Below, piece by piece: positions 1 to 64,000 of a stretch of DNA of 64,000 nt. Position numbers and translations under genes: made by a program. Each line of letters starts with the position of its first letter. Positions within the stretch are counted from its first letter, which is position 1. The notes beneath the pieces were generated by a model. That model worked only from the letters and a program-made list of their open reading frames with translations, was not told where the DNA came from and did not search any database. This stretch comes from Opitutales bacterium (GTDB lineage: Bacteria > Verrucomicrobiota > Verrucomicrobiia > Opitutales > Oceanipulchritudinaceae). The stretch covers positions 1 to 64,000 of the forward strand of contig JAFIGE010000001.1 in assembly GCA_020831585.1 (NCBI GenBank), in the 5' to 3' direction.

Positions 1-473
1 CACGCGGTCTCGCTGCCCCTCGCCCCCGCCCACCCGCCGTGCCGGGACCGCCTAAAGGCGGAACTCCAACCGAAGCCACTGCTGTACAGGCTGGAGTCCC
101 GCGTTCACGCGGTCCCGCTACCCGTCGCCTCCGCACGACCGCCGTGCCGGGACCGCCTGAAGGCGGGACTCCAACCGAAGGCTCCGCTGTACAGGCTGGA
201 GTCCCGCGTTCACGCGGTCTCGCTGCCCCTCGCCTACGCCCACCCGCCGTGCCGGGACCGCCTAAAGGCGGAACTCCAACCGAAGCCACGGCTGTACAGG
301 CTGGAGTCCCGCGTTCACGCGGTCCCGCTGCCCCTCGCCTACGCCCACCCGCCGTGCCGGGACCGCCTAAAGGCGGAACTCCAACCGAAGCCACGGCTGT
401 ACAGGCTGGAGTCCCGCGTTCACGCGGTCTCGCTGCCCACCGCCCCCGCCCACCCGCCGTGCCGGGACCGCTT
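1..473. repeat. Tandem 105-bp BIME/REP array, about 4.5 units
   Basis: The sequence GTGCCGGGACCGC recurs at 39, 144, 249, 354 and 459, a constant 105-bp period, and bases 1-38 are the tail of a further unit. Each unit holds two inverted copies of one REP: a forward copy with stem CCGCC-TRAA-GGCGG and a reverse copy with stem CCGCG-TGAA-CGCGG. The consensus is GGGACCGCSTRAASGCGG followed by RACTCCARCC. The linker between the copies is about 18 nt and the units differ at only a few positions. Because 105 is divisible by three, one frame stays open, but its proline/arginine-rich product is almost certainly an artefact. REP-like copies also occur at 52406-52481 and 56953-56980. The array ends abruptly near 474. 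Confidence 0.93.
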
Positions 474-683
474 CGCATCGCGCCAAACCAAAACGCCAAA
501 AAAAACCGCACTTCTGATCGCCGCGCCCCCTTCACCTTCAATTGATGACTTGCCAGCAGAAGACGCCCGTGTCATTGAATCTCTAATGGCGCTGTTCCGC
601 CGTCAAAAGAGTTGTTCGCCAAGCGATCCCGAGCCTCCCGACAGAAGTGGCAAGGAGACGGGTCCGCTATCCCCGGGCAGCCA

Positions 684-2018
684 ATGAACCTCACAGCGGC
701 TAAACGAATCGGACTTGTTTACCTTCTGGCCTCAACGCTCTGGATCTTTGTCAGCGACGGCTGGTGGGCCTACCTCATTGTCCAAGCAGCCCCGCCCGCC
801 GCCATCCAAAGCGCCAAGAGCCTCTTTTGGGTGACCTTTTCCACTCTCCTGATCTTCGCCTTGATTCACCGGGAGAGCACCCGGCAAGCTGAACTCCTCC
901 AAAAGGTTCAGGCTAGTCGCGACGCCTTCCGTCGCATTTTTGAGGGATACCCAGTGCCCCTCCTTGTGTTCGATCCAAACGAACGCCGCATCCTCAACGT
1001 CAATGAAGCCGCCGTCCGCCAATACGCACGGTCGCGGAATGATCTTCTCGAAGCTGTCCTCGACGACATCTGGCTGGATCTGGAAGTCCCCCGGTTACAG
1101 GAAGCCATCCGCTGCGGAATCGAGAAATTTCCCGCAGGACCATGGAGACACCTCGCACCCGGCGGCGGCTTTATTCACGTAAAAATCCTCTGCCAACCTC
1201 TCACCGAAGGCTCCCGCCGCCTCTGGATGATGGCAGCCGTGGACATTTCCGGAGAGGTGGCCGCCAAAACAAGGCTCGCCCGCGCCTTGGAAGAAACATC
1301 GCAGGCCGAACAAGCCCAACACAATCTGCTGGCCAACGTGAGCCACGAACTACGCAGCCCCCTCCATGCCATTATCAGCCTGGTGCAGATGGTGGAAATG
1401 GACCTTGCTGAGACGGATAGCCTGCAAGAGGCCAAGCAATTGCGCGAGCAAGCCGAGCACCTCCTTCAACTCATCAACCGCCTCCTCGACGCAGCCAGCC
1501 TCGACCACCCGCAAACAGAAATCCAGTCCCTCCCCTTCGATCTGCGCGACCTCTGCGAGGAACTCACCGAAACCTACCTGCCCATCTGCGAAGCAAAAGA
1601 CCTCCGTTTTGGCTTTTTTTATGCGGAAGATCTGCCCCGCAAAATCTCGGGTGATCCCGTAGCCGTGCGCAAGATCCTCCTCAATCTCCTCTCCAATGCT
1701 GCCAAGTTCACGGAGAACGGAACCGTCTGCCTTGAAGCAAAACGCGCCGACACCCGCGACGCTTCTGTCGACATCCGTATAATCGATACCGGTATCGGCA
1801 TCGCTCCAAGCGACCGCGAACGTATTTTTGAACCCTTCACTCAGCTCGACGAGGGCCTCGGGCGCGTCTACTCAGGTTGTGGCTTGGGCCTGCACCTCGC
1901 CTCCGGCCTGGCCGAACGTTGTGGCGGTTCCCTCATCCTCGAAAAAAGCGACCCCGCACGCGGAAGCGTTTTCCGCCTCCGCCTTCCCCTAAGCCCACCC
2001 GCCCTCATCGCCATTTAG
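684..2018 (+). CDS. Membrane-bound PAS sensor histidine kinase
   Basis: A two-component sensor kinase of 444 residues. Two hydrophobic segments near the N-terminus (about residues 9-35 and 45-65) anchor it in the inner membrane. A PAS-like domain follows (about 80-190), then a HisKA dimerisation domain with the phospho-acceptor His in SHELRSP (H221), then an HATPase_c domain with N-box (LLNLLSNAAKF), G1 (DTGIGIAP) and G2 (GCGLGL). There is no receiver domain and no response-regulator gene beside it, so its partner lies elsewhere. A TTG start at 612 would add 24 residues, but the ATG at 684 begins right before the first membrane helix and is preferred. The signal sensed cannot be read from the sequence. 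Confidence 0.9.
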   Translation: MNLTAAKRIGLVYLLASTLWIFVSDGWWAYLIVQAAPPAAIQSAKSLFWVTFSTLLIFALIHRESTRQAELLQKVQASRDAFRRIFEGYPVPLLVFDPNERRILNVNEAAVRQYARSRNDLLEAVLDDIWLDLEVPRLQEAIRCGIEKFPAGPWRHLAPGGGFIHVKILCQPLTEGSRRLWMMAAVDISGEVAAKTRLARALEETSQAEQAQHNLLANVSHELRSPLHAIISLVQMVEMDLAETDSLQEAKQLREQAEHLLQLINRLLDAASLDHPQTEIQSLPFDLRDLCEELTETYLPICEAKDLRFGFFYAEDLPRKISGDPVAVRKILLNLLSNAAKFTENGTVCLEAKRADTRDASVDIRIIDTGIGIAPSDRERIFEPFTQLDEGLGRVYSGCGLGLHLASGLAERCGGSLILEKSDPARGSVFRLRLPLSPPALIAI

Positions 2019-2081
2019 CCTGAACCGATACTATGCGATAAATTCTTGTCCTATCGGAGAAAAGCCGGTCAGGTGGATGGC

Positions 2082-2294
2082 ATGAGCAATGGTCAGGGTA
2101 GTGCAGGCAACGTCATTGCCGCTCTTTGCAGCTTCTTTATTCCCGGTTTAGGGCAGCTTCTGCAGGGTCGTTTGCTCCGGGCCATCCTGATGTTTGTCCT
2201 CGCGGCGGTCCTCTGGTCCACCTTGCTCCTCGGGTGGATTATCCACATCTGGTCTATCCTCGACGCGGCTCTCTTTCGCGCCCACCGTCGCTGA
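2082..2294 (+). CDS. Small membrane protein, 70 aa
   Basis: A short protein that is hydrophobic over most of its length. It opens MSNGQGSAGNVIAALCSFF and continues with an IPGLGQLLQGR motif, a second long hydrophobic stretch and a basic tail. The PGLGQxxxGR pattern is common in small TM2/DUF5683-like membrane proteins of unknown function. The start at 2082 is chosen because AGGTGG lies just upstream; the frame is open from a TTG at 2046. It sits 63 nt after the histidine kinase and could be co-transcribed. The following 268 nt to the convergent methyltransferase gene hold no recognisable gene, only two copies of the 14-mer TTCAGATCGCGCCC (2316 and 2441). Confidence 0.7.
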   Translation: MSNGQGSAGNVIAALCSFFIPGLGQLLQGRLLRAILMFVLAAVLWSTLLLGWIIHIWSILDAALFRAHRR

Positions 2295-2562
2295 TCATGA
2301 CCGGCCGCTCACGTCTTCAGATCGCGCCCGGTTAGGCTTGTCATCGGAATCGGTATCGGTGAGGCGCGACAACGGAGTCATTCGATTTGGAGAACCGATT
2401 TCGATGTCGACGGACGAAGGGGTGGCTGATCCGGGCACCATTCAGATCGCGCCCTCTTCCGACACTGCAATGAAGAAACCGCACAGTGATTCGAGGCACG
2501 ATGAGGACGCCGGAAGAAGCATTCGCGCCCATCCAAACCGTTGAAAACTTCGGATTCCTAAT

Positions 2563-3309
2563 TCATTTCCGGCAAACGAACACCATTTGGTGACAGTGGA
2601 TTTTGTCCAGCCGTTCAACGATCGGTTGCGCAAATGCCGGAAACGGATAAACACCAAACCCGAATCCGTCTACTTTTCGAAACCCAACGTCGTGAAGGTA
2701 TCGTTGCAATGTGAGATAGCTAAAAATGATGTGATGCCTGTGCACAGGATTCTCATCTTCAATATCATCCACAGATCCGTTGTTCACGTGCATGATCATG
2801 TCCCGATTCACAATTCTGTTCGAATCCGGATAGGGCCCGCTGGATGGCATCCTGCCCAGTATTAACTGAAACGCAGTGAAATAGTTGGAAATGTTCGGGG
2901 TTAAATTTCCGAACACACCATCATCTCTCAAGACACGATGGCACTCCCTGATCCACCGGCACGGCCGCAGTAGGTGTTCCGCAACTGAAAGGCCATAGCA
3001 GACCGAAAAAAATCCATCATCAAAGGGCATCTCCTCGTTGAGGTCGCCTTGCCGAACTTGCAGCCCGTTTGTCTGAGCACACTCAACAGCTGATGCGTTC
3101 CATTCGATCCCAAAATAATTCTCCTTCAACAAACCGACATGATCATGGAGGCGCGCAAATCCTTGCCCCTTGTATGCCCCGCAGTCCAGCACCCTTGCAG
3201 TGCTTGGATCGATACCTTTTCCAATCTCTGAGAAGGCCTTCTCATACGCCAAAGACATTGTCCGTCGGTAGAGATTTTTCCAATACTTTCGGAGTATGCT
3301 TTGACTCAT
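2563..3309 (-). CDS. SAM-dependent class I methyltransferase
   Basis: A 248-residue protein with the class I methyltransferase fold. The SAM-binding motif I reads VLDCGAYKGQG, an acidic motif follows at the end of the next strand (YFGIEWN), and the post-motif QGDLNEEMPFDDGFFSV leads to a Methyltransf_11-like region. The substrate is unknown; the general form resembles small-molecule or lipid/glycan methyltransferases. The start at 3309 (MSQSILRKYW) is chosen because the upstream part of the open frame is proline/serine/arginine-rich and lies in the lepB region. The gene is visibly lower in GC than its neighbours, by eye nearer half than the roughly 60 percent or more around it, which suggests recent acquisition. 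Confidence 0.8.
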   Translation of the reverse strand: MSQSILRKYWKNLYRRTMSLAYEKAFSEIGKGIDPSTARVLDCGAYKGQGFARLHDHVGLLKENYFGIEWNASAVECAQTNGLQVRQGDLNEEMPFDDGFFSVCYGLSVAEHLLRPCRWIRECHRVLRDDGVFGNLTPNISNYFTAFQLILGRMPSSGPYPDSNRIVNRDMIMHVNNGSVDDIEDENPVHRHHIIFSYLTLQRYLHDVGFRKVDGFGFGVYPFPAFAQPIVERLDKIHCHQMVFVCRK

Positions 3310-3358
3310 AACGGGTAGTAGGATAGCCCCCCAGCCACGGCGAGGCGTCTGGGAACGC

Positions 3359-4603
3359 CTATTCCGACGGGCCCCAACGGCGGCTGAACGGGTAGTAGAT
3401 GAAGAAGGCTCGGCCGACCATGGCATCTTTGGGCACGAAGCCCCAAGCGCGGCTGTCGAGGCTGTTGGGAGAGTTGTCGCCAAGGACGAAGAAGGTGTTT
3501 TCCGGAATCTCCACAGGGCGCTCGCCGGAGAAGGGCAGACGGGCCGCAGCCATGGTCACGTAGCCGGGGTGGCGCCCTTCGCGTTCGGCGTTGCGGCGGA
3601 AGACGTCGGAGCCTTCAATGGGCGCACCATTGCGGTAGAGGACGGGTTCGCGGATCTCAATGGTGTCGCCCCCTTCACCAACGAGGCGCTTGATGTAGTA
3701 TTTGCCGCGTTCGCGCTCGCTGATGCCCTCGATGTTGTCGGTGAGAAAGACGACGGGATGCCCGACCTTCGGCCGGATGAAGTGATAACTCAGGCGGTCG
3801 ACAAAGAGCTGGTCGCCCGTGAGAATATCGAAGGCGAAGGCAAACTGCCCCGCCTCAATACGGCGACCGGTGCGGAGGACGCGGCCGTGGCGGGGGTGGT
3901 TGACGATGCTGCTCTCCTCACCGGCAAGGGCGTTGACAACCCAGTCAATGGGAAAGTCCATGGGCACGTTCAGATCGACGGCTTGGTCGCCGATGAAGAA
4001 GGTGTATTGCGCCTGCACGCCGGGCAGAATGAACCACTGCCGCCCAGGGACCACCCGTCCCCGGAAATTGGGATGCACCGAGGCCACACCGGGCATGGCG
4101 AGGGGGATGAGGATTTCGCCCCCACCCTCGGCCACGGCCCGCCGGTGCCCGCTGCCGAGGGCGACTGAACGCAGTGCGCGCATGGGGGCCGACGGCACGG
4201 CCGCCTCCTCCAGATAGACCTCCGCCGTTATCCCGTTGTAGGTGGGATACATGGAGTTGGTCGGGATCTTGAAGGGCTGGAAAAAGAAGGTCCGCAGAGC
4301 AATCACGACGATCGCCGCGACGAGGAGCATCTCGACATTCTCGGGCAAAAACTTGCGCGGATAAAACGACCCGCCGGTGGCCCGAAGGACGGGCTCGATG
4401 CGATCGCCGACCTTGGAAAGGGTCGCCTCGTCCGCCTCTTTATCGGCCACCAGGGCGCGCAGGTGGGTGATCTCGCCTTCGAGGTGCGCACGCCGTTTTA
4501 CGTCGAGCACATCACAGCGATAGGCGTGGACTTTTTGTGCCAGCCGCAGCCATTCAATGGCTTGCCGACGGGCTTTCTCGCGGGAGGATCGGAAAAAAAG
4601 CAT
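3359..4603 (-). CDS. lepB: Signal peptidase I with a large internal insertion
   Basis: Type I signal peptidase (family S26), which removes signal peptides from exported proteins at the outer face of the inner membrane. The catalytic serine is S117 in PTNSMYPT and the general-base lysine is K305 in YYIKRLVG; the C-terminal box GDNSPNSLDSR is present. A membrane helix (about 91-108) precedes the serine box, and a charged 80-residue N-terminal region comes before it. The 188 residues between S117 and K305 far exceed the usual spacing of about 55, so there is an insertion of roughly 130 residues with no family I recognise. It follows lepA with a 10-nt gap, the classic lepA-lepB arrangement. The protein is 414 aa. 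Confidence 0.93.
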   Translation of the reverse strand: MLFFRSSREKARRQAIEWLRLAQKVHAYRCDVLDVKRRAHLEGEITHLRALVADKEADEATLSKVGDRIEPVLRATGGSFYPRKFLPENVEMLLVAAIVVIALRTFFFQPFKIPTNSMYPTYNGITAEVYLEEAAVPSAPMRALRSVALGSGHRRAVAEGGGEILIPLAMPGVASVHPNFRGRVVPGRQWFILPGVQAQYTFFIGDQAVDLNVPMDFPIDWVVNALAGEESSIVNHPRHGRVLRTGRRIEAGQFAFAFDILTGDQLFVDRLSYHFIRPKVGHPVVFLTDNIEGISERERGKYYIKRLVGEGGDTIEIREPVLYRNGAPIEGSDVFRRNAEREGRHPGYVTMAAARLPFSGERPVEIPENTFFVLGDNSPNSLDSRAWGFVPKDAMVGRAFFIYYPFSRRWGPSE

Positions 4604-4613
4604 GGGCTGCGGG

Positions 4614-6416
4614 CTAGTTGGTGGACTTGAGGATGTCGATGAAAGCTTCCTGGGGAATCGCCACTTTGCCGATTTGCTTCATGCGTTTTTTGCCCTCTTT
4701 CTGTTTCTCCAAAAGTTTGCGTTTGCGGGAAATGTCACCCCCGTAACACTTGGCGGTCACATCCTTGCGGAGGGCTCCGATAGTTTCCCGCGCGACCACA
4801 TTCGAACCCACGGCCGCCTGAATCGCCACCTTGAAGAGCTGGCGCGGAAGAATTTCCTTCAGCTTCGCACAGAGCATGCGGCCCTTTGCGGCGGCTTTGT
4901 CCGTGTGAACGACACTGGAAAACGCATCCACCTGCTCCCCGTTCACGAGGATGTCGAGCTTCACGAGCTTGGAAACCTGGTATTCCGCGAAATCGTAGTC
5001 CATGGAACCATAGCCGCGCGTGATGCTCTTCAGGCGGTCGTTGAAATCGACAACAATTTCATTGAGCGGCAGCAGAGCCGTGAGCATCACCCGCTGGGCG
5101 TCGATCGTTTCCGTGTTCTCGACCATTCCCCGTTTTTCCATCACGAGCGCGAGGATGTCGCCAATGTATTCGTTGGGCAAATGCAGCGTCGCCCGGATCA
5201 TGGGCTCTTCCACTTGCTCGATCTCGCTGGGGTCGGGCAGGTGCACCGGGTTTTGCACCTCGACCACCTCACCGTCGCTCTTCGTGACCAGATAGACCAC
5301 ACTGGGGTAGGTCGAAATGATATCGAGATCGTATTCGCGGCGGATGCGCTCGACGACGATCTCCATGTGGAGGAGGCCGAGGAAACCGCAGCGGAAGCCA
5401 AACCCGAGGGCGACGGAGCTTTCCGGCTGGTAGACAAAGGCGGAGTCGTTCAGGCGCAGTTTGGCCATACTCACCTTGAGCTTCTCGTAGTCCGAGGTGT
5501 CGATGGGATAGAGGCCCGCGAAGACCATGGGGCGCACTTCCTGGTAGCCCGGCAGCATCTCTTTGGCCGGTGCATCGGCGAGGGTGATGGTGTCGCCCAA
5601 GCGAATGTCGGCAACCTCTTTGATTCCCGTGACAATGTAGCCCACGCTGCCGGGATCGAGGCTATCGATCGGTCGCATTTTCGGGGAAAAGACCCCCACT
5701 TCCTTTACTTCCGTTCGCGTGCCGTCGCTCATGAGGACGATTTGCTGACCGCGCCGGATGGAACCGGAGAAGATGCGCACGAAACAGATCACGCCTTTGA
5801 AGGCATCGAAGACACAATCGAAGACGAGGGCGCGGGCCTGGGGAAAGTCGTACCAGCGGGGCGACGGCATGCGCGCGAGGATGGCCTCAAAAATATCGCT
5901 GATGCCGATCCCATTTTTAGCGCTCGCGAGGACGGCCTCGTCGCCCGGGATAGCGAGAACCTCTTCAAGTTGCGAGCGGGCGTGGTCAATGTCCGCGCCG
6001 GGCAGGTCGATTTTGTTGATAATGGGCACAATGACCATGTCCTGCTTCATCGCGAGATGGCAGTTGGCCACAGTCTGGGCTTCGATACCCTGTGCCGCAT
6101 CGACGAGGAGGAGCGCTCCCTCGCAGGCCGCCAAACTGCGCGAGACCTCGTAAGAGAAATCCACGTGGCCGGGCGTATCGATGAGATTGAGCGTCCAGAT
6201 CTCGCCGTCGGGAGCCTTGTAGAGAAGCGTCACGGGGTGGCACTTGATGGTGATGCCCCGTTCCCGTTCGAGGTCCATGGAGTCGAGCAACTGCTCCTTC
6301 ATGTTGCGCATCTCGACCGTGTTGGTGGCTTCGAGGAGGCGGTCGGAAAGAGTCGTTTTCCCGTGGTCGATGTGCGCAATGATGCAGAAATTGCGCGTTT
6401 TCTTAAGATCAGGCAT
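4614..6416 (-). CDS. lepA: Elongation factor 4 (LepA GTPase)
   Basis: A ribosome-associated translational GTPase that can back-translocate stalled ribosomes. The 600-residue length matches the family. G1 is AHIDHGKT (residues 14-21), followed by the RGITIK switch, DTPGHVDF (G3) and NKIDLPGAD (G4). The C-terminal LepA-specific domain is present and rich in lysine near the end (RKRKLLEKQKEGKKRMKQIG). The start at 6416 (MPDLKKTRNF) is the conserved one. The open frame extends to 6470, but that part overlaps the end of fabD, which stops 8 nt upstream. With fabD and lepB it forms a compact, probably co-transcribed unit. Confidence 0.97.
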   Translation of the reverse strand: MPDLKKTRNFCIIAHIDHGKTTLSDRLLEATNTVEMRNMKEQLLDSMDLERERGITIKCHPVTLLYKAPDGEIWTLNLIDTPGHVDFSYEVSRSLAACEGALLLVDAAQGIEAQTVANCHLAMKQDMVIVPIINKIDLPGADIDHARSQLEEVLAIPGDEAVLASAKNGIGISDIFEAILARMPSPRWYDFPQARALVFDCVFDAFKGVICFVRIFSGSIRRGQQIVLMSDGTRTEVKEVGVFSPKMRPIDSLDPGSVGYIVTGIKEVADIRLGDTITLADAPAKEMLPGYQEVRPMVFAGLYPIDTSDYEKLKVSMAKLRLNDSAFVYQPESSVALGFGFRCGFLGLLHMEIVVERIRREYDLDIISTYPSVVYLVTKSDGEVVEVQNPVHLPDPSEIEQVEEPMIRATLHLPNEYIGDILALVMEKRGMVENTETIDAQRVMLTALLPLNEIVVDFNDRLKSITRGYGSMDYDFAEYQVSKLVKLDILVNGEQVDAFSSVVHTDKAAAKGRMLCAKLKEILPRQLFKVAIQAAVGSNVVARETIGALRKDVTAKCYGGDISRKRKLLEKQKEGKKRMKQIGKVAIPQEAFIDILKSTN

Positions 6417-6424
6417 AGGGTCTT

Positions 6425-7333
6425 TCAGGCGGGAAGGTCCGCAAACTCGGAAATCGATGTCACCGGCCAACCGCGGTCAATCCGGCGGGCCAAACCGGCG
6501 AGCACAGCTCCCGGGCCAAACTCAATAAAACGCTCCACGCCGAGGGCGGCGGCTGCCCGCATGTTGTCTTCCCAGCGCACGCTCGAAACAACCTGCTCGG
6601 TCAGGCGACGGCGAATTTCATCCGGCTCGGAAACCGTGGCACCGGTGACATTGGAGAAGACGGCGAGGCGGGGTCGCCCGATAACCACTCCCTGCAAATA
6701 CTCACCGAAGCGGTCACGCGCGGAAGCCATCAGACGACTATGGTAGGCACCGGCCACCTTGAGGGGCACGACCATTCGAAAAACTTTGCTCTCCTTGGCC
6801 GCTTCCACGAGGGCGGCGACTTTGGCGGACTCGCCGGAGACGACAATCTGCCCGGGGCAGTTGAGGTTGGCCATATCGACATCGTGCTCCGCACAGAGGG
6901 AAGCGGCCAATTCCGGCGTGCCCCCGATGAGGGAGGCCATGGCTCCCGCCGTCGATTCGCAGGCTTCCTGCATGAGACGACCCCGCTCCGCCACCACGCG
7001 CAGGCCCGTTTCAAAGTCGAGGGCACCCGCCACCGTGAGGGCGGTCAATTCGCCCAGGCTGAGGCCGAGGGCGGCGGTTGCCTCCCCCACCGCACCGCGC
7101 TCCGCCGCCACCGCGTAAAGCGCATACCCGTGCACAAAAAGGGCGGGCTGGCAGACACGCGTTTCCGTGAGCTTGTCCTCCGGTCCGTTGAAAGAGATTT
7201 CGCTCAGGCTCCACCCGAGGATGCGGTCGGCCTCTTCATAGAGCCGCCGCGCCAGCGGACTACCGGCATAAACCGATTGTCCCATCCCCACGGCCTGCGC
7301 TCCCTGGCCCGCAAATAGCAATCCAACTGACAT
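6425..7333 (-). CDS. fabD: Malonyl-CoA:ACP transacylase
   Basis: FabD transfers malonyl from CoA to acyl carrier protein at the entry to type II fatty acid synthesis. The protein has 302 residues and opens VGLLFAGQGAQAVGMG. The nucleophilic serine lies in GLSLGE, where most FabD enzymes have GHSLGE, so the residue before the serine is Leu instead of His. The second active-site element is AGAYHSRLM. ATG at 7333 is chosen; 43 further upstream codons are open but do not look like FabD. It is the first gene of the fabD-lepA-lepB block and is divergent from glyA, with the two starts 212 bp apart. Other fab genes are not in the window. Confidence 0.95.
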   Translation of the reverse strand: MSVGLLFAGQGAQAVGMGQSVYAGSPLARRLYEEADRILGWSLSEISFNGPEDKLTETRVCQPALFVHGYALYAVAAERGAVGEATAALGLSLGELTALTVAGALDFETGLRVVAERGRLMQEACESTAGAMASLIGGTPELAASLCAEHDVDMANLNCPGQIVVSGESAKVAALVEAAKESKVFRMVVPLKVAGAYHSRLMASARDRFGEYLQGVVIGRPRLAVFSNVTGATVSEPDEIRRRLTEQVVSSVRWEDNMRAAAALGVERFIEFGPGAVLAGLARRIDRGWPVTSISEFADLPA

Positions 7334-7545
7334 AAGCGATTCACTAAAGGTCCCCTCTCTTCGGAAATCAACCGGAATTCCGTTCACGTTTAGGCAAGCT
7401 TGGCACCGGTTCAGGTCGCGCGGAGGGGTGCGTCGTTTGGACAGGGAATGCTGAGGCCCCAACGGGGGTGCCGATTGAGCAAAGACGATAAGAAGAAGAA
7501 AGCTGCGTTGACCTTTGAAAGGAGAGCGGCACCGTATCTCCGATC

Positions 7546-8823
7546 ATGCCAAGCAGCGAAACCGCTTCCCCCCATCTTTCGACCGCCTCCCTTGCAGAGC
7601 TGGACCCGGAGCTCTATGCGACGATCCGCCGCGAGCGCGAGCGCCAGGAAAGCCATATCGAGCTGATTGCCTCGGAGAACTTCACCCTTCCGGCCGTGAT
7701 CGAAGCGACCGGAAGTGTGCTCACAAACAAATACGCCGAGGGCTATCCGGGAAAACGCTATTATGGCGGGTGCGAGTTTGTCGACCAGACGGAACAATTG
7801 GCCATCGACCGGGCCTGCTCCCTTTTCGGCGCGGAGTATGCCAATGTCCAGCCCCATGCGGGCAGCCAGGCAAACTTCGGTGTCTACACGGCGGTTCTCA
7901 AACCCGGCGACAAATTGCTCACTATGAACCTTTCTGACGGGGGCCACCTGACGCACGGTTCGGCAGTGAACTTCTCCGGCAAACTCTACGAAGTGGTTCA
8001 CTACGGAGTCGATCCGGAAAGCGGTCGCATCGACTACGACGCCCTCGCGGAACAAGCCCGCCGGGAACGTCCCAAAATGATCACGGTGGGCGCTTCCGCC
8101 TATCCGCGGGAGATCGATTTTGAGCGTATGGCGGGTATCGCCCGGGAAGTGGGTGCCTACATTTTGGCGGATATTGCCCACATTGCTGGTCTCGTGGCAG
8201 CGGGCGTGCACCCGAGCCCCGTGCCTCATTGCGACTTTGTCACCACGACCACTCACAAGACTTTGCGGGGTCCCCGCGGCGGGCTCATTCTGGCAAAAGA
8301 AAAATACGCCAAAGTCCTCAACAGCGCCATTTTCCCAGGAGGCCAGGGAGGACCCCTCATGCACGTGATTGCGGCCAAGGCGGTTTGTTTCCGGGAGGCG
8401 GCCAAACCGGAATTCCGCGCCTATCAAGAACAGGTGAAGCGCAACGCCGCCGCCATGGCGGAAGCTTTCCTCGACCGCGGATACAAACTCTCCAGCGGCG
8501 GAACGGACAATCACCTCGTTCTCATCGACCTGCGCGGCAGCCATCCGGATCTCACGGGGAAAGCTGCCCAAACGGCACTCGACCGGGCCCATATCACCAC
8601 CAACCGCAACACCGTACCCGGCGAGACGCGCAGCCCCTTCCAAACAAGCGGGGTGCGCCTTGGCAGCCCGGCCTGCACCTCCCGCGGCATGGTCGAAGGA
8701 GATTTCCGGGAAATTGCCCGCGCCATCGATCTCGTCCTCGGAGCGCCCGATGATGATGCCGTTCTCGGCCAGGCGCGCCAAATCGCCCTCGACCTCTGCG
8801 CGAAGTATCCCCTGCCCTATTGA
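7546..8823 (+). CDS. glyA: Serine hydroxymethyltransferase
   Basis: A PLP enzyme that interconverts serine and glycine with tetrahydrofolate and feeds one-carbon metabolism. It is 425 residues long. Family hallmarks are IELIASENF near residue 38, [15 protein letters not shown] (61-75), the PLP-contacting GGHLTHG, and the Schiff-base lysine in [14 protein letters not shown] (K238). An AAGGAG sequence lies about 22 nt upstream of the ATG, somewhat far, so the ribosome binding site is not clear. The long open frame on the opposite strand (7411-8781) is only a shadow. A GC hairpin without a T-run (8869-8887) lies 46 nt downstream. Confidence 0.97.
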
Positions 8824-8868
8824 AGGCGGGGTATAGCCCCGGAATGGGATGCAAAATCGTCCAAGCCT

Positions 8869-8887
8869 CCGCCGCCGAAAGCGGCGG
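8869..8887. terminator. GC hairpin after glyA, possible terminator
   Basis: Arms CCGCCGC and GCGGCGG (7 bp) enclose a CGAAA loop 46 nt after the glyA stop. No T-run follows, so it is at best an imperfect intrinsic terminator or a 3'-end stabilising hairpin. Confidence 0.35.
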
Positions 8888-9181
8888 GCGGGTCGCTAAT
8901 TCCCCAATATCCGTGCCGCCTCTCGTTACTTTCCTGCGCAATCCGTAGGCCGCCGCCTCGGGATGGGGCTCACAACACGTTCAACTTCCCTCCGTAGGGT
9001 CCGCTTTTGGTCTTTTGGAGCCGGTAGTCCGCCATCAGCTTCCAGTATCCACATTCCTGATGCCTCTTATCTGCTCCCCGGTCCCTATCATCAACCGAAA
9101 ATGGTCAAAGAGAAGGGGCGGCTTTTAGTGTTCTGAATATAGCTATTGACAGTGCGTAGGCCAGACGCTTGCGTAGCGGAC
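8888..9181. other. Intergenic stretch with no recognisable gene
   Basis: These 294 bases between the glyA hairpin and the RAYT remnant contain no open frame with coding character on either strand. The composition shifts to AT-rich near 9120-9150, where TTGACA (9145-9150) precedes the start of the transposase remnant by about 31 nt. Full-length RAYT genes elsewhere in the window show a similarly placed box. Confidence 0.6.
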
Positions 9182-9496
9182 ATGAGCCGAAGGCTTTGTC
9201 GTCGGTTGCGGTGCCCGCAGTTGGCATGCAACCACTTTATCTCGCGAGTGGTGCAGAAAAGGCGGCTGATGAATGAGGAGGCGATGGAGGCCATGCGCCA
9301 TATTATGCGCTCGCAAGCGGCGTTCGCGGGGATGGAGGTGCTGACGTATTGCTTTATGGCGAATCACTTCCACATCTTCGTGCGACTCGATCCGAAGGAA
9401 ATAGAGCATCTGGATGATGAGGGGCTGGTGGGGGGCTGGACTATAAGAAGGGAAGAAAGGCCCAGCCAGTTGCTCAAGACGCCGGGGCTGATCTGA
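9182..9496 (+). pseudogene. RAYT (Y1 transposase) remnant, N-terminal third only
   Basis: The frame encodes the N-terminal part of a REP-associated tyrosine transposase: a SRVVQKRRLMNEEAMEAM stretch close to the full-length copy at 17757-18749 (SRVVQKRFLIDEEGMVEM), then TYCFMANHFHIFVRLDP with the metal-binding His-x-His. After about residue 85 it departs from the family (WTIRREERPS) and stops, lacking the RFxSVLVE and [11 protein letters not shown] regions that hold the catalytic tyrosine. It therefore cannot be an active Y1 nuclease. It probably reflects decay by deletion of a once full copy. The 14-mer TGACAACCTTTGTG follows at 9547. Confidence 0.8.
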
Positions 9497-9631
9497 CGAA
9501 GGTAGCGACGGTCTTAAAACGCCGCCCCAAAGGCCCCCATCCAATATGACAACCTTTGTGGATCAACCCCCAGCAAAGGAGCCGGCGTCATAAATTTTGA
9601 CCCCGCTCCGTTCGCCCGCTTGATTCGCACC

Positions 9632-10621
9632 ATGGATGCCCCTTCGCCGATTCCGGAAAACAGGCCGCCCGCCGGAGAGAGCGAATCCGGCGGCAAACCG
9701 CCGCCCGCGGCCCCCACCGCACCGCCCGCGGTGGCTGTCCGGCGGGCACCCAGCGCGCGCCGCGCCCATGAATACGGCCTCGTCGCCCTCAGCCAGGGGA
9801 TTTCCTATTCCATCGAGCCCACGGCGGAGGGCGAGTTTCAGGTGGTGGTCGATGCCCACGCGGCGGAGCGCGCGGCCCGCCAGATGGATTATTACGATCA
9901 CGAAAGCCGTTACTGGCCGCCGGCTCCCCTGCGCGTGCCCGACCACGCCCATGGCGGGTGGGCGGTCGCCGGTTGGGCCGCTCTGCTCCTCGGGGGCTAC
10001 GCCTGGCAGATGTCCGAAGCGGGATGGCGCGAGGCCGCTTTGTCCGATTCCACGCGGATTTTCGCCGAGGGCGAGTTCTGGCGGGCGTGGACCGCTCTTC
10101 TCCTCCATGCCGACGGAGCCCACCTCGGTGCCAATCTCGTTTTCGGGGCCTTTTTCCTCTATTGGGCAGCGCGTTCCTTCGGCCCGGGAGCCGCGTGGTT
10201 GGCTGTCTGGCTCGCCGGGGCCGGGGGCAATCTCCTCAACGCGCTCTTCTATTACCCGGAAATTCACCGATCCCTCGGGGCCTCCACCGCTGTCTTCGCG
10301 GCTATCGGGCTGCTTGCCGCCTATCCCCTCGGCTGCTCCGCCCGCCTGCGCAAACCCCTTTTCCGGAACACCGGGTGGATTCCGCTCGTCGGCGGGGCGC
10401 TCCTCCTCGGCTGGTTTGGAAGCGGTCAGGGCGATGCCCGCACCGATGTGACGGCCCACCTCGCCGGTTTTCTGGCGGCCCTTCCCCTCGGCTTTTTCCT
10501 CGCCTGGTATGGGGGCGGCAAACAGCGCCCGCCCGCGCGCGAGTGGATGTGGGCAGCCATGGGCACGTTGCCGCTCATCTGGGCCTTGTGGCAAGCCGCG
10601 CGCCTCATGGGAGCCGGTTGA
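9632..10621 (+). CDS. Rhomboid-family intramembrane serine protease
   Basis: A multi-pass membrane protease that cleaves substrates within the bilayer. After a 50-residue proline-rich cytoplasmic tail and a soluble region, the rhomboid core begins with FWRAWTALLLHADGAHLGAN, the conserved loop-1 and helix-2 region. The catalytic serine is S218 in GASTAVFA and the histidine partner is H276 in DVTAHLAGF. About six to seven hydrophobic segments are visible. An in-frame TTG at 9620 would add four residues; neither start has a clear ribosome binding site. It stands alone, upstream of the deoC promoter. Substrates cannot be inferred. Confidence 0.88.
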   Translation: MDAPSPIPENRPPAGESESGGKPPPAAPTAPPAVAVRRAPSARRAHEYGLVALSQGISYSIEPTAEGEFQVVVDAHAAERAARQMDYYDHESRYWPPAPLRVPDHAHGGWAVAGWAALLLGGYAWQMSEAGWREAALSDSTRIFAEGEFWRAWTALLLHADGAHLGANLVFGAFFLYWAARSFGPGAAWLAVWLAGAGGNLLNALFYYPEIHRSLGASTAVFAAIGLLAAYPLGCSARLRKPLFRNTGWIPLVGGALLLGWFGSGQGDARTDVTAHLAGFLAALPLGFFLAWYGGGKQRPPAREWMWAAMGTLPLIWALWQAARLMGAG

Positions 10622-10661
10622 GCGGGCAATGACCGCGCCTAAAGTGCTCCTGCAAAACCGG

Positions 10662-10690
10662 TTGACTCCAAATCCTCGGGCGCAGATAAA
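10662..10690 (+). promoter_or_regulatory. Predicted sigma-70 promoter of the deoC operon
   Basis: TTGACT (10662-10667) is followed after exactly 17 bases by GATAAA (10685-10690). The deoC ATG lies 27 nt after the -10 box. Placement and spacing are good; activity is inferred. Confidence 0.5.
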
Positions 10691-10717
10691 ACCATCCGTC
10701 ATGACCCCAGCCGATCG

Positions 10718-11623
10718 ATGAAACCGGTTCCGCGTTATCTTCAACACAGCCCGCCTGTCGACGCCGTCGGCATCACCGAGCGCGTGGCCCGCTTCAAGAC
10801 CCGCAGCATCAAGGCGGCGACCAAGGTTTCCGGCCTCAAGCTTGCCCTGAGCATGCTCGACCTCACCACGCTCGAAGGCAAGGACTCTCCCGGGAAGGTG
10901 CGCCAGCTCTGCCGCAAAGCCATCACGCCCGATCCCGCCGACCCCAGCCTCCCGCACGTGGGCGCGGTGTGCGTTTACCCGACCATGGTGGCCACCGCGC
11001 ACAAGGCGCTCAAGGGTAGCGGCGTTCACCTCGCCTCCGTCGCCACCTCCTTTCCCAGCGGACTCGGCACCCTCGCCGCGCGTCTGGAGGAGATCCGCTA
11101 CGCCGTGGGCGAAGGAGCCGATGAGATCGACATGGTCATTTCCCGCGGACGGTTTCTTGCCGGGGAGTTCAACTACGTCTTCGATGAGATTGCCGCCTGC
11201 AAGGAGGCCTGCGGCACCGCCCACCTCAAGGTCATTCTCGAAACCGGCGAGCTCCACACTTACGACAACGTCCGCCGCGCAAGCGATCTCGCCATGGAGG
11301 CCGGGGCCGACTTCATCAAAACATCGACCGGCAAGATGGCCCCCGCCGCGACTCCCGAGGTCACCCTCGTCATGCTCCAGGCCATTCAGGACTATCATGA
11401 ACGCACCGGGCGCATGATCGGGATGAAGCCCGCTGGCGGTATCCGCGATGCCAAGACCGCCCTCTCCTATCTGGTCATGGTGCGCGAAGTCCTCGGACCG
11501 GATTGGCTCAACCCGGACTGGTTCCGCTTCGGGGCCAGCACCCTCGCCAACGACATCCTCATGCAACTGGCCAAGCAACGCACCGGCCACTACGCCTCCC
11601 CCGACTATTTCTCCAACGACTGA
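10718..11623 (+). CDS. deoC: Deoxyribose-phosphate aldolase
   Basis: DeoC splits 2-deoxyribose 5-phosphate into glyceraldehyde 3-phosphate and acetaldehyde in deoxynucleoside catabolism. This is the longer form (301 aa). The Schiff-base lysine is in DFIKTSTGK and the second lysine in GMKPAGGIR. Other family stretches are CVYPTMV, SVATSFPSG and EIDMVISRG. The ALDH gene starts 5 nt after its stop, and an ALDH-like gene follows. The three genes plausibly form one unit in which the acetaldehyde is oxidised further. Confidence 0.95.
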   Translation: MKPVPRYLQHSPPVDAVGITERVARFKTRSIKAATKVSGLKLALSMLDLTTLEGKDSPGKVRQLCRKAITPDPADPSLPHVGAVCVYPTMVATAHKALKGSGVHLASVATSFPSGLGTLAARLEEIRYAVGEGADEIDMVISRGRFLAGEFNYVFDEIAACKEACGTAHLKVILETGELHTYDNVRRASDLAMEAGADFIKTSTGKMAPAATPEVTLVMLQAIQDYHERTGRMIGMKPAGGIRDAKTALSYLVMVREVLGPDWLNPDWFRFGASTLANDILMQLAKQRTGHYASPDYFSND

Positions 11624-11627
11624 GCCC

Positions 11628-13133
11628 ATGGCCGCGAAAAAGAAAAACAAGAAAGCGACGGTCGCCCCCTCCCCCGCCGACAACCGGGACTTCCGCACCG
11701 GGGAACTCTACGCGCCCGCTCCGGAAGCCCGCGACCACGCCACCATCGAGGCGCGTTACGACCTCTTCATTGGCGGCAAATTTGTCCCCGCCGAAAACGG
11801 AAAGGTTTTTGCCACCGTCAACCCGGCCACCGAGGAGACGCTCTCCGAAGTCGCCGCCGCGGGAGCTGCCGATGTCGACCGGGCCGTCGCTGCCGCGCGC
11901 AAGGCTTTCCCTGCCTGGTCCCGCCTGAAGGCCGCCGAACGGGGCAAATACCTCTTCCGCCTTGCCCGTCTCCTGCAGGAGCGCGCGCGCGAGTTTGCGG
12001 TCATCGAAAGCCTCGACGGCGGCAAGCCCATCCGCGAATCACGCGATATCGATATCCCCCTCGCCGCCGCCCACTTCTTCTACTACGCCGGTTGGGCGGA
12101 TAAACTCGCCTACGCCTTCCCCGGAAGGAACGTTGCCCCGCTCGGTGTCGCCGCGCAGATCATTCCCTGGAATTTCCCCCTCCTCATGGCGGCTTGGAAA
12201 ATCGCCCCCGCCCTCGCCTGCGGCAACACGGTCGTCCTCAAGCCCGCCGAAACCACGCCCCTCACCGCGCTTAAACTCGCCGAACTCATCGCCGATGCCG
12301 ACCTCCCGCCGGGCGTCGTGAACATCCTCACCGGCAACGGCTCGACGGGCGATGCCCTCGTGCGCCATCCCGATATCGACAAGGTCGCCTTCACCGGCTC
12401 GACCGCCGTCGGCAAGCGCATTCAAAAGGCCCTCGCCGCGCGCGGCACCCCGCATACCCTCGAACTCGGGGGAAAGGCCGCCCACATCATCTTCGACGAT
12501 GCCCCCATCGATCAGGCCGTCGAAGGTATCGTCAACGGGATCTTCTTCAATCAAGGGCACGTGTGCTGCGCCGGATCCCGCCTGCTGGTCCAGGAAGGCG
12601 TGGCCGGTACCATCATTCGCAAACTCAAGCGCCGCATGGAAACCCTCATCGTCGGCGACCCCCTCGACAAAAACACCGACATCGGGGCCATCAACTCGCG
12701 CGCCCAGCTGGAGCGTATTCGCGAACTCGTCGACTCCGGCGTCCGCGAGGGAGCCAGCCTCCACCAAAGTGCCCAACCCCTGCCCGCCAAAGGCTATTGG
12801 TTCGCCCCCACCATCTTCACCGACACCGCCCAAAGCCAGCGCATCGTGCAGGAGGAAATCTTCGGACCCGTCCTCACCATCTCCACTTTCCGCACCCCCG
12901 ATGAAGCCGTGGACAAGGCCAACAACACCCCCTACGGCCTCTCCGGCGGTGTCTGGACCGATAAAGGAGCCCGCATCTTTGGCGCCACGCGCGCCCTCCG
13001 CGCCGGCGTTGTCTGGGCCAACACCTTCAACCGATTCGACCCCGCCTCCCCCTTCGGCGGATACAAAGAGAGTGGCCTCGGCCGCGAAGGGGGCCTCCAG
13101 GGCCTCGCCCCCTACCTCCACCTTCTCCCCTGA
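11628..13133 (+). CDS. NAD(P)-dependent aldehyde dehydrogenase
   Basis: A full-length ALDH (501 aa) that oxidises an aldehyde to the acid. After a lysine-rich start come the cofactor-domain motifs IIPWNFPLL and VLKPAE, FTGSTAVGK, the general-base region LELGGKAAHIIF, and the catalytic cysteine in FNQGHVCCAGSRL. EEIFGPVL near the C-terminus is also present. The ATG at 11628 is chosen because it lies 5 nt after deoC; the frame is open further upstream inside deoC but has no ALDH character there. Position after deoC points to acetaldehyde as substrate, by inference. Confidence 0.93.
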   Translation: MAAKKKNKKATVAPSPADNRDFRTGELYAPAPEARDHATIEARYDLFIGGKFVPAENGKVFATVNPATEETLSEVAAAGAADVDRAVAAARKAFPAWSRLKAAERGKYLFRLARLLQERAREFAVIESLDGGKPIRESRDIDIPLAAAHFFYYAGWADKLAYAFPGRNVAPLGVAAQIIPWNFPLLMAAWKIAPALACGNTVVLKPAETTPLTALKLAELIADADLPPGVVNILTGNGSTGDALVRHPDIDKVAFTGSTAVGKRIQKALAARGTPHTLELGGKAAHIIFDDAPIDQAVEGIVNGIFFNQGHVCCAGSRLLVQEGVAGTIIRKLKRRMETLIVGDPLDKNTDIGAINSRAQLERIRELVDSGVREGASLHQSAQPLPAKGYWFAPTIFTDTAQSQRIVQEEIFGPVLTISTFRTPDEAVDKANNTPYGLSGGVWTDKGARIFGATRALRAGVVWANTFNRFDPASPFGGYKESGLGREGGLQGLAPYLHLLP

Positions 13134-13151
13134 TCTCCTTATCTCCTTTCC

Positions 13152-14006
13152 ATGAACGAACGCCTTCCCGTCTTGAAGACCTACAAACTGTTCATCGGCG
13201 GCAAATTTCCCCGCACCGAATCCGGCCGTGCCCGCGCCCTCAAAGGCAAAGCCGGCCGACTCATCGCCAACGTCTCCCTCGCCAGCCGCAAAGACTTCCG
13301 CAACGCCGTCGTCGCCGCGCGCGCCGCCTTCCCCGGTTGGAGCGGGGCCACCGCCTACCTCCGCGGCCAGATCCTCTACCGCGCCGCCGAGATGCTCGAA
13401 GGCCGCGCCGCGCAGTTCGCCGACGAACTCAACGCCCAGGGCACCCCGCCCGCCCGCGCCCGCCGTGAAGTCGCCGACGCCATCGACCTCCTCGTTCACT
13501 ACGCCGGATGGACCGATAAGTTCCCCGCCCTCTTCAGCACCGTCAATCCCGTCGCCAGCGCCCACTTCAACTTCTCCGTCCCCGAACCCACCGGCATCGT
13601 CGCCGTCATCGCCCCACCCGCACCCGGCCTCCTCGGCTTCATCGCCGCCATCGCCCCCGTCATCGCCGGAGGCAACACCGCCGTGGCCCTCGCCTCGCCC
13701 GACTTCCCCCTCTCCGCCATCAGCCTCGCCGAAGTCCTCCACGACAGCGACCTCCCCGGCGGAGTCGTCAACATCCTCACCGGCGACCTCGCCGAACTCC
13801 TCCCCCACCTCTCCACCCACATGGACGTCAACGGCATCGCCGCCCACGGCCAGTCCGACGAAACCCACCGCCTCCTCCGCGAAAACGCCGCCCTCAACAT
13901 CAAGCGCCTCGCCCTCCACCCCGCCACCAACCTCTCCGGCGACCCCTACAAAATCCTCGCCTTCCAGGAAACCAAAACCACCTGGCACCCCACCCACCTC
14001 CGCTGA
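13152..14006 (+). CDS. Short ALDH-like protein lacking catalytic residues
   Basis: A 284-residue protein related to the N-terminal, cofactor-binding part of aldehyde dehydrogenases: KLFIGGKFPRTESGR, ARAAFPGWSGATAYLRG, VAVIAPPAPGLLGF and the glycine-rich LPGGVVNILTGD. The sequence ends near the point where ALDHs carry the catalytic Glu and Cys, so neither is present. It follows the complete ALDH by 18 nt. It may be a non-catalytic partner subunit instead of a broken gene: the frame is intact, and the ending ETKTTWHP looks like a proper C-terminus. Alternatively, the RAYT starting 104 nt downstream may mark a boundary where the gene was shortened. Confidence 0.8.
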   Translation: MNERLPVLKTYKLFIGGKFPRTESGRARALKGKAGRLIANVSLASRKDFRNAVVAARAAFPGWSGATAYLRGQILYRAAEMLEGRAAQFADELNAQGTPPARARREVADAIDLLVHYAGWTDKFPALFSTVNPVASAHFNFSVPEPTGIVAVIAPPAPGLLGFIAAIAPVIAGGNTAVALASPDFPLSAISLAEVLHDSDLPGGVVNILTGDLAELLPHLSTHMDVNGIAAHGQSDETHRLLRENAALNIKRLALHPATNLSGDPYKILAFQETKTTWHPTHLR

Positions 14007-14109
14007 CACCTCCCCGCCCCACTTTCACCAATCAACAAACAGAAAATTTTTATACCATTTATATTTAAGCTTGACTGGCTCTTGGTGGTTTGCAGGCTGT
14101 GACAGCAAC

Positions 14110-15108
14110 ATGATGCAGCTCATTCCTCCGAAGTCCCGACGCGCGCCCCGTATCCTTGGCAAGAGAGGAGAACCGGCGCATTATCACGTGGTCAGCCGGG
14201 TGGTTGACCGGACTTTTCGCCTCACGGATGCAGACAAGGAAGCTTTTCGCGGCTTGCTTCGGCGGGTGGCGGAGTTCTGCGGGGTGCATGTGCTGACTTA
14301 TGCGATCCTGGACAACCACTTCCACCTCCTCCTGGAGGTGCCCGCATCACCGGGTGATCCGGATGATGAGGAACTCCGCCGCCGTGGCCGCTTGCTCTAC
14401 GGAAAGGAGAGGAAGCGGCAGCCCCTATCCTTTTTTCGCATCGACCGGGCCCTGGAAGCCGGCGGTGAGATACGCGATCAAATGAGGGCGCTGCTGATTG
14501 GGCGCATGGCCTCTCTTCCGATGTTCGTAAAGATCCTCAAACAACGCTTCTCCATCATCTACAACCGCAAGCACGACCGCCTGGGCACTCTTTGGGAGGA
14601 TCGTTTCCACAGCGTTTTGGTGGAAGATTCCGGTGCCGCGCTGACCGCCGTAGCCGCCTACATCGATCTGAATCCCGTGCGCGCGGGAATCGTGCAAGAC
14701 CCCAAGGATTATCGGTTCAGCGGGTATGGGGAAGCGGCAGGCACGCAGCGCGGATTCGCCCAGTTCCCCTTGTTTGTTCGCCTTGCGGCGGACTACGCCG
14801 AGTCCACCGGGCAAATCGCCACCCTCTATCGTCGCCGCCTCTTTATCTCCGGGTCTAATCCGGGCAAAGGAGGGGTTGTCTCCAAGGCGGCGTTGACCCG
14901 CGTTCTTCGCCAAGACGGTAAGCTCCCAGCTTCTGAGTCACTTTATTGTCGGCTCCGCTACATGACGCAGGGTGCCGTGATCGGCTCGAAGGCCTTTATT
15001 CAAGAGTGGATTGCCGAGAACAAGTCGATCTACTTTCCCAAGCGCCCCAAGAAACCAAAGCCCCTCGTTTTCTCCGAGGACGCGGCTACCCTGTGCAGCC
15101 TTCGCTGA
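14110..15108 (+). CDS. REP-associated tyrosine transposase (RAYT)
   Basis: A Y1 HUH-type transposase of 332 aa related to the TnpA_REP family, single-strand nucleases thought to mobilise or maintain REP hairpins. Visible signatures are [12 protein letters not shown], the metal-binding HxH in [16 protein letters not shown]-like and [13 protein letters not shown], and the region of the nucleophilic tyrosine in [12 protein letters not shown]. The C-terminal part (after about residue 230) resembles that of the copy at 35027-36001 ([13 protein letters not shown] against YFTAGAVVGSRAF). The start ATGATG at 14110 follows an AT-rich leader with TTGACT about 33 nt upstream. The frame is open upstream inside the previous gene, but that part is not transposase. 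Confidence 0.9.
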
Positions 15109-15188
15109 CTCAGAAGTCCCTGCATAAGATTTTCTACGTTTTCCCATTAGGGCTTGTCATACCCAAGGCCATCTGTATCTTGGAAAAT

Positions 15189-15362
15189 ATGCTCAGTTGG
15201 ATTCTCACCTTTCTCGTTATTGCCCTGATCGCCGGGGTTCTCGGCTTCACCGGAATCGCCGGTGCGGCCACGGAAATCGCGAAGATCTTGTTTTTCGTGT
15301 TCCTCGTACTTCTTATTCTCTCCGCCTTGGTCGGCGCTTTGCGAGGGCGTCCGCCCGTCTGA
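15189..15362 (+). CDS. DUF1328-type small membrane protein
   Basis: A 57-residue protein with two hydrophobic segments: [20 protein letters not shown], then [20 protein letters not shown] and a short basic end. The pattern matches the DUF1328 (YtjA) family of small membrane proteins, often found beside entericidin-like lipoproteins and general stress genes; no biochemical function is known. The open frame runs in from upstream, but the ATG at 15189 begins exactly at the first hydrophobic stretch. An entericidin-like gene follows 54 nt later. Confidence 0.85.
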
Positions 15363-15416
15363 TCGGGGTATTTCAGGACGAACCTACAAAAAAGACACAG
15401 CAACCTTGGGGTCATC

Positions 15417-15557
15417 ATGAAAAAGATCTTATCAATGTGGTTTGGTTTGTTTCTCTCTATCGGAGTGCTCGCTTTCCTCACCGGCTGCGAAACCATGCAG
15501 GGAGCCGGACGGGATGTGCAGTCGGCTGGCGAGGCCATCGAAGAGGCCGCCCGCTGA
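15417..15557 (+). CDS. Entericidin-like small lipoprotein, 46 aa
   Basis: A tiny lipoprotein with a signal peptide (MKKILSMWFGLFLSIGVLAF), a lipobox LTGC with the lipidated cysteine at residue 24, and a short mature part rich in Gly, Ala and Glu (ETMQGAGRDVQSAGEAIEE). This is the pattern of the entericidin A/B family, small envelope lipoproteins linked to stress. Family members are frequently stress-induced, and the DUF1328 gene upstream has the same reputation. The next gene is 244 nt downstream, a stretch in which I see nothing recognisable. Confidence 0.85.
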   Translation: MKKILSMWFGLFLSIGVLAFLTGCETMQGAGRDVQSAGEAIEEAAR

Positions 15558-15801
15558 TCGGAAGGCGTAATCCGGCTCAAAGGGCCAGCAATCAGTTACC
15601 TGTTCGTCTTGAAAAGGCGCTCGCATCTTTAGGAATTGTTTCTGAAAGCGAATTCGGCCCGCCCGCGCATGAAATATTCTGGTTCTACGGCTTGCATCAG
15701 CCTATGGGTTTAACGAATGTCACCAAAGAGTCGCCAAGTCGCGTAAGAGCCGTCGGCACCGGCGGTTCCTTTTCCAAATTAAACATTCGTTTCCCCTCTT
15801 C

Positions 15802-16794
15802 ATGACAGAACCTGCTGAATCCGAAATCCTCGAAAAAATCGCTTCCGCCCGAGAGCGCATCTTCCGCGAGTTGCGCAAGGTTGTGATCGGACAGGAGGAG
15901 ATCATCGAAGAGCTGATCACCGGTCTTCTGGCGCGGGGCCATTGCCTGCTCACGGGTGTGCCGGGATTGGGAAAAACGCTGCTCGTGAAGTCGGTGGCGG
16001 ATACGTTTTCCCTGTCCTTCAAGCGTATCCAATTCACACCCGATCTGATGCCCGCCGATATTTTTGGCACCGAGGTGGTGGAAGAGGACCGGTCTACCGG
16101 CGGCCGGGTTTTCCGGTTTGTGAAGGGGCCGATCTTTGCCAATCTCGTCCTCGCCGACGAAATCAACCGCACCCCGGCAAAAACCCAGGCCGCGCTTCTG
16201 GAGGCCATGGAGGAGCGTCAAGTCACGGCCGCCGGCCAAACATTGCCGCTGGAGCCGCCTTTTTTTGTTCTGGCAACGCAGAATCCCATCGAGTTGGAGG
16301 GAACCTATCCCCTGCCCGAGGCGCAGCTGGACCGCTTCCTCCTCAACATCTACATGGACTATCTTCCTGAAGCCGACGAGGTCGCCATGGTTACGGCTAC
16401 AACCGCTCCTCCGGGGGAACGGCCTTCAAAAGTGTTTTCTCAGGAAGAAGTGCTGGAACTTCAATCGTGGGTGCGGCAGGTGCCTGTAGCGGAGAAGGTG
16501 GTGGGCTACGCCGTTAGGCTCGCCCGCTCCACGCGCCCCTCGCAATCGGATGCTCCGGAGTTTATCCGCAAACAGGTGAAGTGGGGAGCGGGTTCGCGGG
16601 CGGCCCAGGCTTTGGTTTTGGCCGGTAAAGCGCGCGCCCTACTCAACGGCCGCTATACCGTTTCCGTGGAGGACATCCGCGCGCTGGCCCTGCCTGTCCT
16701 GCGCCATCGGGTGATCCCGAATTTCCACGCCGAAGCTGATGGTATACGGTCCGACGATATCGTGCGCAAACTCTGTCAAACGGTGCCGGTATGA
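15802..16794 (+). CDS. MoxR-family AAA+ ATPase
   Basis: A 330-residue AAA+ ATPase of the MoxR group, thought to act as a chaperone in maturation of protein complexes with vWA-domain partners. Walker A is GVPGLGKT (52-59), Walker B is LVLADEINR, and sensor 1 is ATQNPIE; the MoxR-typical EGTYPLPEAQLDRF is present. It overlaps the next gene by four bases (ATGA), so the two are translationally coupled. The usual further genes of this operon type (BatA-like vWA proteins, membrane partners) do not follow; a convergent RAYT does instead. Confidence 0.93.
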   Translation: MTEPAESEILEKIASARERIFRELRKVVIGQEEIIEELITGLLARGHCLLTGVPGLGKTLLVKSVADTFSLSFKRIQFTPDLMPADIFGTEVVEEDRSTGGRVFRFVKGPIFANLVLADEINRTPAKTQAALLEAMEERQVTAAGQTLPLEPPFFVLATQNPIELEGTYPLPEAQLDRFLLNIYMDYLPEADEVAMVTATTAPPGERPSKVFSQEEVLELQSWVRQVPVAEKVVGYAVRLARSTRPSQSDAPEFIRKQVKWGAGSRAAQALVLAGKARALLNGRYTVSVEDIRALALPVLRHRVIPNFHAEADGIRSDDIVRKLCQTVPV

Positions 16795-17696
16795 CGGTGT
16801 CCGCGCGCGAGCTGCTTCAGCCATCCGAACTTGTGCGGCTGGAGAATTATGCGCTCATGGCCAAAGCGGCCGTGGAGGGGTTTCTCTCCGGCCTCCACCG
16901 CAGTCTCTTTCACGGCACCGGAACGGAGTTTCTTCAATACCGAAACTACGTTCCCGGCGAGGATCTCAAATACCTCGACTGGAAGGTCTACGCCCGCCGC
17001 GACCGTCTCTACACAAAGGTCTTTCAGGAAGAGACCACGATGAACATCTACTTCATCGTAGACGCGAGCGGTTCCCATGATTACCGGGGCAGCCGCGCCG
17101 CCTGCAGCAAGCTCACCTATGCCTGCATGACAGCAGCGGCGCTGGCCTATCTCGCCTCGAGACAGGGCGACAACATCGCGTTATATGCATACAACGACCA
17201 GATGCGGGAAGCCGTGGAACCGGGTCACCGGACAGGTCACCTGTCGCGCATTCTTCACGCCCTCACACGACTCAAGCCAATCGGCCCGGCAGCACACGAC
17301 AAAGTTTTGCGCGCGGTGGTACCGCAAATGCACCAGCGGGGAATTGTCGTTTTCATCTCCGATATGCTGGAGGCGGAAGAGACCCTGCCGCCGCTCCTTC
17401 GCCAGCTCCGTTTCGCGCACTGCGATACCATTGCCCTGCAAATCCTCGACCCGGACGAACTCGACCTCCCGCATGAACGCGCGGTGCGCTACTTGGACGC
17501 AGAGATGCCCGAAGCAGAAGTAACGACCCACGCCCCGGCGATCCGGGCAGATTATAAGCTCGGGATGGACGCATTTCTCGAAACCCTCGCGAACAACCTC
17601 AAGGGTGCCCAGGTGGATTACCTTCGCCTCCTCACCAACGAGTCACTGGGCACTTCGCTGGCCCGCTACCTCCATAAACGGGAGGCACTGCGCTGA
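16791..17696 (+). CDS. DUF58 / vWA-like protein
   Basis: A 301-residue DUF58 protein, the regular partner of MoxR ATPases. It shows the family block EFLQYRNYVPGEDLKYLDWK and the vWA-like strand MNIYFIVDASGS with the first part of a metal-binding site (DASGS). A second hydrophobic strand reads GIVVFISDML. No membrane helix is visible, so it is probably cytoplasmic or peripheral. It is coupled to the MoxR gene by a 4-bp overlap. It ends 60 nt before the stop of a RAYT gene on the opposite strand. Confidence 0.9.
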   Translation: MTVSARELLQPSELVRLENYALMAKAAVEGFLSGLHRSLFHGTGTEFLQYRNYVPGEDLKYLDWKVYARRDRLYTKVFQEETTMNIYFIVDASGSHDYRGSRAACSKLTYACMTAAALAYLASRQGDNIALYAYNDQMREAVEPGHRTGHLSRILHALTRLKPIGPAAHDKVLRAVVPQMHQRGIVVFISDMLEAEETLPPLLRQLRFAHCDTIALQILDPDELDLPHERAVRYLDAEMPEAEVTTHAPAIRADYKLGMDAFLETLANNLKGAQVDYLRLLTNESLGTSLARYLHKREALR

Positions 17697-17756
17697 GTGA
17701 ACTCGTCCGGGCTTGGCGGATGATCTCATCGGTAAAGTGCTCGGGAAAAGGGTCCC

Positions 17757-18749
17757 TCAGGAAGACCGCCAACCGCGGGCAGCGTGAATGTCGGTGTCGG
17801 CGCCGTCGATCACTACAGAGCGAGTTGTCTTTCTTTGCAGGAAACCAAAAATTCCGCCTGTCGCGCGCAAACGATCAACCCAACCCGCACTCCCCACCGC
17901 TCCCCCCTTCACCGAGTAGGCGTGAGGCGCGGCCGCTTCCTGCCCTCCCTGGCGCTCAACCGGGGAGCCGGGCCTCTCCTTAAGGGCCTCGTGCTCTCGA
18001 GCGAGTCGGGCAATCAGGCGATTCACAAAGGCAAGGTATCGCTCGTAACAATCGCGGGGATTCCGATCCTCCTGCCCCCGGCGATCCCGTTGGCGCACCA
18101 GCCACTCATAGGCGGCGCGCGCGCGGGATTGGCCACCCGCCGCCTCCCCCAATCCGCAGAAGCGATAATTTAGCGGGGTATCCGCCAACCCCGCACGAAC
18201 GGCATTCAGATCAACATAAGCCGCCACGGCGCGCAAGGCGAGCGACCCCGGCTCCACAAGCACACTCCGGAACCGCTCCGCCCAGAATGTCCCAACCGTC
18301 TGATAGTGTTCATTATACCAAAAGGTGAAACGCGTCTTAAACTCCCGCATGAATACAGAGACATCCCCCATCCTCGCCTTGAGTTGCCCTCGCACGCTCT
18401 CCGCACGCCCGGAATCACCTCGAAGCACGACAGCGAGGGACTCAGCATCCACGCCCAGCGAGGGCGACCGCTTGCCACCATAGAGCGCTCGGAAGCGCCG
18501 GACCAGTTCCTCATCCGAGACTTCCTTTCGCGCCGTTGCAGGATCCAAGTGCAGGAGAATGTGGAAGTGGTTTTTCAGGAAACAAAACGTGATCACCTCC
18601 ATCCCTGCGAACCTCGCCTGCGTGCGAAGAATACGCCGCATTTCCACCATCCCCTCCTCATCAATCAAAAAGCGCTTCTGCACCACACGCGACATAACAT
18701 GCACGCACACCTCTTGATCCAAACAAGGTCTCTTTGTGTATTTTCCCAT
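17757..18749 (-). CDS. REP-associated tyrosine transposase (RAYT)
   Basis: A 330-residue Y1/HUH transposase. Signatures are VCVHVMSRVVQKRFLID, the HxH motif in LKNHFHILLHLDP, GTFWAERFRSVLVEP and VAAYVDLNAVRAGL around the nucleophilic tyrosine. In the last block Asn-Ala replaces the Asn-Pro of the other copies. Its N-terminal third is close to the remnant at 9182-9496, so those two belong to one subgroup. The C-terminal 100 residues are charged and low in complexity. It is convergent with the MoxR-DUF58 pair and divergent from pflB, whose AT-rich leader it borders. Confidence 0.9.
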   Translation of the reverse strand: MGKYTKRPCLDQEVCVHVMSRVVQKRFLIDEEGMVEMRRILRTQARFAGMEVITFCFLKNHFHILLHLDPATARKEVSDEELVRRFRALYGGKRSPSLGVDAESLAVVLRGDSGRAESVRGQLKARMGDVSVFMREFKTRFTFWYNEHYQTVGTFWAERFRSVLVEPGSLALRAVAAYVDLNAVRAGLADTPLNYRFCGLGEAAGGQSRARAAYEWLVRQRDRRGQEDRNPRDCYERYLAFVNRLIARLAREHEALKERPGSPVERQGGQEAAAPHAYSVKGGAVGSAGWVDRLRATGGIFGFLQRKTTRSVVIDGADTDIHAARGWRSS

Positions 18750-18808
18750 GACGCCATCCTTCGAAGGTAGCCTTGTTAGTAAAGAAAATTTTTCTGAAAT
18801 AACAAACT

Positions 18809-18821
18809 ACCGAAATTCGGT
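18809..18821. promoter_or_regulatory. 13-bp palindrome upstream of pflB, candidate operator
   Basis: ACCGAAATTCGGT is a perfect palindrome around a central A in the AT-rich 157-bp region between the RAYT start and the pflB ATG, about 85 nt before pflB. It does not match the FNR/CRP half-site pattern. A regulator for it cannot be named. Confidence 0.35.
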
Positions 18822-18906
18822 GTATTAGTTTTTCTAATTTCTATTCAGCTGGGCGGCATTTTCTTTAATAAGAAACCCTAACCTGTTACCCCATTTTGAC
18901 TTTATT

Positions 18907-21201
<2,295 letters not shown>

Positions 21202-22038
21202 GTGAGCGGGGAACCCCCATCTCCCGTGCCCTGCGCGCTCCTGCAAGAGAGCCCGGCGCCGTTGCCTGTGCCCGAACCCGGCCCGCCGCCCGCCAGCACC
21301 GCGGAACCGTCCGCATCCGTGCGCGGCTTTGTGTACTCGGTGGAGACCTGCGGTTCGGTCGACGGACCCGGTCTGCGCTATGTGGCCTTTCTTGCCGGAT
21401 GCCCCATGCGCTGTGTGTATTGCCATAATCCCGACACGCAAAACCGGGCGCATGCGCGCGAACGAACCGCCGGTCAGGTGATCACCGATGTCCTCCGCTA
21501 CCGCCACTTTATCCGGAGGGGCGGGCTGACGGTGAGCGGGGGCGAACCGCTCATGCAACCCGCCTTCGTGCGCGCCATTTTCGAGGAAGCCAAAGCCGCC
21601 GGTATCCACACCGCGCTGGACACCTCCGGGTGTCTTGGGGACCTCGCGGATGACCGCCTCCTTGCGGCGACTGATCTGGTGCTCCTCGACATCAAGAGCT
21701 GGGAACCGGATCTCTACAAATCCGTTACCGGCGTCTCGCTTGAACCCACCTTGCGCTTCGCCAAGCGCCTCGAAAGCAAACGTATTCCCGTTTGGATACG
21801 CTTTGTCCTCGTGCCCGGCATCACCGATGGTGAATCCAACATCTGCGGCCTGGCCGACTATGTCGGGCGGCTGACAAACGTCGCGCGCGTGGAGATTCTC
21901 CCCTTCCACAAGTTCGGGGAAGCGAAATACAAAGCCCTCGGTCTGCCGTGCAAGCTCACGGAAACCCCCGCTGCGACGAACGCAGATGTGGAGCGGGCCA
22001 AGGCGATATTTGCCGATGCGGGTGTATCCGCCTCCTGA
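21202..22038 (+). CDS. pflA: Pyruvate formate-lyase activating enzyme
   Basis: A radical-SAM enzyme that installs the glycyl radical on PflB using S-adenosylmethionine. The [4Fe-4S] motif CxxxCxxC is in GCPMRCVYCHNPDT, followed by TVSGGEPLMQ and LLDIKSW, as in other PflA proteins. Starting at GTG 21202, immediately after the pflB stop, the protein has 278 residues, about 30 more than usual. The extra length is an N-terminal proline-rich stretch before RGFVYSVETCGSVDGPG. No later Met or strong start lies in that stretch, so the extension may be real or the start may be another non-ATG codon. Confidence 0.95.
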   Translation: MSGEPPSPVPCALLQESPAPLPVPEPGPPPASTAEPSASVRGFVYSVETCGSVDGPGLRYVAFLAGCPMRCVYCHNPDTQNRAHARERTAGQVITDVLRYRHFIRRGGLTVSGGEPLMQPAFVRAIFEEAKAAGIHTALDTSGCLGDLADDRLLAATDLVLLDIKSWEPDLYKSVTGVSLEPTLRFAKRLESKRIPVWIRFVLVPGITDGESNICGLADYVGRLTNVARVEILPFHKFGEAKYKALGLPCKLTETPAATNADVERAKAIFADAGVSAS

Positions 22039-22079
22039 CGACAACCGAACCCTTTCCGCAAACCAACCGTCTTATTCCC

Positions 22080-23345
22080 ATGTCCGCCCAACCCAATCGT
22101 TGGACCATTGCCGCCGCCGCTGTCGGCGTGCACATCTCCATTGGCTCGATTTACGCCTACAGCGTCTTTAACCGCCCTTTGCAGGAGCGGCTTGGCTGGG
22201 ATCCGACCGACTCGGCCTGGGCCTTCAGTATAGCCATCCTCTTCCTTGGACTGGCAGCCTCCTTCCTCGGCCCCACGGTTGAGCGCCTCGGCCCGCGCAA
22301 GAGCGGATTTCTCTCCGCCAGTCTTTTCACGCTGGGCCTGCTCGTGAGCGCGCTCGCGGTGCACCTGGGCTGGCTCCCGCTGTTCTACCTGGGCTTCGGC
22401 GTGATTGGCGGCACCGGCATCGGCGTCGGGTACATCTGCCCGGTCTCGACACTTGTGAAATGGTTCCCCGACCGCCGCGGACTCGCCACGGGGCTGGCCA
22501 TCATGGGCTTTGGATTCGGTTCGCTCGTCGCGGGAAGCCTGATCCAATTTCTCATTACACACACCGGCCTGACCCTGACCTTCCTTTCCCTGGCAGCCCT
22601 CTACGGCACAGTGATGGTTCTTTCCGCCTCGCGGCTGCGCCCGCCACCGGTGGGCTGGATGGCCGAGGAGGTGGCGGCGAAAAAAGCCAAGGGCGGGCGC
22701 GGCGACCTGTCCGACATCAACTCCTTCGAGGCCCTGAAAACGGTGCGCTTCTATTTTCTGTGGATCATGCTCTTCATCAACGTGACCTGCGGCATCGCCA
22801 TTATTTCGGTGGCTTCGCCGATGGCACAGGAAATCGCCGGGCTCACACCGGCGGCGGCCGCCGCGATGGTTGGCCTCATGGGGCTCTTCAATGGAATCGG
22901 GCGTCTCGGGTGGGCGTCCTTCTCCGACATCATCGGACGCCCCCTCACCTACACGGCTTTCTTCTTCATCCAGATCATCGCCTTTCTTGCCCTCCCCAGC
23001 ATCACGCACGCGATCGCTTTCCAGATGGTGATTTTCCTCATTCTCACCTGCTACGGCGGCGGGTTTGCGTCGATCCCAGCCTACATCGGCGACCTCTTTG
23101 GAACCCGGTCCCTGGCTTCGATCCACGGGAACGTGCTCACCGCCTGGGCGGCCGCCGGCTTGGCCGGACCGCTCATCGCCGCGCGCGTGCGCGAAACCAC
23201 CGGCAGCTATAACGGTATGCTCACGGTCTTTGCGGTCTTCTTTCTCGTGGCGCTCATTTGCTCCATCCTGATCCAATTCGACATCCGCCGCGTGCGCCGA
23301 ATGACTGAATCGAGAGCCTGTTGTCTCGCCCCGGGGACGCGGTAG
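22080..23345 (+). CDS. MFS transporter, OFA (oxalate/formate antiporter) type
   Basis: A 421-residue major facilitator with about twelve hydrophobic segments. It opens WTIAAAAVGVHISIGSIYAYSVF, which is typical of the oxalate:formate antiporter (OFA) family, and has the MFS loop signature in GPTVERLGPRKSG. The start is ATG 22080, 41 nt after pflA; upstream codons in the frame overlap the end of pflA. Placement directly after pflBA suggests export of formate or exchange of a related carboxylate, which is inference. The C-terminal tail (RRMTESRACC) is short and cytoplasmic. The convergent ribD gene ends 7 nt away. Confidence 0.87.
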   Translation: MSAQPNRWTIAAAAVGVHISIGSIYAYSVFNRPLQERLGWDPTDSAWAFSIAILFLGLAASFLGPTVERLGPRKSGFLSASLFTLGLLVSALAVHLGWLPLFYLGFGVIGGTGIGVGYICPVSTLVKWFPDRRGLATGLAIMGFGFGSLVAGSLIQFLITHTGLTLTFLSLAALYGTVMVLSASRLRPPPVGWMAEEVAAKKAKGGRGDLSDINSFEALKTVRFYFLWIMLFINVTCGIAIISVASPMAQEIAGLTPAAAAAMVGLMGLFNGIGRLGWASFSDIIGRPLTYTAFFFIQIIAFLALPSITHAIAFQMVIFLILTCYGGGFASIPAYIGDLFGTRSLASIHGNVLTAWAAAGLAGPLIAARVRETTGSYNGMLTVFAVFFLVALICSILIQFDIRRVRRMTESRACCLAPGTR

Positions 23346-23352
23346 AGCGGGA

Positions 23353-24495
23353 TCAAGATTCACGCGGGCCGACAAGGAATCCCCGCACCAACTGATCGCC
23401 CCCGCGGAAGGACCTCACCCGCGTCTCGCTTAGGCGCAGGGCCTCTCCGGGGGAATCCGGAGACTGGCCGAAAAACGGACCCGGTGCCGCGGCATCGGCC
23501 ATCAATACCGGAGCCCGGTAGGCAAAAAGGTAATCGATTTTCCCGGCCGCCAAAAAAGCGCTCCACAAGCCCGGCCCGCCCTCCAGATAGAGGCCCGTGA
23601 GACCGTCCGCCTGAAATTGATCCATAAAAGAGCGCACCCGTCCCGCCGGCCCAGCACCCTCCGCTTCGAGAGCCCACACCGCGACCGGTGTGCCCTTCAG
23701 CCAGGCCCGCGCCGCCTCCGCTTGCGCCCGATCCACAACCAGGGTCGTCTGCCCGGCAAAAGCATCGGCAAACACATGCCAATCCTTCGGAGAACCGGAT
23801 CGCAAAGAGAAGCCCCCGTCAAAAATAAACCGGCGAGCGCACCGTTCCGCCGCGTCCGGCAAGCGCACCGTGAGGCGAGGATTATCTGCCCAAAGGGTGC
23901 CCGCTCCCGCCGCGATGGCCGGAAAATAGCTACGCCAACGGGCCACATCCTCCCGTGCCGCCGCCCCCGTGATCCACTGCGAGCGCCCGCCTGCCGCCGC
24001 CACCCGCCCGTCTAAAGTCGTCGCCATCTTCGCCGCCACAAAAGGGTGCCCCCGCGCAATCCAGTGGTTGAAGATCAGGTTCAGATCCGCGCATTCCCGG
24101 GCGATCACGCCCGTCTCGACCTCCACGCCCGCCGCCTCGAGGAGTGGCACAGCACGGCCCGCGTGGGCAGGGTTGGGGTCCATCGCTCCCATGACGACCC
24201 GCCGAATGCCCGACTTCACGATGGCCTCTGTGCACGGGGGCGTGCGCCCATGGGTCGAACAGGGCTCGAGGGTGACCACCAGCGTCGTCGTCTCATCCAA
24301 AGGGGCTCCCGCCTCCCGCCAGGCCGCGATGGCCTGCACTTCCGCATGCGGCCCGCCCACCGGCGCCGTGTGACCGGAGGCCACCACCGCGCCCCGGTGC
24401 ACCACCACCGCGCCCACGGCCGGGTTGGGGTGCGTGTGGCCCCAGGCCTTGGACGCCTCCTTCAGCGCCGCCCGCATCCAACGCCGCGCGCTCAC
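23353..24495 (-). CDS. ribD: Bifunctional riboflavin deaminase/reductase
   Basis: RibD catalyses the second and third steps of riboflavin synthesis: deamination of the pyrimidinone and NADPH reduction of the ribosyl group. The N-terminal deaminase domain has the zinc ligands in GGPHAEVQAI and LEPCSTHGRTPPC. The C-terminal reductase domain (about residue 150 onward) begins FVAAKMATTLDGRVA and includes LYLEGGPGLWSAFL. The length of 380 aa fits. The start is GTG at 24495, overlapping the stop of the MBL-fold gene as GTGA, so translation is coupled. Other rib genes are absent from the window. Confidence 0.95.
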   Translation of the reverse strand: MSARRWMRAALKEASKAWGHTHPNPAVGAVVVHRGAVVASGHTAPVGGPHAEVQAIAAWREAGAPLDETTTLVVTLEPCSTHGRTPPCTEAIVKSGIRRVVMGAMDPNPAHAGRAVPLLEAAGVEVETGVIARECADLNLIFNHWIARGHPFVAAKMATTLDGRVAAAGGRSQWITGAAAREDVARWRSYFPAIAAGAGTLWADNPRLTVRLPDAAERCARRFIFDGGFSLRSGSPKDWHVFADAFAGQTTLVVDRAQAEAARAWLKGTPVAVWALEAEGAGPAGRVRSFMDQFQADGLTGLYLEGGPGLWSAFLAAGKIDYLFAYRAPVLMADAAAPGPFFGQSPDSPGEALRLSETRVRSFRGGDQLVRGFLVGPRES

Positions 24496-25136
24496 CCGAT
24501 TGCCCGGACAAAAGGATTGCTGCGCATCTCCTCCCCCACCGTGGTGGCAGGACCATGGCCCGGATAAAGCACCGTTTCCTCCGGGAGCGTATAAATGCGC
24601 TCACGGATGGAGCGCTCCAGCGTCGGGAAGTCCCCCAACGGCAAATCATACCGACCAATCGACCCCCGGAAAATCGCATCTCCCGAAAACGCCACCCCCT
24701 CATTTGGAAAATAAAAGAGCAGGCTGCCCGGCGCATGACCCGGCACCGCCCGCACCTCCACGCGTGTGCCGAGGAGCTTCAGTTCATCCCCGTCCTCCAG
24801 CCAGCGGTCAATCGTCACCGGATTCATTTCCAGCGCCGGGATGCTGAAGCTGCGCATCAGTTCGGGCGTCTCAAACAAAGCACGGTCTCCCTCGTTTCCA
24901 TAGACGGTTGTGCCAAAGGCGTTGAAGCGATGCGCATCCAAAATGTGATCCCAGTGTCCATGGGTCAGGAGCAGCGCCTCGAGGCGAAGGCCCTCGCGCA
25001 CAAGGATGCGCTCCACCGTGGCAAAGGCGTTCAACGGGGCATCCACGACCACCGCGCCGGTTGATCCCGACCGCCGGACAAGAAACGCATTTGTCCCGAT
25101 CGGGGGCAGCTCAAAGGTATCGATTTGCAAACTCAT
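24492..25136 (-). CDS. MBL-fold metallo-hydrolase (glyoxalase II-like)
   Basis: A 214-residue metallo-beta-lactamase-fold hydrolase with the metal-binding THGHWDH motif, a later GHAPGSL histidine, the bridging aspartate in FSGDAIF and the final histidine in YPGHGPATTVGEE. This pattern fits glyoxalase II-like or related thioester hydrolases; the substrate is not defined. The start MSLQIDTFELPPIGTN at 25136 is chosen; twelve more open codons upstream look non-coding. It is coupled to ribD by a 4-bp overlap and divergent from sbcD, with about 100 bp between the two starts. Confidence 0.88.
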   Translation of the reverse strand: MSLQIDTFELPPIGTNAFLVRRSGSTGAVVVDAPLNAFATVERILVREGLRLEALLLTHGHWDHILDAHRFNAFGTTVYGNEGDRALFETPELMRSFSIPALEMNPVTIDRWLEDGDELKLLGTRVEVRAVPGHAPGSLLFYFPNEGVAFSGDAIFRGSIGRYDLPLGDFPTLERSIRERIYTLPEETVLYPGHGPATTVGEEMRSNPFVRAIG

Positions 25137-25237
25137 AATCGGCCAGTCTGCCACCCCCGCCGTCCTTGCCAATTACCAAAATACACCGGGCGCGGTTCGC
25201 CCTTGCTTCGCCCCAAAGCCCTCCATACATCCCCACC

Positions 25238-26452
25238 ATGCGTATTCTCCACACGGCCGACTGGCATCTCGGACAGAGCTTCTTCGACCGCGACCGCCTC
25301 CCCGAACAAACCCGGTTTCTCGACTTTCTCCTCGAGCAAATCGAGCAACGGGCCGTCGATCTCCTCATTGTCGCGGGCGATGTCTTTGACGTGGCCAACC
25401 CTCCCCGCGCCGCCGAGCAAGCATACTACGACTTTCTCACGCGCCTCCACGCCTCCGGCCCATGCGAGGCCCTCATAATCGGGGGCAATCACGATTCCGC
25501 TCCGCATCTTGATGCGCCCCGCCGTCTCCTAGCCAATCTGCGTATCCGAGTTGTCGGAGCCTTCCCGGAAGACCCCGCTGATGCCCTTTTTCAGTTTGAA
25601 CGAGGGGATCAACGCCTCCACATCGCCGCCGTTCCCTTCCTCAGGGACCGCGATGTCCGCCGCGCCATAGAGGGCGAAACGTTTTCCGAAATGGAGGCCC
25701 GCACCAAAGCCGGCATCCTCGCCGTCTACTCCGATCTCGCCCAGCGCCTGGAAGGGCAAATGGCACCCGGCGACGTGGCCCTCGCCACCGGACACCTCAC
25801 CGCCGTCGGCGGGCAGCTCTCCGAGAGCGAACGCTCCATCCACATCGGCCACCTCGGGAGCATCGCCGCCGGTCAGTTGTCGGGGATTTTTGGATACGTG
25901 GCCCTCGGTCACCTCCACCACCCGCAGGCCGTGGGCGGGCACGCGCACATCCGGTATGCAGGGAGCCCCCTGCCCCTCAGTTTTTCCGAATCCGCCGAGA
26001 AGCAAATCCGCCTCCTCACGCTGGAGGGCGGTATTCTCTCACAGGAAGCCATCCCCATTCCGCTTGCGCGCCGCCTCCATCGCCTCGAAGGCAGCGCGGA
26101 AGAAATTGAAACCCAACTCCTCCACATCACCCCGGCCACGGGGGACGAACTCACCCCCTGGGTCGAAGCCACTCTCACGAAGGGTGCCCCCAGCCCCGCC
26201 ATCAACGAAAACCTCCGCACCATCGCCGCGCGAAACGGCCTCGAAGTGCTCAAAGTCGCCTTTCGCCGCACCGCCGCCTCCTCCACTGATTTCTGCCGCG
26301 CCGAAGACCTACGGAGCCTCACCGAATGGACCCCCGCCGAAGTCTTCGCCAAGCGCCTCGAAACGGCCGCCAGCGACACACCCTCCTCGCAGCTTCAATC
26401 CGCCTTCAACCACATCCTTCACCTCGTCCAGGAAGAAGCTCCGGTGCCATGA
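25238..26452 (+). CDS. sbcD: Exonuclease subunit SbcD
   Basis: The nuclease subunit of the SbcCD complex, which cleaves DNA hairpins and protein-blocked ends. The calcineurin-like metal site is visible: MRILHTADWHLGQ, LLIVAGDVFD, IIGGNHDS and later GHLHHPQAV. The length of 404 residues matches the family. ATG 25238 gives the canonical start; 24 extra codons upstream are open but unrelated. Its stop overlaps the start of sbcC (ATGA). SbcCD processes the kind of hairpin that REP arrays form, though this is only a functional parallel. Confidence 0.95.
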   Translation: MRILHTADWHLGQSFFDRDRLPEQTRFLDFLLEQIEQRAVDLLIVAGDVFDVANPPRAAEQAYYDFLTRLHASGPCEALIIGGNHDSAPHLDAPRRLLANLRIRVVGAFPEDPADALFQFERGDQRLHIAAVPFLRDRDVRRAIEGETFSEMEARTKAGILAVYSDLAQRLEGQMAPGDVALATGHLTAVGGQLSESERSIHIGHLGSIAAGQLSGIFGYVALGHLHHPQAVGGHAHIRYAGSPLPLSFSESAEKQIRLLTLEGGILSQEAIPIPLARRLHRLEGSAEEIETQLLHITPATGDELTPWVEATLTKGAPSPAINENLRTIAARNGLEVLKVAFRRTAASSTDFCRAEDLRSLTEWTPAEVFAKRLETAASDTPSSQLQSAFNHILHLVQEEAPVP

Positions 26453-29400
26453 AGATTCTCAAGATCAGTTTCCAAAACCTCAACTCTCTCAAAGGCCGCC
26501 ACACCATCGACCTCGAAGCCGGTCTCCTTGCCGAAGCCGGCATCTTTGCCATCACCGGTCCCACCGGAGCGGGCAAAAGCACTCTCCTCGATGCCATCAC
26601 ACTGGCCCTCTTCGGAAAAGCCGCCCGCTACGGAGACGATGCCAACCCCGGAGACGTCATGACCCGCGGCGAAGGCGAGTGTATGGCCGAGGTCACCTTC
26701 GCCTGCCACAAGGGCCGCTTCATCGCCAAATGGACACGCCACCGCGCCCGTTCCAAAGCCGAGGGAAACCTCCAAACCCCCAAGCGCCTAATTGCCCGCG
26801 CGGACGACGGGACCCTCCTCGCGGAAAGGATCAAGGAAGCCGATGCGCTGATCGAAGACCTCACCGGCCTCGACTACCAGCGCTTCCTCCGCTCAGTCCT
26901 ACTCGCCCAGGGGCGTTTCAAAGAGTTCCTCGATGCGAATGACAACGACCGGGGCGATCTCCTCGAAAAAATCACCGGCACCCGCATCTACTCCCTCATC
27001 GGGCAGAAAGCCTACGAGGTGGCCGCCGCCAAACGCGAAAAAATCAAACTCGCCGAACAGACCCTCGGCGGCCTCCGTCTGAAAACGCCTGATGAACTCC
27101 AGGCCCTCCATGACGAGGAAGCCGATTGCAACACCCGCCTCAAATCCCTCAAAACCCGCCTCGCCGAAGTTACCCTCATCCTCCAGCGCGCCCAACGCTC
27201 GGCTGACCTCCACAAGGAGGACGAACGCCTCGCACAAGACCTCCGCGAATGGGAGAAACGACACCAGGCCTTCGCTCCCCGCCAAGCCCGGCTCGACGCG
27301 CACACCGCCACCCTCCCCTTCCGCACCGCCCTCATCGAGCTGCGCAGCCTCGAACAGCAGAAACGGACGCTTGCCCGCGAGATCCAAACCCTCGAAGACA
27401 CCACACGAACGCACCAGGCAAAAGCCCGCGCCACCCTCGCCGCTCTCCTCCAGTTTATCGAGCAAGCCAAAACCGGGCACGCCAACGCCCTCAAGGAAGC
27501 GGAGAACAACCGCAAAACGCTCGGCCAAACGCTTGACCAAATCAATGCATGGCTCAAAGAGCACGCAACCGATGCCCGCCTCGCCGAACGCCTGCCCAAA
27601 CTCCAGGAACAAGGCGAAAACGCCCGCCTCGCTGACAAACACCTAACCGCGCAAACCCTCGGAAACCAAAAACTCCGGAACGAACTATCCAAGTTCCAGG
27701 AACAGGTTATCCAAACTAAAAAAGCGGCCACGGATGCCGATCGGGCGCACACCGAAGCCCGCGCCCATCTCCAAACTGCCGCAAAGGACTTGGCCGACGC
27801 TTCCGATGGGAAACTCCCCGCCGATTGGCTCCGCGACAGCGAATCGCAGGCAAGCCGCCTCGCCGACGCCAAAACCCTCGTCCACCTTCAACAAACGTGG
27901 ATACGCACGCGCCAAACGCTCCAAGCCCTCGACGTTAAGGCTCCCGATCAAACAAAAAACCTCCTCGACGCCAAGGCCGCCGTCGCCGGTAACCAAGCCG
28001 CTCTCGAAAACGAAAAGAAAATCCTTCAGGACAAAAACCGTATTCTCGTTCAAGCCCGCCTCATTGCCTCCCTCGAAGCGCACCGCGCCCACTTGCGAGA
28101 CGGTGAACCCTGTCCACTCTGCGGTGCCCAGGAGCACCCCTACGGGCGCGACCTCCAAGTCAATCCGGATGCAGACGAAGAGGCCCACGACGAACAGGAA
28201 AAGCGGGTCGAAGCGGCCCGGAAAAAGCTCGAAGCGTCGGTCAAAGCCCACACCCAAGCCGAAACGCAACTCCGCCACCATGATGAGCGTTCCGCTGAAG
28301 TGAAAAAGCAACTACAGGAAAATGCCGACGCCTTCGCGGCCGCTGCCGAAGCCATCCAATGCCCCCACGGCCTCGAAGAGGCAACGGCCCTCACCGATTG
28401 GATGGCTTCCCTCGAAAACAAGCTCACCGCCGCGAAAAAGCGCACGGCCCGCCTCGCCGAACTGGAGCACATTCGTCAAACGCGGGAGAAGGCGGTCGCC
28501 GCCGCCCACAACAAACTCCAACTCGCCCAAGCAGCGCTAAAAACCGCCCGGGAGAGCGCCGAACAGACTGAAAAGAGCCTGGTCGCCGCGACCGCTGAGC
28601 TGACCACCGCCACCGGAGACGCACAAAACGCCCTCTCCGCCTTCAACGCCACCCTGGGCGATTTCAGCGCCCCGGCCACGGGCGCAGAGGCTACCCGCAC
28701 CGTGACCGCCGCCCTCGCCGTGCGCTCAAAGGCCTTTGCCGACAAAACAACCGAAGCCGCCAACGTCCGCCAATCGATTGACGGGACCACGCGGCGCATC
28801 GCCGACCTCCAACGCGACATTGCCGCCCTTTCCGAAGAACAGAGCGAATGGAGAGAGCGCCAGCAGAAACTTGGCCAGGGAGAGGCACGGGCTCTCGTTC
28901 TCGACATCCCCGCTTCCCCCGCCGCTCGCCGTGCGCTGGGTGACGCTGCGCTGCGCCAAGCCCACGAAAGTGCCCAATCCCTCGCGGGGAAACGAAGGGA
29001 TGCAGACACGCTTGCGGATCGTATTGAAAAATACACGACAAACCTCCTGGCGGATCTTTCCAAAACCGCCTTTCCCGACATCAATGCCCTCGAGTCCGCC
29101 CATCTCGGCGAGGCCACCCACCGCACTCTCAACCAGGAACGCGAGCAACTCCAGACGGACCACACCGCCCTCCAAACCCGCCGCAAAAGCATTCGAGAGG
29201 AACAGGAAAAGCTTACCCATGCAGGTCTTCCCGACCCCCAATCCCTCGAAACACTGCGAAGCGAAAGCGCCCGTCTGACAACAGACAACGACGCCCTTAA
29301 CCAGCGACTCGGCGAAATCAAAAACACCCTTGTGGCTGACGCCAAATCCCGCTCCGACATGCAGCGGCAACTACAGGAACTCGAACGCCTGCGCGCCGAC

Positions 29401-29919
29401 GCTCAGCTATGGGAAGAACTCAATGCCCTCATTGGTTCCGCCAATGGCGACAAGTTTTCCAAGTTTGCCCAAGGTCTCACTCTGGCTCAGTTGCTCCTCC
29501 TCGCCAACCGGCACCTCCTCCACCTCAACGAGCGCTACCAAATACTCCGCACCGACGAGGCTGGCCTCGGCCTCCAAATCGTCGACCGCTACCAAGCCGA
29601 CGCCCTTCGCCCCACCCACAGCCTTTCCGGCGGCGAATCCTTTCTTGTCAGTCTCGCGCTCGCCCTCGGCCTCTCCGATCTTGCCGGAAGCGATACCCGC
29701 ATCGAAAGCCTTTTTATCGACGAGGGCTTTGGCACCCTCGATGCCGCCACCCTCGATGTCGCCCTTGCCGCCCTGGAAAACCTCCGTATGGCCAACCGCA
29801 CCATCGGCATAATCTCCCACGTCGAGACGCTCAAACAACGCATCAGCGCCCAAATCCAGGTAAGCAAAACCGCCGAGGGCTTCGGCCGTCTTGACATCGT
29901 TAACGCCAGCGGTTTCTGA
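26449..29919 (+). CDS. sbcC: Exonuclease subunit SbcC (SMC-like ATPase)
   Basis: The ATPase subunit of SbcCD, a Rad50-like protein of 1156 residues. Walker A is GPTGAGKST near residue 42. Two very long coiled-coil arms rich in Ala, Leu, Lys, Arg and Glu flank the zinc hook CPLCGAQEHP near residue 554. The C-terminal lobe has the ABC signature LSGGES and Walker B LFIDEGFGTLD. The ATG at 26449 overlaps the sbcD stop. The many open frames on both strands inside this gene are shadows of its biased composition. Confidence 0.95.
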   Translation: MKILKISFQNLNSLKGRHTIDLEAGLLAEAGIFAITGPTGAGKSTLLDAITLALFGKAARYGDDANPGDVMTRGEGECMAEVTFACHKGRFIAKWTRHRARSKAEGNLQTPKRLIARADDGTLLAERIKEADALIEDLTGLDYQRFLRSVLLAQGRFKEFLDANDNDRGDLLEKITGTRIYSLIGQKAYEVAAAKREKIKLAEQTLGGLRLKTPDELQALHDEEADCNTRLKSLKTRLAEVTLILQRAQRSADLHKEDERLAQDLREWEKRHQAFAPRQARLDAHTATLPFRTALIELRSLEQQKRTLAREIQTLEDTTRTHQAKARATLAALLQFIEQAKTGHANALKEAENNRKTLGQTLDQINAWLKEHATDARLAERLPKLQEQGENARLADKHLTAQTLGNQKLRNELSKFQEQVIQTKKAATDADRAHTEARAHLQTAAKDLADASDGKLPADWLRDSESQASRLADAKTLVHLQQTWIRTRQTLQALDVKAPDQTKNLLDAKAAVAGNQAALENEKKILQDKNRILVQARLIASLEAHRAHLRDGEPCPLCGAQEHPYGRDLQVNPDADEEAHDEQEKRVEAARKKLEASVKAHTQAETQLRHHDERSAEVKKQLQENADAFAAAAEAIQCPHGLEEATALTDWMASLENKLTAAKKRTARLAELEHIRQTREKAVAAAHNKLQLAQAALKTARESAEQTEKSLVAATAELTTATGDAQNALSAFNATLGDFSAPATGAEATRTVTAALAVRSKAFADKTTEAANVRQSIDGTTRRIADLQRDIAALSEEQSEWRERQQKLGQGEARALVLDIPASPAARRALGDAALRQAHESAQSLAGKRRDADTLADRIEKYTTNLLADLSKTAFPDINALESAHLGEATHRTLNQEREQLQTDHTALQTRRKSIREEQEKLTHAGLPDPQSLETLRSESARLTTDNDALNQRLGEIKNTLVADAKSRSDMQRQLQELERLRADAQLWEELNALIGSANGDKFSKFAQGLTLAQLLLLANRHLLHLNERYQILRTDEAGLGLQIVDRYQADALRPTHSLSGGESFLVSLALALGLSDLAGSDTRIESLFIDEGFGTLDAATLDVALAALENLRMANRTIGIISHVETLKQRISAQIQVSKTAEGFGRLDIVNASGF

Positions 29920-29987
29920 CACCGCCGGTTTGCCATCCGATCAATGCCGGGCTCGGCTTCGCCGAATCGGGGAACCCTGGCGGCCCC

Positions 29988-30605
29988 TCACGAAGCCGTG
30001 CGCTCAACGTGGAGAAAGTGCTGCCACGCCTCGTCGATGTCGGAACCCGCCGCCACCGAAACGAAGGGCCGCCAGCGCGGGCGCTCCGGTTTGCGGATCA
30101 GGCGCAAGCCCGCTTCGTGCGGGAGCCGGTTTGCCTTCAGCGAGTTCATTTCGCGCGAGCACGTCACGATGTTTTCCCACGTCGTGCGCCCACCCCGGTC
30201 ACGGGGAATGACATGGTCCAGCGTGAGGTCCTTGATTTTGCACACCCGCCCGGAGTATTGGCAGGTGAAATTGTCGCGCTCGAATACGCTCTGCCGGTTG
30301 AACTTCACCTCGGCCACGGGAAGACGGTTGAACTCCTTCAGGAGCAGGACCTTCGGCAAGAGAATATTCATGCGGATGGTGCGCACAAAATCCGATCCGG
30401 GGGGCGGCGTGCGCAGCTCCATGGAGTAGCTGAGCCACTCCGCCGTCGTCATGGGAGCGAAGTCTTTGCCAAAGGTGTTGATGACCCGGGCGTGGTCCTG
30501 CCAGAGAAGAGAGAAGGCACGGCGCACTCCGATGATGTTCACAGCCTGCCAATTTCGGTTCAAAACCAAAACCCGCCGCCGTGGCATGCGACCGTTGCTT
30601 CCCAA
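29988..30605 (-). CDS. HNH endonuclease family protein
   Basis: A small HNH nuclease of about 205 residues. The N-terminal part starts PRRRVLVLNRNWQAVNIIGV, which matches a widespread HNH family. The nuclease core reads LDHVIPRDRGGRTTWENIV, with the metal-binding histidine in LDHV and the Asn in WENIV, followed by NSLKANRLPHEAGL. The expected zinc-knuckle cysteines are only partly present (CQYSGRVC). The start is uncertain: TTG 30605 has AGAGGAG nine bases upstream, ATG 30587 and ATG 30638 lack one. It is divergent from the peptide-ligase operon, sharing a 167-bp upstream region. Confidence 0.85.
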   Translation of the reverse strand: MGSNGRMPRRRVLVLNRNWQAVNIIGVRRAFSLLWQDHARVINTFGKDFAPMTTAEWLSYSMELRTPPPGSDFVRTIRMNILLPKVLLLKEFNRLPVAEVKFNRQSVFERDNFTCQYSGRVCKIKDLTLDHVIPRDRGGRTTWENIVTCSREMNSLKANRLPHEAGLRLIRKPERPRWRPFVSVAAGSDIDEAWQHFLHVERTAS

Positions 30606-30772
30606 ACCATTTATCTCCTCTTCCGTTGCCGAGTTCATCTGCAATGAGCGCAAATGTGGCCATCGTCTCCCCCCTGTCAACGCCGTCTTCGCCCAAATGG
30701 TCGCCCAACGCGTGACATTCGTGCAAATTGCCCCAAGCGCCCTGCTTGCAATTTTTCGAAGGATTCGATGCA

Positions 30773-31585
30773 GTGGTTTCCTTGAGTTCGTCTCCCCCAA
30801 GCCCTGATGCTGAGCCCCGCACGCCGGAGGCCGGACCTCATGCGCCCGCTGTCTCCGCAGCGGCGGAACCGGTCAGCCCGCCACAGATAGATATCGATCT
30901 CAAGATCGGCCCGCAGCCCACCGACACGTCCTGTGGCCCCACCTGCCTGGAGGCCATTTATCGCTACTGGGATGATCCGCTCCCCATCGGAGACCTCATC
31001 CGCGAAGTGCCCTCCCTGGATGATGGCGGCACCCTCGCCGTCTCTCTCGGGCTCCATGCCCTCAAACGGGGATGGCGGGCGCGCCTCTACACCTACAACC
31101 TGCGCGTCTTCGATCCGACATGGTTTGACCTCCGTCCGAAAGTCATGCGCCACCAACTGGCCGCCCGCATCACCTGCACCCGGCGCGGCAAACGCCACAT
31201 CGCCGCCAAGGCCTACCTGCGCTTTCTCGAAAAAGGCGGCGAAGTGCGTTTTCAGGATCTCACCGGTCGGCTCATTCGCCGCTACCTCGACCGCCACATC
31301 CCCATCCTCACCGGCCTTAGCTCGACTTTCCTCTACCGCACAATGCGGGAAATCCCCGAGACAAATGAGGACGACGACATCCGCGGCGAACCGGCCGGCC
31401 ACTTTGTCGTTCTCACCGGCTACGACCGCGAAACACGGGAGGTCCTGGTTGCCGATCCCTATGAAGCCAATCCCTTCTCGGCGGACCGGCGTTACCGAGT
31501 ATCCATGAATCGTCTCCTCAACGCCATCCTTCTTGGCGTGCTCACTTACGATGCCAATCTCCTCATCATTCGCCCTCCCAAATGA
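30773..31585 (+). CDS. C39-like cysteine peptidase of the ligase operon
   Basis: A 270-residue protein with a papain-like, C39-type peptidase fold. The predicted nucleophile is C54 in PTDTSCGPTCLEAIYRYW, and the histidine-aspartate part is in GHFVVLTGYD and VLVADPYEANP. No signal peptide or ABC-transporter domain is attached, so it is probably cytoplasmic. The start is GTG 30773, with AAGGA nine bases upstream; the first 45 residues are proline-rich and poorly conserved in appearance. It overlaps the ATP-grasp gene by four bases (ATGA). Related peptidase-like genes are known next to RimK-like and GCS2 ligases in amidoligase clusters, where they may trim or hydrolyse the product. Confidence 0.82.
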   Translation: MVSLSSSPPSPDAEPRTPEAGPHAPAVSAAAEPVSPPQIDIDLKIGPQPTDTSCGPTCLEAIYRYWDDPLPIGDLIREVPSLDDGGTLAVSLGLHALKRGWRARLYTYNLRVFDPTWFDLRPKVMRHQLAARITCTRRGKRHIAAKAYLRFLEKGGEVRFQDLTGRLIRRYLDRHIPILTGLSSTFLYRTMREIPETNEDDDIRGEPAGHFVVLTGYDRETREVLVADPYEANPFSADRRYRVSMNRLLNAILLGVLTYDANLLIIRPPK

Positions 31586-33054
31586 ACCCCTTCCTCCTCG
31601 TTGTCGATAACCCCGACCGGTGGCCCATTGATGTGCCCGGCGTGCGCGTCGTGGCCGCCCGCACCTACCTTTCCGATCCCGCCTTTGTCGAGAACCGGCG
31701 CTTCAAGGTCCTCAACATGTGCCGTTCCTACCGGTATCAAAGCGTCGGATACTATGTTTCCCTGCTGGCAGGTGCCCGCGGGCACCGCCCCGTCCCGAGC
31801 GTCTCCACCATCCTCGACCTGAAGTCCCAGTCGATCATCCGCTCGGTGTCGGCCGACCTTGAAGATACAATCCGGCACTCCCTCCAACCTCTCCAATCGG
31901 ACAAATTCACCCTCTCGATCTACTTTGCCCGAAACATGGCCAAGCGGCACGACCGCCTCAGCCGCGCTCTCTTCAACCTGTTCCCCGCGCCGCTCCTTCG
32001 CGCGCACTTTCGCCGGGAAGGCGAAGACGGCCCCTGGAGCCTCATCAATATTTCGCCCATCGCTTCGAGCGACATTCCCGAAGACCACCGGTCCTTTGTC
32101 CGCGAAGCGGCCACGGCTTACTTTTCGCGCCCCGTCTTTGCCCGCAAGAGCCGCAAGGCTTACCGCTTCGACCTCGCGATCCTCGTCGATCCCCGCGAGG
32201 CCACCCCCCCCTCCAACGAACGCGCCCTCCGCCTCTTTGAAAAGGCGGCCGAAAACCTCGGCATTGCCACCGAGTTGATCACAGCGGAGGACTACGGGCG
32301 CCTATCCGAGTTCGACGGGCTCTTCATTCGCCGCACCACCTCCGTGGACAACTACACCTACCGCTTCGCCCGCAAGGCAGAGGCCGAAAATCTCGTCGTC
32401 ATCGATGATCCCCTCTCCATTCTCCGCTGCGGCAACAAGGTCTTCCTCGCCGAAGTTCTTAACCGCCACCACATTACCACACCGCGGACCCTGATCATTC
32501 ACCGCGACAACGTCGCCGCCGCCCCCGGATACCTTGGCCTCCCCCTCATCCTCAAACAGCCCGACTCCTCCTTCTCCCAAGGCGTCGTCAAAGCCAAAGA
32601 TGCCGACGAATATAAACGCCTCATCGCTGAGCTGCTCGACGATTCGGAAATGGTCATTGGGCAGGAGTTTCTCCCCACCCCCTTCGATTGGCGGGTCGGG
32701 GTGCTTGAAGGCAAAGCCCTCTACGTCTGCCAGTACTTCATGGCCCGCGGACATTGGCAAATCTACAACCACGACAAAAAAGGCCGCGACTTCACCGGAA
32801 ACGCCACCACCCTGCCCCTCGACAAAGCCCCGCCCGCCATTGTTGAAACCGCCGTCAAAGCCGCCAACTGTTTTGGCAACGGGCTCTACGGCGTCGACCT
32901 CAAAGAAGTCAACGGGCGCACCGTGGTCATTGAAGTAAACGATAACCCCACCGTCGACCACGGCATCGAAGACGAGGTCCTGCAGAACCAACTCTACGAA
33001 GCCATCATGCGCTGTTTCCTGCGCCGCATGGAAGCCAAACGCGAAGCCCGGTAG
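31582..33054 (+). CDS. RimK-like ATP-grasp ligase with N-terminal RLAN-type domain
   Basis: A 490-residue protein whose C-terminal half is an ATP-grasp ligase. Visible parts are LPLILKQPDSSFSQGVVKAK (nucleotide-binding lysine), IGQEFLPTPFDWRVGVLEG and the metal-binding end IEVNDNPTVDHG (E451, N453). Such enzymes form amide bonds through an acyl-phosphate, usually adding amino acids to a carboxylate. The N-terminal about 200 residues (from MNPFLLVVDNPDRWPIDVPG) match the form of the RimK-like N-terminal domain described for this subgroup, not the ribosomal-protein modifier RimK itself. It is coupled to the C39-like gene upstream; the GCS2 ligase starts 22 nt downstream. Confidence 0.88.
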   Translation: MNPFLLVVDNPDRWPIDVPGVRVVAARTYLSDPAFVENRRFKVLNMCRSYRYQSVGYYVSLLAGARGHRPVPSVSTILDLKSQSIIRSVSADLEDTIRHSLQPLQSDKFTLSIYFARNMAKRHDRLSRALFNLFPAPLLRAHFRREGEDGPWSLINISPIASSDIPEDHRSFVREAATAYFSRPVFARKSRKAYRFDLAILVDPREATPPSNERALRLFEKAAENLGIATELITAEDYGRLSEFDGLFIRRTTSVDNYTYRFARKAEAENLVVIDDPLSILRCGNKVFLAEVLNRHHITTPRTLIIHRDNVAAAPGYLGLPLILKQPDSSFSQGVVKAKDADEYKRLIAELLDDSEMVIGQEFLPTPFDWRVGVLEGKALYVCQYFMARGHWQIYNHDKKGRDFTGNATTLPLDKAPPAIVETAVKAANCFGNGLYGVDLKEVNGRTVVIEVNDNPTVDHGIEDEVLQNQLYEAIMRCFLRRMEAKREAR

Positions 33055-33076
33055 ACCGCCGCCTCCACCCATTTTT

Positions 33077-34306
33077 ATGTCCGCACCCTTCCACCTCTTC
33101 GAACGCTACGGCGTGGAACTCGAATACATGATCGTCGACAGCGCCAGCCTCAATGTGCGCCCGATCGCCGATAAGATCGTCCATGCCGTTGGCCTCGGGC
33201 GCAAAAATGAAGTCAAGCACGGCAACCTCCGCTGGTCCAATGAACTCGTGCTCCACGTCATTGAACTGAAGACCGATGGACCGGCGCGATCCCTCGATAG
33301 CCTCGCCACCGACTTTCAAAAGGAAGTTCGCTACCTCAACGGGATGCTCGCGGACTATGCCTGTTGCCTCCTTCCCACGGCCATGCACCCCTGGATGGAC
33401 CCCCACACCGAGACCCGCCTCTGGCCACACGGAGACCGCGCCATTTACCAAGCCTTCGACCGCATTTTCGATTGCCGCGGGCACGGTTGGTCCAATCTCC
33501 AATCCACCCACATCAACCTGCCTTTTCACGGAGACGAGGAATTCCGGCGACTCCACAGCGCCATCCGTCTCATCCTCCCCCTCATCCCGGCTCTCGCCGC
33601 GAGTTCCCCCATCGTCGAAGGCAAGATCGGCCCCAAGCTCGACATGCGCCTCGAGCACTACCGCCACAACTGCGCCCGCATTCCCTCCATTACCGGGCGC
33701 GTCATCCCCGAACGCATCCACTCCCCCGCCGAGTATGCGGAAAGGATCCTCCAGCGCATGTATGCCGACATCGCTCCCCACGACCCCGAAGGCATCCTCC
33801 GCGACGAGTGGCTCAATGCGCGCGGGGCCATCGCCCGCTTCGAACGCGGCACCATCGAAATCCGCGTCCTCGACATTCAGGAAAACCCCGCCGTCGACCT
33901 CGCCATCGTGCAGTTCATCGTCGCCATCCTCAAAGCCCTCGTGAGCGAAACTCTCTCCCCCCTCAAGGCGCAGGAAGCCCCCCTCGGTGCCGACCTCGCC
34001 GACACCTTTCTCCAAAGCCTCACCACCGGCAGCGACACCTTGGTCAACAACGCCGCCACCCTCAACGCCTTCGGCCTTGCCGACACCCCCTCCGCCACCC
34101 TCAACAACATTCTCTGGCACCTCCTCCGGCGAGTCGCCACGCTCCGACACCCCTGGCGTCCCCTCATTGAAAAGATCCTCCGGCAAGGCTGCCTTGCCCG
34201 CCGCATCCGCCGGGCACTGCCCAAAGCCCCCAACCGCGCCGCTCTCCACACCCTCTACGACCGACTCGCCGCCTGCCTCCACAACGGTGAATTTTTTGAA
34301 GCCTGA
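33077..34306 (+). CDS. GCS2-family carboxylate-amine ligase
   Basis: A 409-residue member of the glutamate-cysteine ligase family 2. The family hallmark GVELEYMIVD (residues 12-21) begins the metal/ATP site. Further conserved stretches are STHINLPFHGDEEF, the arginine-rich CARIPSITGR and RGTIEIRVLDIQ. These enzymes join an amino group to the gamma-carboxyl of glutamate or a similar acid; the actual substrate here is unknown. With the ATP-grasp gene it makes two different amide-forming enzymes in one operon, which implies at least a dipeptide product or a two-step modification. Confidence 0.88.
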   Translation: MSAPFHLFERYGVELEYMIVDSASLNVRPIADKIVHAVGLGRKNEVKHGNLRWSNELVLHVIELKTDGPARSLDSLATDFQKEVRYLNGMLADYACCLLPTAMHPWMDPHTETRLWPHGDRAIYQAFDRIFDCRGHGWSNLQSTHINLPFHGDEEFRRLHSAIRLILPLIPALAASSPIVEGKIGPKLDMRLEHYRHNCARIPSITGRVIPERIHSPAEYAERILQRMYADIAPHDPEGILRDEWLNARGAIARFERGTIEIRVLDIQENPAVDLAIVQFIVAILKALVSETLSPLKAQEAPLGADLADTFLQSLTTGSDTLVNNAATLNAFGLADTPSATLNNILWHLLRRVATLRHPWRPLIEKILRQGCLARRIRRALPKAPNRAALHTLYDRLAACLHNGEFFEA

Positions 34307-34958
34307 GCCCGGCACGGCCCTCATCCTCACCTGCGAGCACGCCACCGCCGACGTGCCGCCCCCTTACCGCGACCTCTTCGCCAGCGAAGCCGCCCAAGCC
34401 GCCCTTGCCTCCCACCGCGGCTGGGATCCCCAGGCCCATCTCCTCGCGAATCACCTCCACACCACCACCGGGGCTCCCCTCATCGTCGGCACGGCCACCC
34501 GCCTCCTCGTCGAACTCAACCGCTCGCCTCACCACCCTGCACTCTGGTCCGAGTTTACCCGTGCCCTCCCCTGGTCCACCCGCGAGCACATTCTCCGGAC
34601 CCTTTATTTCCCCTACCGCCGAGAAATCGTCGACCGTATCCGCCACCACCTCTGCAGCGCCCCCCGCGTCCTCCACCTCTCCCTTCACACCTTCACCCCC
34701 ATCTGGAACGGCCAGCCCCGTCCCATCGACCTCGCCCTCCTCTACGACCCTCACCGCCCCGCCGAAGCCGCCTACGCCGCACAATGGCACACCCGCCTCA
34801 CCCACCACCACCCCCACCTTCGCCTTGCCCACAACGCCCCCTACCGCGGCACCGACGACGGCCTCACCACCACCCTCCGCCAGCACTTCGGCCCCCGCTA
34901 CCTCGGCATCGAACTCGAATGGAACCAAGCCCTCCCCCCCCATCCCGTATACCTCTGA
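34287..34958 (+). CDS. N-formylglutamate amidohydrolase-like protein
   Basis: A 223-residue member of the N-formylglutamate amidohydrolase (FGase) family, zinc hydrolases acting on N-acyl amino acids. Family features are ALILTCEHATADVPPPY at the start, HRGWDPQA, VELNRSP and SLHTFTPIWNG, followed by the late LGIELEWNQ. The GTG at 34287 is used and overlaps the GCS2 stop by 20 bases; TTG 34296 is an alternative. The open frame extends upstream inside GCS2, but that part is not coding. It ends the four-gene unit and could hydrolyse or recycle the ligase product. Confidence 0.88.
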   Translation: MNFLKPEPGTALILTCEHATADVPPPYRDLFASEAAQAALASHRGWDPQAHLLANHLHTTTGAPLIVGTATRLLVELNRSPHHPALWSEFTRALPWSTREHILRTLYFPYRREIVDRIRHHLCSAPRVLHLSLHTFTPIWNGQPRPIDLALLYDPHRPAEAAYAAQWHTRLTHHHPHLRLAHNAPYRGTDDGLTTTLRQHFGPRYLGIELEWNQALPPHPVYL

Positions 34959-35026
34959 TTTGAAAAAATAATCACACAGTCTGATTATTGATTGACTTCT
35001 GGTTGGGGAGCTGGCTGGTATGGGGC

Positions 35027-36001
35027 ATGCGAATCAAGATGCGTAAGCGGTTGGGGGTGTATCACTGTGTGAGCCGGGTGGTGGACCGGCGAAGGGTGCT
35101 GGGGGAGGTGGAGAAGGAGGTGATGCGCAAGATCCTGTGGCGGGTGGCGGATTTTTGTGGGGTGGAGCTGCTCACTTATTGCCTGATGGGCAATCACTTC
35201 CATGTGCTGGTGCGGGCAGGGAAGGAACAGGGTGCGGCGAGCGATGCGGCGGTTTATGCGCGGGCCGAGGGCTACTATGCCAGCGGACAAAGCTTGGCGC
35301 AAAAGGAGTATTGGGCGGAGATTGAGCGGGCTTACCGAAAAGGGGGCGAAGATTGGACCGGGTGGGCGGAGCGCCTGCGGGCACGGATGGGGGATGTGTC
35401 GTGGTTTATGCGGCTGTTTAAGCAGGGGTTCTCGGTGTGGTTCAACCGGCGGGGAGATCGCACGGGGACGCTCTGGGAGAGCCGTTTTACGAGCGTGTTG
35501 GTGGAGGATGCGCCGCTGGCAGTGGCGACGGTGGCCGCTTACATCGATTTAAATCCGGTGCGGGCGGGGCTGGTGAAGGATCCGAAAGATTACCGGTGGT
35601 GCGGGTATGCGGAGGCGCTGGCGCGGGGAAAACGGAGGCGTCCGTCGCTTTGTTGTTTGTTTCAGGCGAAGGATTGGGCGGAGGCGCTGGCGCGGTATCG
35701 CCTGATCCTGTTCAACAAGGGGGCATCGGGGAAACCGGGGCAGGCTTCGATTTCGCCGGAGGCGCGAAAAGCGGTGCAGGTGCAGGGCGGGCGGTTGGGC
35801 CTGGGGTCGCTGGTGCGGCACCGGGTGCGCTACTTCACGGCGGGAGCGGTGGTGGGGAGCCGCGCATTTGTGGAGGCATGCTTTGCGGATTTCCGTGAGC
35901 GGTTTGGGCGGAATCGGAAGAAGGGGGCGCACGCAATGCGCGGAGGCGACTGGGAGGGACTGACGAGTCTTCGGGATTTGCAGAAGGATATTCCGGGATA
36001 A
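35027..36001 (+). CDS. REP-associated tyrosine transposase (RAYT)
   Basis: A 324-residue Y1/HUH transposase with GVYHCVSRVVDRRRVL, the HxH motif in MGNHFHVLVRAG, GTLWESRFTSVLVED and [14 protein letters not shown] carrying the predicted nucleophilic tyrosine. It shares its C-terminal form with the copy at 14110-15108, so those two form one subgroup. The ATG 35027 is preferred over the TTG at 34988. A TTGACT lies about 30 nt upstream, after a short AT-rich stretch. It sits alone between the ligase operon and hemH, with no recognisable REP sequence within a few hundred bases. Confidence 0.9.
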   Translation: MRIKMRKRLGVYHCVSRVVDRRRVLGEVEKEVMRKILWRVADFCGVELLTYCLMGNHFHVLVRAGKEQGAASDAAVYARAEGYYASGQSLAQKEYWAEIERAYRKGGEDWTGWAERLRARMGDVSWFMRLFKQGFSVWFNRRGDRTGTLWESRFTSVLVEDAPLAVATVAAYIDLNPVRAGLVKDPKDYRWCGYAEALARGKRRRPSLCCLFQAKDWAEALARYRLILFNKGASGKPGQASISPEARKAVQVQGGRLGLGSLVRHRVRYFTAGAVVGSRAFVEACFADFRERFGRNRKKGAHAMRGGDWEGLTSLRDLQKDIPG

Positions 36002-36110
36002 CCGCCCCCCCAAGAGATCCGGCGGCAAGCAATCCCATCCATTTAGATCGAACCGCTCCCCATTGCCATCGGCGATTGACGCCTGAAGAAAAGCGGCAAA
36101 CCTTCGTCTT

Positions 36111-37148
36111 ATGCCCAAGGAAGCCGTTCTCCTCATCAATCTGGGATCGCCTGACTCCACATCCGTCGGCGATGTCCGCCGCTACCTGAAGGAATTTCTC
36201 ACGGATGAGCGGGTCATCGATGTCCCCTTTGTGCGAAAATTTGTCGTGCCGGTGATCATTCTGAACACGCGCCCGCGCAAGTCCGCCGAGGCTTACAAAG
36301 AGGTGTGGCTGGAGGAGGGTTCTCCGCTCCTCGTGACAAGTCGCCACCAGCAGGAGCTTGTGCAGGTCGAGACAACCATGCCCGTGGCCCTGGCCATGCG
36401 TTACGGCAATCCCTCAATCGCCGATGTGCTTCGCGCTCTCCTCGCCGACGGCGTGGACCGTCTTTTCGTTTTGCCCCTCTACCCCCACTACGCGATGTCG
36501 AGCTACGAAACAGTGGTGGTGAAGGTGACGGATGAGATCAAGGCGCAGTGCCCGAATCTGGATGTGGAGTTTCTCCAGCCGTTCTACAAGGACCCCGACT
36601 ACATCGAAGCCCTTTGGGAGAGCGCCCGCCCGTATATCGAGAAGGGCGATTTCGACCGCTTGCTTTTCAGTTTCCATGGCATTCCGGAGCGTCACCTGCG
36701 GCTGAGCGATCCGTCCCACGCGCACTGCCTCTGCACGCCGGATTGCTGCAATCGCCCGAGTGTGGCCCATGCCAGTTGCTACCGCCATCAATGCTTCGAA
36801 ACCGTGAAAGCCTTTGTGGAGAAGGCAGGGCTGGCCCCCGAGCAGTATTTCGTCTCTTTCCAGAGCCGACTGGGCAAGGACCCCTGGCTCAGCCCCTTTA
36901 CCGACACGACCTTGGTTGAGTGGGGCCAGAAGGGCGTGAAGCGGGTGAAGGTCATCACCCCGGCCTTCGTGACGGACTGTCTCGAAACGCTCGAAGAAAT
37001 CGCGGGCGAGGGCAAAGAGCTGTTTGTTGAAGCGGGCGGCGAAGAGTTCGAACTCATTCCCTGCATGAACGAACACCCGCTGTGGATCCGTTTCCTCGTG
37101 GAGCGTATCCGCAAGTGGAGCTGCACGGAAACGCCTGTCGGGGCCTAG
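36111..37148 (+). CDS. hemH: Ferrochelatase with an internal cysteine cluster
   Basis: HemH inserts ferrous iron into a porphyrin at the end of heme synthesis. The 345-residue protein has the opening VLLINLGSPDS, the active-site histidine H189 in SFHGIPERH and the conserved VTDCLETLEEI near 287-297. Unusually, residues 206-228 carry six cysteines (206, 208, 212, 213, 223, 228), which fits the bacterial ferrochelatase subgroup that binds a [2Fe-2S] cluster through cysteines in an internal segment. It is followed by a hemX-like gene (9-nt gap) and hemA, forming a heme operon. Confidence 0.95.
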   Translation: MPKEAVLLINLGSPDSTSVGDVRRYLKEFLTDERVIDVPFVRKFVVPVIILNTRPRKSAEAYKEVWLEEGSPLLVTSRHQQELVQVETTMPVALAMRYGNPSIADVLRALLADGVDRLFVLPLYPHYAMSSYETVVVKVTDEIKAQCPNLDVEFLQPFYKDPDYIEALWESARPYIEKGDFDRLLFSFHGIPERHLRLSDPSHAHCLCTPDCCNRPSVAHASCYRHQCFETVKAFVEKAGLAPEQYFVSFQSRLGKDPWLSPFTDTTLVEWGQKGVKRVKVITPAFVTDCLETLEEIAGEGKELFVEAGGEEFELIPCMNEHPLWIRFLVERIRKWSCTETPVGA

Positions 37149-37157
37149 AGCGCGCGT

Positions 37158-38021
37158 ATGGAAACCGCGCGCTGGCTCATGCTCGCCGGGCCGCTGCTCT
37201 ACGCGCTCGCAGCCGGTTTGGCTCTTGGCTACCTCCTCGCCCGCCGGGCACCCTCGCAGGGTGTGCTCTTCGGGATTGTGTCGTGCGGATTCGTTTTGCA
37301 CTCGGCGGGCTTGCAGATGCGGGGCATGGCGGTCGGCGGTTGTCCCATCGGCAACCCGTATGAAGTGTTCCAATTCATCAGTTGGTCGATCACGCTCGTC
37401 TACGTGTTCACCGGTCCGGTCTTCCGCATGACCATTCTCGGGACCTTTTCAGCGGCCTTGGCGGCTATCCTGGGCCTTCTCCCGGCAGCGGTGCCCGCCT
37501 GGGACGAAACCCGCCGCAGCGGCTTCATCGGAGGTAATCCCTGGATCGAGACGCATGCCGCCCTCGCCCTGCTCAGCTACGGGGTTTTTGGCCTCCTGGC
37601 GACTACAGCGGTGATGTATCTTTTCCAACAACGCGGCCTGCGGCGCAAGCAATGGGGCGACATCCTCCGCTTCCTTCCCTCTATCGTGCAACTGGAAACG
37701 ATGAATATGCGCCTCCTCGCGGTGGCCTGCGGCATCTTCACGACCTCCCAGGCCATCGGGATGGTGTATTGGTTTTCGGATCCGGGGAGCATCTCTTTTG
37801 GCAAACTGGGGATTACTCTCGGCGTCTGGCTGGCTTATCTGCTCATCTTCCTCTTGCGTCTCTCGCAGCGTCTGCACGGGACCCGTTTCGCGTGGTCCTG
37901 CGTCGTGCTCTTTCTCTTTGCGCTCCTCGCCCTGTGGGCCGTGGAAATGGACCGCACCGCTGCCCCGCCCCCGGTCGACGCGGTTCATGCGCCTTTTTTC
38001 GGTATTCCCCATGGTTCCTGA
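37158..38021 (+). CDS. CcsA/HemX-like membrane protein
   Basis: A 287-residue polytopic membrane protein with about eight hydrophobic segments and several histidines in helices (FVLHSAGLQM, ETHAALALLSYGVFG), as in the cytochrome c assembly family (PF01578) that includes CcsA and HemX. The tryptophan-rich WWD heme-handling motif of true CcsA is not evident, so HemX-like is the safer name. HemX proteins are known beside hemA and can affect glutamyl-tRNA reductase levels. The location between hemH and hemA supports this role; it overlaps hemA by 11 bases. Confidence 0.82.
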   Translation: METARWLMLAGPLLYALAAGLALGYLLARRAPSQGVLFGIVSCGFVLHSAGLQMRGMAVGGCPIGNPYEVFQFISWSITLVYVFTGPVFRMTILGTFSAALAAILGLLPAAVPAWDETRRSGFIGGNPWIETHAALALLSYGVFGLLATTAVMYLFQQRGLRRKQWGDILRFLPSIVQLETMNMRLLAVACGIFTTSQAIGMVYWFSDPGSISFGKLGITLGVWLAYLLIFLLRLSQRLHGTRFAWSCVVLFLFALLALWAVEMDRTAAPPPVDAVHAPFFGIPHGS

Positions 38022-39045
38022 TCGCCCTGCCTACGATATCATCGGATGCAGCCACGCGACAGCCCCCCTGGAGGTTCGCGAGGCTCTCGCCTTAACGCCC
38101 GCGCAGCGCGAGCGCCTGCAGCTTGCCTTGGAATGCGATCCGCGCGTGGCCGGGGCGGTGGTGATCCAAACCTGCAACCGCGTGGAAGTCCACGCCAGTT
38201 TGGATGGGCAGGCCTCAGTCGTCCTGGAGCACCTCGCCGAGGCCAGCGAATTCCCCGTCGGCACCCTTCGGCAGCTCCACTACCACTACTCGGGCGAACG
38301 CGCCGTGGAGCACTTGTTTGCACTCGGAGCCGGGCTCGAATCGGAAATGATCGGGGAAACCGAGATCCTCGGCCAATTGAAATTGGCTTATCGTCAGGCG
38401 CACGAGCGAAAGTCCCTCCCTCCTCTCCTCCACCGCGTCTTCCAAAAAGCCTTCCAGGCGGCGAAATGGGCGCGCACGCACACCGCTATCGGCGAAGGCC
38501 AGGTGAGTATGGGGAGTGTGGCCGTGGAACTGGCCCAGCGAATATTCGGACGGCTCGAAAGCAGCCGCTGCCTTGTCGTGGGGACGGGCGAAGTGGGCCG
38601 TGAGACCGCCAAGGCACTGGCCAGCCGTGGCGTAAAGCAGATCTCCCTCACCGGGCGCACCCTCGGAAACGTGCGCGCACTTGCCGACGACGTGAAGGGC
38701 CGCATCGTCCCCTTCGATGATTGGGTGGGGCACCTGCAAGAGGTGGACATCCTCATCTGCGCGACGGCCGCGCCCAGCCTTCTCCTTCATGCGCACACGG
38801 TGCGGGCGGCCATGAAGCACCGTCCCGCGCGACCGCTCTTCATTATGGACCTGGCCGTGCCGCGCGATGTCGAGAGCCGCACGGCTGACCTCGACAACGT
38901 CTTCCTCTACCTCTTCACGGACCTCGCCGCCATCGCCAACGAACACCTCAAACACCGCCACAGCGCCGTCGACGCCTGCCGCAACGGCCTCGCCGCCCGC
39001 GCCCGCGATACGTGGACACGCCTCGCCGGCGGCCCGCTCCCATGA
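38011..39045 (+). CDS. hemA: Glutamyl-tRNA reductase, short form
   Basis: HemA reduces glutamyl-tRNA to glutamate-1-semialdehyde, the first step of C5 heme synthesis. The catalytic cysteine is C55 in QTCNRVEV, preceded by IIGCSHATAPLEVRE; the active-site block ESEMIGETEILGQ and the NADPH-binding VVGTGEVGRETA are present. The protein has only 344 residues against about 420 usual, and ends soon after FIMDLAVPRDVE. The C-terminal dimerisation helices therefore seem mostly missing. The ATG at 38011 overlaps hemX by 11 bases, and the 41-codon gene starts in its last bases. Confidence 0.93.
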   Translation: MVPDRPAYDIIGCSHATAPLEVREALALTPAQRERLQLALECDPRVAGAVVIQTCNRVEVHASLDGQASVVLEHLAEASEFPVGTLRQLHYHYSGERAVEHLFALGAGLESEMIGETEILGQLKLAYRQAHERKSLPPLLHRVFQKAFQAAKWARTHTAIGEGQVSMGSVAVELAQRIFGRLESSRCLVVGTGEVGRETAKALASRGVKQISLTGRTLGNVRALADDVKGRIVPFDDWVGHLQEVDILICATAAPSLLLHAHTVRAAMKHRPARPLFIMDLAVPRDVESRTADLDNVFLYLFTDLAAIANEHLKHRHSAVDACRNGLAARARDTWTRLAGGPLP

Positions 39046-39167
39046 GTTCCCGCAGGCGCACTCCGAAGAAGCCGCGTCTTCCCCTCACCAAGCAGGAAAG
39101 GAAGACGCTCTGGACGCTCTTCGCCCTCGCCGCCCTCTCCAGCCTGGGCCTCTGGATTTACCGTTAA
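39042..39167 (+). CDS. 41-residue single-span membrane protein coupled to hemA
   Basis: A tiny gene whose ATG overlaps the hemA stop (ATGA), so its translation is probably coupled. The product has a very basic N-terminal half (SSRRRTPKKPRLPLTKQER) and one hydrophobic segment (LWTLFALAALSSLGLWIY) ending in Arg. I do not recognise a family. The arrangement suggests a small membrane anchor or partner for the heme proteins encoded upstream, which is inference only. Confidence 0.6.
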   Translation: MSSRRRTPKKPRLPLTKQERKTLWTLFALAALSSLGLWIYR

Positions 39168-39290
39168 GCGCCTGCCAAAACGACGGGTTGGGCAGCCAAC
39201 GGCTGCGCCCGTAGCCGCGCCGCAAGCACGCGTTCGCCGATGATTCGGGCGCACGCGGCATCATCCAGACGGTCGGTGTGGAGGGTCAGA

Positions 39291-39872
39291 TCACGCCGGA
39301 GAGACTCGCCGACGACGGAAGAGGCGGAGGAAGAGCCGAATCACAAAGAAGAGCAGGACTGCGACAATGATGAGGGCAAGAATAGGGAGAAAAACGGCCA
39401 GGAGCGAAATGCCCACAGAGCCACCCAGTTCCCCAGTGGAGACCACCGGATTACCCAGACCGCCACTGCCCGCCGTGCTCGTGCCGCGGGCCAGGACGGA
39501 GGCTCCCTGAACAACACCCGCACTCCCGCCGCCGACCAAGATGGCGATGACCCACTCCAAAGCTGGCCCCAGCTCCGGCAAAACCGCCGCTGTCGCGGCC
39601 GTACCGGCAATGATCGCGGCAGGGGTGGCGATGGTATCGAGAACATTATCGAGCCATGGGATGTAATAGACGCCAACCTCCAGCAGAGCCGCTGTTCCCA
39701 GCGCCACGGTGGCCGTCCAGTGCCCCAGCCAGGCGAAACTCTCATTCACCTCAAGATAGCCGAACTGAATCGCCAGGCTGGCGATGAAGAGCGGAACAAA
39801 GACCCGCAGACCGGCAGCTGCACTCAACCCCACACCGGCGGCAATCGCGACAATGCTTTCGTGGAACTCCAT
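39291..39872 (-). CDS. DUF4126-type membrane protein
   Basis: A 193-residue membrane protein with four or five hydrophobic segments. It begins MEFHESIVAIAAGVGLSAAAG, continues GLRVFVPLFIASLA and GYLEVNESFAWLGHW, and ends with a basic cluster (RLFRRRR). This pattern is that of the DUF4126 family, of unknown function. ATG 39872 is chosen; nine more codons upstream are open. It stands between the heme operon and the TonB receptor, on the same strand as the receptor but 97 nt after its stop. Confidence 0.8.
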   Translation of the reverse strand: MEFHESIVAIAAGVGLSAAAGLRVFVPLFIASLAIQFGYLEVNESFAWLGHWTATVALGTAALLEVGVYYIPWLDNVLDTIATPAAIIAGTAATAAVLPELGPALEWVIAILVGGGSAGVVQGASVLARGTSTAGSGGLGNPVVSTGELGGSVGISLLAVFLPILALIIVAVLLFFVIRLFLRLFRRRRVSPA

Positions 39873-39969
39873 GCGCCCGATGAAAACAGGCTTTGCCAAG
39901 ATTTGGCAATCGCCGTGTTCACATCAGGGCACGGAAAGGGAAACGGGGAGAAGTGCCCGCGCAAAGTTC

Positions 39970-42921
39970 TTAGAAGGTCACGCCCATGTTGAAACGCCAC
40001 GAGCGACCGGGGGCATAAATGAGCCCGTATTGCGACCGGTCGTTGAGGACATTGTCCACATTGAGCTGCACATAAGCTTCCGCGCGGTCACGCAGAGACC
40101 AGGAGTAGCGGAGCATGGAGTTGATCGTGAGGCGGGGATCGGTGAAGGCGCGGATGGTCTCGCCGGTGGTGTTCTCTTTCCGCTGGCCGGAGGTGGTGAA
40201 GGCCGAGGCGTATTCCCGTTTGCTTTCCCAAATCCCGCCGAGGCCGACCTGAAAGCCTTCGAGCAAATCCTGATCAAAGGTGTAGCTCGCCCAGACGCTG
40301 ACCACGTGTTTGGGCGTATCGTCGAGAGCCTCGCCCTTGCCCCACCCGACGCCCGCCCAGGAGGACGTGTCGCGATTGGGCAGGCCGGGGGTATCCCCAC
40401 CGGGATAGGCTTCATCCGGCGGCACGCCGCCCAGTCCCCAGTTGGCATTGGGCCAGTACCACACCGCCCAACGGTCCCAGTTGTCGCCATCCCAGGGGAA
40501 CTCAACAAAGGCACCGGGGTTGGTGACGGTCCGCCGCACGTTGGAATAATTGAGGACAACTTGCAGCTGATCGGTAGGCGTGAGGATGAACTGAGCTTCC
40601 CATCCTTTCGACTCATCCGAGATCGCCTGGAAGAAATCACCCGTCGCGTAATCCATGGCGGCGGTGTTGACTTCCGGGTCATCAAAACCTTCATACAAAA
40701 AGCCGGCCCAGGGATCCAGATCCGTGCGCTCGGAGAACGGAAGGGAAAACTCCTCATTCAGAGCGGCCGCCACCCGGTCGAGATAGGCCGCGCCTTCCGG
40801 AGTAGAGGCGTTGATGTAAGTGAAGACGGAGCGCCCGTCAGCCGAGGGCTTGTTGTAGACAGCACCGGATGCCTTCGCGGCGGCCCATTCTTCGGCAGCG
40901 GCGAGGAGGTAGCGGTTGGTGGGCTGGCGATCCAGATTCACCTGATCGAGGCGATAGACAATGTCCTGATCGCGCTGAAAATTGCCCTTGATGGGAGCCG
41001 GAGCCCACCAATAGCTGAAGGGCACACCATCGCGCTCAATGCGGAAGATGCTGATTGTGGAAGCAATCCGGCCTTCGAGAAAGTTCAGTTTGATGCCCAC
41101 TTCGCGGGACTTGGCGACAGAGGATTCAATGGCCCGTCCGAGGCCATCCCGCTGGCCACCAAAGTTGGGTTCCACACCCTCGGATTGAAGCGCGAAGATA
41201 TTGATCCCCCGGCGAATCTCATAGCTGGCCCCAAACTGGGTGGTCGTTTTACTCACCTCCGAATCGGGAAAGCGCTCGATGCCCGCGCGGGACCCAATGA
41301 CCCCGTAGAAGCCGTCTTTGGAGCTGCTCACATCACGGCGAATCCCGCCGATGAGGAAAAGGCGGTCGTTCAGGAAACGCCCGGAATAAACCGCATAGAG
41401 GCCTTCGTTTTCAGCCCGGTTACCGGAGACATCGTAGGGACGGAAAGGCAGCGAGGGCGAGCCATCGGCCTGCGTGGCAAAGCGGATATAGCTGGGGTCG
41501 GTGGGGCTCCGATACATAAAATTATCCCCATCGGGGCTGTCGGAGGTGCGGAATCCCTGGTTTTCGTTGGTCTGGCGTTCGTGCGAATAGCCGACGAGGA
41601 GGTTGTGTTCCGAGTGGAAAAGGCTACCGGGTTCGAAGAAGCGATCGCGGAAATTGATTTCGGCGCGGATTTGCTCCCAGTCGGTCGAATCAATACTGCC
41701 CGCCCAGTTGTATTGCAAAACGGCGTTGTCGACATCGACAAACACATCCGTCCCCGCTCCGTCGATGATCTGACGGGCGCGGATAGTATCCCGGAAGGGC
41801 AGCGCGCGCACATTGCTGGGATTCACCGAAATGCCCCCAAAAACATCCCGCCACTCAAAGGTCGTGGAAGACTTGTTGAAGCCGAGGCGAAAATTCACCT
41901 TCTCGCCAAAACCCTGCTGGAGATCGATGTTCAGGTTCCACGTGTCCGTGCGGAGGAAGGTGTCCGGTCCCGACCAACGGAACGTGCGCGGATCGCGGCC
42001 CGCAAACTCGAGCAAGCCGAAGGTTTCGAGGCGGTCCGTCTGAAAGATGGGGATGCCTTCAAGAGTCGGGGAGCGCACGCTCAGAAAACCAATCGCTATG
42101 TCGTTGGCTTGACCGGCCTCAAAATCCACCGTGACGGTCGTTTGCCGGAAGGGCCGCCACTCCAACACCGGGGAGACAAACCAGTGATTTCGCTCATTCA
42201 GCTCGGTAAAGTGTTCCCGATCCTCATAGGCCGCTGTCAGACGGTAGCCCACGTAATCGTTGATCGGGCCGGTCACATCGAGGGAAGCCCGGCGCCAGTT
42301 GTCGTTGCCAATCCCCAGCGTAAAGGTCTCTTCCCGTCGCTGCAGCGGGCGCTTCGTGAGGTAGTTGACGACGCCGCCGAAATTGCCGACCCCATAGAGA
42401 ATGGCACTCGGCCCGCGCACCACTTCGACACGCGCAATGTTGATCGTGTCCGTGGCGTGTTGCCGGCGGAAGCCGTTGCGCAGCGTGTTATTCGTCACAA
42501 ACCCGCGGATCTTGAAGGACGAGTCGGACTTATTGGCCGTCGCGCCCTCGGGGTTGTTGACGTTGCCAAAGCCGCCACTGGGCACGGTAAAGGCGTCGTT
42601 CTGGGATTGCAGAATGATGCCCGCACTGTAACGCAGGGCGGCACGCAGGTCCGTGGAACCCGTGTCTTCGATGAACTCCGCGGTGATGACTTCAATCGTG
42701 AGGGGCAAATCCTGAATGAGCACATTGATCCGCGAACCCGAAATCGAGTTGGCGGCAAAGTATCCGCGGTCGGCGGAAACATTCACCTCAAAGGGGGATA
42801 ACTCAAAGATCTCATCATCATCGGAAACCTGGGCTTGGAGTGCCGGTGCCGAAAGGGCCGCAACGGCACCCGCAAACACCCGGAAGAACGACCGGGAAAA
42901 CGGAAGGGGGGTAGCTTTCAT
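39970..42921 (-). CDS. TonB-dependent outer-membrane receptor of the glucan module
   Basis: A 983-residue TonB-dependent receptor. A signal peptide (to about ALSAPALQAQ) is followed by a possible TonB-box region (FELSPFEVNVSADRG), a plug domain with VEVVRGPSAILYGVGNFGGV, and a long beta-barrel that ends in phenylalanine (RSWRFNMGVTF). Such receptors import iron chelates or oligosaccharides across the outer membrane. Location after a secreted protein and a GH16 glucanase on the same strand suggests glucan oligosaccharides, by inference. A TGCA-N6-TGCA palindrome lies 105 nt upstream and recurs at the GH16 gene. Confidence 0.93.
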   Translation of the reverse strand: MKATPLPFSRSFFRVFAGAVAALSAPALQAQVSDDDEIFELSPFEVNVSADRGYFAANSISGSRINVLIQDLPLTIEVITAEFIEDTGSTDLRAALRYSAGIILQSQNDAFTVPSGGFGNVNNPEGATANKSDSSFKIRGFVTNNTLRNGFRRQHATDTINIARVEVVRGPSAILYGVGNFGGVVNYLTKRPLQRREETFTLGIGNDNWRRASLDVTGPINDYVGYRLTAAYEDREHFTELNERNHWFVSPVLEWRPFRQTTVTVDFEAGQANDIAIGFLSVRSPTLEGIPIFQTDRLETFGLLEFAGRDPRTFRWSGPDTFLRTDTWNLNIDLQQGFGEKVNFRLGFNKSSTTFEWRDVFGGISVNPSNVRALPFRDTIRARQIIDGAGTDVFVDVDNAVLQYNWAGSIDSTDWEQIRAEINFRDRFFEPGSLFHSEHNLLVGYSHERQTNENQGFRTSDSPDGDNFMYRSPTDPSYIRFATQADGSPSLPFRPYDVSGNRAENEGLYAVYSGRFLNDRLFLIGGIRRDVSSSKDGFYGVIGSRAGIERFPDSEVSKTTTQFGASYEIRRGINIFALQSEGVEPNFGGQRDGLGRAIESSVAKSREVGIKLNFLEGRIASTISIFRIERDGVPFSYWWAPAPIKGNFQRDQDIVYRLDQVNLDRQPTNRYLLAAAEEWAAAKASGAVYNKPSADGRSVFTYINASTPEGAAYLDRVAAALNEEFSLPFSERTDLDPWAGFLYEGFDDPEVNTAAMDYATGDFFQAISDESKGWEAQFILTPTDQLQVVLNYSNVRRTVTNPGAFVEFPWDGDNWDRWAVWYWPNANWGLGGVPPDEAYPGGDTPGLPNRDTSSWAGVGWGKGEALDDTPKHVVSVWASYTFDQDLLEGFQVGLGGIWESKREYASAFTTSGQRKENTTGETIRAFTDPRLTINSMLRYSWSLRDRAEAYVQLNVDNVLNDRSQYGLIYAPGRSWRFNMGVTF

Positions 42922-43025
42922 GTGTAAGTGGTTGGGGGGTAATTAGAAAAATACAGAAGCGGGAACCTTCTCCGCCTCAATCTGACTCCGATCTTTGAGG
43001 AATCTCTCCACGGGTCAACTCAAAA

Positions 43026-43039
43026 TGCATAAACGTGCA
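43026..43039. promoter_or_regulatory. Palindromic operator candidate upstream of the TonB receptor
   Basis: TGCATAAACGTGCA has identical outer half-sites TGCA...TGCA and lies about 105 nt upstream of the receptor start, just before the terminator of the gene before it. The same outer half-sites occur at 45146-45159 upstream of the GH16 gene. The form resembles operators of LacI-type regulators; no regulator is encoded in the window. Confidence 0.5.
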
Positions 43040-43055
43040 TATTTTTTCAGGGGAG

Positions 43056-43082
43056 AAAAAAACCCGGTCGAGAGTGACCGGG
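43056..43082 (-). terminator. Rho-independent terminator of the secreted-protein gene
   Basis: On the minus strand CCCGGTC, a six-base loop and GACCGGG are followed by seven T residues, 40 nt after the stop at 43122. This strong intrinsic terminator separates the secreted-protein gene from the TonB receptor, so the receptor needs its own promoter. Confidence 0.85.
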
Positions 43083-43121
43083 CTTGAAAAGGAAAGCTGT
43101 GATTTGCCGGGGAAGGCGATC

Positions 43122-43958
43122 TCAGTGGGCAAAGAAGTAGGCCCAGGCACCGGCGAAATCTTCGCCCGGGTCGGGCATGTAGACCCAGCGGGCGAGATCA
43201 TGGACATAGACCCAGGGTTCCATCTCGACGTAGAGCACACCCATGAAGTCACCCGTGTCGACATGGCCGGAGGCATCGACTTCCATGCCACCGAAGGTCT
43301 GAGCAGGCGGCGGGGGCTCGCCGTCACCCTCGATAAAGGCATCGAGATTGCTGAAGGTGATCGAGCCGGTCTGCATGGCCGGGTTCACAAAGTCGGTGCG
43401 GATCTCAAAACCGATCTGCAGAAGCTGAAACGAATCGTCCAACTCAAGATCCGGGAAGGTTACCCGCAACTCAAACGATTCAGTCGTCCCCGTCAGATCG
43501 AAAAACTCGGTATAAGCACCCTTGGTTTGGTGGGAGTTACCGTCTGTGAATCCAAGCATTTTAATGAATGCGCGGGCGATCACGCCGGGAGCGGAGCGAA
43601 CCGCACTCGCTTCGCCCCTGAACACAATCACGTCGCCGGTTTCAAAAAGGGTGTTGGCCCAAATGCCGTCCGGCGGACCCGCATTGTGCTCCTGGAAGAG
43701 AAAATTTTCGATACGGTCGCTGGTGCCATCGTCCCACGAACTAAAGGTGAAGGTGCCCCCCGATTCGGAGACGCGGTCAATGGCTTCGAGCGTGGCAAAT
43801 CCCCGCCAAACCGCCGTTGGCTGAAATTGGTTGGCACCAGCAAACCAACTGGTGTCCTCACCGAAATTGGTGGGGTCCGTCAAAAGAGGCGTGTTTGCTG
43901 AAAGAGCGGTCGCGCCGAAAGCGCTTCCGCAAAGAACGAGACGTGTTATGCTATTCAT
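43122..43958 (-). CDS. Secreted protein with the shared C-terminal module
   Basis: A 278-residue exported protein: signal peptide MNSITRLVLCGSAFGATALS, then a body without a recognised family. The body contains VWRGFATLEAIDRVSESGG, TFTFSSWDDGTSD and a jelly-roll-like run of beta strands (ELRVTFPDLELDDSFQ). The last 56 residues (from about 223) carry LYVEMEPWVYVHDL and WVYMPDP, which align with the C-terminus of the GH16 protein upstream (LYVSEDPWIYAFDH, WIYLPES). A terminator follows its stop. It lies between the GH16 gene and the TonB receptor and probably handles or binds the same glucan. Confidence 0.8.
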   Translation of the reverse strand: MNSITRLVLCGSAFGATALSANTPLLTDPTNFGEDTSWFAGANQFQPTAVWRGFATLEAIDRVSESGGTFTFSSWDDGTSDRIENFLFQEHNAGPPDGIWANTLFETGDVIVFRGEASAVRSAPGVIARAFIKMLGFTDGNSHQTKGAYTEFFDLTGTTESFELRVTFPDLELDDSFQLLQIGFEIRTDFVNPAMQTGSITFSNLDAFIEGDGEPPPPAQTFGGMEVDASGHVDTGDFMGVLYVEMEPWVYVHDLARWVYMPDPGEDFAGAWAYFFAH

Positions 43959-43989
43959 ATTTCGTAATATTTAGTTTTGAGGGTTGGGG

Positions 43990-44009
43990 TAAAAGAGGCG
44001 GTATCCGCC
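43990..44009 (-). terminator. Short hairpin after the GH16 gene, weak terminator
   Basis: On the minus strand GGCGG-ATA-CCGCC is followed by TCTTTTA, eight bases after the stop at 44017. The stem is only 5 bp, and the next gene begins 58 nt beyond the GH16 stop, so read-through is likely. Confidence 0.45.
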
Positions 44010-44016
44010 GAAATCG

Positions 44017-45141
44017 TCAGGGAGTGGCAGCGGGCCACCAGCTCCAGGCCCCGGAGGGGCTGTCGGTGCTCTCGGGCAGATAGATCCACCCGTGGTCGAA
44101 AGCGTAAATCCAAGGATCTTCGCTCACGTAGAGCATACCGAGCCAACTGCCCGAATCGGCATAGCTCTCGCCAACGCGGGGGAATCCGCGCCAGAGGTCA
44201 TCCGCGAGGGCAAACACCCTCACATACTCCACCTCCATGCGCTGCGGCCACTCGCCATCATGATCGATTCCGGAAGGACCGTAGGGAGAGCCGGGGAAAA
44301 AGCTTTCATTAAAGACGCCGCCCCACATGCCGCCGACAGCGATGTTGAGGATGAGGTGAAACGGTTGATCGAAGGGCCACCAGGGGCTCAGATCCTCCGG
44401 CGGGTTTCGACCCGGGATCGTCTCGGACTTGCGCACGACAAAATAGATCTCGCCGTTGAGTTCGAACTCCATGCGGTCCTCGAACCAGTTCAGCGCATAG
44501 GTGTTGAAGTCTTCCGTAGCCGATTCCAGAAAAGTGCTCCCGCCGATGCCGCCACCGCCCAGGTGATTGCGCTCACGCGTGTGCAGCGTGCTGTGGATGT
44601 TGTTGGGCACGGACCCGCGAATCGCATGATAGAGAGGGTCCTCTTCGTAGCCGACATGCTCCATGATATCGATCTCCCCGTTATCCGGCCAAAACGCGCC
44701 AGGGAAAATGGAGTTTTCGGAGAGCATCCATACAGCCGACCATGTGCCGGTGGTGCGGGGAAGCCGCGCGCGCACCTCAAAACGCCCGTATTGCCATGAA
44801 TGGAGGCCCCGCGTGAGCAAGCGTGCGGAAGTATACGTCGGGCGACCGGATCCCTCGATCCGGCGAACCTCGATAATCAGGCGTCCGTCCTCGACCCGGG
44901 CATTGTCCAGGGAGTCCGTGTACACTTGCACCTCCTGATTGCCCCATCCCCCGCCCCCGAGGTCAAAGGTCCAGTTGGCCGGATTGGGGGGACCGTCGAC
45001 ATCAAACTCATCAGCCCACACAAGTTTCCATGCGGGTTCCGCACTCGCGGAAACCGCCAGAAGAGCAACAGCCGTCAACGAAAGACCAGAATTACGGAGA
45101 CGGCGAAGGAAGGTGAAGGAGGGGTATCCAAGCCAAAACAT
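44017..45141 (-). CDS. GH16 endo-beta-glucanase (laminarinase-like)
   Basis: A secreted glycoside hydrolase family 16 enzyme, 374 residues from ATG 45141. A signal peptide (RRLRNSGLSLTAVALLAVSASA) precedes the catalytic jelly-roll: WADEFDVDG, GRFEVRARLP, and the active site GEIDIMEHVG, where E156, D158 and E161 form the ExDxxE retaining centre. HAIRGSVPNNIHSTLHTRE and NIAVGGMWGG are typical of beta-1,3-glucanases. After the catalytic domain the last 55 residues form the module also seen in the secreted protein downstream. An ATG at 45150 is possible but lies inside a palindrome. Confidence 0.92.
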   Translation of the reverse strand: MFWLGYPSFTFLRRLRNSGLSLTAVALLAVSASAEPAWKLVWADEFDVDGPPNPANWTFDLGGGGWGNQEVQVYTDSLDNARVEDGRLIIEVRRIEGSGRPTYTSARLLTRGLHSWQYGRFEVRARLPRTTGTWSAVWMLSENSIFPGAFWPDNGEIDIMEHVGYEEDPLYHAIRGSVPNNIHSTLHTRERNHLGGGGIGGSTFLESATEDFNTYALNWFEDRMEFELNGEIYFVVRKSETIPGRNPPEDLSPWWPFDQPFHLILNIAVGGMWGGVFNESFFPGSPYGPSGIDHDGEWPQRMEVEYVRVFALADDLWRGFPRVGESYADSGSWLGMLYVSEDPWIYAFDHGWIYLPESTDSPSGAWSWWPAATP

Positions 45142-45145
45142 ACAT

Positions 45146-45159
45146 TGCATAATTATGCA
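45146..45159. promoter_or_regulatory. Perfect 14-bp palindrome at the GH16 start
   Basis: TGCATAATTATGCA is perfectly self-complementary and sits at the 5' end of the GH16 gene, covering the possible first ATG at 45150. It shares its outer half-sites TGCA and the left six bases (TGCATA) with the site at 43026-43039. It is a good candidate for a repressor or activator site. Confidence 0.55.
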
Positions 45160-45313
45160 TTTAAATGAGATCGCAAGAGAAAAGCGAAGATTTGCCTAAG
45201 ATTTTTTGGCCCGTCAGGCGGAGGCCGCCGGATGCCCCGTTTTGCCCACCCCTGCCCCATTTTGCCTTCGCGAGGCTTGCCGAAGAGGCTGAGAACCGTC
45301 GGACTGCGCAGTT

Positions 45314-45703
45314 ATGAGCGATCCCGAGACCACCGTGGCCGCCCTCAAGGGGGAAATCCTCTCATTTGTAAGAGAGAGGGATTGGGAGCAGTTTCACTCA
45401 CCGAAGAACCTCTCCATGGCCCTCGCCGCCGAGGCTGCGGAACTCATGGAGCACTTCCTTTGGGTGGAAAGCCGGGAAAGCACCGCCCGCCTGAACGAAC
45501 CCGGGCGCCGCGAACGCGTGGAAGAAGAGTTGGCCGATATCCTCATCTATGCCTTGGAGTTTGCCAACATGACAGGCATCGACGCCACCCGGGCTATCCG
45601 CGAAAAGATCCGCAAAAACTCCCGGCGCTACCCTGTCGGCCAATGCAAAGGCCGCGCGCTTAAATACGACGAGCTTCCGAAAGCGCCACCCCCGGACGCG
45701 TAA
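45314..45703 (+). CDS. MazG-like nucleotide pyrophosphohydrolase
   Basis: A 129-residue all-alpha NTP pyrophosphatase of the MazG-like / dCTPase type, which cleaves (d)NTPs to monophosphates. The metal-binding acidic residues are in SMALAAEAAELMEHFLW (ExxE pattern) and EEELADILIYALEFAN (ExxD pattern). The C-terminus has NSRRYPVGQCKG, also typical. It lies on the plus strand, alone. Its last 44 bases overlap the end of the cvfB-like gene on the other strand. Confidence 0.9.
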   Translation: MSDPETTVAALKGEILSFVRERDWEQFHSPKNLSMALAAEAAELMEHFLWVESRESTARLNEPGRRERVEEELADILIYALEFANMTGIDATRAIREKIRKNSRRYPVGQCKGRALKYDELPKAPPPDA

Positions 45704-46511
45704 AGACGATTTTCCCCTCCCGCAGAAGTGCGCCGAGGGCTTGCTTGAAGGCTTTTTTGCTGGCCCCAAAGTGCTCCCGAATCTCCTCCGGCGGGCTGCT
45801 GTCATCCAGAGGCAGTGCCCCCCCGCTCGCTCTGAGAGCAGCCAAAATCTGCTCAGCCAAGGGAGCCACCCGCTGGTAACCCGAGGCATCGCGGCGCAAA
45901 TCGAGCTTATTGTCCGGACGAACCAGGGACACATGCACCCTTAAAGGCTCTCCCAGCTCCGGCGGCGCCCCGGCCTCACTCCCGTAGAGAAGACCCGCGT
46001 AGCCATCCTCCGTCACACAAGCAAAGCCCAGGGGGGTGCGGGCATAGACAAATGCCTTCAGTTCCTCGCCGCTCTCGTATGGAGGCCGACCGGATCGCAG
46101 GTGGCGGTTGATCCGCGCCGAGGCGACCAGGCGGCCCGAAATTTCGTCGGCCAAAACGGTGACCAGAACCCGCCGCCCGACTCGCACCTCGGCATTCCCC
46201 TGCTCCCGGAAGGGTAGCAAAAGGTCTTTTGCAAGCCCCCAGTCAAGAAACGCCCCGACCCCATCATCGATGGCGACAACTTTGAGCGAAGCAAACCCGC
46301 CGACCTCCACAAGGGGCGTCTCAGTCGTGGCCACCGGACGGTCCTTTGAATCGAGATAGACAAAAACTTCGATCAACGCCCCCAGGCGCATCTCCGGCGT
46401 CACATAGCGCCTTGGCACGAGGATGTTGCCGTAGGCATCGCCGTGAACGTATACGCCGTGATGGTCCTCCCCCACCACCCGCAGGCGATTGTGTCGTCCG
46501 ATCAGTGCCAT
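45660..46511 (-). CDS. CvfB-family S1-like RNA-binding protein
   Basis: A 283-residue protein resembling CvfB/YitL, with several S1-type RNA-binding folds and a C-terminal winged helix. Visible are the opening RHNRLRVVGEDHHGVYVHG, the S1-like VGAFLDWGLAKDLLLPFREQ and the late segment REHFGASKKAFKQALGALL. In other bacteria CvfB affects virulence gene expression through RNA, but its target here is unknown. ATG 46511 is preferred over the TTG five codons earlier. The 3' end overlaps the convergent MazG-like gene by 44 bases. Confidence 0.88.
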   Translation of the reverse strand: MALIGRHNRLRVVGEDHHGVYVHGDAYGNILVPRRYVTPEMRLGALIEVFVYLDSKDRPVATTETPLVEVGGFASLKVVAIDDGVGAFLDWGLAKDLLLPFREQGNAEVRVGRRVLVTVLADEISGRLVASARINRHLRSGRPPYESGEELKAFVYARTPLGFACVTEDGYAGLLYGSEAGAPPELGEPLRVHVSLVRPDNKLDLRRDASGYQRVAPLAEQILAALRASGGALPLDDSSPPEEIREHFGASKKAFKQALGALLREGKIVFTRPGVALSEARRI

Positions 46512-46586
46512 TTCCGGTTCAGGCAAAAAGAAGAAGGAACCAGCCGCACAAGTCTCTATGCAGCAAAGATTTGCGCCGTAAACCGA

Positions 46587-47033
46587 TCAAAAGAAACCGC
46601 CCTTCTTCTCGATGGCCGCGCGGAGTTCAATCTGAAAATCCGCCACGTCCTCCTGCGTCGGTTGATAACCGGACTTTTTCGGATTCAGGGCCAGGCGCCC
46701 CGCTTGGTCCAAAAACCAAACGGCTCCCTGACCGTCGCTGAAAGTGACGGTGCCGCTGACGAGCGCACCGGGCCGGGTAATCGCGTCAATGGCCACCTTC
46801 ACTCCGCCGACCGGTTCCGGTTCCTCAACCAGATCAGCAGCGGGCGGGGCCTCCTTAACGGGCACGGGATCGCGGCGGATCTCCAGGCCGAGATCATCGA
46901 TTAAAAAGCGGACGTCCATGTAGGTCGCGCGGATGGCATAATCGGCCTCCAGGCGGCGCTGCACGTCGGCCAATGAAGCCCCCTCGCCCACCCATGCGGC
47001 GACGGCGGTCTGTTGTTCCGTTGTCAATTTCAT
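46587..47033 (-). CDS. Hypothetical protein, 148 aa
   Basis: I do not recognise this protein. The N-terminal 70 residues look helical (TEQQTAVAAWVGEGASLADV, RRLEADYAIRATYMDVRFLI) and could form a helix-turn-helix or ubiquitin-associated-like domain. A short acidic linker (VEEPEPVGG) leads to a beta-rich C-terminal half with VSGTVTFSDGQGAVWFLDQ and LALNPKKSGYQPTQED. Start MKLTTEQQ at 47033 is chosen because the preceding codons are low-complexity and overlap the next gene. A small membrane protein gene lies just upstream on the same strand. Confidence 0.7.
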   Translation of the reverse strand: MKLTTEQQTAVAAWVGEGASLADVQRRLEADYAIRATYMDVRFLIDDLGLEIRRDPVPVKEAPPAADLVEEPEPVGGVKVAIDAITRPGALVSGTVTFSDGQGAVWFLDQAGRLALNPKKSGYQPTQEDVADFQIELRAAIEKKGGFF

Positions 47034-47091
47034 CTTTGGCGTAAGTTTTTTTGTCTCCGCTCCATCAACTGCCCTGCGGCAGATTTCCTGC

Positions 47092-47307
47092 TCACCACCA
47101 GCGGCCGGGTGGGCGGTTCTTGTCGAACTGAAAGACAATCCCGGTGACAAACAAAAAGGCCCAGATAATAAAGAAATAAATCTGCCCGAAGGTCACGCCG
47201 AGCACAAAAAGGACAAGGGAGAGCACGATCAGAAACACGCCAGCCTGATATTTTTGCAGCTCACGGCGCTTCGGTTCGGGCTCGGGAGGAGGTTGCGGAG
47301 GAATCAT
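47092..47307 (-). CDS. Small membrane protein, 71 aa
   Basis: A short protein with a proline/glutamate-rich N-terminus (MIPPQPPPEPEPKRRELQKY) and two hydrophobic segments (VFLIVLSLVLFVLGVTF, then FFIIWAFLFVTGIVFQF), ending in a basic tail. No family recognised. It stands 58 nt upstream of the 148-aa gene on the same strand and divergent from rph, whose start is 84 nt away. Confidence 0.7.
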   Translation of the reverse strand: MIPPQPPPEPEPKRRELQKYQAGVFLIVLSLVLFVLGVTFGQIYFFIIWAFLFVTGIVFQFDKNRPPGRWW

Positions 47308-47390
47308 GATTCAAGTCCGCCAAAACCCGCTCAAGACGACAACGTTTTTCGCGCGTGCATTTTTCCCCGGGCATCTCTTGACTGCCCTGT

Positions 47391-48122
47391 ATGGAAAACT
47401 CCACTCGTTCCGACGGCCGCGCGGCGGATGCTCTGCGCCCGGTCAGCCTACAACCCGGAATCGCCCCCAACGCGAGCGGTTCGGTCCTCATTCGCTTTGG
47501 CCACACGCAGGTGATCTGCGCCGCCACGCTGGAAAACAACGTGCCCCGCTGGATGCGCGAGCAAAAGGTGGAGGGCGGCTGGATGACGGCCGAATACAGC
47601 ATGCTCCCCTACTCCACCCACGATCGCAAACCGCGCGACATCTCAAAAGGTCGCCTGGATGGCCGCACCGTGGAGATCCAGCGCCTGATCGGTCGCAGCC
47701 TCCGGGCCGTTGCGGATCTATCCAAACTTCCGGGAATGACCCTCTGCATCGACTGTGATGTGCTTCAGGCCGACGGCGGCACCCGCACAGCCTCCATCAC
47801 CGGTGCCTACGTCGCGGCTGAACTGGCCCTGCGCCGAGCCATCGCCGAGGGCAAGCTGAAGGAGAGCCCCCTTCGTCAAGCCGTCGCCGCTGTCAGCGTG
47901 GGCCTCCTCGGCGACACACCGCTCCTCGACTTGTGTTATACCGAAGATCGCGATGCGCGCGTCGATGCCAACATCGTCATGACGGGCGACGGGCGATTCG
48001 TGGAGGTCCAGGCTTCAGGCGAGGAGTCAACGTTTTCCCCTTCGGAAATGGCCGCTCTCACCGCGCTTGCGGAAAAGGGTCTCGTCGAACTCTTTGCGGC
48101 CCAACAGGCGGCCTTGGCGTAA
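47391..48122 (+). CDS. rph: Ribonuclease PH
   Basis: A phosphorolytic 3'-5' exoribonuclease that trims tRNA 3' ends, 243 residues as usual. Family stretches include RSDGRAADALRPV, GSVLIRFGHTQVICAAT, RGR-equivalent KGRLDGRTVEIQRLIGRSLR, the active-site IDCDVLQADGGTRTASITGA and VDANIVMTGDGRFVEVQASGE. It is followed by the SRP RNA gene 76 nt downstream on the same strand. Confidence 0.97.
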   Translation: MENSTRSDGRAADALRPVSLQPGIAPNASGSVLIRFGHTQVICAATLENNVPRWMREQKVEGGWMTAEYSMLPYSTHDRKPRDISKGRLDGRTVEIQRLIGRSLRAVADLSKLPGMTLCIDCDVLQADGGTRTASITGAYVAAELALRRAIAEGKLKESPLRQAVAAVSVGLLGDTPLLDLCYTEDRDARVDANIVMTGDGRFVEVQASGEESTFSPSEMAALTALAEKGLVELFAAQQAALA

Positions 48123-48198
48123 TTGCCGGTCGTCAACCGGGCAAATTTTTTAGAAAAGGGTTGCCCTGCACGAGGAAGTGGTCTGCCCTCTGAACCTT

Positions 48199-48296
48199 GG
48201 GCCGGGTCCTATGCAACGAAGGACCGGTGAACCCCGCCAGGGCCGGAAGGCAGCAACGGTAGCCAGGATCCTCGTGTGCCGTAGGGTGCCTGGCCC
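48199..48296 (+). ncRNA. ffs: Signal recognition particle RNA (4.5S, small bacterial type)
   Basis: The conserved SRP domain IV is clear: GCCAGGGCCGGAAGGCAGCA contains the GGAA tetraloop with its flanking asymmetric loop, and the 3' side carries GTGCCGTAGGGTGCCTGG. The terminal arms pair as GGGCC at the 5' end with GGCCC at the 3' end, giving about 98 nt, the length of small eubacterial 4.5S RNA. A run of nine T residues follows immediately, so the terminal stem with the T-run doubles as terminator. The RNA binds Ffh and targets nascent membrane proteins. The exact 5' end is inferred from pairing. Confidence 0.9.
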
Positions 48297-48345
48297 TTTT
48301 TTTGTACGAGTGCGGCGAAGCGCGAGATCCCATCCGCGACCACTC

Positions 48346-49101
48346 TCAACCCCTGACCGCATTCAGAGAGCTTAGACCGGCAGCGGCTTCGGGATCAACC
48401 AGCCAAGTGACGCGCTCGCGGAAGGCTTGGAGGATCTGCACGGGGTAGTGGCCTTCCGGGCCTTCCATGACTTGCTTCAGGACCTTGGCTTTGGCCGCGC
48501 CGGTGACGATGACGGCGACTTTGCGGGAGCGTTCGAGGCCAGCGCGGGTAATGGTGAGGCGCCATCCCTTTTCCGGCACCTCCACACAAGTGAAGTTTTC
48601 CGCCAGATCCACTTCCAGCAACGGACTCCCCGGGAAAATCGAGGCCGTGTGCCCATCATCCCCCATGCCGAGAACGCAGAGGTCGAAGCAGGTTTCGCCG
48701 CCAAAGCGCTCCGTCCAGCGCCGGTTGAAGACGGTCGCGGCGGAGTGAGGGTCCACCTGCACCGGCCAAGGCAGCTTGTGGCCTTCCGCGATCTTCACGG
48801 GCGTGAGCAGCCGGCGGTCGGCTGTGCCGAAGTTGCTCTCGTCGCTTGCGAGGGGGACCATGCGCTCGTCGCTCACCGTCCACACAGCGCGTTCGCGAAC
48901 ACCGGCGGGAAGGGCGTCCTCGCGCACCGTCCAATCATAAAAGGCTTTCGGTGTGGACCCCCCGGTCAAACCGATAGAGTAGGCGCGCCCGTCATTCCCC
49001 GCGTGGTCCATGAGATCCACGAGGCGCTGAAAGAGCACCTCGCGCGGTGCGCAAACGAGCCTGCCATTGCGTGTGGTGATAATCCGAATCTTTTCCTGCA
49101 T
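48346..49101 (-). CDS. pgl: 6-phosphogluconolactonase
   Basis: Hydrolyses 6-phosphogluconolactone in the oxidative pentose phosphate pathway. The 251-residue protein has the sugar-isomerase-type phosphate-binding segment IGLTGGSTPKAFYDW, VWTVSDERMVPLASDESNFG and the catalytic LGMGDDGHTASIFPG block of DevB/Pgl proteins. It is the last gene of the zwf-opcA-pgl unit, starting 25 nt after opcA. The downstream neighbour is the convergent SRP RNA. Confidence 0.95.
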   Translation of the reverse strand: MQEKIRIITTRNGRLVCAPREVLFQRLVDLMDHAGNDGRAYSIGLTGGSTPKAFYDWTVREDALPAGVRERAVWTVSDERMVPLASDESNFGTADRRLLTPVKIAEGHKLPWPVQVDPHSAATVFNRRWTERFGGETCFDLCVLGMGDDGHTASIFPGSPLLEVDLAENFTCVEVPEKGWRLTITRAGLERSRKVAVIVTGAAKAKVLKQVMEGPEGHYPVQILQAFRERVTWLVDPEAAAGLSSLNAVRG

Positions 49102-49126
49102 AAATCTGTATGGGGTCTGTGCGGAA

Positions 49127-50143
49127 TCAGCCGAAGAAGAGGCCCTCGGCGAGAACGCCCGCCTCCGGCAAGGGTTCCACGTGCAAAGGTTGGTCCGTCA
49201 CGCCATGGCCGAAATTGCAGGTTACCCGGCCAGTCCCCGCACGCGCGTGATACTCCCAGGAGAAATGCTTCTTCTGGCTGAGAAAACTCCATTCCACCTC
49301 CAGAGTGAAACGGCCGTCCTCACCGGCGGGTTCGGCCCCGTAGATGATCGTCGCCGCTGCGCCCGCCTTGCCCGCTGGAACACATCGCTCCAAGGCTCCC
49401 CTTATCCAGGCGAGGAGGTTGCGCCCCTCGCCTGCATGGCCGTCGGCGTAACGCACTGAAACGCGCTCCAGCCCGCCCACCAAGCGGTCCGGCGGAACGG
49501 CTCCGAGGAACTGCCCGAGGTGCTGCCGCACGGGGAGCAACCGCGCCCAGGCCAGATCGTGCACGCGCTCGGGCTCCGGCCAATCGACTTCCGAGGCGAG
49601 GGCGGGGTCGACATCGCTGTCGAAGAGAACCCGGCGGCACCTTGTGAGAAAGGGCAGATAGCAGTCCCCCACCCGCTCGGGGGGCACGCGGTTGAGCCAA
49701 TGATAAACGGGCAAATCGGCTTCCAGCCAGAGGGACACCTGGCTCTCCAGGAAGCGGGCGTCGTCTACGCTATAGCCGAGAACCAGCGCCTCGCAGCAGC
49801 AGAAATCATGGAGGCTCTTGCCCACATAACACTGGCTGAAGAGCTTGCCTTCGAGCCGCTCGTCCTTGCGCGTGGCGGGGCCCTCCGGACAAAGGACAAT
49901 GATGCGGCAGGGATATCGCTGGGCGAAAGCGATGGCGGAGTCAAAGCGCGCACGCGCCTCCGCCGCAGAAGTCTCCAGACCGAAATGCAGAATGAGGTTC
50001 ATCTGCGAGGCGCGGAAGGAAGACACGGGGTGCGCGCCCTCTTTGGGGTCGCCGTCCCACATGTGCCGTAGCATGCGCGTGACCTCGTCCACGGGCATGC
50101 GCAATCCCGGCAGGGCGTCGAGGAGCGGATTCGGCACGCTCAT
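49127..50143 (-). CDS. opcA: OpcA-like glucose-6-phosphate dehydrogenase assembly protein
   Basis: A 338-residue protein resembling OpcA, a factor that activates or assembles glucose-6-phosphate dehydrogenase in cyanobacteria and actinobacteria. It contains the helical N-terminal MRMPVDEVTRMLRHMWDG-like region, TSAAEARARFDSAIAFAQRY, CPEGPATRKDERLEGKLFSQ and the lipid-free C-terminal half with VPPERVGDCYLPFL. The ATG at 50143 overlaps the zwf stop (ATGA), and the operon order zwf-opcA-pgl supports the name. The 38 upstream open codons lie in zwf. Confidence 0.88.
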   Translation of the reverse strand: MSVPNPLLDALPGLRMPVDEVTRMLRHMWDGDPKEGAHPVSSFRASQMNLILHFGLETSAAEARARFDSAIAFAQRYPCRIIVLCPEGPATRKDERLEGKLFSQCYVGKSLHDFCCCEALVLGYSVDDARFLESQVSLWLEADLPVYHWLNRVPPERVGDCYLPFLTRCRRVLFDSDVDPALASEVDWPEPERVHDLAWARLLPVRQHLGQFLGAVPPDRLVGGLERVSVRYADGHAGEGRNLLAWIRGALERCVPAGKAGAAATIIYGAEPAGEDGRFTLEVEWSFLSQKKHFSWEYHARAGTGRVTCNFGHGVTDQPLHVEPLPEAGVLAEGLFFG

Positions 50144-51690
50144 ACGCCCGGCCGCCTCCAAACGTGGTTGCGTTGCCAAAGCAGGCGCTCGGCCTCGAGT
50201 GGACCCCACGAGCCGGCGGCATAGTCCACCAGCCCGCGCTCCCCGCACTCGCGCCAATCTTCGAGGATCGGCGTGATGAGCTTCCAGGAAGCCTCCGTCT
50301 CATCCCCCCGGATGAAAAGCGTGCTGTCGCCCACCATGGCATCAAGGATGAGGCGTTCGTAGGCTTCCGGGGTGTTCGAGCCAAATGTCGTGGCGTAGCG
50401 GAAGTGCATCTTCACGGGTTGCGTGCGCGTCTCCAGGCCGGGGATCTTGGAGTTGGCGAGCAAGGTCATGCCTTCGTCGGGCTGCACTTGAATGACGAGG
50501 GTGTTGGGAGCGAGGTCGAACTGCTTGCTGTTGGAAAAAAGATTGCCGGGCGGTTGCTTGAATTGGATGGCGATCTCGGAAACCCGGCGGGCCATGCGCT
50601 TGCCCGAACGCAGGTAGAACGGCACGCCCTGCCAGCGCCAGTTGTTGATCTCGAGGCGCATGGCCGCGTAGGTCTCGGTCGCAGAGTCGGCGGGAATGTT
50701 TTCCTCCTGCATGTAGCCCGGCACACGGCGGCCCTTCACGAGGCCCTCGGCATAGCGCGCGCGCACCACGTCGCCGCTCTCATCGGCGGAGAGGTTCAGC
50801 GGGCGCACGCCCTTGAGGACTTTCACCTTCTCGTCGCGGATGGATTCGGGCGAGAGCGATACGGGCGGCTCCATGGCAATGAGCGAAAGCAATTGCATGG
50901 TGTGGTTTTGGATCATGTCGCGGAGCGCGCCGCTCTGATCGTAATACCCCCCGCGGCTGCCCACGCCCACCTCTTCGGCCACCGTTATCTGAACACAATC
51001 GACATACTGGCGGTTCCAAACGGGCTCGAAAATAGCATTGGCAAAGCGTGCCACGAGAAGATTTTGCACCGTCTCTTTGCCGAGGTAATGATCGATCCGG
51101 TAAACTTGATCTTCGCGGAAATTGCGCGCAATCACCCGGTTGAGACGGCGGGCGGAGTCGAGATCCTTACCAAAGGGCTTCTCGATAATAACTTTGGCCC
51201 CACCCTTCCCGCCCACGGTGTGAGCCGCCAACCCGCTTGATCCGAGATTCTCGATGATCGTCTCGAAGACGTTGGGCGGTGTGGAAATGTAGAAAACCAA
51301 CTGCATTTCGCGGTCGGCCTCCTTTTGTAACCCGGCGATAAGCTTGGCCAGCTCCGCAAACGCCTTGGGGTCATCATAGGAGCCGGCGTGGTAGCAAAAG
51401 CGTTTTTCCAAATTGCGCCAAAGCTGCTCATCAAGGGGACGCCGCGAGAACTCCTCCAGCGCCTCGCGCGCGCTCTTGCGGAATTCCCCGTTTTCCACAG
51501 GCTTGCGCCCGAAACCGACGAGGCGGAACTCGGTCGGCAGGAGATTGTCCAGTCCGAGATTGAAGACGGCGGGAATGAGCTTGCGCGCGGTAAGATCGCC
51601 GGAAGCGCCAAAGATAACGAGAATCGTGGCAGGCGAACCGCGGTGTTTGCTGAGGCCCTCCAGAAAAGGGTGACGAGTGGTTTCAGACAT
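50140..51690 (-). CDS. zwf: Glucose-6-phosphate 1-dehydrogenase
   Basis: Zwf oxidises glucose 6-phosphate with NAD(P) as first enzyme of the oxidative pentose phosphate pathway. The protein has 516 residues. The nucleotide-binding ILVIFGASGDLTARKL, the EKPFGKDLDSA block and the active-site RIDHYLGKETVQN are all present. The N-terminus is MSETTRHPFLEGLSKH. It leads the operon with opcA and pgl. A weak promoter-like pair lies in the 113 bp between it and infA, but I would not assign it. Confidence 0.97.
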   Translation of the reverse strand: MSETTRHPFLEGLSKHRGSPATILVIFGASGDLTARKLIPAVFNLGLDNLLPTEFRLVGFGRKPVENGEFRKSAREALEEFSRRPLDEQLWRNLEKRFCYHAGSYDDPKAFAELAKLIAGLQKEADREMQLVFYISTPPNVFETIIENLGSSGLAAHTVGGKGGAKVIIEKPFGKDLDSARRLNRVIARNFREDQVYRIDHYLGKETVQNLLVARFANAIFEPVWNRQYVDCVQITVAEEVGVGSRGGYYDQSGALRDMIQNHTMQLLSLIAMEPPVSLSPESIRDEKVKVLKGVRPLNLSADESGDVVRARYAEGLVKGRRVPGYMQEENIPADSATETYAAMRLEINNWRWQGVPFYLRSGKRMARRVSEIAIQFKQPPGNLFSNSKQFDLAPNTLVIQVQPDEGMTLLANSKIPGLETRTQPVKMHFRYATTFGSNTPEAYERLILDAMVGDSTLFIRGDETEASWKLITPILEDWRECGERGLVDYAAGSWGPLEAERLLWQRNHVWRRPGV

Positions 51691-51803
51691 TGGGCAAAAC
51701 GGAGTTGATCAAAGACAAAGAAAAATCCAGCCCGACCTCTGCCCGCGCAACCCCTTTTATCAAAGAATTGCCTTTAGAGCGTTCCCAACGCCCGTCAAAG
51801 ATC

Positions 51804-52076
51804 TTACTTGCGCCGCGGGCCGAAGCTGCGGATGGGGGCGTTGCGGTTGACCGTGGCGTTGCGCAAGCGATAGACGATGCGGGCCTTTTCCAGATCCCGC
51901 GGACTCATTTCCATCTTCACAAGATCCCCCACGGTGATCTTGATAAAGTGCTTCCGGAGCTTGCCGGAGATGTGCGCCAGGACTTGGTGGCCGTTTGAGA
52001 GCTCCACACGGAACATCGTTCCCGGGAGAACAGCGACGATCTTACCTTCTACTTCAACAGTTCCAAGTTCAGCCAT
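51804..52076 (-). CDS. infA: Translation initiation factor IF-1
   Basis: A single S1/OB-fold protein that binds the ribosomal A site during initiation. The 90-residue product has [39 protein letters not shown] and [20 protein letters not shown], with a basic tail (IRSFGPRRK) longer than in the 72-residue enterobacterial form. It stands alone, not in a ribosomal-protein operon, in front of an AT-richer leader of roughly 60-70 nt. Confidence 0.95.
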
Positions 52077-52140
52077 AAATAATGAGAAATGAGTCTAGCG
52101 CGCGATGCATTCGTTTGTGAGCAAGCGGAAAAAGCCTTCG

Positions 52141-52169
52141 AAGATTCTTTGAAGAAGCATCGAAGTCAA
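52141..52169 (-). promoter_or_regulatory. infA: Possible infA promoter
   Basis: On the minus strand TTGACT (52169-52164) is followed after 17 bases by AATCTT (52146-52141), about 65 nt upstream of the infA ATG. The -10 is weak; the location is reasonable. Confidence 0.3.
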
Positions 52170-52405
52170 GCGACAAGCGTGAGTTAACCTTTTCGAGGGT
52201 GTAATCACAAAGTTTGTCAGACGCTCCGCACCCCTTGAGTTGAAACAGAAGCTCAAACCGCTCGTGGAGGAAGGGGGGCCGACTTCGCGACGGTCGCGAC
52301 CGTGGTGAAACACCACTGAAAAAATGTGACAACCTTTGTGATCACATACCTTTGCGCCGGGCGTGATTAAAAGTGCAGGGTCTGCATCGGCGGCTTTTAA
52401 GCGTC
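52170..52405. other. AT-richer intergenic stretch without a gene
   Basis: No coding frame is supported here. It contains TGACAACCTTTGTG (52327-52340), also found at 9547-9560, and the 10-bp palindrome TGTGATCACA (52337-52346). It passes into a REP pair at 52406. Confidence 0.55.
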
Positions 52406-52481
52406 GGTCCCGCATTTATGCGGTCCCCGCTGGTGGGCCCGAACGATGGGCAGCGGGACCGGCTAAAGCCAGAACTCCAAC
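52406..52481. repeat. Inverted REP pair
   Basis: The reverse REP (stem CCGCA-TAAA-TGCGG) is followed after about 28 nt by a forward REP (GGGACCGGCTAAAGCC then AGAACTCCAAC). Both match the repeat at 1-473 apart from stem changes that mostly keep pairing. The pair sits between infA and the end of the glycan-active gene at 52501. Confidence 0.75.
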
Positions 52482-52500
52482 ACAATCCCCGCCCATCAGC

Positions 52501-54165
52501 TCAACGGAAGCGCAAGGTCAGCCGGTGCGTGAATGGCGTGCGGAGGGCGATAACGAAACGCCCGCCATCCGGCGGCGGAGCAAGCGCATCCCGCATAGGG
52601 TGCATCCGGTGCGCCACGCAACCAGAGCCACACTCCAAGCGCCAGCCCTCGCCGGACCAGGCTACGGAAGCGCCATCGCCGAAAAACCTGACCTCGCCCG
52701 GCGCGACTCGCGACGCCGCCCCCCCGATCTCGAAAAACATCCCGGCCGGAACATCAACAACCCACTGCGCATAGACACCCGGTGCCTCATACTCGGAAGC
52801 CCAGCAAAGTTCCGACCCGGTTCGAGTCCATTTCCAGGAAAGTACAGAAGCGGCAGGGGCAAACGCGCGCAAGGGGCGATCACTCCGCCGGGCTTCATAA
52901 TTTTCCGCCTCCACGCGTATGCCGAGCGGCATTTCGTACCCCGGACGAAAAGCAACGCCACGGGCCTCATGGCGCAGCGCCCACGCAGTCCCGCTACGCT
53001 CCAAGAACCGGTCCCCTCTAAAGGCCCCGGTCCCCATGTAAGCGTGAGCCAGCGCCATGCGAAACTCCTCCCCGACGGGTGAGCGCAACACGAGCGGATA
53101 CGCGTGGCCCGCCATCGCGCGGAAGCTCCACCCCGCGCATCGCGCGCGCCACACGGATTTTGACCGCACAAACCACTCGCCGTCGACCGCGCCCGCCAAA
53201 GCAGGGCATTCGACCGGCGCACTGCAGCGCACCTCCCATGCGAGCCAGAGCGCGGCGGAAACCGAGAGTTCTGGGGCGGCCTCCCAAATGGTCGCAAAAA
53301 GCGTTTTCAGGGCGTCGCTTTCAACCGGTTCGCCCCCGGCCCTGTGCGCCCGCAAAAGGACATCGAGCAGACAATCGGGAACCACCGCCGCGTTCGCATC
53401 CTGCCGGGTTGATAGAACGGTATCGACTGTGCCGTCGCTGTTGAGCAGACGGTTGATCAACTCCAGATTCCGCCGAACATCGCCCAGCCCCTCGGCCCAA
53501 CCCGCCCAGCGATGAAGCAGTTGAAAGGCCCGGTTGGACACCGCATCATACACGCCCGCGCTCCGCTCCGGATAAAACCCCTCTGCATCGCCGTCCGGTC
53601 CTTCCGCCAGATAGAGGTCCAGCTCGCGACGCAGGGCGGCGTCGCCCGTTTCCCGAAAGCCCCACGCCAGCGCGGTCGCCATGACCCAGCGGTGATTGGG
53701 TGTGTGAAAACCGGCCCCGGGCAGCCCCTGCAACATCCGCCGGAGGAGTTTGTGCATCAGCCCGATTAGCTCTGCCCATGCCCCGGAAACCTCTCCGGAC
53801 CTCCCCACCCCATCAAGCAACCCGCACCACAGCTGCACAACAAAAGCCGTGTCCGGGCCGGAGTCCGGATTGCAATCCGGCGAACTGATGCGTCCGTTTT
53901 CGTTCAGCGCACTTTCTTCAAACCAGCGGAGGGCCGCACCTATGCGAGCACACCGCGCTTCGACAAAATCCTCGCGCACCACTCCCTCAAACACCAGCCC
54001 CGCCACGAGCAGCGCGGTTCCCACGTGGCCTGGAATCGGCACTCCATTGGCATCGAGAAATGCACCGTAGTTCTCATCCCCCTCCGCCAGACATTGCCCC
54101 TCACTGAGACGCTCCCAGCCTGCGCGCGCCCGCTCCCAAATCTCCTTTGATGCCAAAATCTGCAT
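52501..54165 (-). CDS. Predicted (alpha/alpha)-toroid glycan-active protein
   Basis: A 554-residue protein of uncertain function. Its N-terminal 330 residues are helix-rich with FHTPNHRWVMATALAWGF, EGFYPERSAGVYDAVSNRAF, RRNLELINRLLNSDG and TVLSTRQDAN. These resemble a family of uncharacterised proteins found near polysaccharide-degradation genes in Bacteroidetes and planctomycetes, probably an (alpha/alpha)6 toroid. The C-terminal part is beta-rich. No signal peptide is obvious, and no catalytic residue can be assigned. ATG 54165 is chosen (MQILASKEIWERARAG). The tRNA-Tyr gene lies just upstream. Confidence 0.7.
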   Translation of the reverse strand: MQILASKEIWERARAGWERLSEGQCLAEGDENYGAFLDANGVPIPGHVGTALLVAGLVFEGVVREDFVEARCARIGAALRWFEESALNENGRISSPDCNPDSGPDTAFVVQLWCGLLDGVGRSGEVSGAWAELIGLMHKLLRRMLQGLPGAGFHTPNHRWVMATALAWGFRETGDAALRRELDLYLAEGPDGDAEGFYPERSAGVYDAVSNRAFQLLHRWAGWAEGLGDVRRNLELINRLLNSDGTVDTVLSTRQDANAAVVPDCLLDVLLRAHRAGGEPVESDALKTLFATIWEAAPELSVSAALWLAWEVRCSAPVECPALAGAVDGEWFVRSKSVWRARCAGWSFRAMAGHAYPLVLRSPVGEEFRMALAHAYMGTGAFRGDRFLERSGTAWALRHEARGVAFRPGYEMPLGIRVEAENYEARRSDRPLRAFAPAASVLSWKWTRTGSELCWASEYEAPGVYAQWVVDVPAGMFFEIGGAASRVAPGEVRFFGDGASVAWSGEGWRLECGSGCVAHRMHPMRDALAPPPDGGRFVIALRTPFTHRLTLRFR

Positions 54166-54266
54166 CCTTCCCAAGTAACACACCCGAACAGACGGATTCC
54201 AGATGATTCGCGGGCCAGCGGATACCAACCCTCACCTCGCCAGGGGCCGCAACGCGGAGCATTCTC

Positions 54267-54294
54267 AAACAAAAGCCCCTGATAAACAGGGGCT
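54267..54294 (-). terminator. Terminator of tRNA-Tyr
   Basis: On the minus strand the arms AGCCCCTG and CAGGGGCT are separated by a five-base loop and followed by TTTTGTTTG. It lies 8 nt after the tRNA 3' end. Confidence 0.85.
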
Positions 54295-54298
54295 TCTG

Positions 54299-54389
<91 letters not shown>

Positions 54390-54497
54390 GTGACCAAAAC
54401 GAACTATCCAAGAAGCTTTCCCGCCGCTGCCAAGAAGAAAATTTTTCTTTTTCCCCTTGCCTTGTTGGGACTGAATCTCAGTTTCAACGCCGAATCT

Positions 54498-56867
54498 ATG
54501 AGAACAAGTCTCAACAAAAAACAAATAGCAGTAATGGGAACGGCCCTTCTTTGGGCGGTTTCGGGGACGGGGAAGCTCTCCGGAGCGGAAGAACGGGAGC
54601 CCGTAGAGTTAACGCCTTTCACGGTCTTTGGCTCGGCGGAGAACGTCTACTTCGCGCCCGGTTCGGGCTACTTCCTGAGCGGCGAGTCTTTGCGCGTCCG
54701 GCAGATCGACAACATCGAGCAGGCTCTGCGGCGCGTGCCGGGGGTCTACTTTCGCACGGAGGATGGGTTCGGGATTTTCCCGAATATCAGCTTTCGCGGG
54801 GTCGGCTCGATGCGCACCACGAAGCTCACCGTCATGGAAGACGGGGTGCTCGCAGCTCCGGCACCCTATGCCAACCCGGCCGCCTACTACACCCCCACGA
54901 CGGGGCGGATGAGCGCAATGGAGATCCTCAAGGGGTCCAGCCAGATTGCCTTCGGCCCGCACACCACAGGGGGCGTGCTCAACTTCCTTTCCACGCCGAT
55001 TCCCCAGGAGGCGGCGGGACGCGTGAACCTGACCGTGGGCGACAACGGAGAGTTTCGGATTCTTGCCAACTACGGTGAGAGTTTTGCCCTCGGTGAGGGC
55101 GTGGGCGGGCTGCTCGTGGAAGGGTTTTTCCGCCGCAACGAGGGCTTCAAACAGATCGATACCAGCCCCACCTTTGCCGGAGGGGATACCGGCTTCAATA
55201 AATTCGAGCCCATGGTGAAGGCTTTTTGGGAGCCCGCCACCGCGCTGCGCCAACGTTTCCAGGTCAAAGTCGGGTATACCGACATGGACGCCGATGAAAC
55301 CTACCTCGGCCTCACAACCCAGGACCTCCGCGCAGATACACACCGCCGCTACGTGTCCACTCAGTTTGACCGCATCGAAACTGAACACTGGCGCACTTTC
55401 CTTCGGCACACCATTGAGTTTAATGCCGATGCGCGCCTCGATACCACGCTTTACTACAACCAGTTCACGCGCTCGTGGTATAAGCTGCACGACGTGCGCG
55501 GCATCGGAGGCGGGGCCACAAGCTTGGCGGAAGCCCTTGCCGGCTCCCCCTTCTATGGAAGCGCCGACCAACCCCTTCCCGGCACCGAGGGACAACCGCT
55601 CGCCGTCCTTCGCGGAGAAGCGGCCGGAATCTGGCGGGTGCGCGACAACAACCGGTCCTACAAGAGCTACGGTGCCGAGACGATCTTCCAGCAGGACTGG
55701 CAAACCGCCTCCCTCAGCCATCGCTTCATCGTGGGCCTGCGCCTGCACGAGGATTACGAAGACCGCTTCCAAAGACAGGACGACTACACCACCGATGAGG
55801 CGGGCAATGTCGTGGGCGTCGTCATGCGCCCCGCGGGAACGCAGGACAACCGCCGGGGAACGGCCCGCGCCCTGGCCATACACGCCCGCGACCGCATCGA
55901 ATGGGACGCGCTCACGATTGTACCCGGCGTGCGTTACGAGCGCGTGCGTTACACAGATGATCGCCGGGGCATGAATCCGGATGCCCCCGACTTTAACCAA
56001 ATCATCCGCTCCAACAGCGCCACGCTCGATGTGTGGGCACCCGGAATCGGCTTTACCTACGATCTCACCCCCCACACCCTGATCCTCGGCGGCGTGCATC
56101 GGGGCTTCTCTCTGCCGGGACCGGGAAATGTTATCGGCAGTGGCTTCGGACCGGAAACCTCGGTGGGCTATGAACTCGGCCTGCGCCACGCCGACAACGG
56201 CGGCCTCCAAGCCGAAGCCACGCTCTTTTGGACGGACTTCTCCAACCTTATCGTCCCCGACAGCATCGGCGGCGCAGGCACCGGCCAGGCGGAAAACGCC
56301 GGAAGCGTCCGCACACGGGGGGTCGAAGTCTCGCTGGCCTATGATGCCGGGCGTCAGCTCAACTGGGGCTTTTCCAACATCTACGAGATCGCCGTCACCC
56401 TCACCGATGCCACCTTGCGCAGTGATCTCACTGCGGGAGGAACGGGCGGTGCGGCCATTGAATCGATTTTTGCCGGCGGCCAACGGGGCAACCGCCTCCC
56501 CTACGTGCCCCGCTACCAAATCGCGCTGGGCACGGGCCTCCAGGGCGAGGCTTTCGGGGTTTTTCTCGACGCCTTCTACGTGCCCTCCACCTACGCCTCG
56601 GCAAACAATTCCGCGGAAGAAATCAACCCCGTGGGTCGACTGGGTGCGGATGGGCAACTCGGCCCCGCGCCCGACAGCCGGTTTGGCAAAAACGACGCCT
56701 ACTTCCTCCTCGATCTCACGGCCACTTACGACCTAACCGACCGTTGGCGGCTGACCGCCGGGGTGCAAAATCTCCTGGACCGCGCCTACATCGCCTCCCG
56801 CCTGCCGCACGGTCCCCGCCCAGGCCATCCGCGCTTTCTCTTCACCGGCGTTCAGGCATCCTTTTGA
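54498..56867 (+). CDS. TonB-dependent receptor, FecA-like
   Basis: A 789-residue TonB-dependent receptor: signal peptide (to about GTGKLSGA), a possible TonB box (EPVELTPFTVFG), a plug with QALRRVPGVYFRTEDG, FGIFPNISFRGVGSMRTTK and GSSQIAFGPHTTGGVLNFLS, and a barrel ending in phenylalanine (FTGVQASF). Plug and barrel look like FecA-type iron(III)-dicitrate receptors, so iron uptake is likelier than sugar uptake. No FecIR regulators are present. ATG 54498 is chosen; the 36 upstream codons include basic, transmembrane-like residues but overlap no gene. It is divergent from tRNA-Tyr. Confidence 0.9.
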   Translation: MRTSLNKKQIAVMGTALLWAVSGTGKLSGAEEREPVELTPFTVFGSAENVYFAPGSGYFLSGESLRVRQIDNIEQALRRVPGVYFRTEDGFGIFPNISFRGVGSMRTTKLTVMEDGVLAAPAPYANPAAYYTPTTGRMSAMEILKGSSQIAFGPHTTGGVLNFLSTPIPQEAAGRVNLTVGDNGEFRILANYGESFALGEGVGGLLVEGFFRRNEGFKQIDTSPTFAGGDTGFNKFEPMVKAFWEPATALRQRFQVKVGYTDMDADETYLGLTTQDLRADTHRRYVSTQFDRIETEHWRTFLRHTIEFNADARLDTTLYYNQFTRSWYKLHDVRGIGGGATSLAEALAGSPFYGSADQPLPGTEGQPLAVLRGEAAGIWRVRDNNRSYKSYGAETIFQQDWQTASLSHRFIVGLRLHEDYEDRFQRQDDYTTDEAGNVVGVVMRPAGTQDNRRGTARALAIHARDRIEWDALTIVPGVRYERVRYTDDRRGMNPDAPDFNQIIRSNSATLDVWAPGIGFTYDLTPHTLILGGVHRGFSLPGPGNVIGSGFGPETSVGYELGLRHADNGGLQAEATLFWTDFSNLIVPDSIGGAGTGQAENAGSVRTRGVEVSLAYDAGRQLNWGFSNIYEIAVTLTDATLRSDLTAGGTGGAAIESIFAGGQRGNRLPYVPRYQIALGTGLQGEAFGVFLDAFYVPSTYASANNSAEEINPVGRLGADGQLGPAPDSRFGKNDAYFLLDLTATYDLTDRWRLTAGVQNLLDRAYIASRLPHGPRPGHPRFLFTGVQASF

Positions 56868-56952
56868 TGCAGAGATCCGCAAGGCGGGCATCGCTCACGC
56901 ACAGTTAGGAAATCGCCGTTAAGAGAGGCTTCAAAGGTTCCCAAAATGGTTT

Positions 56953-56980
56953 GAACCGGAGTGCCTTCAGCCGGTTCCCC
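56953..56980 (-). repeat. Degenerate REP-like sequence
   Basis: Read on the minus strand this is GGGAACCGGCTGAAGGC followed by ACTCCGG, which matches the REP core of 1-473 with the second stem arm shortened. It lies in the 215-bp gap between convergent genes. A partial second copy may lie near 57047-57064. Confidence 0.4.
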
Positions 56981-57082
56981 GACTGTCCTCCCGGCGAATT
57001 TGCCCCTCCGCCCCAGCAGCGAAGGCAACGCGCTCACGGAATCGACCTGCTTCACGCGGTCGACTTCGTGAGCGCAAGTGCG

Positions 57083-57571
57083 TTAGGGAGCATTTGGGAC
57101 ACTCCGTATTTGCCTGAGCGCCTCGTAAGCCGCGATCCCAGCCGCTGTGGAGAGATTTAGGGAGCGAAGGGGCGAGTTGCTGAAGGACGGAATCCGCAGG
57201 CGCGCTTCCGCCCCCACGGCGTCGTGCAACCAATCCGGAGCGCCATGACCTTCATTGCCGAAGACCAGTCCATCCCCCCCGGAAAAGTTCCCCTCCCAGA
57301 GTCCGCGCTTGGCGTGCGTGGTGAAGAGCCAAAGACGTCTGGGAGCCAGCGGATGAGCGCAAAATGCCGCCCAATCATCGTGCATGTGAAGGTCGAGCGT
57401 CCTCCAATAATCCATCCCGCTGCGCTTCAGATGCCGGTCCGAGATTTCGAACCCCATCGGCCGGATGAGATGCAGCCTCAAGTCCGCAAAAGCGCACATC
57501 CGCCCGATGTTTCCGGTGTTCTGCGGAATCTCCGGCGCGAACAACACAATGTGCAAAAGGGGATCGCTCAC
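57083..57571 (-). CDS. trmL: tRNA (cytidine/uridine-34 2'-O)-methyltransferase
   Basis: A SPOUT-fold RNA methyltransferase that methylates the wobble ribose of certain leucine tRNAs. The 162-residue protein has APEIPQNTGNIGRMCAF, the trefoil-knot SAM-binding LVFGNEGHGAP, and the C-terminal RSLNLSTAAGIAAYEALRQ. The length fits TrmL (about 155-165). It is convergent with the TonB receptor. Confidence 0.94.
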   Translation of the reverse strand: MSDPLLHIVLFAPEIPQNTGNIGRMCAFADLRLHLIRPMGFEISDRHLKRSGMDYWRTLDLHMHDDWAAFCAHPLAPRRLWLFTTHAKRGLWEGNFSGGDGLVFGNEGHGAPDWLHDAVGAEARLRIPSFSNSPLRSLNLSTAAGIAAYEALRQIRSVPNAP

Positions 57572-57705
57572 ACCACCTCCTCTTTCCGGGGGCGTGGTGA
57601 AAGAAGGAGGGAGGGGGCGTCAAAGGCCCTTGTCGCTGCGGCAAAATTTCGCATGGTCATAATCTCAGGCATTCCTCGTCGCTTCATCATCCAATCGATC
57701 CAACC

Positions 57706-59550
57706 ATGTTCGTCACCAGAAAACTAGGCAAAGTTATCCGGGGCCCGGTCACCCTCTTTCACGTCCTCGCCGCCACCCTCCTGGGCAGCTTTATCGGCTT
57801 CTCTCCCGGATTCGGGCAGGCACCGGGCTGGAACCTCCTTCTCATCGCCCTTCTCGTTCTCCTCAATGCAAATCTGATTCTTGCAGGGGTCACCATTCTC
57901 CTCACCAAGCTGCTTTACCTGCTATTTCTCCCCGTCCTCTTTCATCTCGGCGTGGCCCTCCTCGAAGGCCCGTTCCAAGGAATCTTCGCGCTCTTTGCGA
58001 ATGCGCCGGTATCCGCTTGGTTTGGACTCGAATACTACGTCGTCACCGGAGGCATCGTCACCGGAGCGATCGTCGGCACCCTCCTCGGCCTGGCGCTGCA
58101 TCGCCTCATCCACCGATTGCAGGAGAAACTTGGCAAAATGCAGGAGGGCTCTGAAAAATACCAATCCATTAGTCGCCGGAAATGGGTCCGTGCCCTCGCC
58201 TGGGTCTTCTTCGGCGGCCTCGATGCCAAGGGGAAGAAGACTTACCGCGAGCTCGCGGAAGCACGGGGTATCGGCAACCCCATCCGGCCGCTCGGAGCTG
58301 TCCTCGTGGCCCTCGTCGCTTTCCTTCTCGTCGTCACCTTTATCTTCCTCGACGAACTTGTCCTCACGCACATGGCCCGAAACGGATTGGAGCGCGTCAA
58401 CCGGGCCACAGTCGATCTGGAACGCCTTGAACTCGCTGCGGGGGAGGGCCGACTCGCGCTGCACGGCCTTGCCTTGGCAGATCGCAACGACCTCCACACC
58501 GACCTCTTTCGCGCCGAACGGGTCGTCGCCGAAATCAGCGGAATGAGCCTCTTGAGCCGACAGGTCGCCCTCGACCGCGTTGAAGCCATCAACGCCTCCA
58601 CCGGCGAAACCCGTCGCCTTCCAGGGCGTTTGATTGGCCCGCCCCCGCGCGAACCCCGCGACCGGCGCATCGAACTACCCGATACCGTCAACCTCGACGA
58701 CGTGCTCTCCCAAGCCCAAGTCTGGCGGGAACGGCTCGCAAAAATCTCGGAGATCCTCGAAAAAATCGGAGGGGCTCCCGAAGAGACCGATCCCTCCACC
58801 GAAGACCGGCTCAGTTGGCGCGAAAACCTCGCCATCCGCGCGCAGACCCTCGGCTATGCCAACGTCACCTCGGATAACATTATCCGCCGCTCGCCCCGGC
58901 TCACCATCGGCGAACTCATCACCGAAGGAATGCGCGTCGCCCAGCTCCCCGACGAACGCATCCGCGTGCAAGGAAACCACCTCTCCACGCACCCCCACCT
59001 GCTAAAGCAGACCCCGTCGCTCCGAATTGAAGCTCAATCCGGAAGATTTGGCCTTTCCCTGCAAGGCGGTGCCCTCGCCGCAGACCCAGCCCCGAACCAA
59101 CTCCAGGCGCACATCCGCGACATCCCCGTCGATGAAATTGCCGCGCTTCTCGCCGACCGCGTCCAATTCCCCTTCAGCGGTGGCACCTTCGACGTCCAGA
59201 CAAGCGGCACCTGGCACGGCGGCGGCGTCGACCTCCCTCTGGAAGTGACGGCCCGCGATACCCAGGCCACCCTCCTCGGCCAATCCTCTCCCATACGCGA
59301 AGCCGCCTTCCCCATCCGGGTGACCGGCCCCTTGGCCAACCCTTCCGTGCAAATCCCCTCCGACGCCCTCCAGACAGCCCTCCGCAGCGCCGCCACAGGA
59401 CGCCTTCGCGACGAACTCGGCCGACAACTCGACAGCCGCCTCGGCGAAGAAGGAAGCGAACCGCGTTCCCTCCTCGACCGCGCCGCTGGCGGCCTCCGCC
59501 TACCCTCCCGCAGACCTTCTTCAGACGACGAACCAAATGGTAACCCCTGA
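57706..59550 (+). CDS. Fused membrane (TIGR03546-like) and AsmA-like (TIGR03545-like) protein
   Basis: A 614-residue protein with two parts. Residues 1-185 form a polytopic membrane domain (GPVTLFHVLAATLLGSFIGF, LLLIALLVLLNANLILAG, YYVVTGGIVTGAIVGTLLG) like the TIGR03546 family. Residues about 190-560 begin with one more membrane helix (LVALVAFLLVVTFIFLDELV), then a long beta-rich region with repeated RVEAINAS and LTIGELITEGM segments, like the TIGR03545/AsmA-type family. In other bacteria the two are often separate adjacent genes, so this is probably a fusion. The last 130 bases lie in a tandem duplication with the downstream DNA. Confidence 0.78.
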   Translation: MFVTRKLGKVIRGPVTLFHVLAATLLGSFIGFSPGFGQAPGWNLLLIALLVLLNANLILAGVTILLTKLLYLLFLPVLFHLGVALLEGPFQGIFALFANAPVSAWFGLEYYVVTGGIVTGAIVGTLLGLALHRLIHRLQEKLGKMQEGSEKYQSISRRKWVRALAWVFFGGLDAKGKKTYRELAEARGIGNPIRPLGAVLVALVAFLLVVTFIFLDELVLTHMARNGLERVNRATVDLERLELAAGEGRLALHGLALADRNDLHTDLFRAERVVAEISGMSLLSRQVALDRVEAINASTGETRRLPGRLIGPPPREPRDRRIELPDTVNLDDVLSQAQVWRERLAKISEILEKIGGAPEETDPSTEDRLSWRENLAIRAQTLGYANVTSDNIIRRSPRLTIGELITEGMRVAQLPDERIRVQGNHLSTHPHLLKQTPSLRIEAQSGRFGLSLQGGALAADPAPNQLQAHIRDIPVDEIAALLADRVQFPFSGGTFDVQTSGTWHGGGVDLPLEVTARDTQATLLGQSSPIREAAFPIRVTGPLANPSVQIPSDALQTALRSAATGRLRDELGRQLDSRLGEEGSEPRSLLDRAAGGLRLPSRRPSSDDEPNGNP

Positions 59551-59929
59551 CGACTCTCCACACACAACCCAGCAAGTCCCCGCATCCACATCCTCAATCA
59601 CCTCCCCCTCAAAAAGACCCAACCCTCAAGCGCAAGTAATTTTTTAAAATTACCAGGTTTAAATTTTTACCCCGGCCGACAACTCGACAGCCGCCTCGGC
59701 GAAGAAGGAAGCGAACCGCGTTCCCTCCTCGACCGCGCCGCTGGCGGCCTCCGCCTACCCTCCCGCAGACCTTCTTCAGACGACGAACCAAATGGTAACC
59801 CCTGACGACTCTCCACACACAACCCAGCAAGTCCCCGCATCCACATCCTCAATCACCTCCCCCTCAAAAAGACCCAACCCTCAAGCGCAAGTAATTTTTT
59901 TTAAAATTACCAGGTTCAAATTATTACCC
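59418..59929 (+). repeat. Tandem duplication, about 255 bp, at the 3' end of the fusion gene
   Basis: CGGCCGACAACTCGACAGCC begins at 59418 inside the gene and again at 59673, 255 bp later, and the two copies are identical over about 220 bases. Each copy contains the last 133 bases of the gene with its stop, downstream DNA and an AT-rich end with GTAATTTT-N2/4-AAAATTAC. The second copy has two more T residues and small changes at its end, so the duplication is old enough to have drifted only there. The rest up to 60079 holds ATGGCGCTAT repeated twice and no gene. Confidence 0.9.
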
Positions 59930-60079
59930 TCTACGCTTTGTGAAAATTCCTGAACACCACGATCCAAGCACTCCGCTTAAGCCGCTCAAGGCAAGTATTA
60001 TTTTCATGGTTATTCATGGCGCTATTCTATGGCGCTATCCTTTAAGTCATGGAGGAGGCTTGACGACGAGGAATGACGT

Positions 60080-60412
60080 GTGGAGCTTTGGGAGATGGCA
60101 GGCGTAGGAAAATTGCTCAAACAGGCGGCAAAGATGCAGAAGCAGCTGGAGGCTTTGCAGACGGAAATGGGTGAAAAGACCTTGGAGGTCTCCAGCGGCG
60201 GCGGTGCCGTAAAGGTAACGATCTCCCTGCAACAGGAAGTTCGCGCGATTCGACTGGATCCCGAATTTCTGAAGGAAGAGGCTACCGTTGTGGAGGAAGC
60301 CGTCACCGAGGCGGTGCGCGAAGCCGTTGCGCAATCAAAGAAAATGAACGACGAAGCCGTGCAAAAGATTACCCAAAGCCTCCAGGTGCCGGGGATGCCG
60401 AGTCTCTTCTAA
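60080..60412 (+). CDS. YbaB/EbfC nucleoid-associated protein
   Basis: A small DNA-binding protein, 110 residues from GTG 60080, of the YbaB/EbfC family: VGKLLKQAAKMQKQLEALQ, VSSGGGAVKVTISLQQEVRAI and a helical C-terminal part. GTG 60080 is preferred because GAGGAA lies well placed upstream, while ATG 60095 has GGAG directly against it. It is followed by recR after 10 nt, the common ybaB-recR arrangement. Confidence 0.9.
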   Translation: MELWEMAGVGKLLKQAAKMQKQLEALQTEMGEKTLEVSSGGGAVKVTISLQQEVRAIRLDPEFLKEEATVVEEAVTEAVREAVAQSKKMNDEAVQKITQSLQVPGMPSLF

Positions 60413-60422
60413 GGACTTGCCC

Positions 60423-61043
60423 TTGAGTCCGCATTTTGAGCATTTGCAAAAGTTGCTGAAGCAACTACCGGGACTGGGTTACCGATCAGCAGAGCGCATT
60501 GCGCTTCATTTGCTGGTGGAACATCCGGAGCGTTTGGCCGCGCTTCAGGCAGCTCTCTCGGAGGCAGCAACGCATATTCGCCGATGTCCGAATTGCGGTA
60601 ACCTGTGCGAGGGGGATCTGTGTGAAATTTGCCGCAATCCCCGCCGCCAGGCGAACCATGTGTGCGTGGTGGAGACCGTCCCCGACCTCCTCGCGGTTGA
60701 GCGGAGCGGTGCTTTCGGGGGCCATTATCATGTTTTGCACGGCAAGCTCTCCCCTATTCAGGGGATCGGTCCGGAGGATTTGAACATGGCCCGTCTCGGC
60801 GAGCGTCTCGGCGAAGGCGGCATTCATGAGGTGACGCTTGCCCTATCCAACGACATTGAGGGGGAGGCCACCTGCCACTTCATTGAGGAAACACTTTTGC
60901 GGGGGCGGGATATTCGCGTGACTCGCATTGGCTTCGGTCTACCAAGCGGCGGAGGCGGGCTTCTCTTCGCCGATGCAACCACCCTGCGCAACGCCCTCGA
61001 TGGTCGCCGCGATTGGAACCGCCCCATCGATCCTTCTGCCTGA
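60423..61043 (+). CDS. recR: Recombination protein RecR
   Basis: RecR works with RecO/RecF in loading RecA at gaps. The 206-residue protein has the helix-hairpin-helix start LLKQLPGLGYRSAERIALHL, the zinc-binding CPNCGNLCEGDLCEIC and the Toprim region VCVVETVPDLLAVERSG with ITxALSND-like TLALSNDIEGEAT. The start is TTG: 60423 has AAGGA seven bases upstream, while the in-frame TTG at 60417 would be too close. No ATG is available. It is coupled with ybaB. Confidence 0.95.
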   Translation: MSPHFEHLQKLLKQLPGLGYRSAERIALHLLVEHPERLAALQAALSEAATHIRRCPNCGNLCEGDLCEICRNPRRQANHVCVVETVPDLLAVERSGAFGGHYHVLHGKLSPIQGIGPEDLNMARLGERLGEGGIHEVTLALSNDIEGEATCHFIEETLLRGRDIRVTRIGFGLPSGGGGLLFADATTLRNALDGRRDWNRPIDPSA

Positions 61044-61116
61044 TTCTTTACCGCTTCAGCATGAAGCGAAAGCCTGGTCTTGCTTCATTCGCCGGATTCC
61101 CCTTCAACACCCTTCC

Positions 61117-61743
61117 ATGACAGACAACCCGCTGGTGATCATCGTCCTCTTTCTGGTCGCGGTTTACGTGTTCAAGCTCTGGCTGGACGACTACAAGAAG
61201 CAGCGGTTCGGCGAACCGATGGCCAACGCCTTGCCTGGAGCCTTCCCGGCTTCGCGTTTTATTATTCTCGTGGGAGCGATCGGGGCGGTTATCCTCACAA
61301 TCGTCGAAACAATCGGCGAGTCTGCCCTTGGCGTGAGCGATCAACAAAGTGACATCGCGGTCATTTTTCTCCTGGCCATGGTTGCGGCCGGTTTCATCGA
61401 GGAGCTGATCTTCCGCGGATTTCTTTTCGTGGATAAAAAGGGCACGGCGGTACTCTGGGGGAGCATTGTTTTCTTCTCCGTGGTTTTCGCGCTCCTGCAC
61501 TTCCACTTTTATCTGGTTTGGGAAGATGATGCTCCTTGGCACGACTTCACCCTTCAACTGGACACGAAAGCGCAGTGGACCCTCTTCATCCTCTTCGCGA
61601 ACTCGATGTGGTTTTATTTTCTGCGCTTTTGCTCACTGAATCCCCGGCGCTCTCTTCTACCCTGCATCATCGCTCACGTGGTGAGTAACCTCGCGGTCTT
61701 CTTCATCAAACTCCTCCAAGGGCACGTGACCTCCCTGTGGTAG
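61117..61743 (+). CDS. CPBP-family intramembrane protease
   Basis: A 208-residue membrane protein of the CPBP (Abi/CAAX protease) family. The glutamate motif is IEELIFRGFLF with E95, E96 and R100 (EExxxR), a following histidine motif is in FALLHFHF, and a last block HVVSNLAV closes the site. Several hydrophobic segments are visible. It is the last plus-strand gene before a strong bidirectional terminator. The natural substrate is unknown; a role in bacteriocin or toxin self-defence is possible in this family but unsupported here. Confidence 0.85.
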   Translation: MTDNPLVIIVLFLVAVYVFKLWLDDYKKQRFGEPMANALPGAFPASRFIILVGAIGAVILTIVETIGESALGVSDQQSDIAVIFLLAMVAAGFIEELIFRGFLFVDKKGTAVLWGSIVFFSVVFALLHFHFYLVWEDDAPWHDFTLQLDTKAQWTLFILFANSMWFYFLRFCSLNPRRSLLPCIIAHVVSNLAVFFIKLLQGHVTSLW

Positions 61744-61771
61744 AGGCATCGAGGGGAAAATTCTGCCCACA

Positions 61772-61806
61772 AAAAATCCGCGTTCGGCTACCGGACGCGG
61801 ATTTTT
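61772..61806. terminator. Strong bidirectional terminator
   Basis: AAAAATCCGCG-TTCGG pairs with CCGGACGCGGATTTTT over 16 bp with one G-U pair, with loop CTA, and T/A runs at both ends. It serves the CPBP gene on the plus strand and the small basic protein gene on the minus strand, which ends 41 nt away. Confidence 0.92.
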
Positions 61807-61847
61807 GATGAAAAGAATGGGAAACGGGAAGAAGCCCCCGCTGCGGA

Positions 61848-62006
61848 TCAATCGTCAGGCTGGGTCTTCACGAGGCCCTGCACACGGTCGCCTTCCTTCC
61901 AAACACCGCGCCGCTTAAGCAAGGTGATGCGCTCAAAGCGCTTGAGCACATTGCGCTTCTTCTTTTTGCCGGACCCGCCGACGCGAAAACTGGGATGCTG
62001 GGACAT
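61848..62006 (-). CDS. Small basic protein of the PVC type, 52 aa
   Basis: A strongly basic 52-residue protein beginning SQHPSFRVGGSGKKKKRNVL and continuing RFERITLLKRRGVWKEGDRV with a short acidic end (TQPDD). This matches the small basic protein family (TIGR04137) reported in Chlamydiae, Verrucomicrobia and Planctomycetes and thought to be ribosome-associated. ATG 62006 is chosen; the upstream frame is unrelated. It is a lineage marker for this window. Confidence 0.85.
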   Translation of the reverse strand: MSQHPSFRVGGSGKKKKRNVLKRFERITLLKRRGVWKEGDRVQGLVKTQPDD

Positions 62007-62206
62007 AACGAATTTGGAAAAGCTGAGGAAAACAGAGATACTGCCACCGAATGGCAAGCCTTTCTTGAGAAAATTCGGCGCAGCGGATCGACGAAGCCCT
62101 TAAGCGCGAATTGGGTTGATCCGCCCGAAAGAATATCCAGCCTGCTGTAAGTGGGTTTGGCGGGCACCTTGCCGCCGATCTCCCCCAATCCCCGTTTTCC
62201 ATCCCC

Positions 62207-64000
62207 ATGAAGCTCCTAAAATTCCTTCCGGCTATGCTATTGCCGGTTACCTTTGTTTCCGCCGCGCCAGACGCGGCGGAGATCATCTTCGCCGGTGAAG
62301 CCTACGCCGCCGAACGGGCGGCCCTCACCCGCGACCACATTTTCGCAAACCTGTGGGGTGTCACGGGCGATGCCTTTCCCTTTGAAACAGTGGATGGCGG
62401 GGTTTGGCGCTACCGTGCCGAAAACACCTGGCCGGCGGGGTTCTACGGGGGCATCTTCTGGCACTTCGCCGATCTGACGGGCGATGAATCTTGGGCCGAC
62501 CCCGCCCGCCAATACACCCAGGCCCTCTCCGCCTGGAGGACGCGGGCGAATGACCACGATATCGGCTTCAATCTCCTGACCACCTTCGGGCGGGCTTATT
62601 CGATCACCGGCGACGCGGCCGACCGCGCCGCCCTCGTCACGGGAGCGAACACCTTTTCGACAGCGCACTGGATGGAGGTGGTTGGATCGTTGTGGTCCTT
62701 CAATTTCAACAATTCCCGAATCACTCCGTCCGGTAGCGACCGCCGCGTCGGCCCCATCCGCCAGGGTCAAAATGTCATCATCGATACCGCGATGAACATC
62801 GAGCTGCTCTTTCAGGGAGCACGTTACAGCGGCGAACGGTTGCTGTGGGAACGGGGCTTGAGTCACATGCAAAACACCGTGCGCGATATGATCCGCGAGG
62901 ATGGCGGGAATATCCAGGTGGTTGATTACTGGCTCACGGACAGATTTGAGGACGGCGAGTTGGTCGCCGAAGCCGGGTCGCTCCGCGGTGCCTACGCCTG
63001 GCAGGGCCTTTCCAACGAGAGTGCCTGGTCGCGGGGCCAGGGATGGGCCATTCACGGCCTCGCCTCGGCTTATCGGGAGACAGGCGATCCGGTCATTCTC
63101 GAAGGCCTTCTGCGCGCGGTCGATTTCTACATCCGTGAAACACCGGAGGACGGCGTAGCCTGGTGGGATTTTGACGCGCCGGTGATCGATCCGGCCGATT
63201 GGGTAGGCACGGGCTGGGAGGGGGCGGATTTTCTCGCGCGCGATTCCTCCGCCGCCGCCATCACGGCTGCCGGGATGCTCGAACTGAGCCGCCTGCTGGA
63301 AGATCCGGCCCTGCGGCAGCACTATTTCGATTATGCCGAGCGCATCCTTGTGAGCCTCTCCACGCCGGATGCGGACGGCGGTTACCTTTCCGTGAACACC
63401 GCCTTTGAGAGCATCCTCACAAAAGGCACGTATTCCTTCACCGGATACGATAAAGGTCTCCCTTGGGGCGACTTCTATTACATCCAGGCGCTCCAGCGCT
63501 ACCGCGAGATCGTGGATCCGTTTCCGATGTGGGGTGCGCATCCCGAAACCGCGCGAACAGCCCGCTGGGGTGCCCTGCCCGCTCACGTATGGACGGTGCG
63601 CAGCCACGCGGGCCGCCGTGCCCTGGGGACGGTGCACGGTCTCTACTCAAATGGTGTGGGCGGGTACGCCCAGGCGGTGGCATTGTACGATGAACCGGTC
63701 GAGGGCGATTTCTCCTTTGCGGTGGATTTCGTTTCTGATGAAAACTTTGCCCTGCGTGCGGACGCTTCGGCCAAAATCGTTTTCGACTGGATAGGCGAAG
63801 CCGACTATCACTTTGTCCTGCTCAGTGCGATGGAGGGTGCCTCCGGCATCTACCGGGTGCAGGGCGACCACCCCGCGTTCATGGTCCCCTTTCACGGGCC
63901 GCTGATCACCGATCACGAATGGCAACGGGTGGAGATCACCCGCAGCGGAAAAACCTACGCGGTCTCCATCGGCAATGAGCTCATCTTCAATGGCGTCTAC
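62207..64000 (+). CDS. GH88-like unsaturated glucuronyl hydrolase, 3' end beyond the window
   Basis: The frame is open from ATG 62207 to the last base, 598 codons, so the 3' end is missing. A signal peptide (MKLLKFLPAMLLPVTFVSAA) leads to an (alpha/alpha)6 barrel of the GH88 type. Candidate catalytic acids are D118 in HDIGFN and D193 in DTAMN; SRGQGWAIHG, DSSAAAITA and KGLPWGDFYYIQAL also match the family. GH88 enzymes split unsaturated uronic acid from oligosaccharides made by lyases. After about residue 430 a beta-rich region (FSFAVDFVSDENFALRAD, TRSGKTYAVSIGN) resembles a LamG-like carbohydrate-binding domain. Confidence 0.85.
   Translation, partial: MKLLKFLPAMLLPVTFVSAAPDAAEIIFAGEAYAAERAALTRDHIFANLWGVTGDAFPFETVDGGVWRYRAENTWPAGFYGGIFWHFADLTGDESWADPARQYTQALSAWRTRANDHDIGFNLLTTFGRAYSITGDAADRAALVTGANTFSTAHWMEVVGSLWSFNFNNSRITPSGSDRRVGPIRQGQNVIIDTAMNIELLFQGARYSGERLLWERGLSHMQNTVRDMIREDGGNIQVVDYWLTDRFEDGELVAEAGSLRGAYAWQGLSNESAWSRGQGWAIHGLASAYRETGDPVILEGLLRAVDFYIRETPEDGVAWWDFDAPVIDPADWVGTGWEGADFLARDSSAAAITAAGMLELSRLLEDPALRQHYFDYAERILVSLSTPDADGGYLSVNTAFESILTKGTYSFTGYDKGLPWGDFYYIQALQRYREIVDPFPMWGAHPETARTARWGALPAHVWTVRSHAGRRALGTVHGLYSNGVGGYAQAVALYDEPVEGDFSFAVDFVSDENFALRADASAKIVFDWIGEADYHFVLLSAMEGASGIYRVQGDHPAFMVPFHGPLITDHEWQRVEITRSGKTYAVSIGNELIFNGVY

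Follow-up and report, generated by a model that had tools for sequence, protein, structure and literature searches.

A four-gene operon combining an RLAN-domain ATP-grasp ligase, a divergent GCS2 ligase and two hydrolase-like proteins, possibly for a small N-capped peptide

We analysed a 64,000-nt stretch of an Opitutales genome, referred to below as the window (contig JAFIGE010000001.1, positions 1 to 64,000). A four-gene operon occupies positions 30773-34958 of its plus strand, and all four frames are open:

30773..31585, plus strand: C39-like cysteine peptidase; GTG start (uncertain), TGA stop, 270 aa; Peptidase_C39_2 1.1e-11
31582..33054, plus strand: RLAN-domain RimK/LysX-like ATP-grasp ligase; ATG to TAG, 490 aa; PF14401 3.6e-46, PF08443 6.5e-9
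33077..34306, plus strand: divergent GCS2-family carboxylate-amine ligase; ATG to TGA, 409 aa; PF04107 6.6e-26
34287..34958, plus strand: N-formylglutamate-amidohydrolase-like (HutG/FGase) protein; GTG to TGA, 223 aa; PF05013 1.5e-17

The first-pass annotation of this DNA had described two ligases of unrelated type grouped with an amidohydrolase and a cysteine peptidase-like protein, and the Pfam domains agree in four of four frames. Its spacing was likewise confirmed by the coordinates: the C39 and ATP-grasp genes overlap by 4 nt (31582-31585), a gap of 22 nt (33055-33076) separates the ATP-grasp and GCS2 genes, and the GCS2 and FGase genes overlap by 20 nt (34287-34306). A gene for a Y1-type (IS200-like, PF01797) transposase lies on the same strand about 30 nt downstream of the operon (34988-36001). 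Upstream and divergent is an HNH endonuclease gene (29988-30800, minus strand). As listed, its ORF would start inside the C39 gene; its true start is probably nearer 30640.

The first protein scored 45.9 bits against Peptidase_C39_2 (gathering score 24) and 1.3e-4 against Peptidase_C39 in Pfam. With the Gln, Cys, His and Asp also present, it can be placed among the predicted C39-like peptidases. The Cys, His and Asp sit in the motifs QPTDTSCGPTC, GHFVV and VADPY, and Q49, C55, H211 and D229 were invariant among 34 C39-like homologs. These residues are numbered on the translation beginning at 30770; in the first-pass numbering, the catalytic-type Cys of the QPTDTSCGPTC motif is C54. The gene start is uncertain: homologs start approximately 10-20 aa ahead of the QPTxTxCG motif, and no ATG, GTG or TTG occurs at a corresponding position in the window. 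The nearest folds to the AF2 model (pLDDT 88.5), all weak matches, were xylellain, the phytochelatin synthase Alr0975, the pseudomurein endoisopeptidase PeiR, and the peptidase domains of ComA and PCAT1.

The second protein is an RLAN domain fused to a RimK-like ATP-grasp domain (Pfam). The RLAN domain (PF14401, residues 26-176, 157 bits against a gathering score of 25) is the most diagnostic part of the ligase and went unnamed in the first-pass annotation. The ATP/Mg residues K286, K325, D439, E451 and N453 were invariant among 33 ligase homologs. The best NCBIfam scores were below cut-off (LysX, 68.8 bits vs 275.6; rimK_fam, 66.5 vs 143.4); the Ngg equivalog model TIGR03103 did not match the ligase, and no score reached the GshB level. 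RimK, ArgX and LysX were the nearest folds to the AF2 model (pLDDT 83.6; TM by target ~0.78), and the RLAN domain had no clear fold relative of its own among the 50 structure matches listed, all of them described as ATP-grasp enzymes. The ligase shares the ATP-grasp domain, its fold and the conserved Mg/ATP residues with RimK, LysX and ArgX, but differs from them in the extra N-terminal RLAN domain (~150 aa), the sub-equivalog scores and the other operon partners.

The third protein belongs to the GCS2 superfamily (PF04107, 91.8 bits vs a gathering score of 21), and its residues E14, E16, R249 and R263 were invariant among 34 homologs. Because it falls below every NCBIfam GshA/YbdK cut-off (best, TIGR02050 at 52.9 vs 176.4; TIGR02048 at 26.6 vs 249) and shares only 20% identity with the YbdK-type paralog of the same genome, we assign it to a separate subfamily. 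Its profile gave only short, weak matches to plant GCL in the PDB (E ~0.08). The fourth protein matched PF05013 (64.9 bits vs a gathering score of 28.9) and PDB entry 2ODF (Atu2144, 1.7e-18), and C16-E17-H18, H43, H130, H134, R145 and E209 were invariant among 29 FGase homologs. With E17, H18 and H134 as putative metal-binding residues, it is probably a metal amidohydrolase. It is the sole PF05013 protein found in the window's genome, and no histidine-degradation gene is conserved beside it among the flanks of 80 loci. For all four genes, the invariance of catalytic-type residues across phyla fits active enzymes.

The genome has separate, genuine NAGGN, RimK and YbdK copies besides the window genes, and no GshB over the cut-off. 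Its canonical NAGGN pair (G000:C238 ~15192-15434; L137:2-2733) consists of Ngg, a GNAT-ATPgrasp fusion (TIGR03103, 826.7 bits), beside an M42 peptidase (TIGR03106, 533 bits). The YbdK-type GCS2 paralog (G000:C44:14861-15694; L133) has an M20-like amidohydrolase and the ATPase of an ABC transporter as neighbours. A RimK-family ligase (G000:C52:28528-29163; L136) adjoins what is, by eye, a succinylglutamate-desuccinylase-like protein, another ligase-hydrolase pair. NAGGN, RimK, YbdK and GshB identities for the window genes were rejected by the cut-offs and, GshB apart, also by these separate copies.

Two known pathways resemble the operon. NAGGN synthesis (Ngg, AsnO, M42) also combines an N-capping enzyme, an ATP-grasp dipeptide ligase and a peptidase in a compact operon, and GNAT-ATPgrasp fusions occur in RLAN systems too. 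The window operon differs by its RLAN domain, GCS2 and FGase and by having no AsnO, M42 or TIGR03103 match; since C39, GCS2 and FGase stand in place of AsnO and M42, we rejected it as an NAGGN operon. Glutathione synthesis (GCS2-type GshA, GshB and the fused GshF) likewise brings GCS2 and ATP-grasp together and has fusions of both, whereas here a RimK/LysX-like ATP-grasp carries RLAN, and C39-like and FGase proteins are added. Membership of glutathione biosynthesis was rejected on both the GshA/YbdK and the GshB cut-offs.

A glutathione-like thiol pathway, in which GCS2 would make gamma-Glu-Cys, the ATP-grasp would add a third residue and the C39-like protein would act as a primitive phytochelatin synthase hydrolysing glutathione, seems improbable. 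GCS2 plus ATP-grasp is indeed the pairing of cyanobacterial-type GshA with GshB, and phytochelatin synthase with glutathione (E 1e-4) is among the fold matches to the C39 model. However, these matches are weak (TM by query 0.37-0.44) and common to ordinary C39 and papain folds, the GCS2 protein lies far under the GshA/YbdK cut-offs, and the ATP-grasp is RimK/LysX-like rather than GshB-like. GshB passed its cut-off in only two of 45 carrier genomes, with full-length weaker matches in three more; this scarcity is compatible with a thiol role and no more, as these phyla may commonly lack GshB.

We estimated the distribution of the operon with a GCS2-alignment scan of 84,980 genomes, one per species. 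The scan yielded 549 genome loci that encode this GCS2 subfamily, and the best 80 of the 549 were kept for mapping. Profile mapping showed that most of these 80 loci, which span at least ten phyla, preserve the gene set, its order and its strand, with FGase in roughly 60%. Carriers were labelled Verrucomicrobiota, Kiritimatiellota, Planctomycetota, Hydrogenedentota, Sumerlaeota, Thermodesulfobacteriota, Myxococcota, Pseudomonadota, Balneolota/Bacteroidota, Rhodothermota, Acidobacteriota, Omnitrophota and Chlamydiota; the names follow record labels, many of them of metagenome bins, and individual assignments may be wrong. No viral copies of the cassette were confirmed.

In the 105 RLAN loci surveyed, most of them found via GCS2 and some genomes counted twice, 47 had C39, ATP-grasp, GCS2 and FGase, and 23 more had C39, ATP-grasp and GCS2. 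The four-gene arrangement is therefore far from chance. FGase was absent in ~40% of the GCS2 loci of this survey, some of which may be accounted for by contig ends. Five of the 105 loci had RLAN without any partner looked for, and the GCS2-FGase and C39-ATPgrasp pairs are separated in some Pirellulales; the four genes thus need not act strictly together. An RLAN ligase annotated as a RimK family alpha-L-glutamate ligase occurs on the Pseudomonas aeruginosa plasmid pZYPA1927 (L132:3905-5494), without adjoining GCS2, FGase or GNAT.

The flanks of the 80 loci held no conserved partner (the largest cluster comprised six of 80). No transporter or ABC exporter, no oxidoreductase, transferase or other modifying enzyme, and no small ORF of the precursor or LysW-like carrier kind was conserved beside the operon, in line with the earlier remark that a transporter and a precursor peptide gene are missing. 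Because the flanks are unconserved and a conserved small ORF is lacking, nothing points to a ribosomal precursor, a carrier or a transporter, and the cassette looks complete in itself, unlike a RiPP or bacteriocin system. A RiPP/graspetide or C39 bacteriocin assignment was rejected, as neither a conserved precursor ORF nor an ABC exporter adjoins the operon.

The partner of the RLAN ligase was found to vary: some loci pair it with GCS2, frequently accompanied by FGase, and others with a RimI-like GNAT, which in some cases carries a fused C39-like domain. In the window's own phylum, RLAN was detected in 21 of 145 genomes. This GCS2 was present in five, always adjoining RLAN, GNAT accompanied RLAN in about a dozen, and no genome had both. 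Most of the other RLAN genes of the phylum adjoin a RimI-like GNAT, in some cases as a fusion with the C39-like DUF3335; in NCBIfam, the partner GNAT scores best against RimI. In Planctomycetota, sampled by RLAN alone, the domain occurred in 53 of 195 genomes. Among the 40 loci read, 33 had GCS2, six had GNAT, one had neither and none had both (p = 1.8e-6 for exclusivity, relatedness ignored); all four genes were present in 22. One locus, L062, may be an exception: there, a weakly matching GNAT fragment adjoins the GCS2 operon where the contig ends. FGase was found in no RLAN locus without GCS2. On the ligase tree, the GNAT/GCS2 partner label requires only two changes.

Both versions also occur as fusions: RLAN-ATPgrasp-GCS2 proteins of ~1020 aa in Planctomycetota (L139:3393-6473 and L140:2560-5619) and GNAT-RLAN-ATPgrasp proteins at three loci (L030, L147 and L148). 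These fusions suggest that the joined enzymes catalyse successive steps. Together, the partner exclusivity, the restriction of FGase, the fusions and the Pirellulales split suggest that C39 and ATP-grasp form one unit and FGase and GCS2 another, and that GCS2 and GNAT play equivalent parts, each forming an amide on an amine. RLAN-GNAT systems are thus like the window operon in ligase family and, in some, in a C39-like domain, but differ in that GNAT replaces GCS2 and FGase and that their C39-like domain is of the DUF3335 type. The searchable literature yielded no characterised product of the RLAN-GNAT systems.

A gamma-glutamyl protection cycle was considered in the light of this pattern. GCS2 would mask an amine, the masked compound would be processed by the ATP-grasp or another enzyme, and FGase or C39 would unmask it, as in the LysW/ArgX, ergothioneine and butirosin routes. 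Two hydrolases beside two ligases, FGase confined to GCS2 loci and LysX/ArgX among the nearest relatives of the ligase are what such a cycle would predict, but neither a modifying enzyme nor a small carrier protein such as LysW is conserved beside the cassette. We regard it as no less improbable than the thiol pathway, and both as less likely than the reading given next.

We propose, with a probability of about 0.5, that the four genes encode a non-ribosomal pathway, probably cytoplasmic and complete in itself, by which a small N-capped peptide metabolite is made and recycled. In this scheme GCS2 would cap the amino group of an acceptor, going by its family most likely with glutamate via the gamma-carboxylate, and in the sister systems the RimI-like GNAT would cap with an acyl group instead. 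The RLAN ATP-grasp would act as RimK/LysX do and form a second amide bond. The product would resemble (gamma-Glu)-X-Y, or acyl-X-Y where GNAT is the partner, with an architecture similar to that of NAGGN or glutathione. We tentatively match the C39-like peptidase to the ATP-grasp bond, because a C39-like domain occurs with GCS2 and with GNAT alike, and FGase to the GCS2 bond, because FGase does not occur without GCS2; the two hydrolases may jointly trim the product or return its parts. We infer the substrates, the order of steps, the ligase-hydrolase pairing and the role, which could be that of a compatible solute, a reserve or a thiol-like metabolite. In favour of this reading we count the conserved order and strand, the unconserved flanks without a shared small ORF, the GCS2/GNAT exclusivity, the confinement of FGase to GCS2 loci, the fusions and the two-change tree, with a characterised analogue in the Ngg GNAT-ATPgrasp fusion beside the M42 peptidase of the same genome. 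Against it we count the FGase missing from many GCS2 loci, the GNAT fragment of L062 and the protein substrates of RimK and LysX and of RimI, the best match of the partner GNAT.

Protein tagging and untagging is the main rival, because RimK, LysX and RimI all act on proteins; for the same reason a protein substrate keeps some weight, although we consider tagging unlikely overall. Here the RLAN ATP-grasp would, like RimK, extend a protein terminus or side chain with amino acids, GCS2 would add or cap a gamma-linked residue, and C39 and FGase would expose the site or remove the tag. Such a scheme would suit a ligase whose nearest relatives, RimK, ArgX and LysX, modify proteins, as well as RimI-like partner GNATs, and two ligases with two hydrolases would fit a reversible mark. 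RimK/RimB offers a precedent as a known ligase-protease pair (PMC12239564). On the other side, no target gene is conserved in the neighbourhood of the operon. The ATP-grasp fusions to GCS2 or GNAT resemble GshF and Ngg, which are small-molecule enzymes, and the characterised GCS2 enzymes are also known to act on small molecules. The first-pass annotation had left the choice between a small peptide-like product and a protein tag; the former is now favoured, with the tag as the less likely rival.

The operon is real, widespread and, as far as could be checked, without characterisation. Each enzyme family was already known, and the interest lies in the gene combination and the GNAT/GCS2 swap; the wide distribution, the RLAN domain and the replacement of GCS2 and FGase by GNAT in other genomes are additions to the first-pass annotation. 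Its statement that no characterised product is known for the combination held for the searchable literature, and we found no characterised operon of such make-up in open-access publications; a 2009 amidoligase survey (Iyer et al., doi 10.1039/b917682a) may list the window operon. Iyer et al. reportedly predicted amidoligase operons, with which the window operon shares the general idea of ATP-grasp/GCS2/peptidase pathways, and the RLAN domain probably takes its name from there.

A four-enzyme pathway kept over hundreds of genomes and many phyla, yet lacking a known product, suggests that a common metabolite or modification has been overlooked. GCS2/GNAT exclusivity around one ligase predicts that one molecule exists in two forms, distinguished by the amino-end cap. 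A broader and more tentative extension of the N-capped peptide reading is a phylum-spanning class of such peptides, gamma-glutamyl with GCS2 and acyl with GNAT, which would be made by RLAN ligases and turned over by C39-like proteins and FGase, and could form a new family of compatible solutes, reserves or thiols. Cultivated carriers exist, such as Blastopirellula marina and Roseivirga spongicola.
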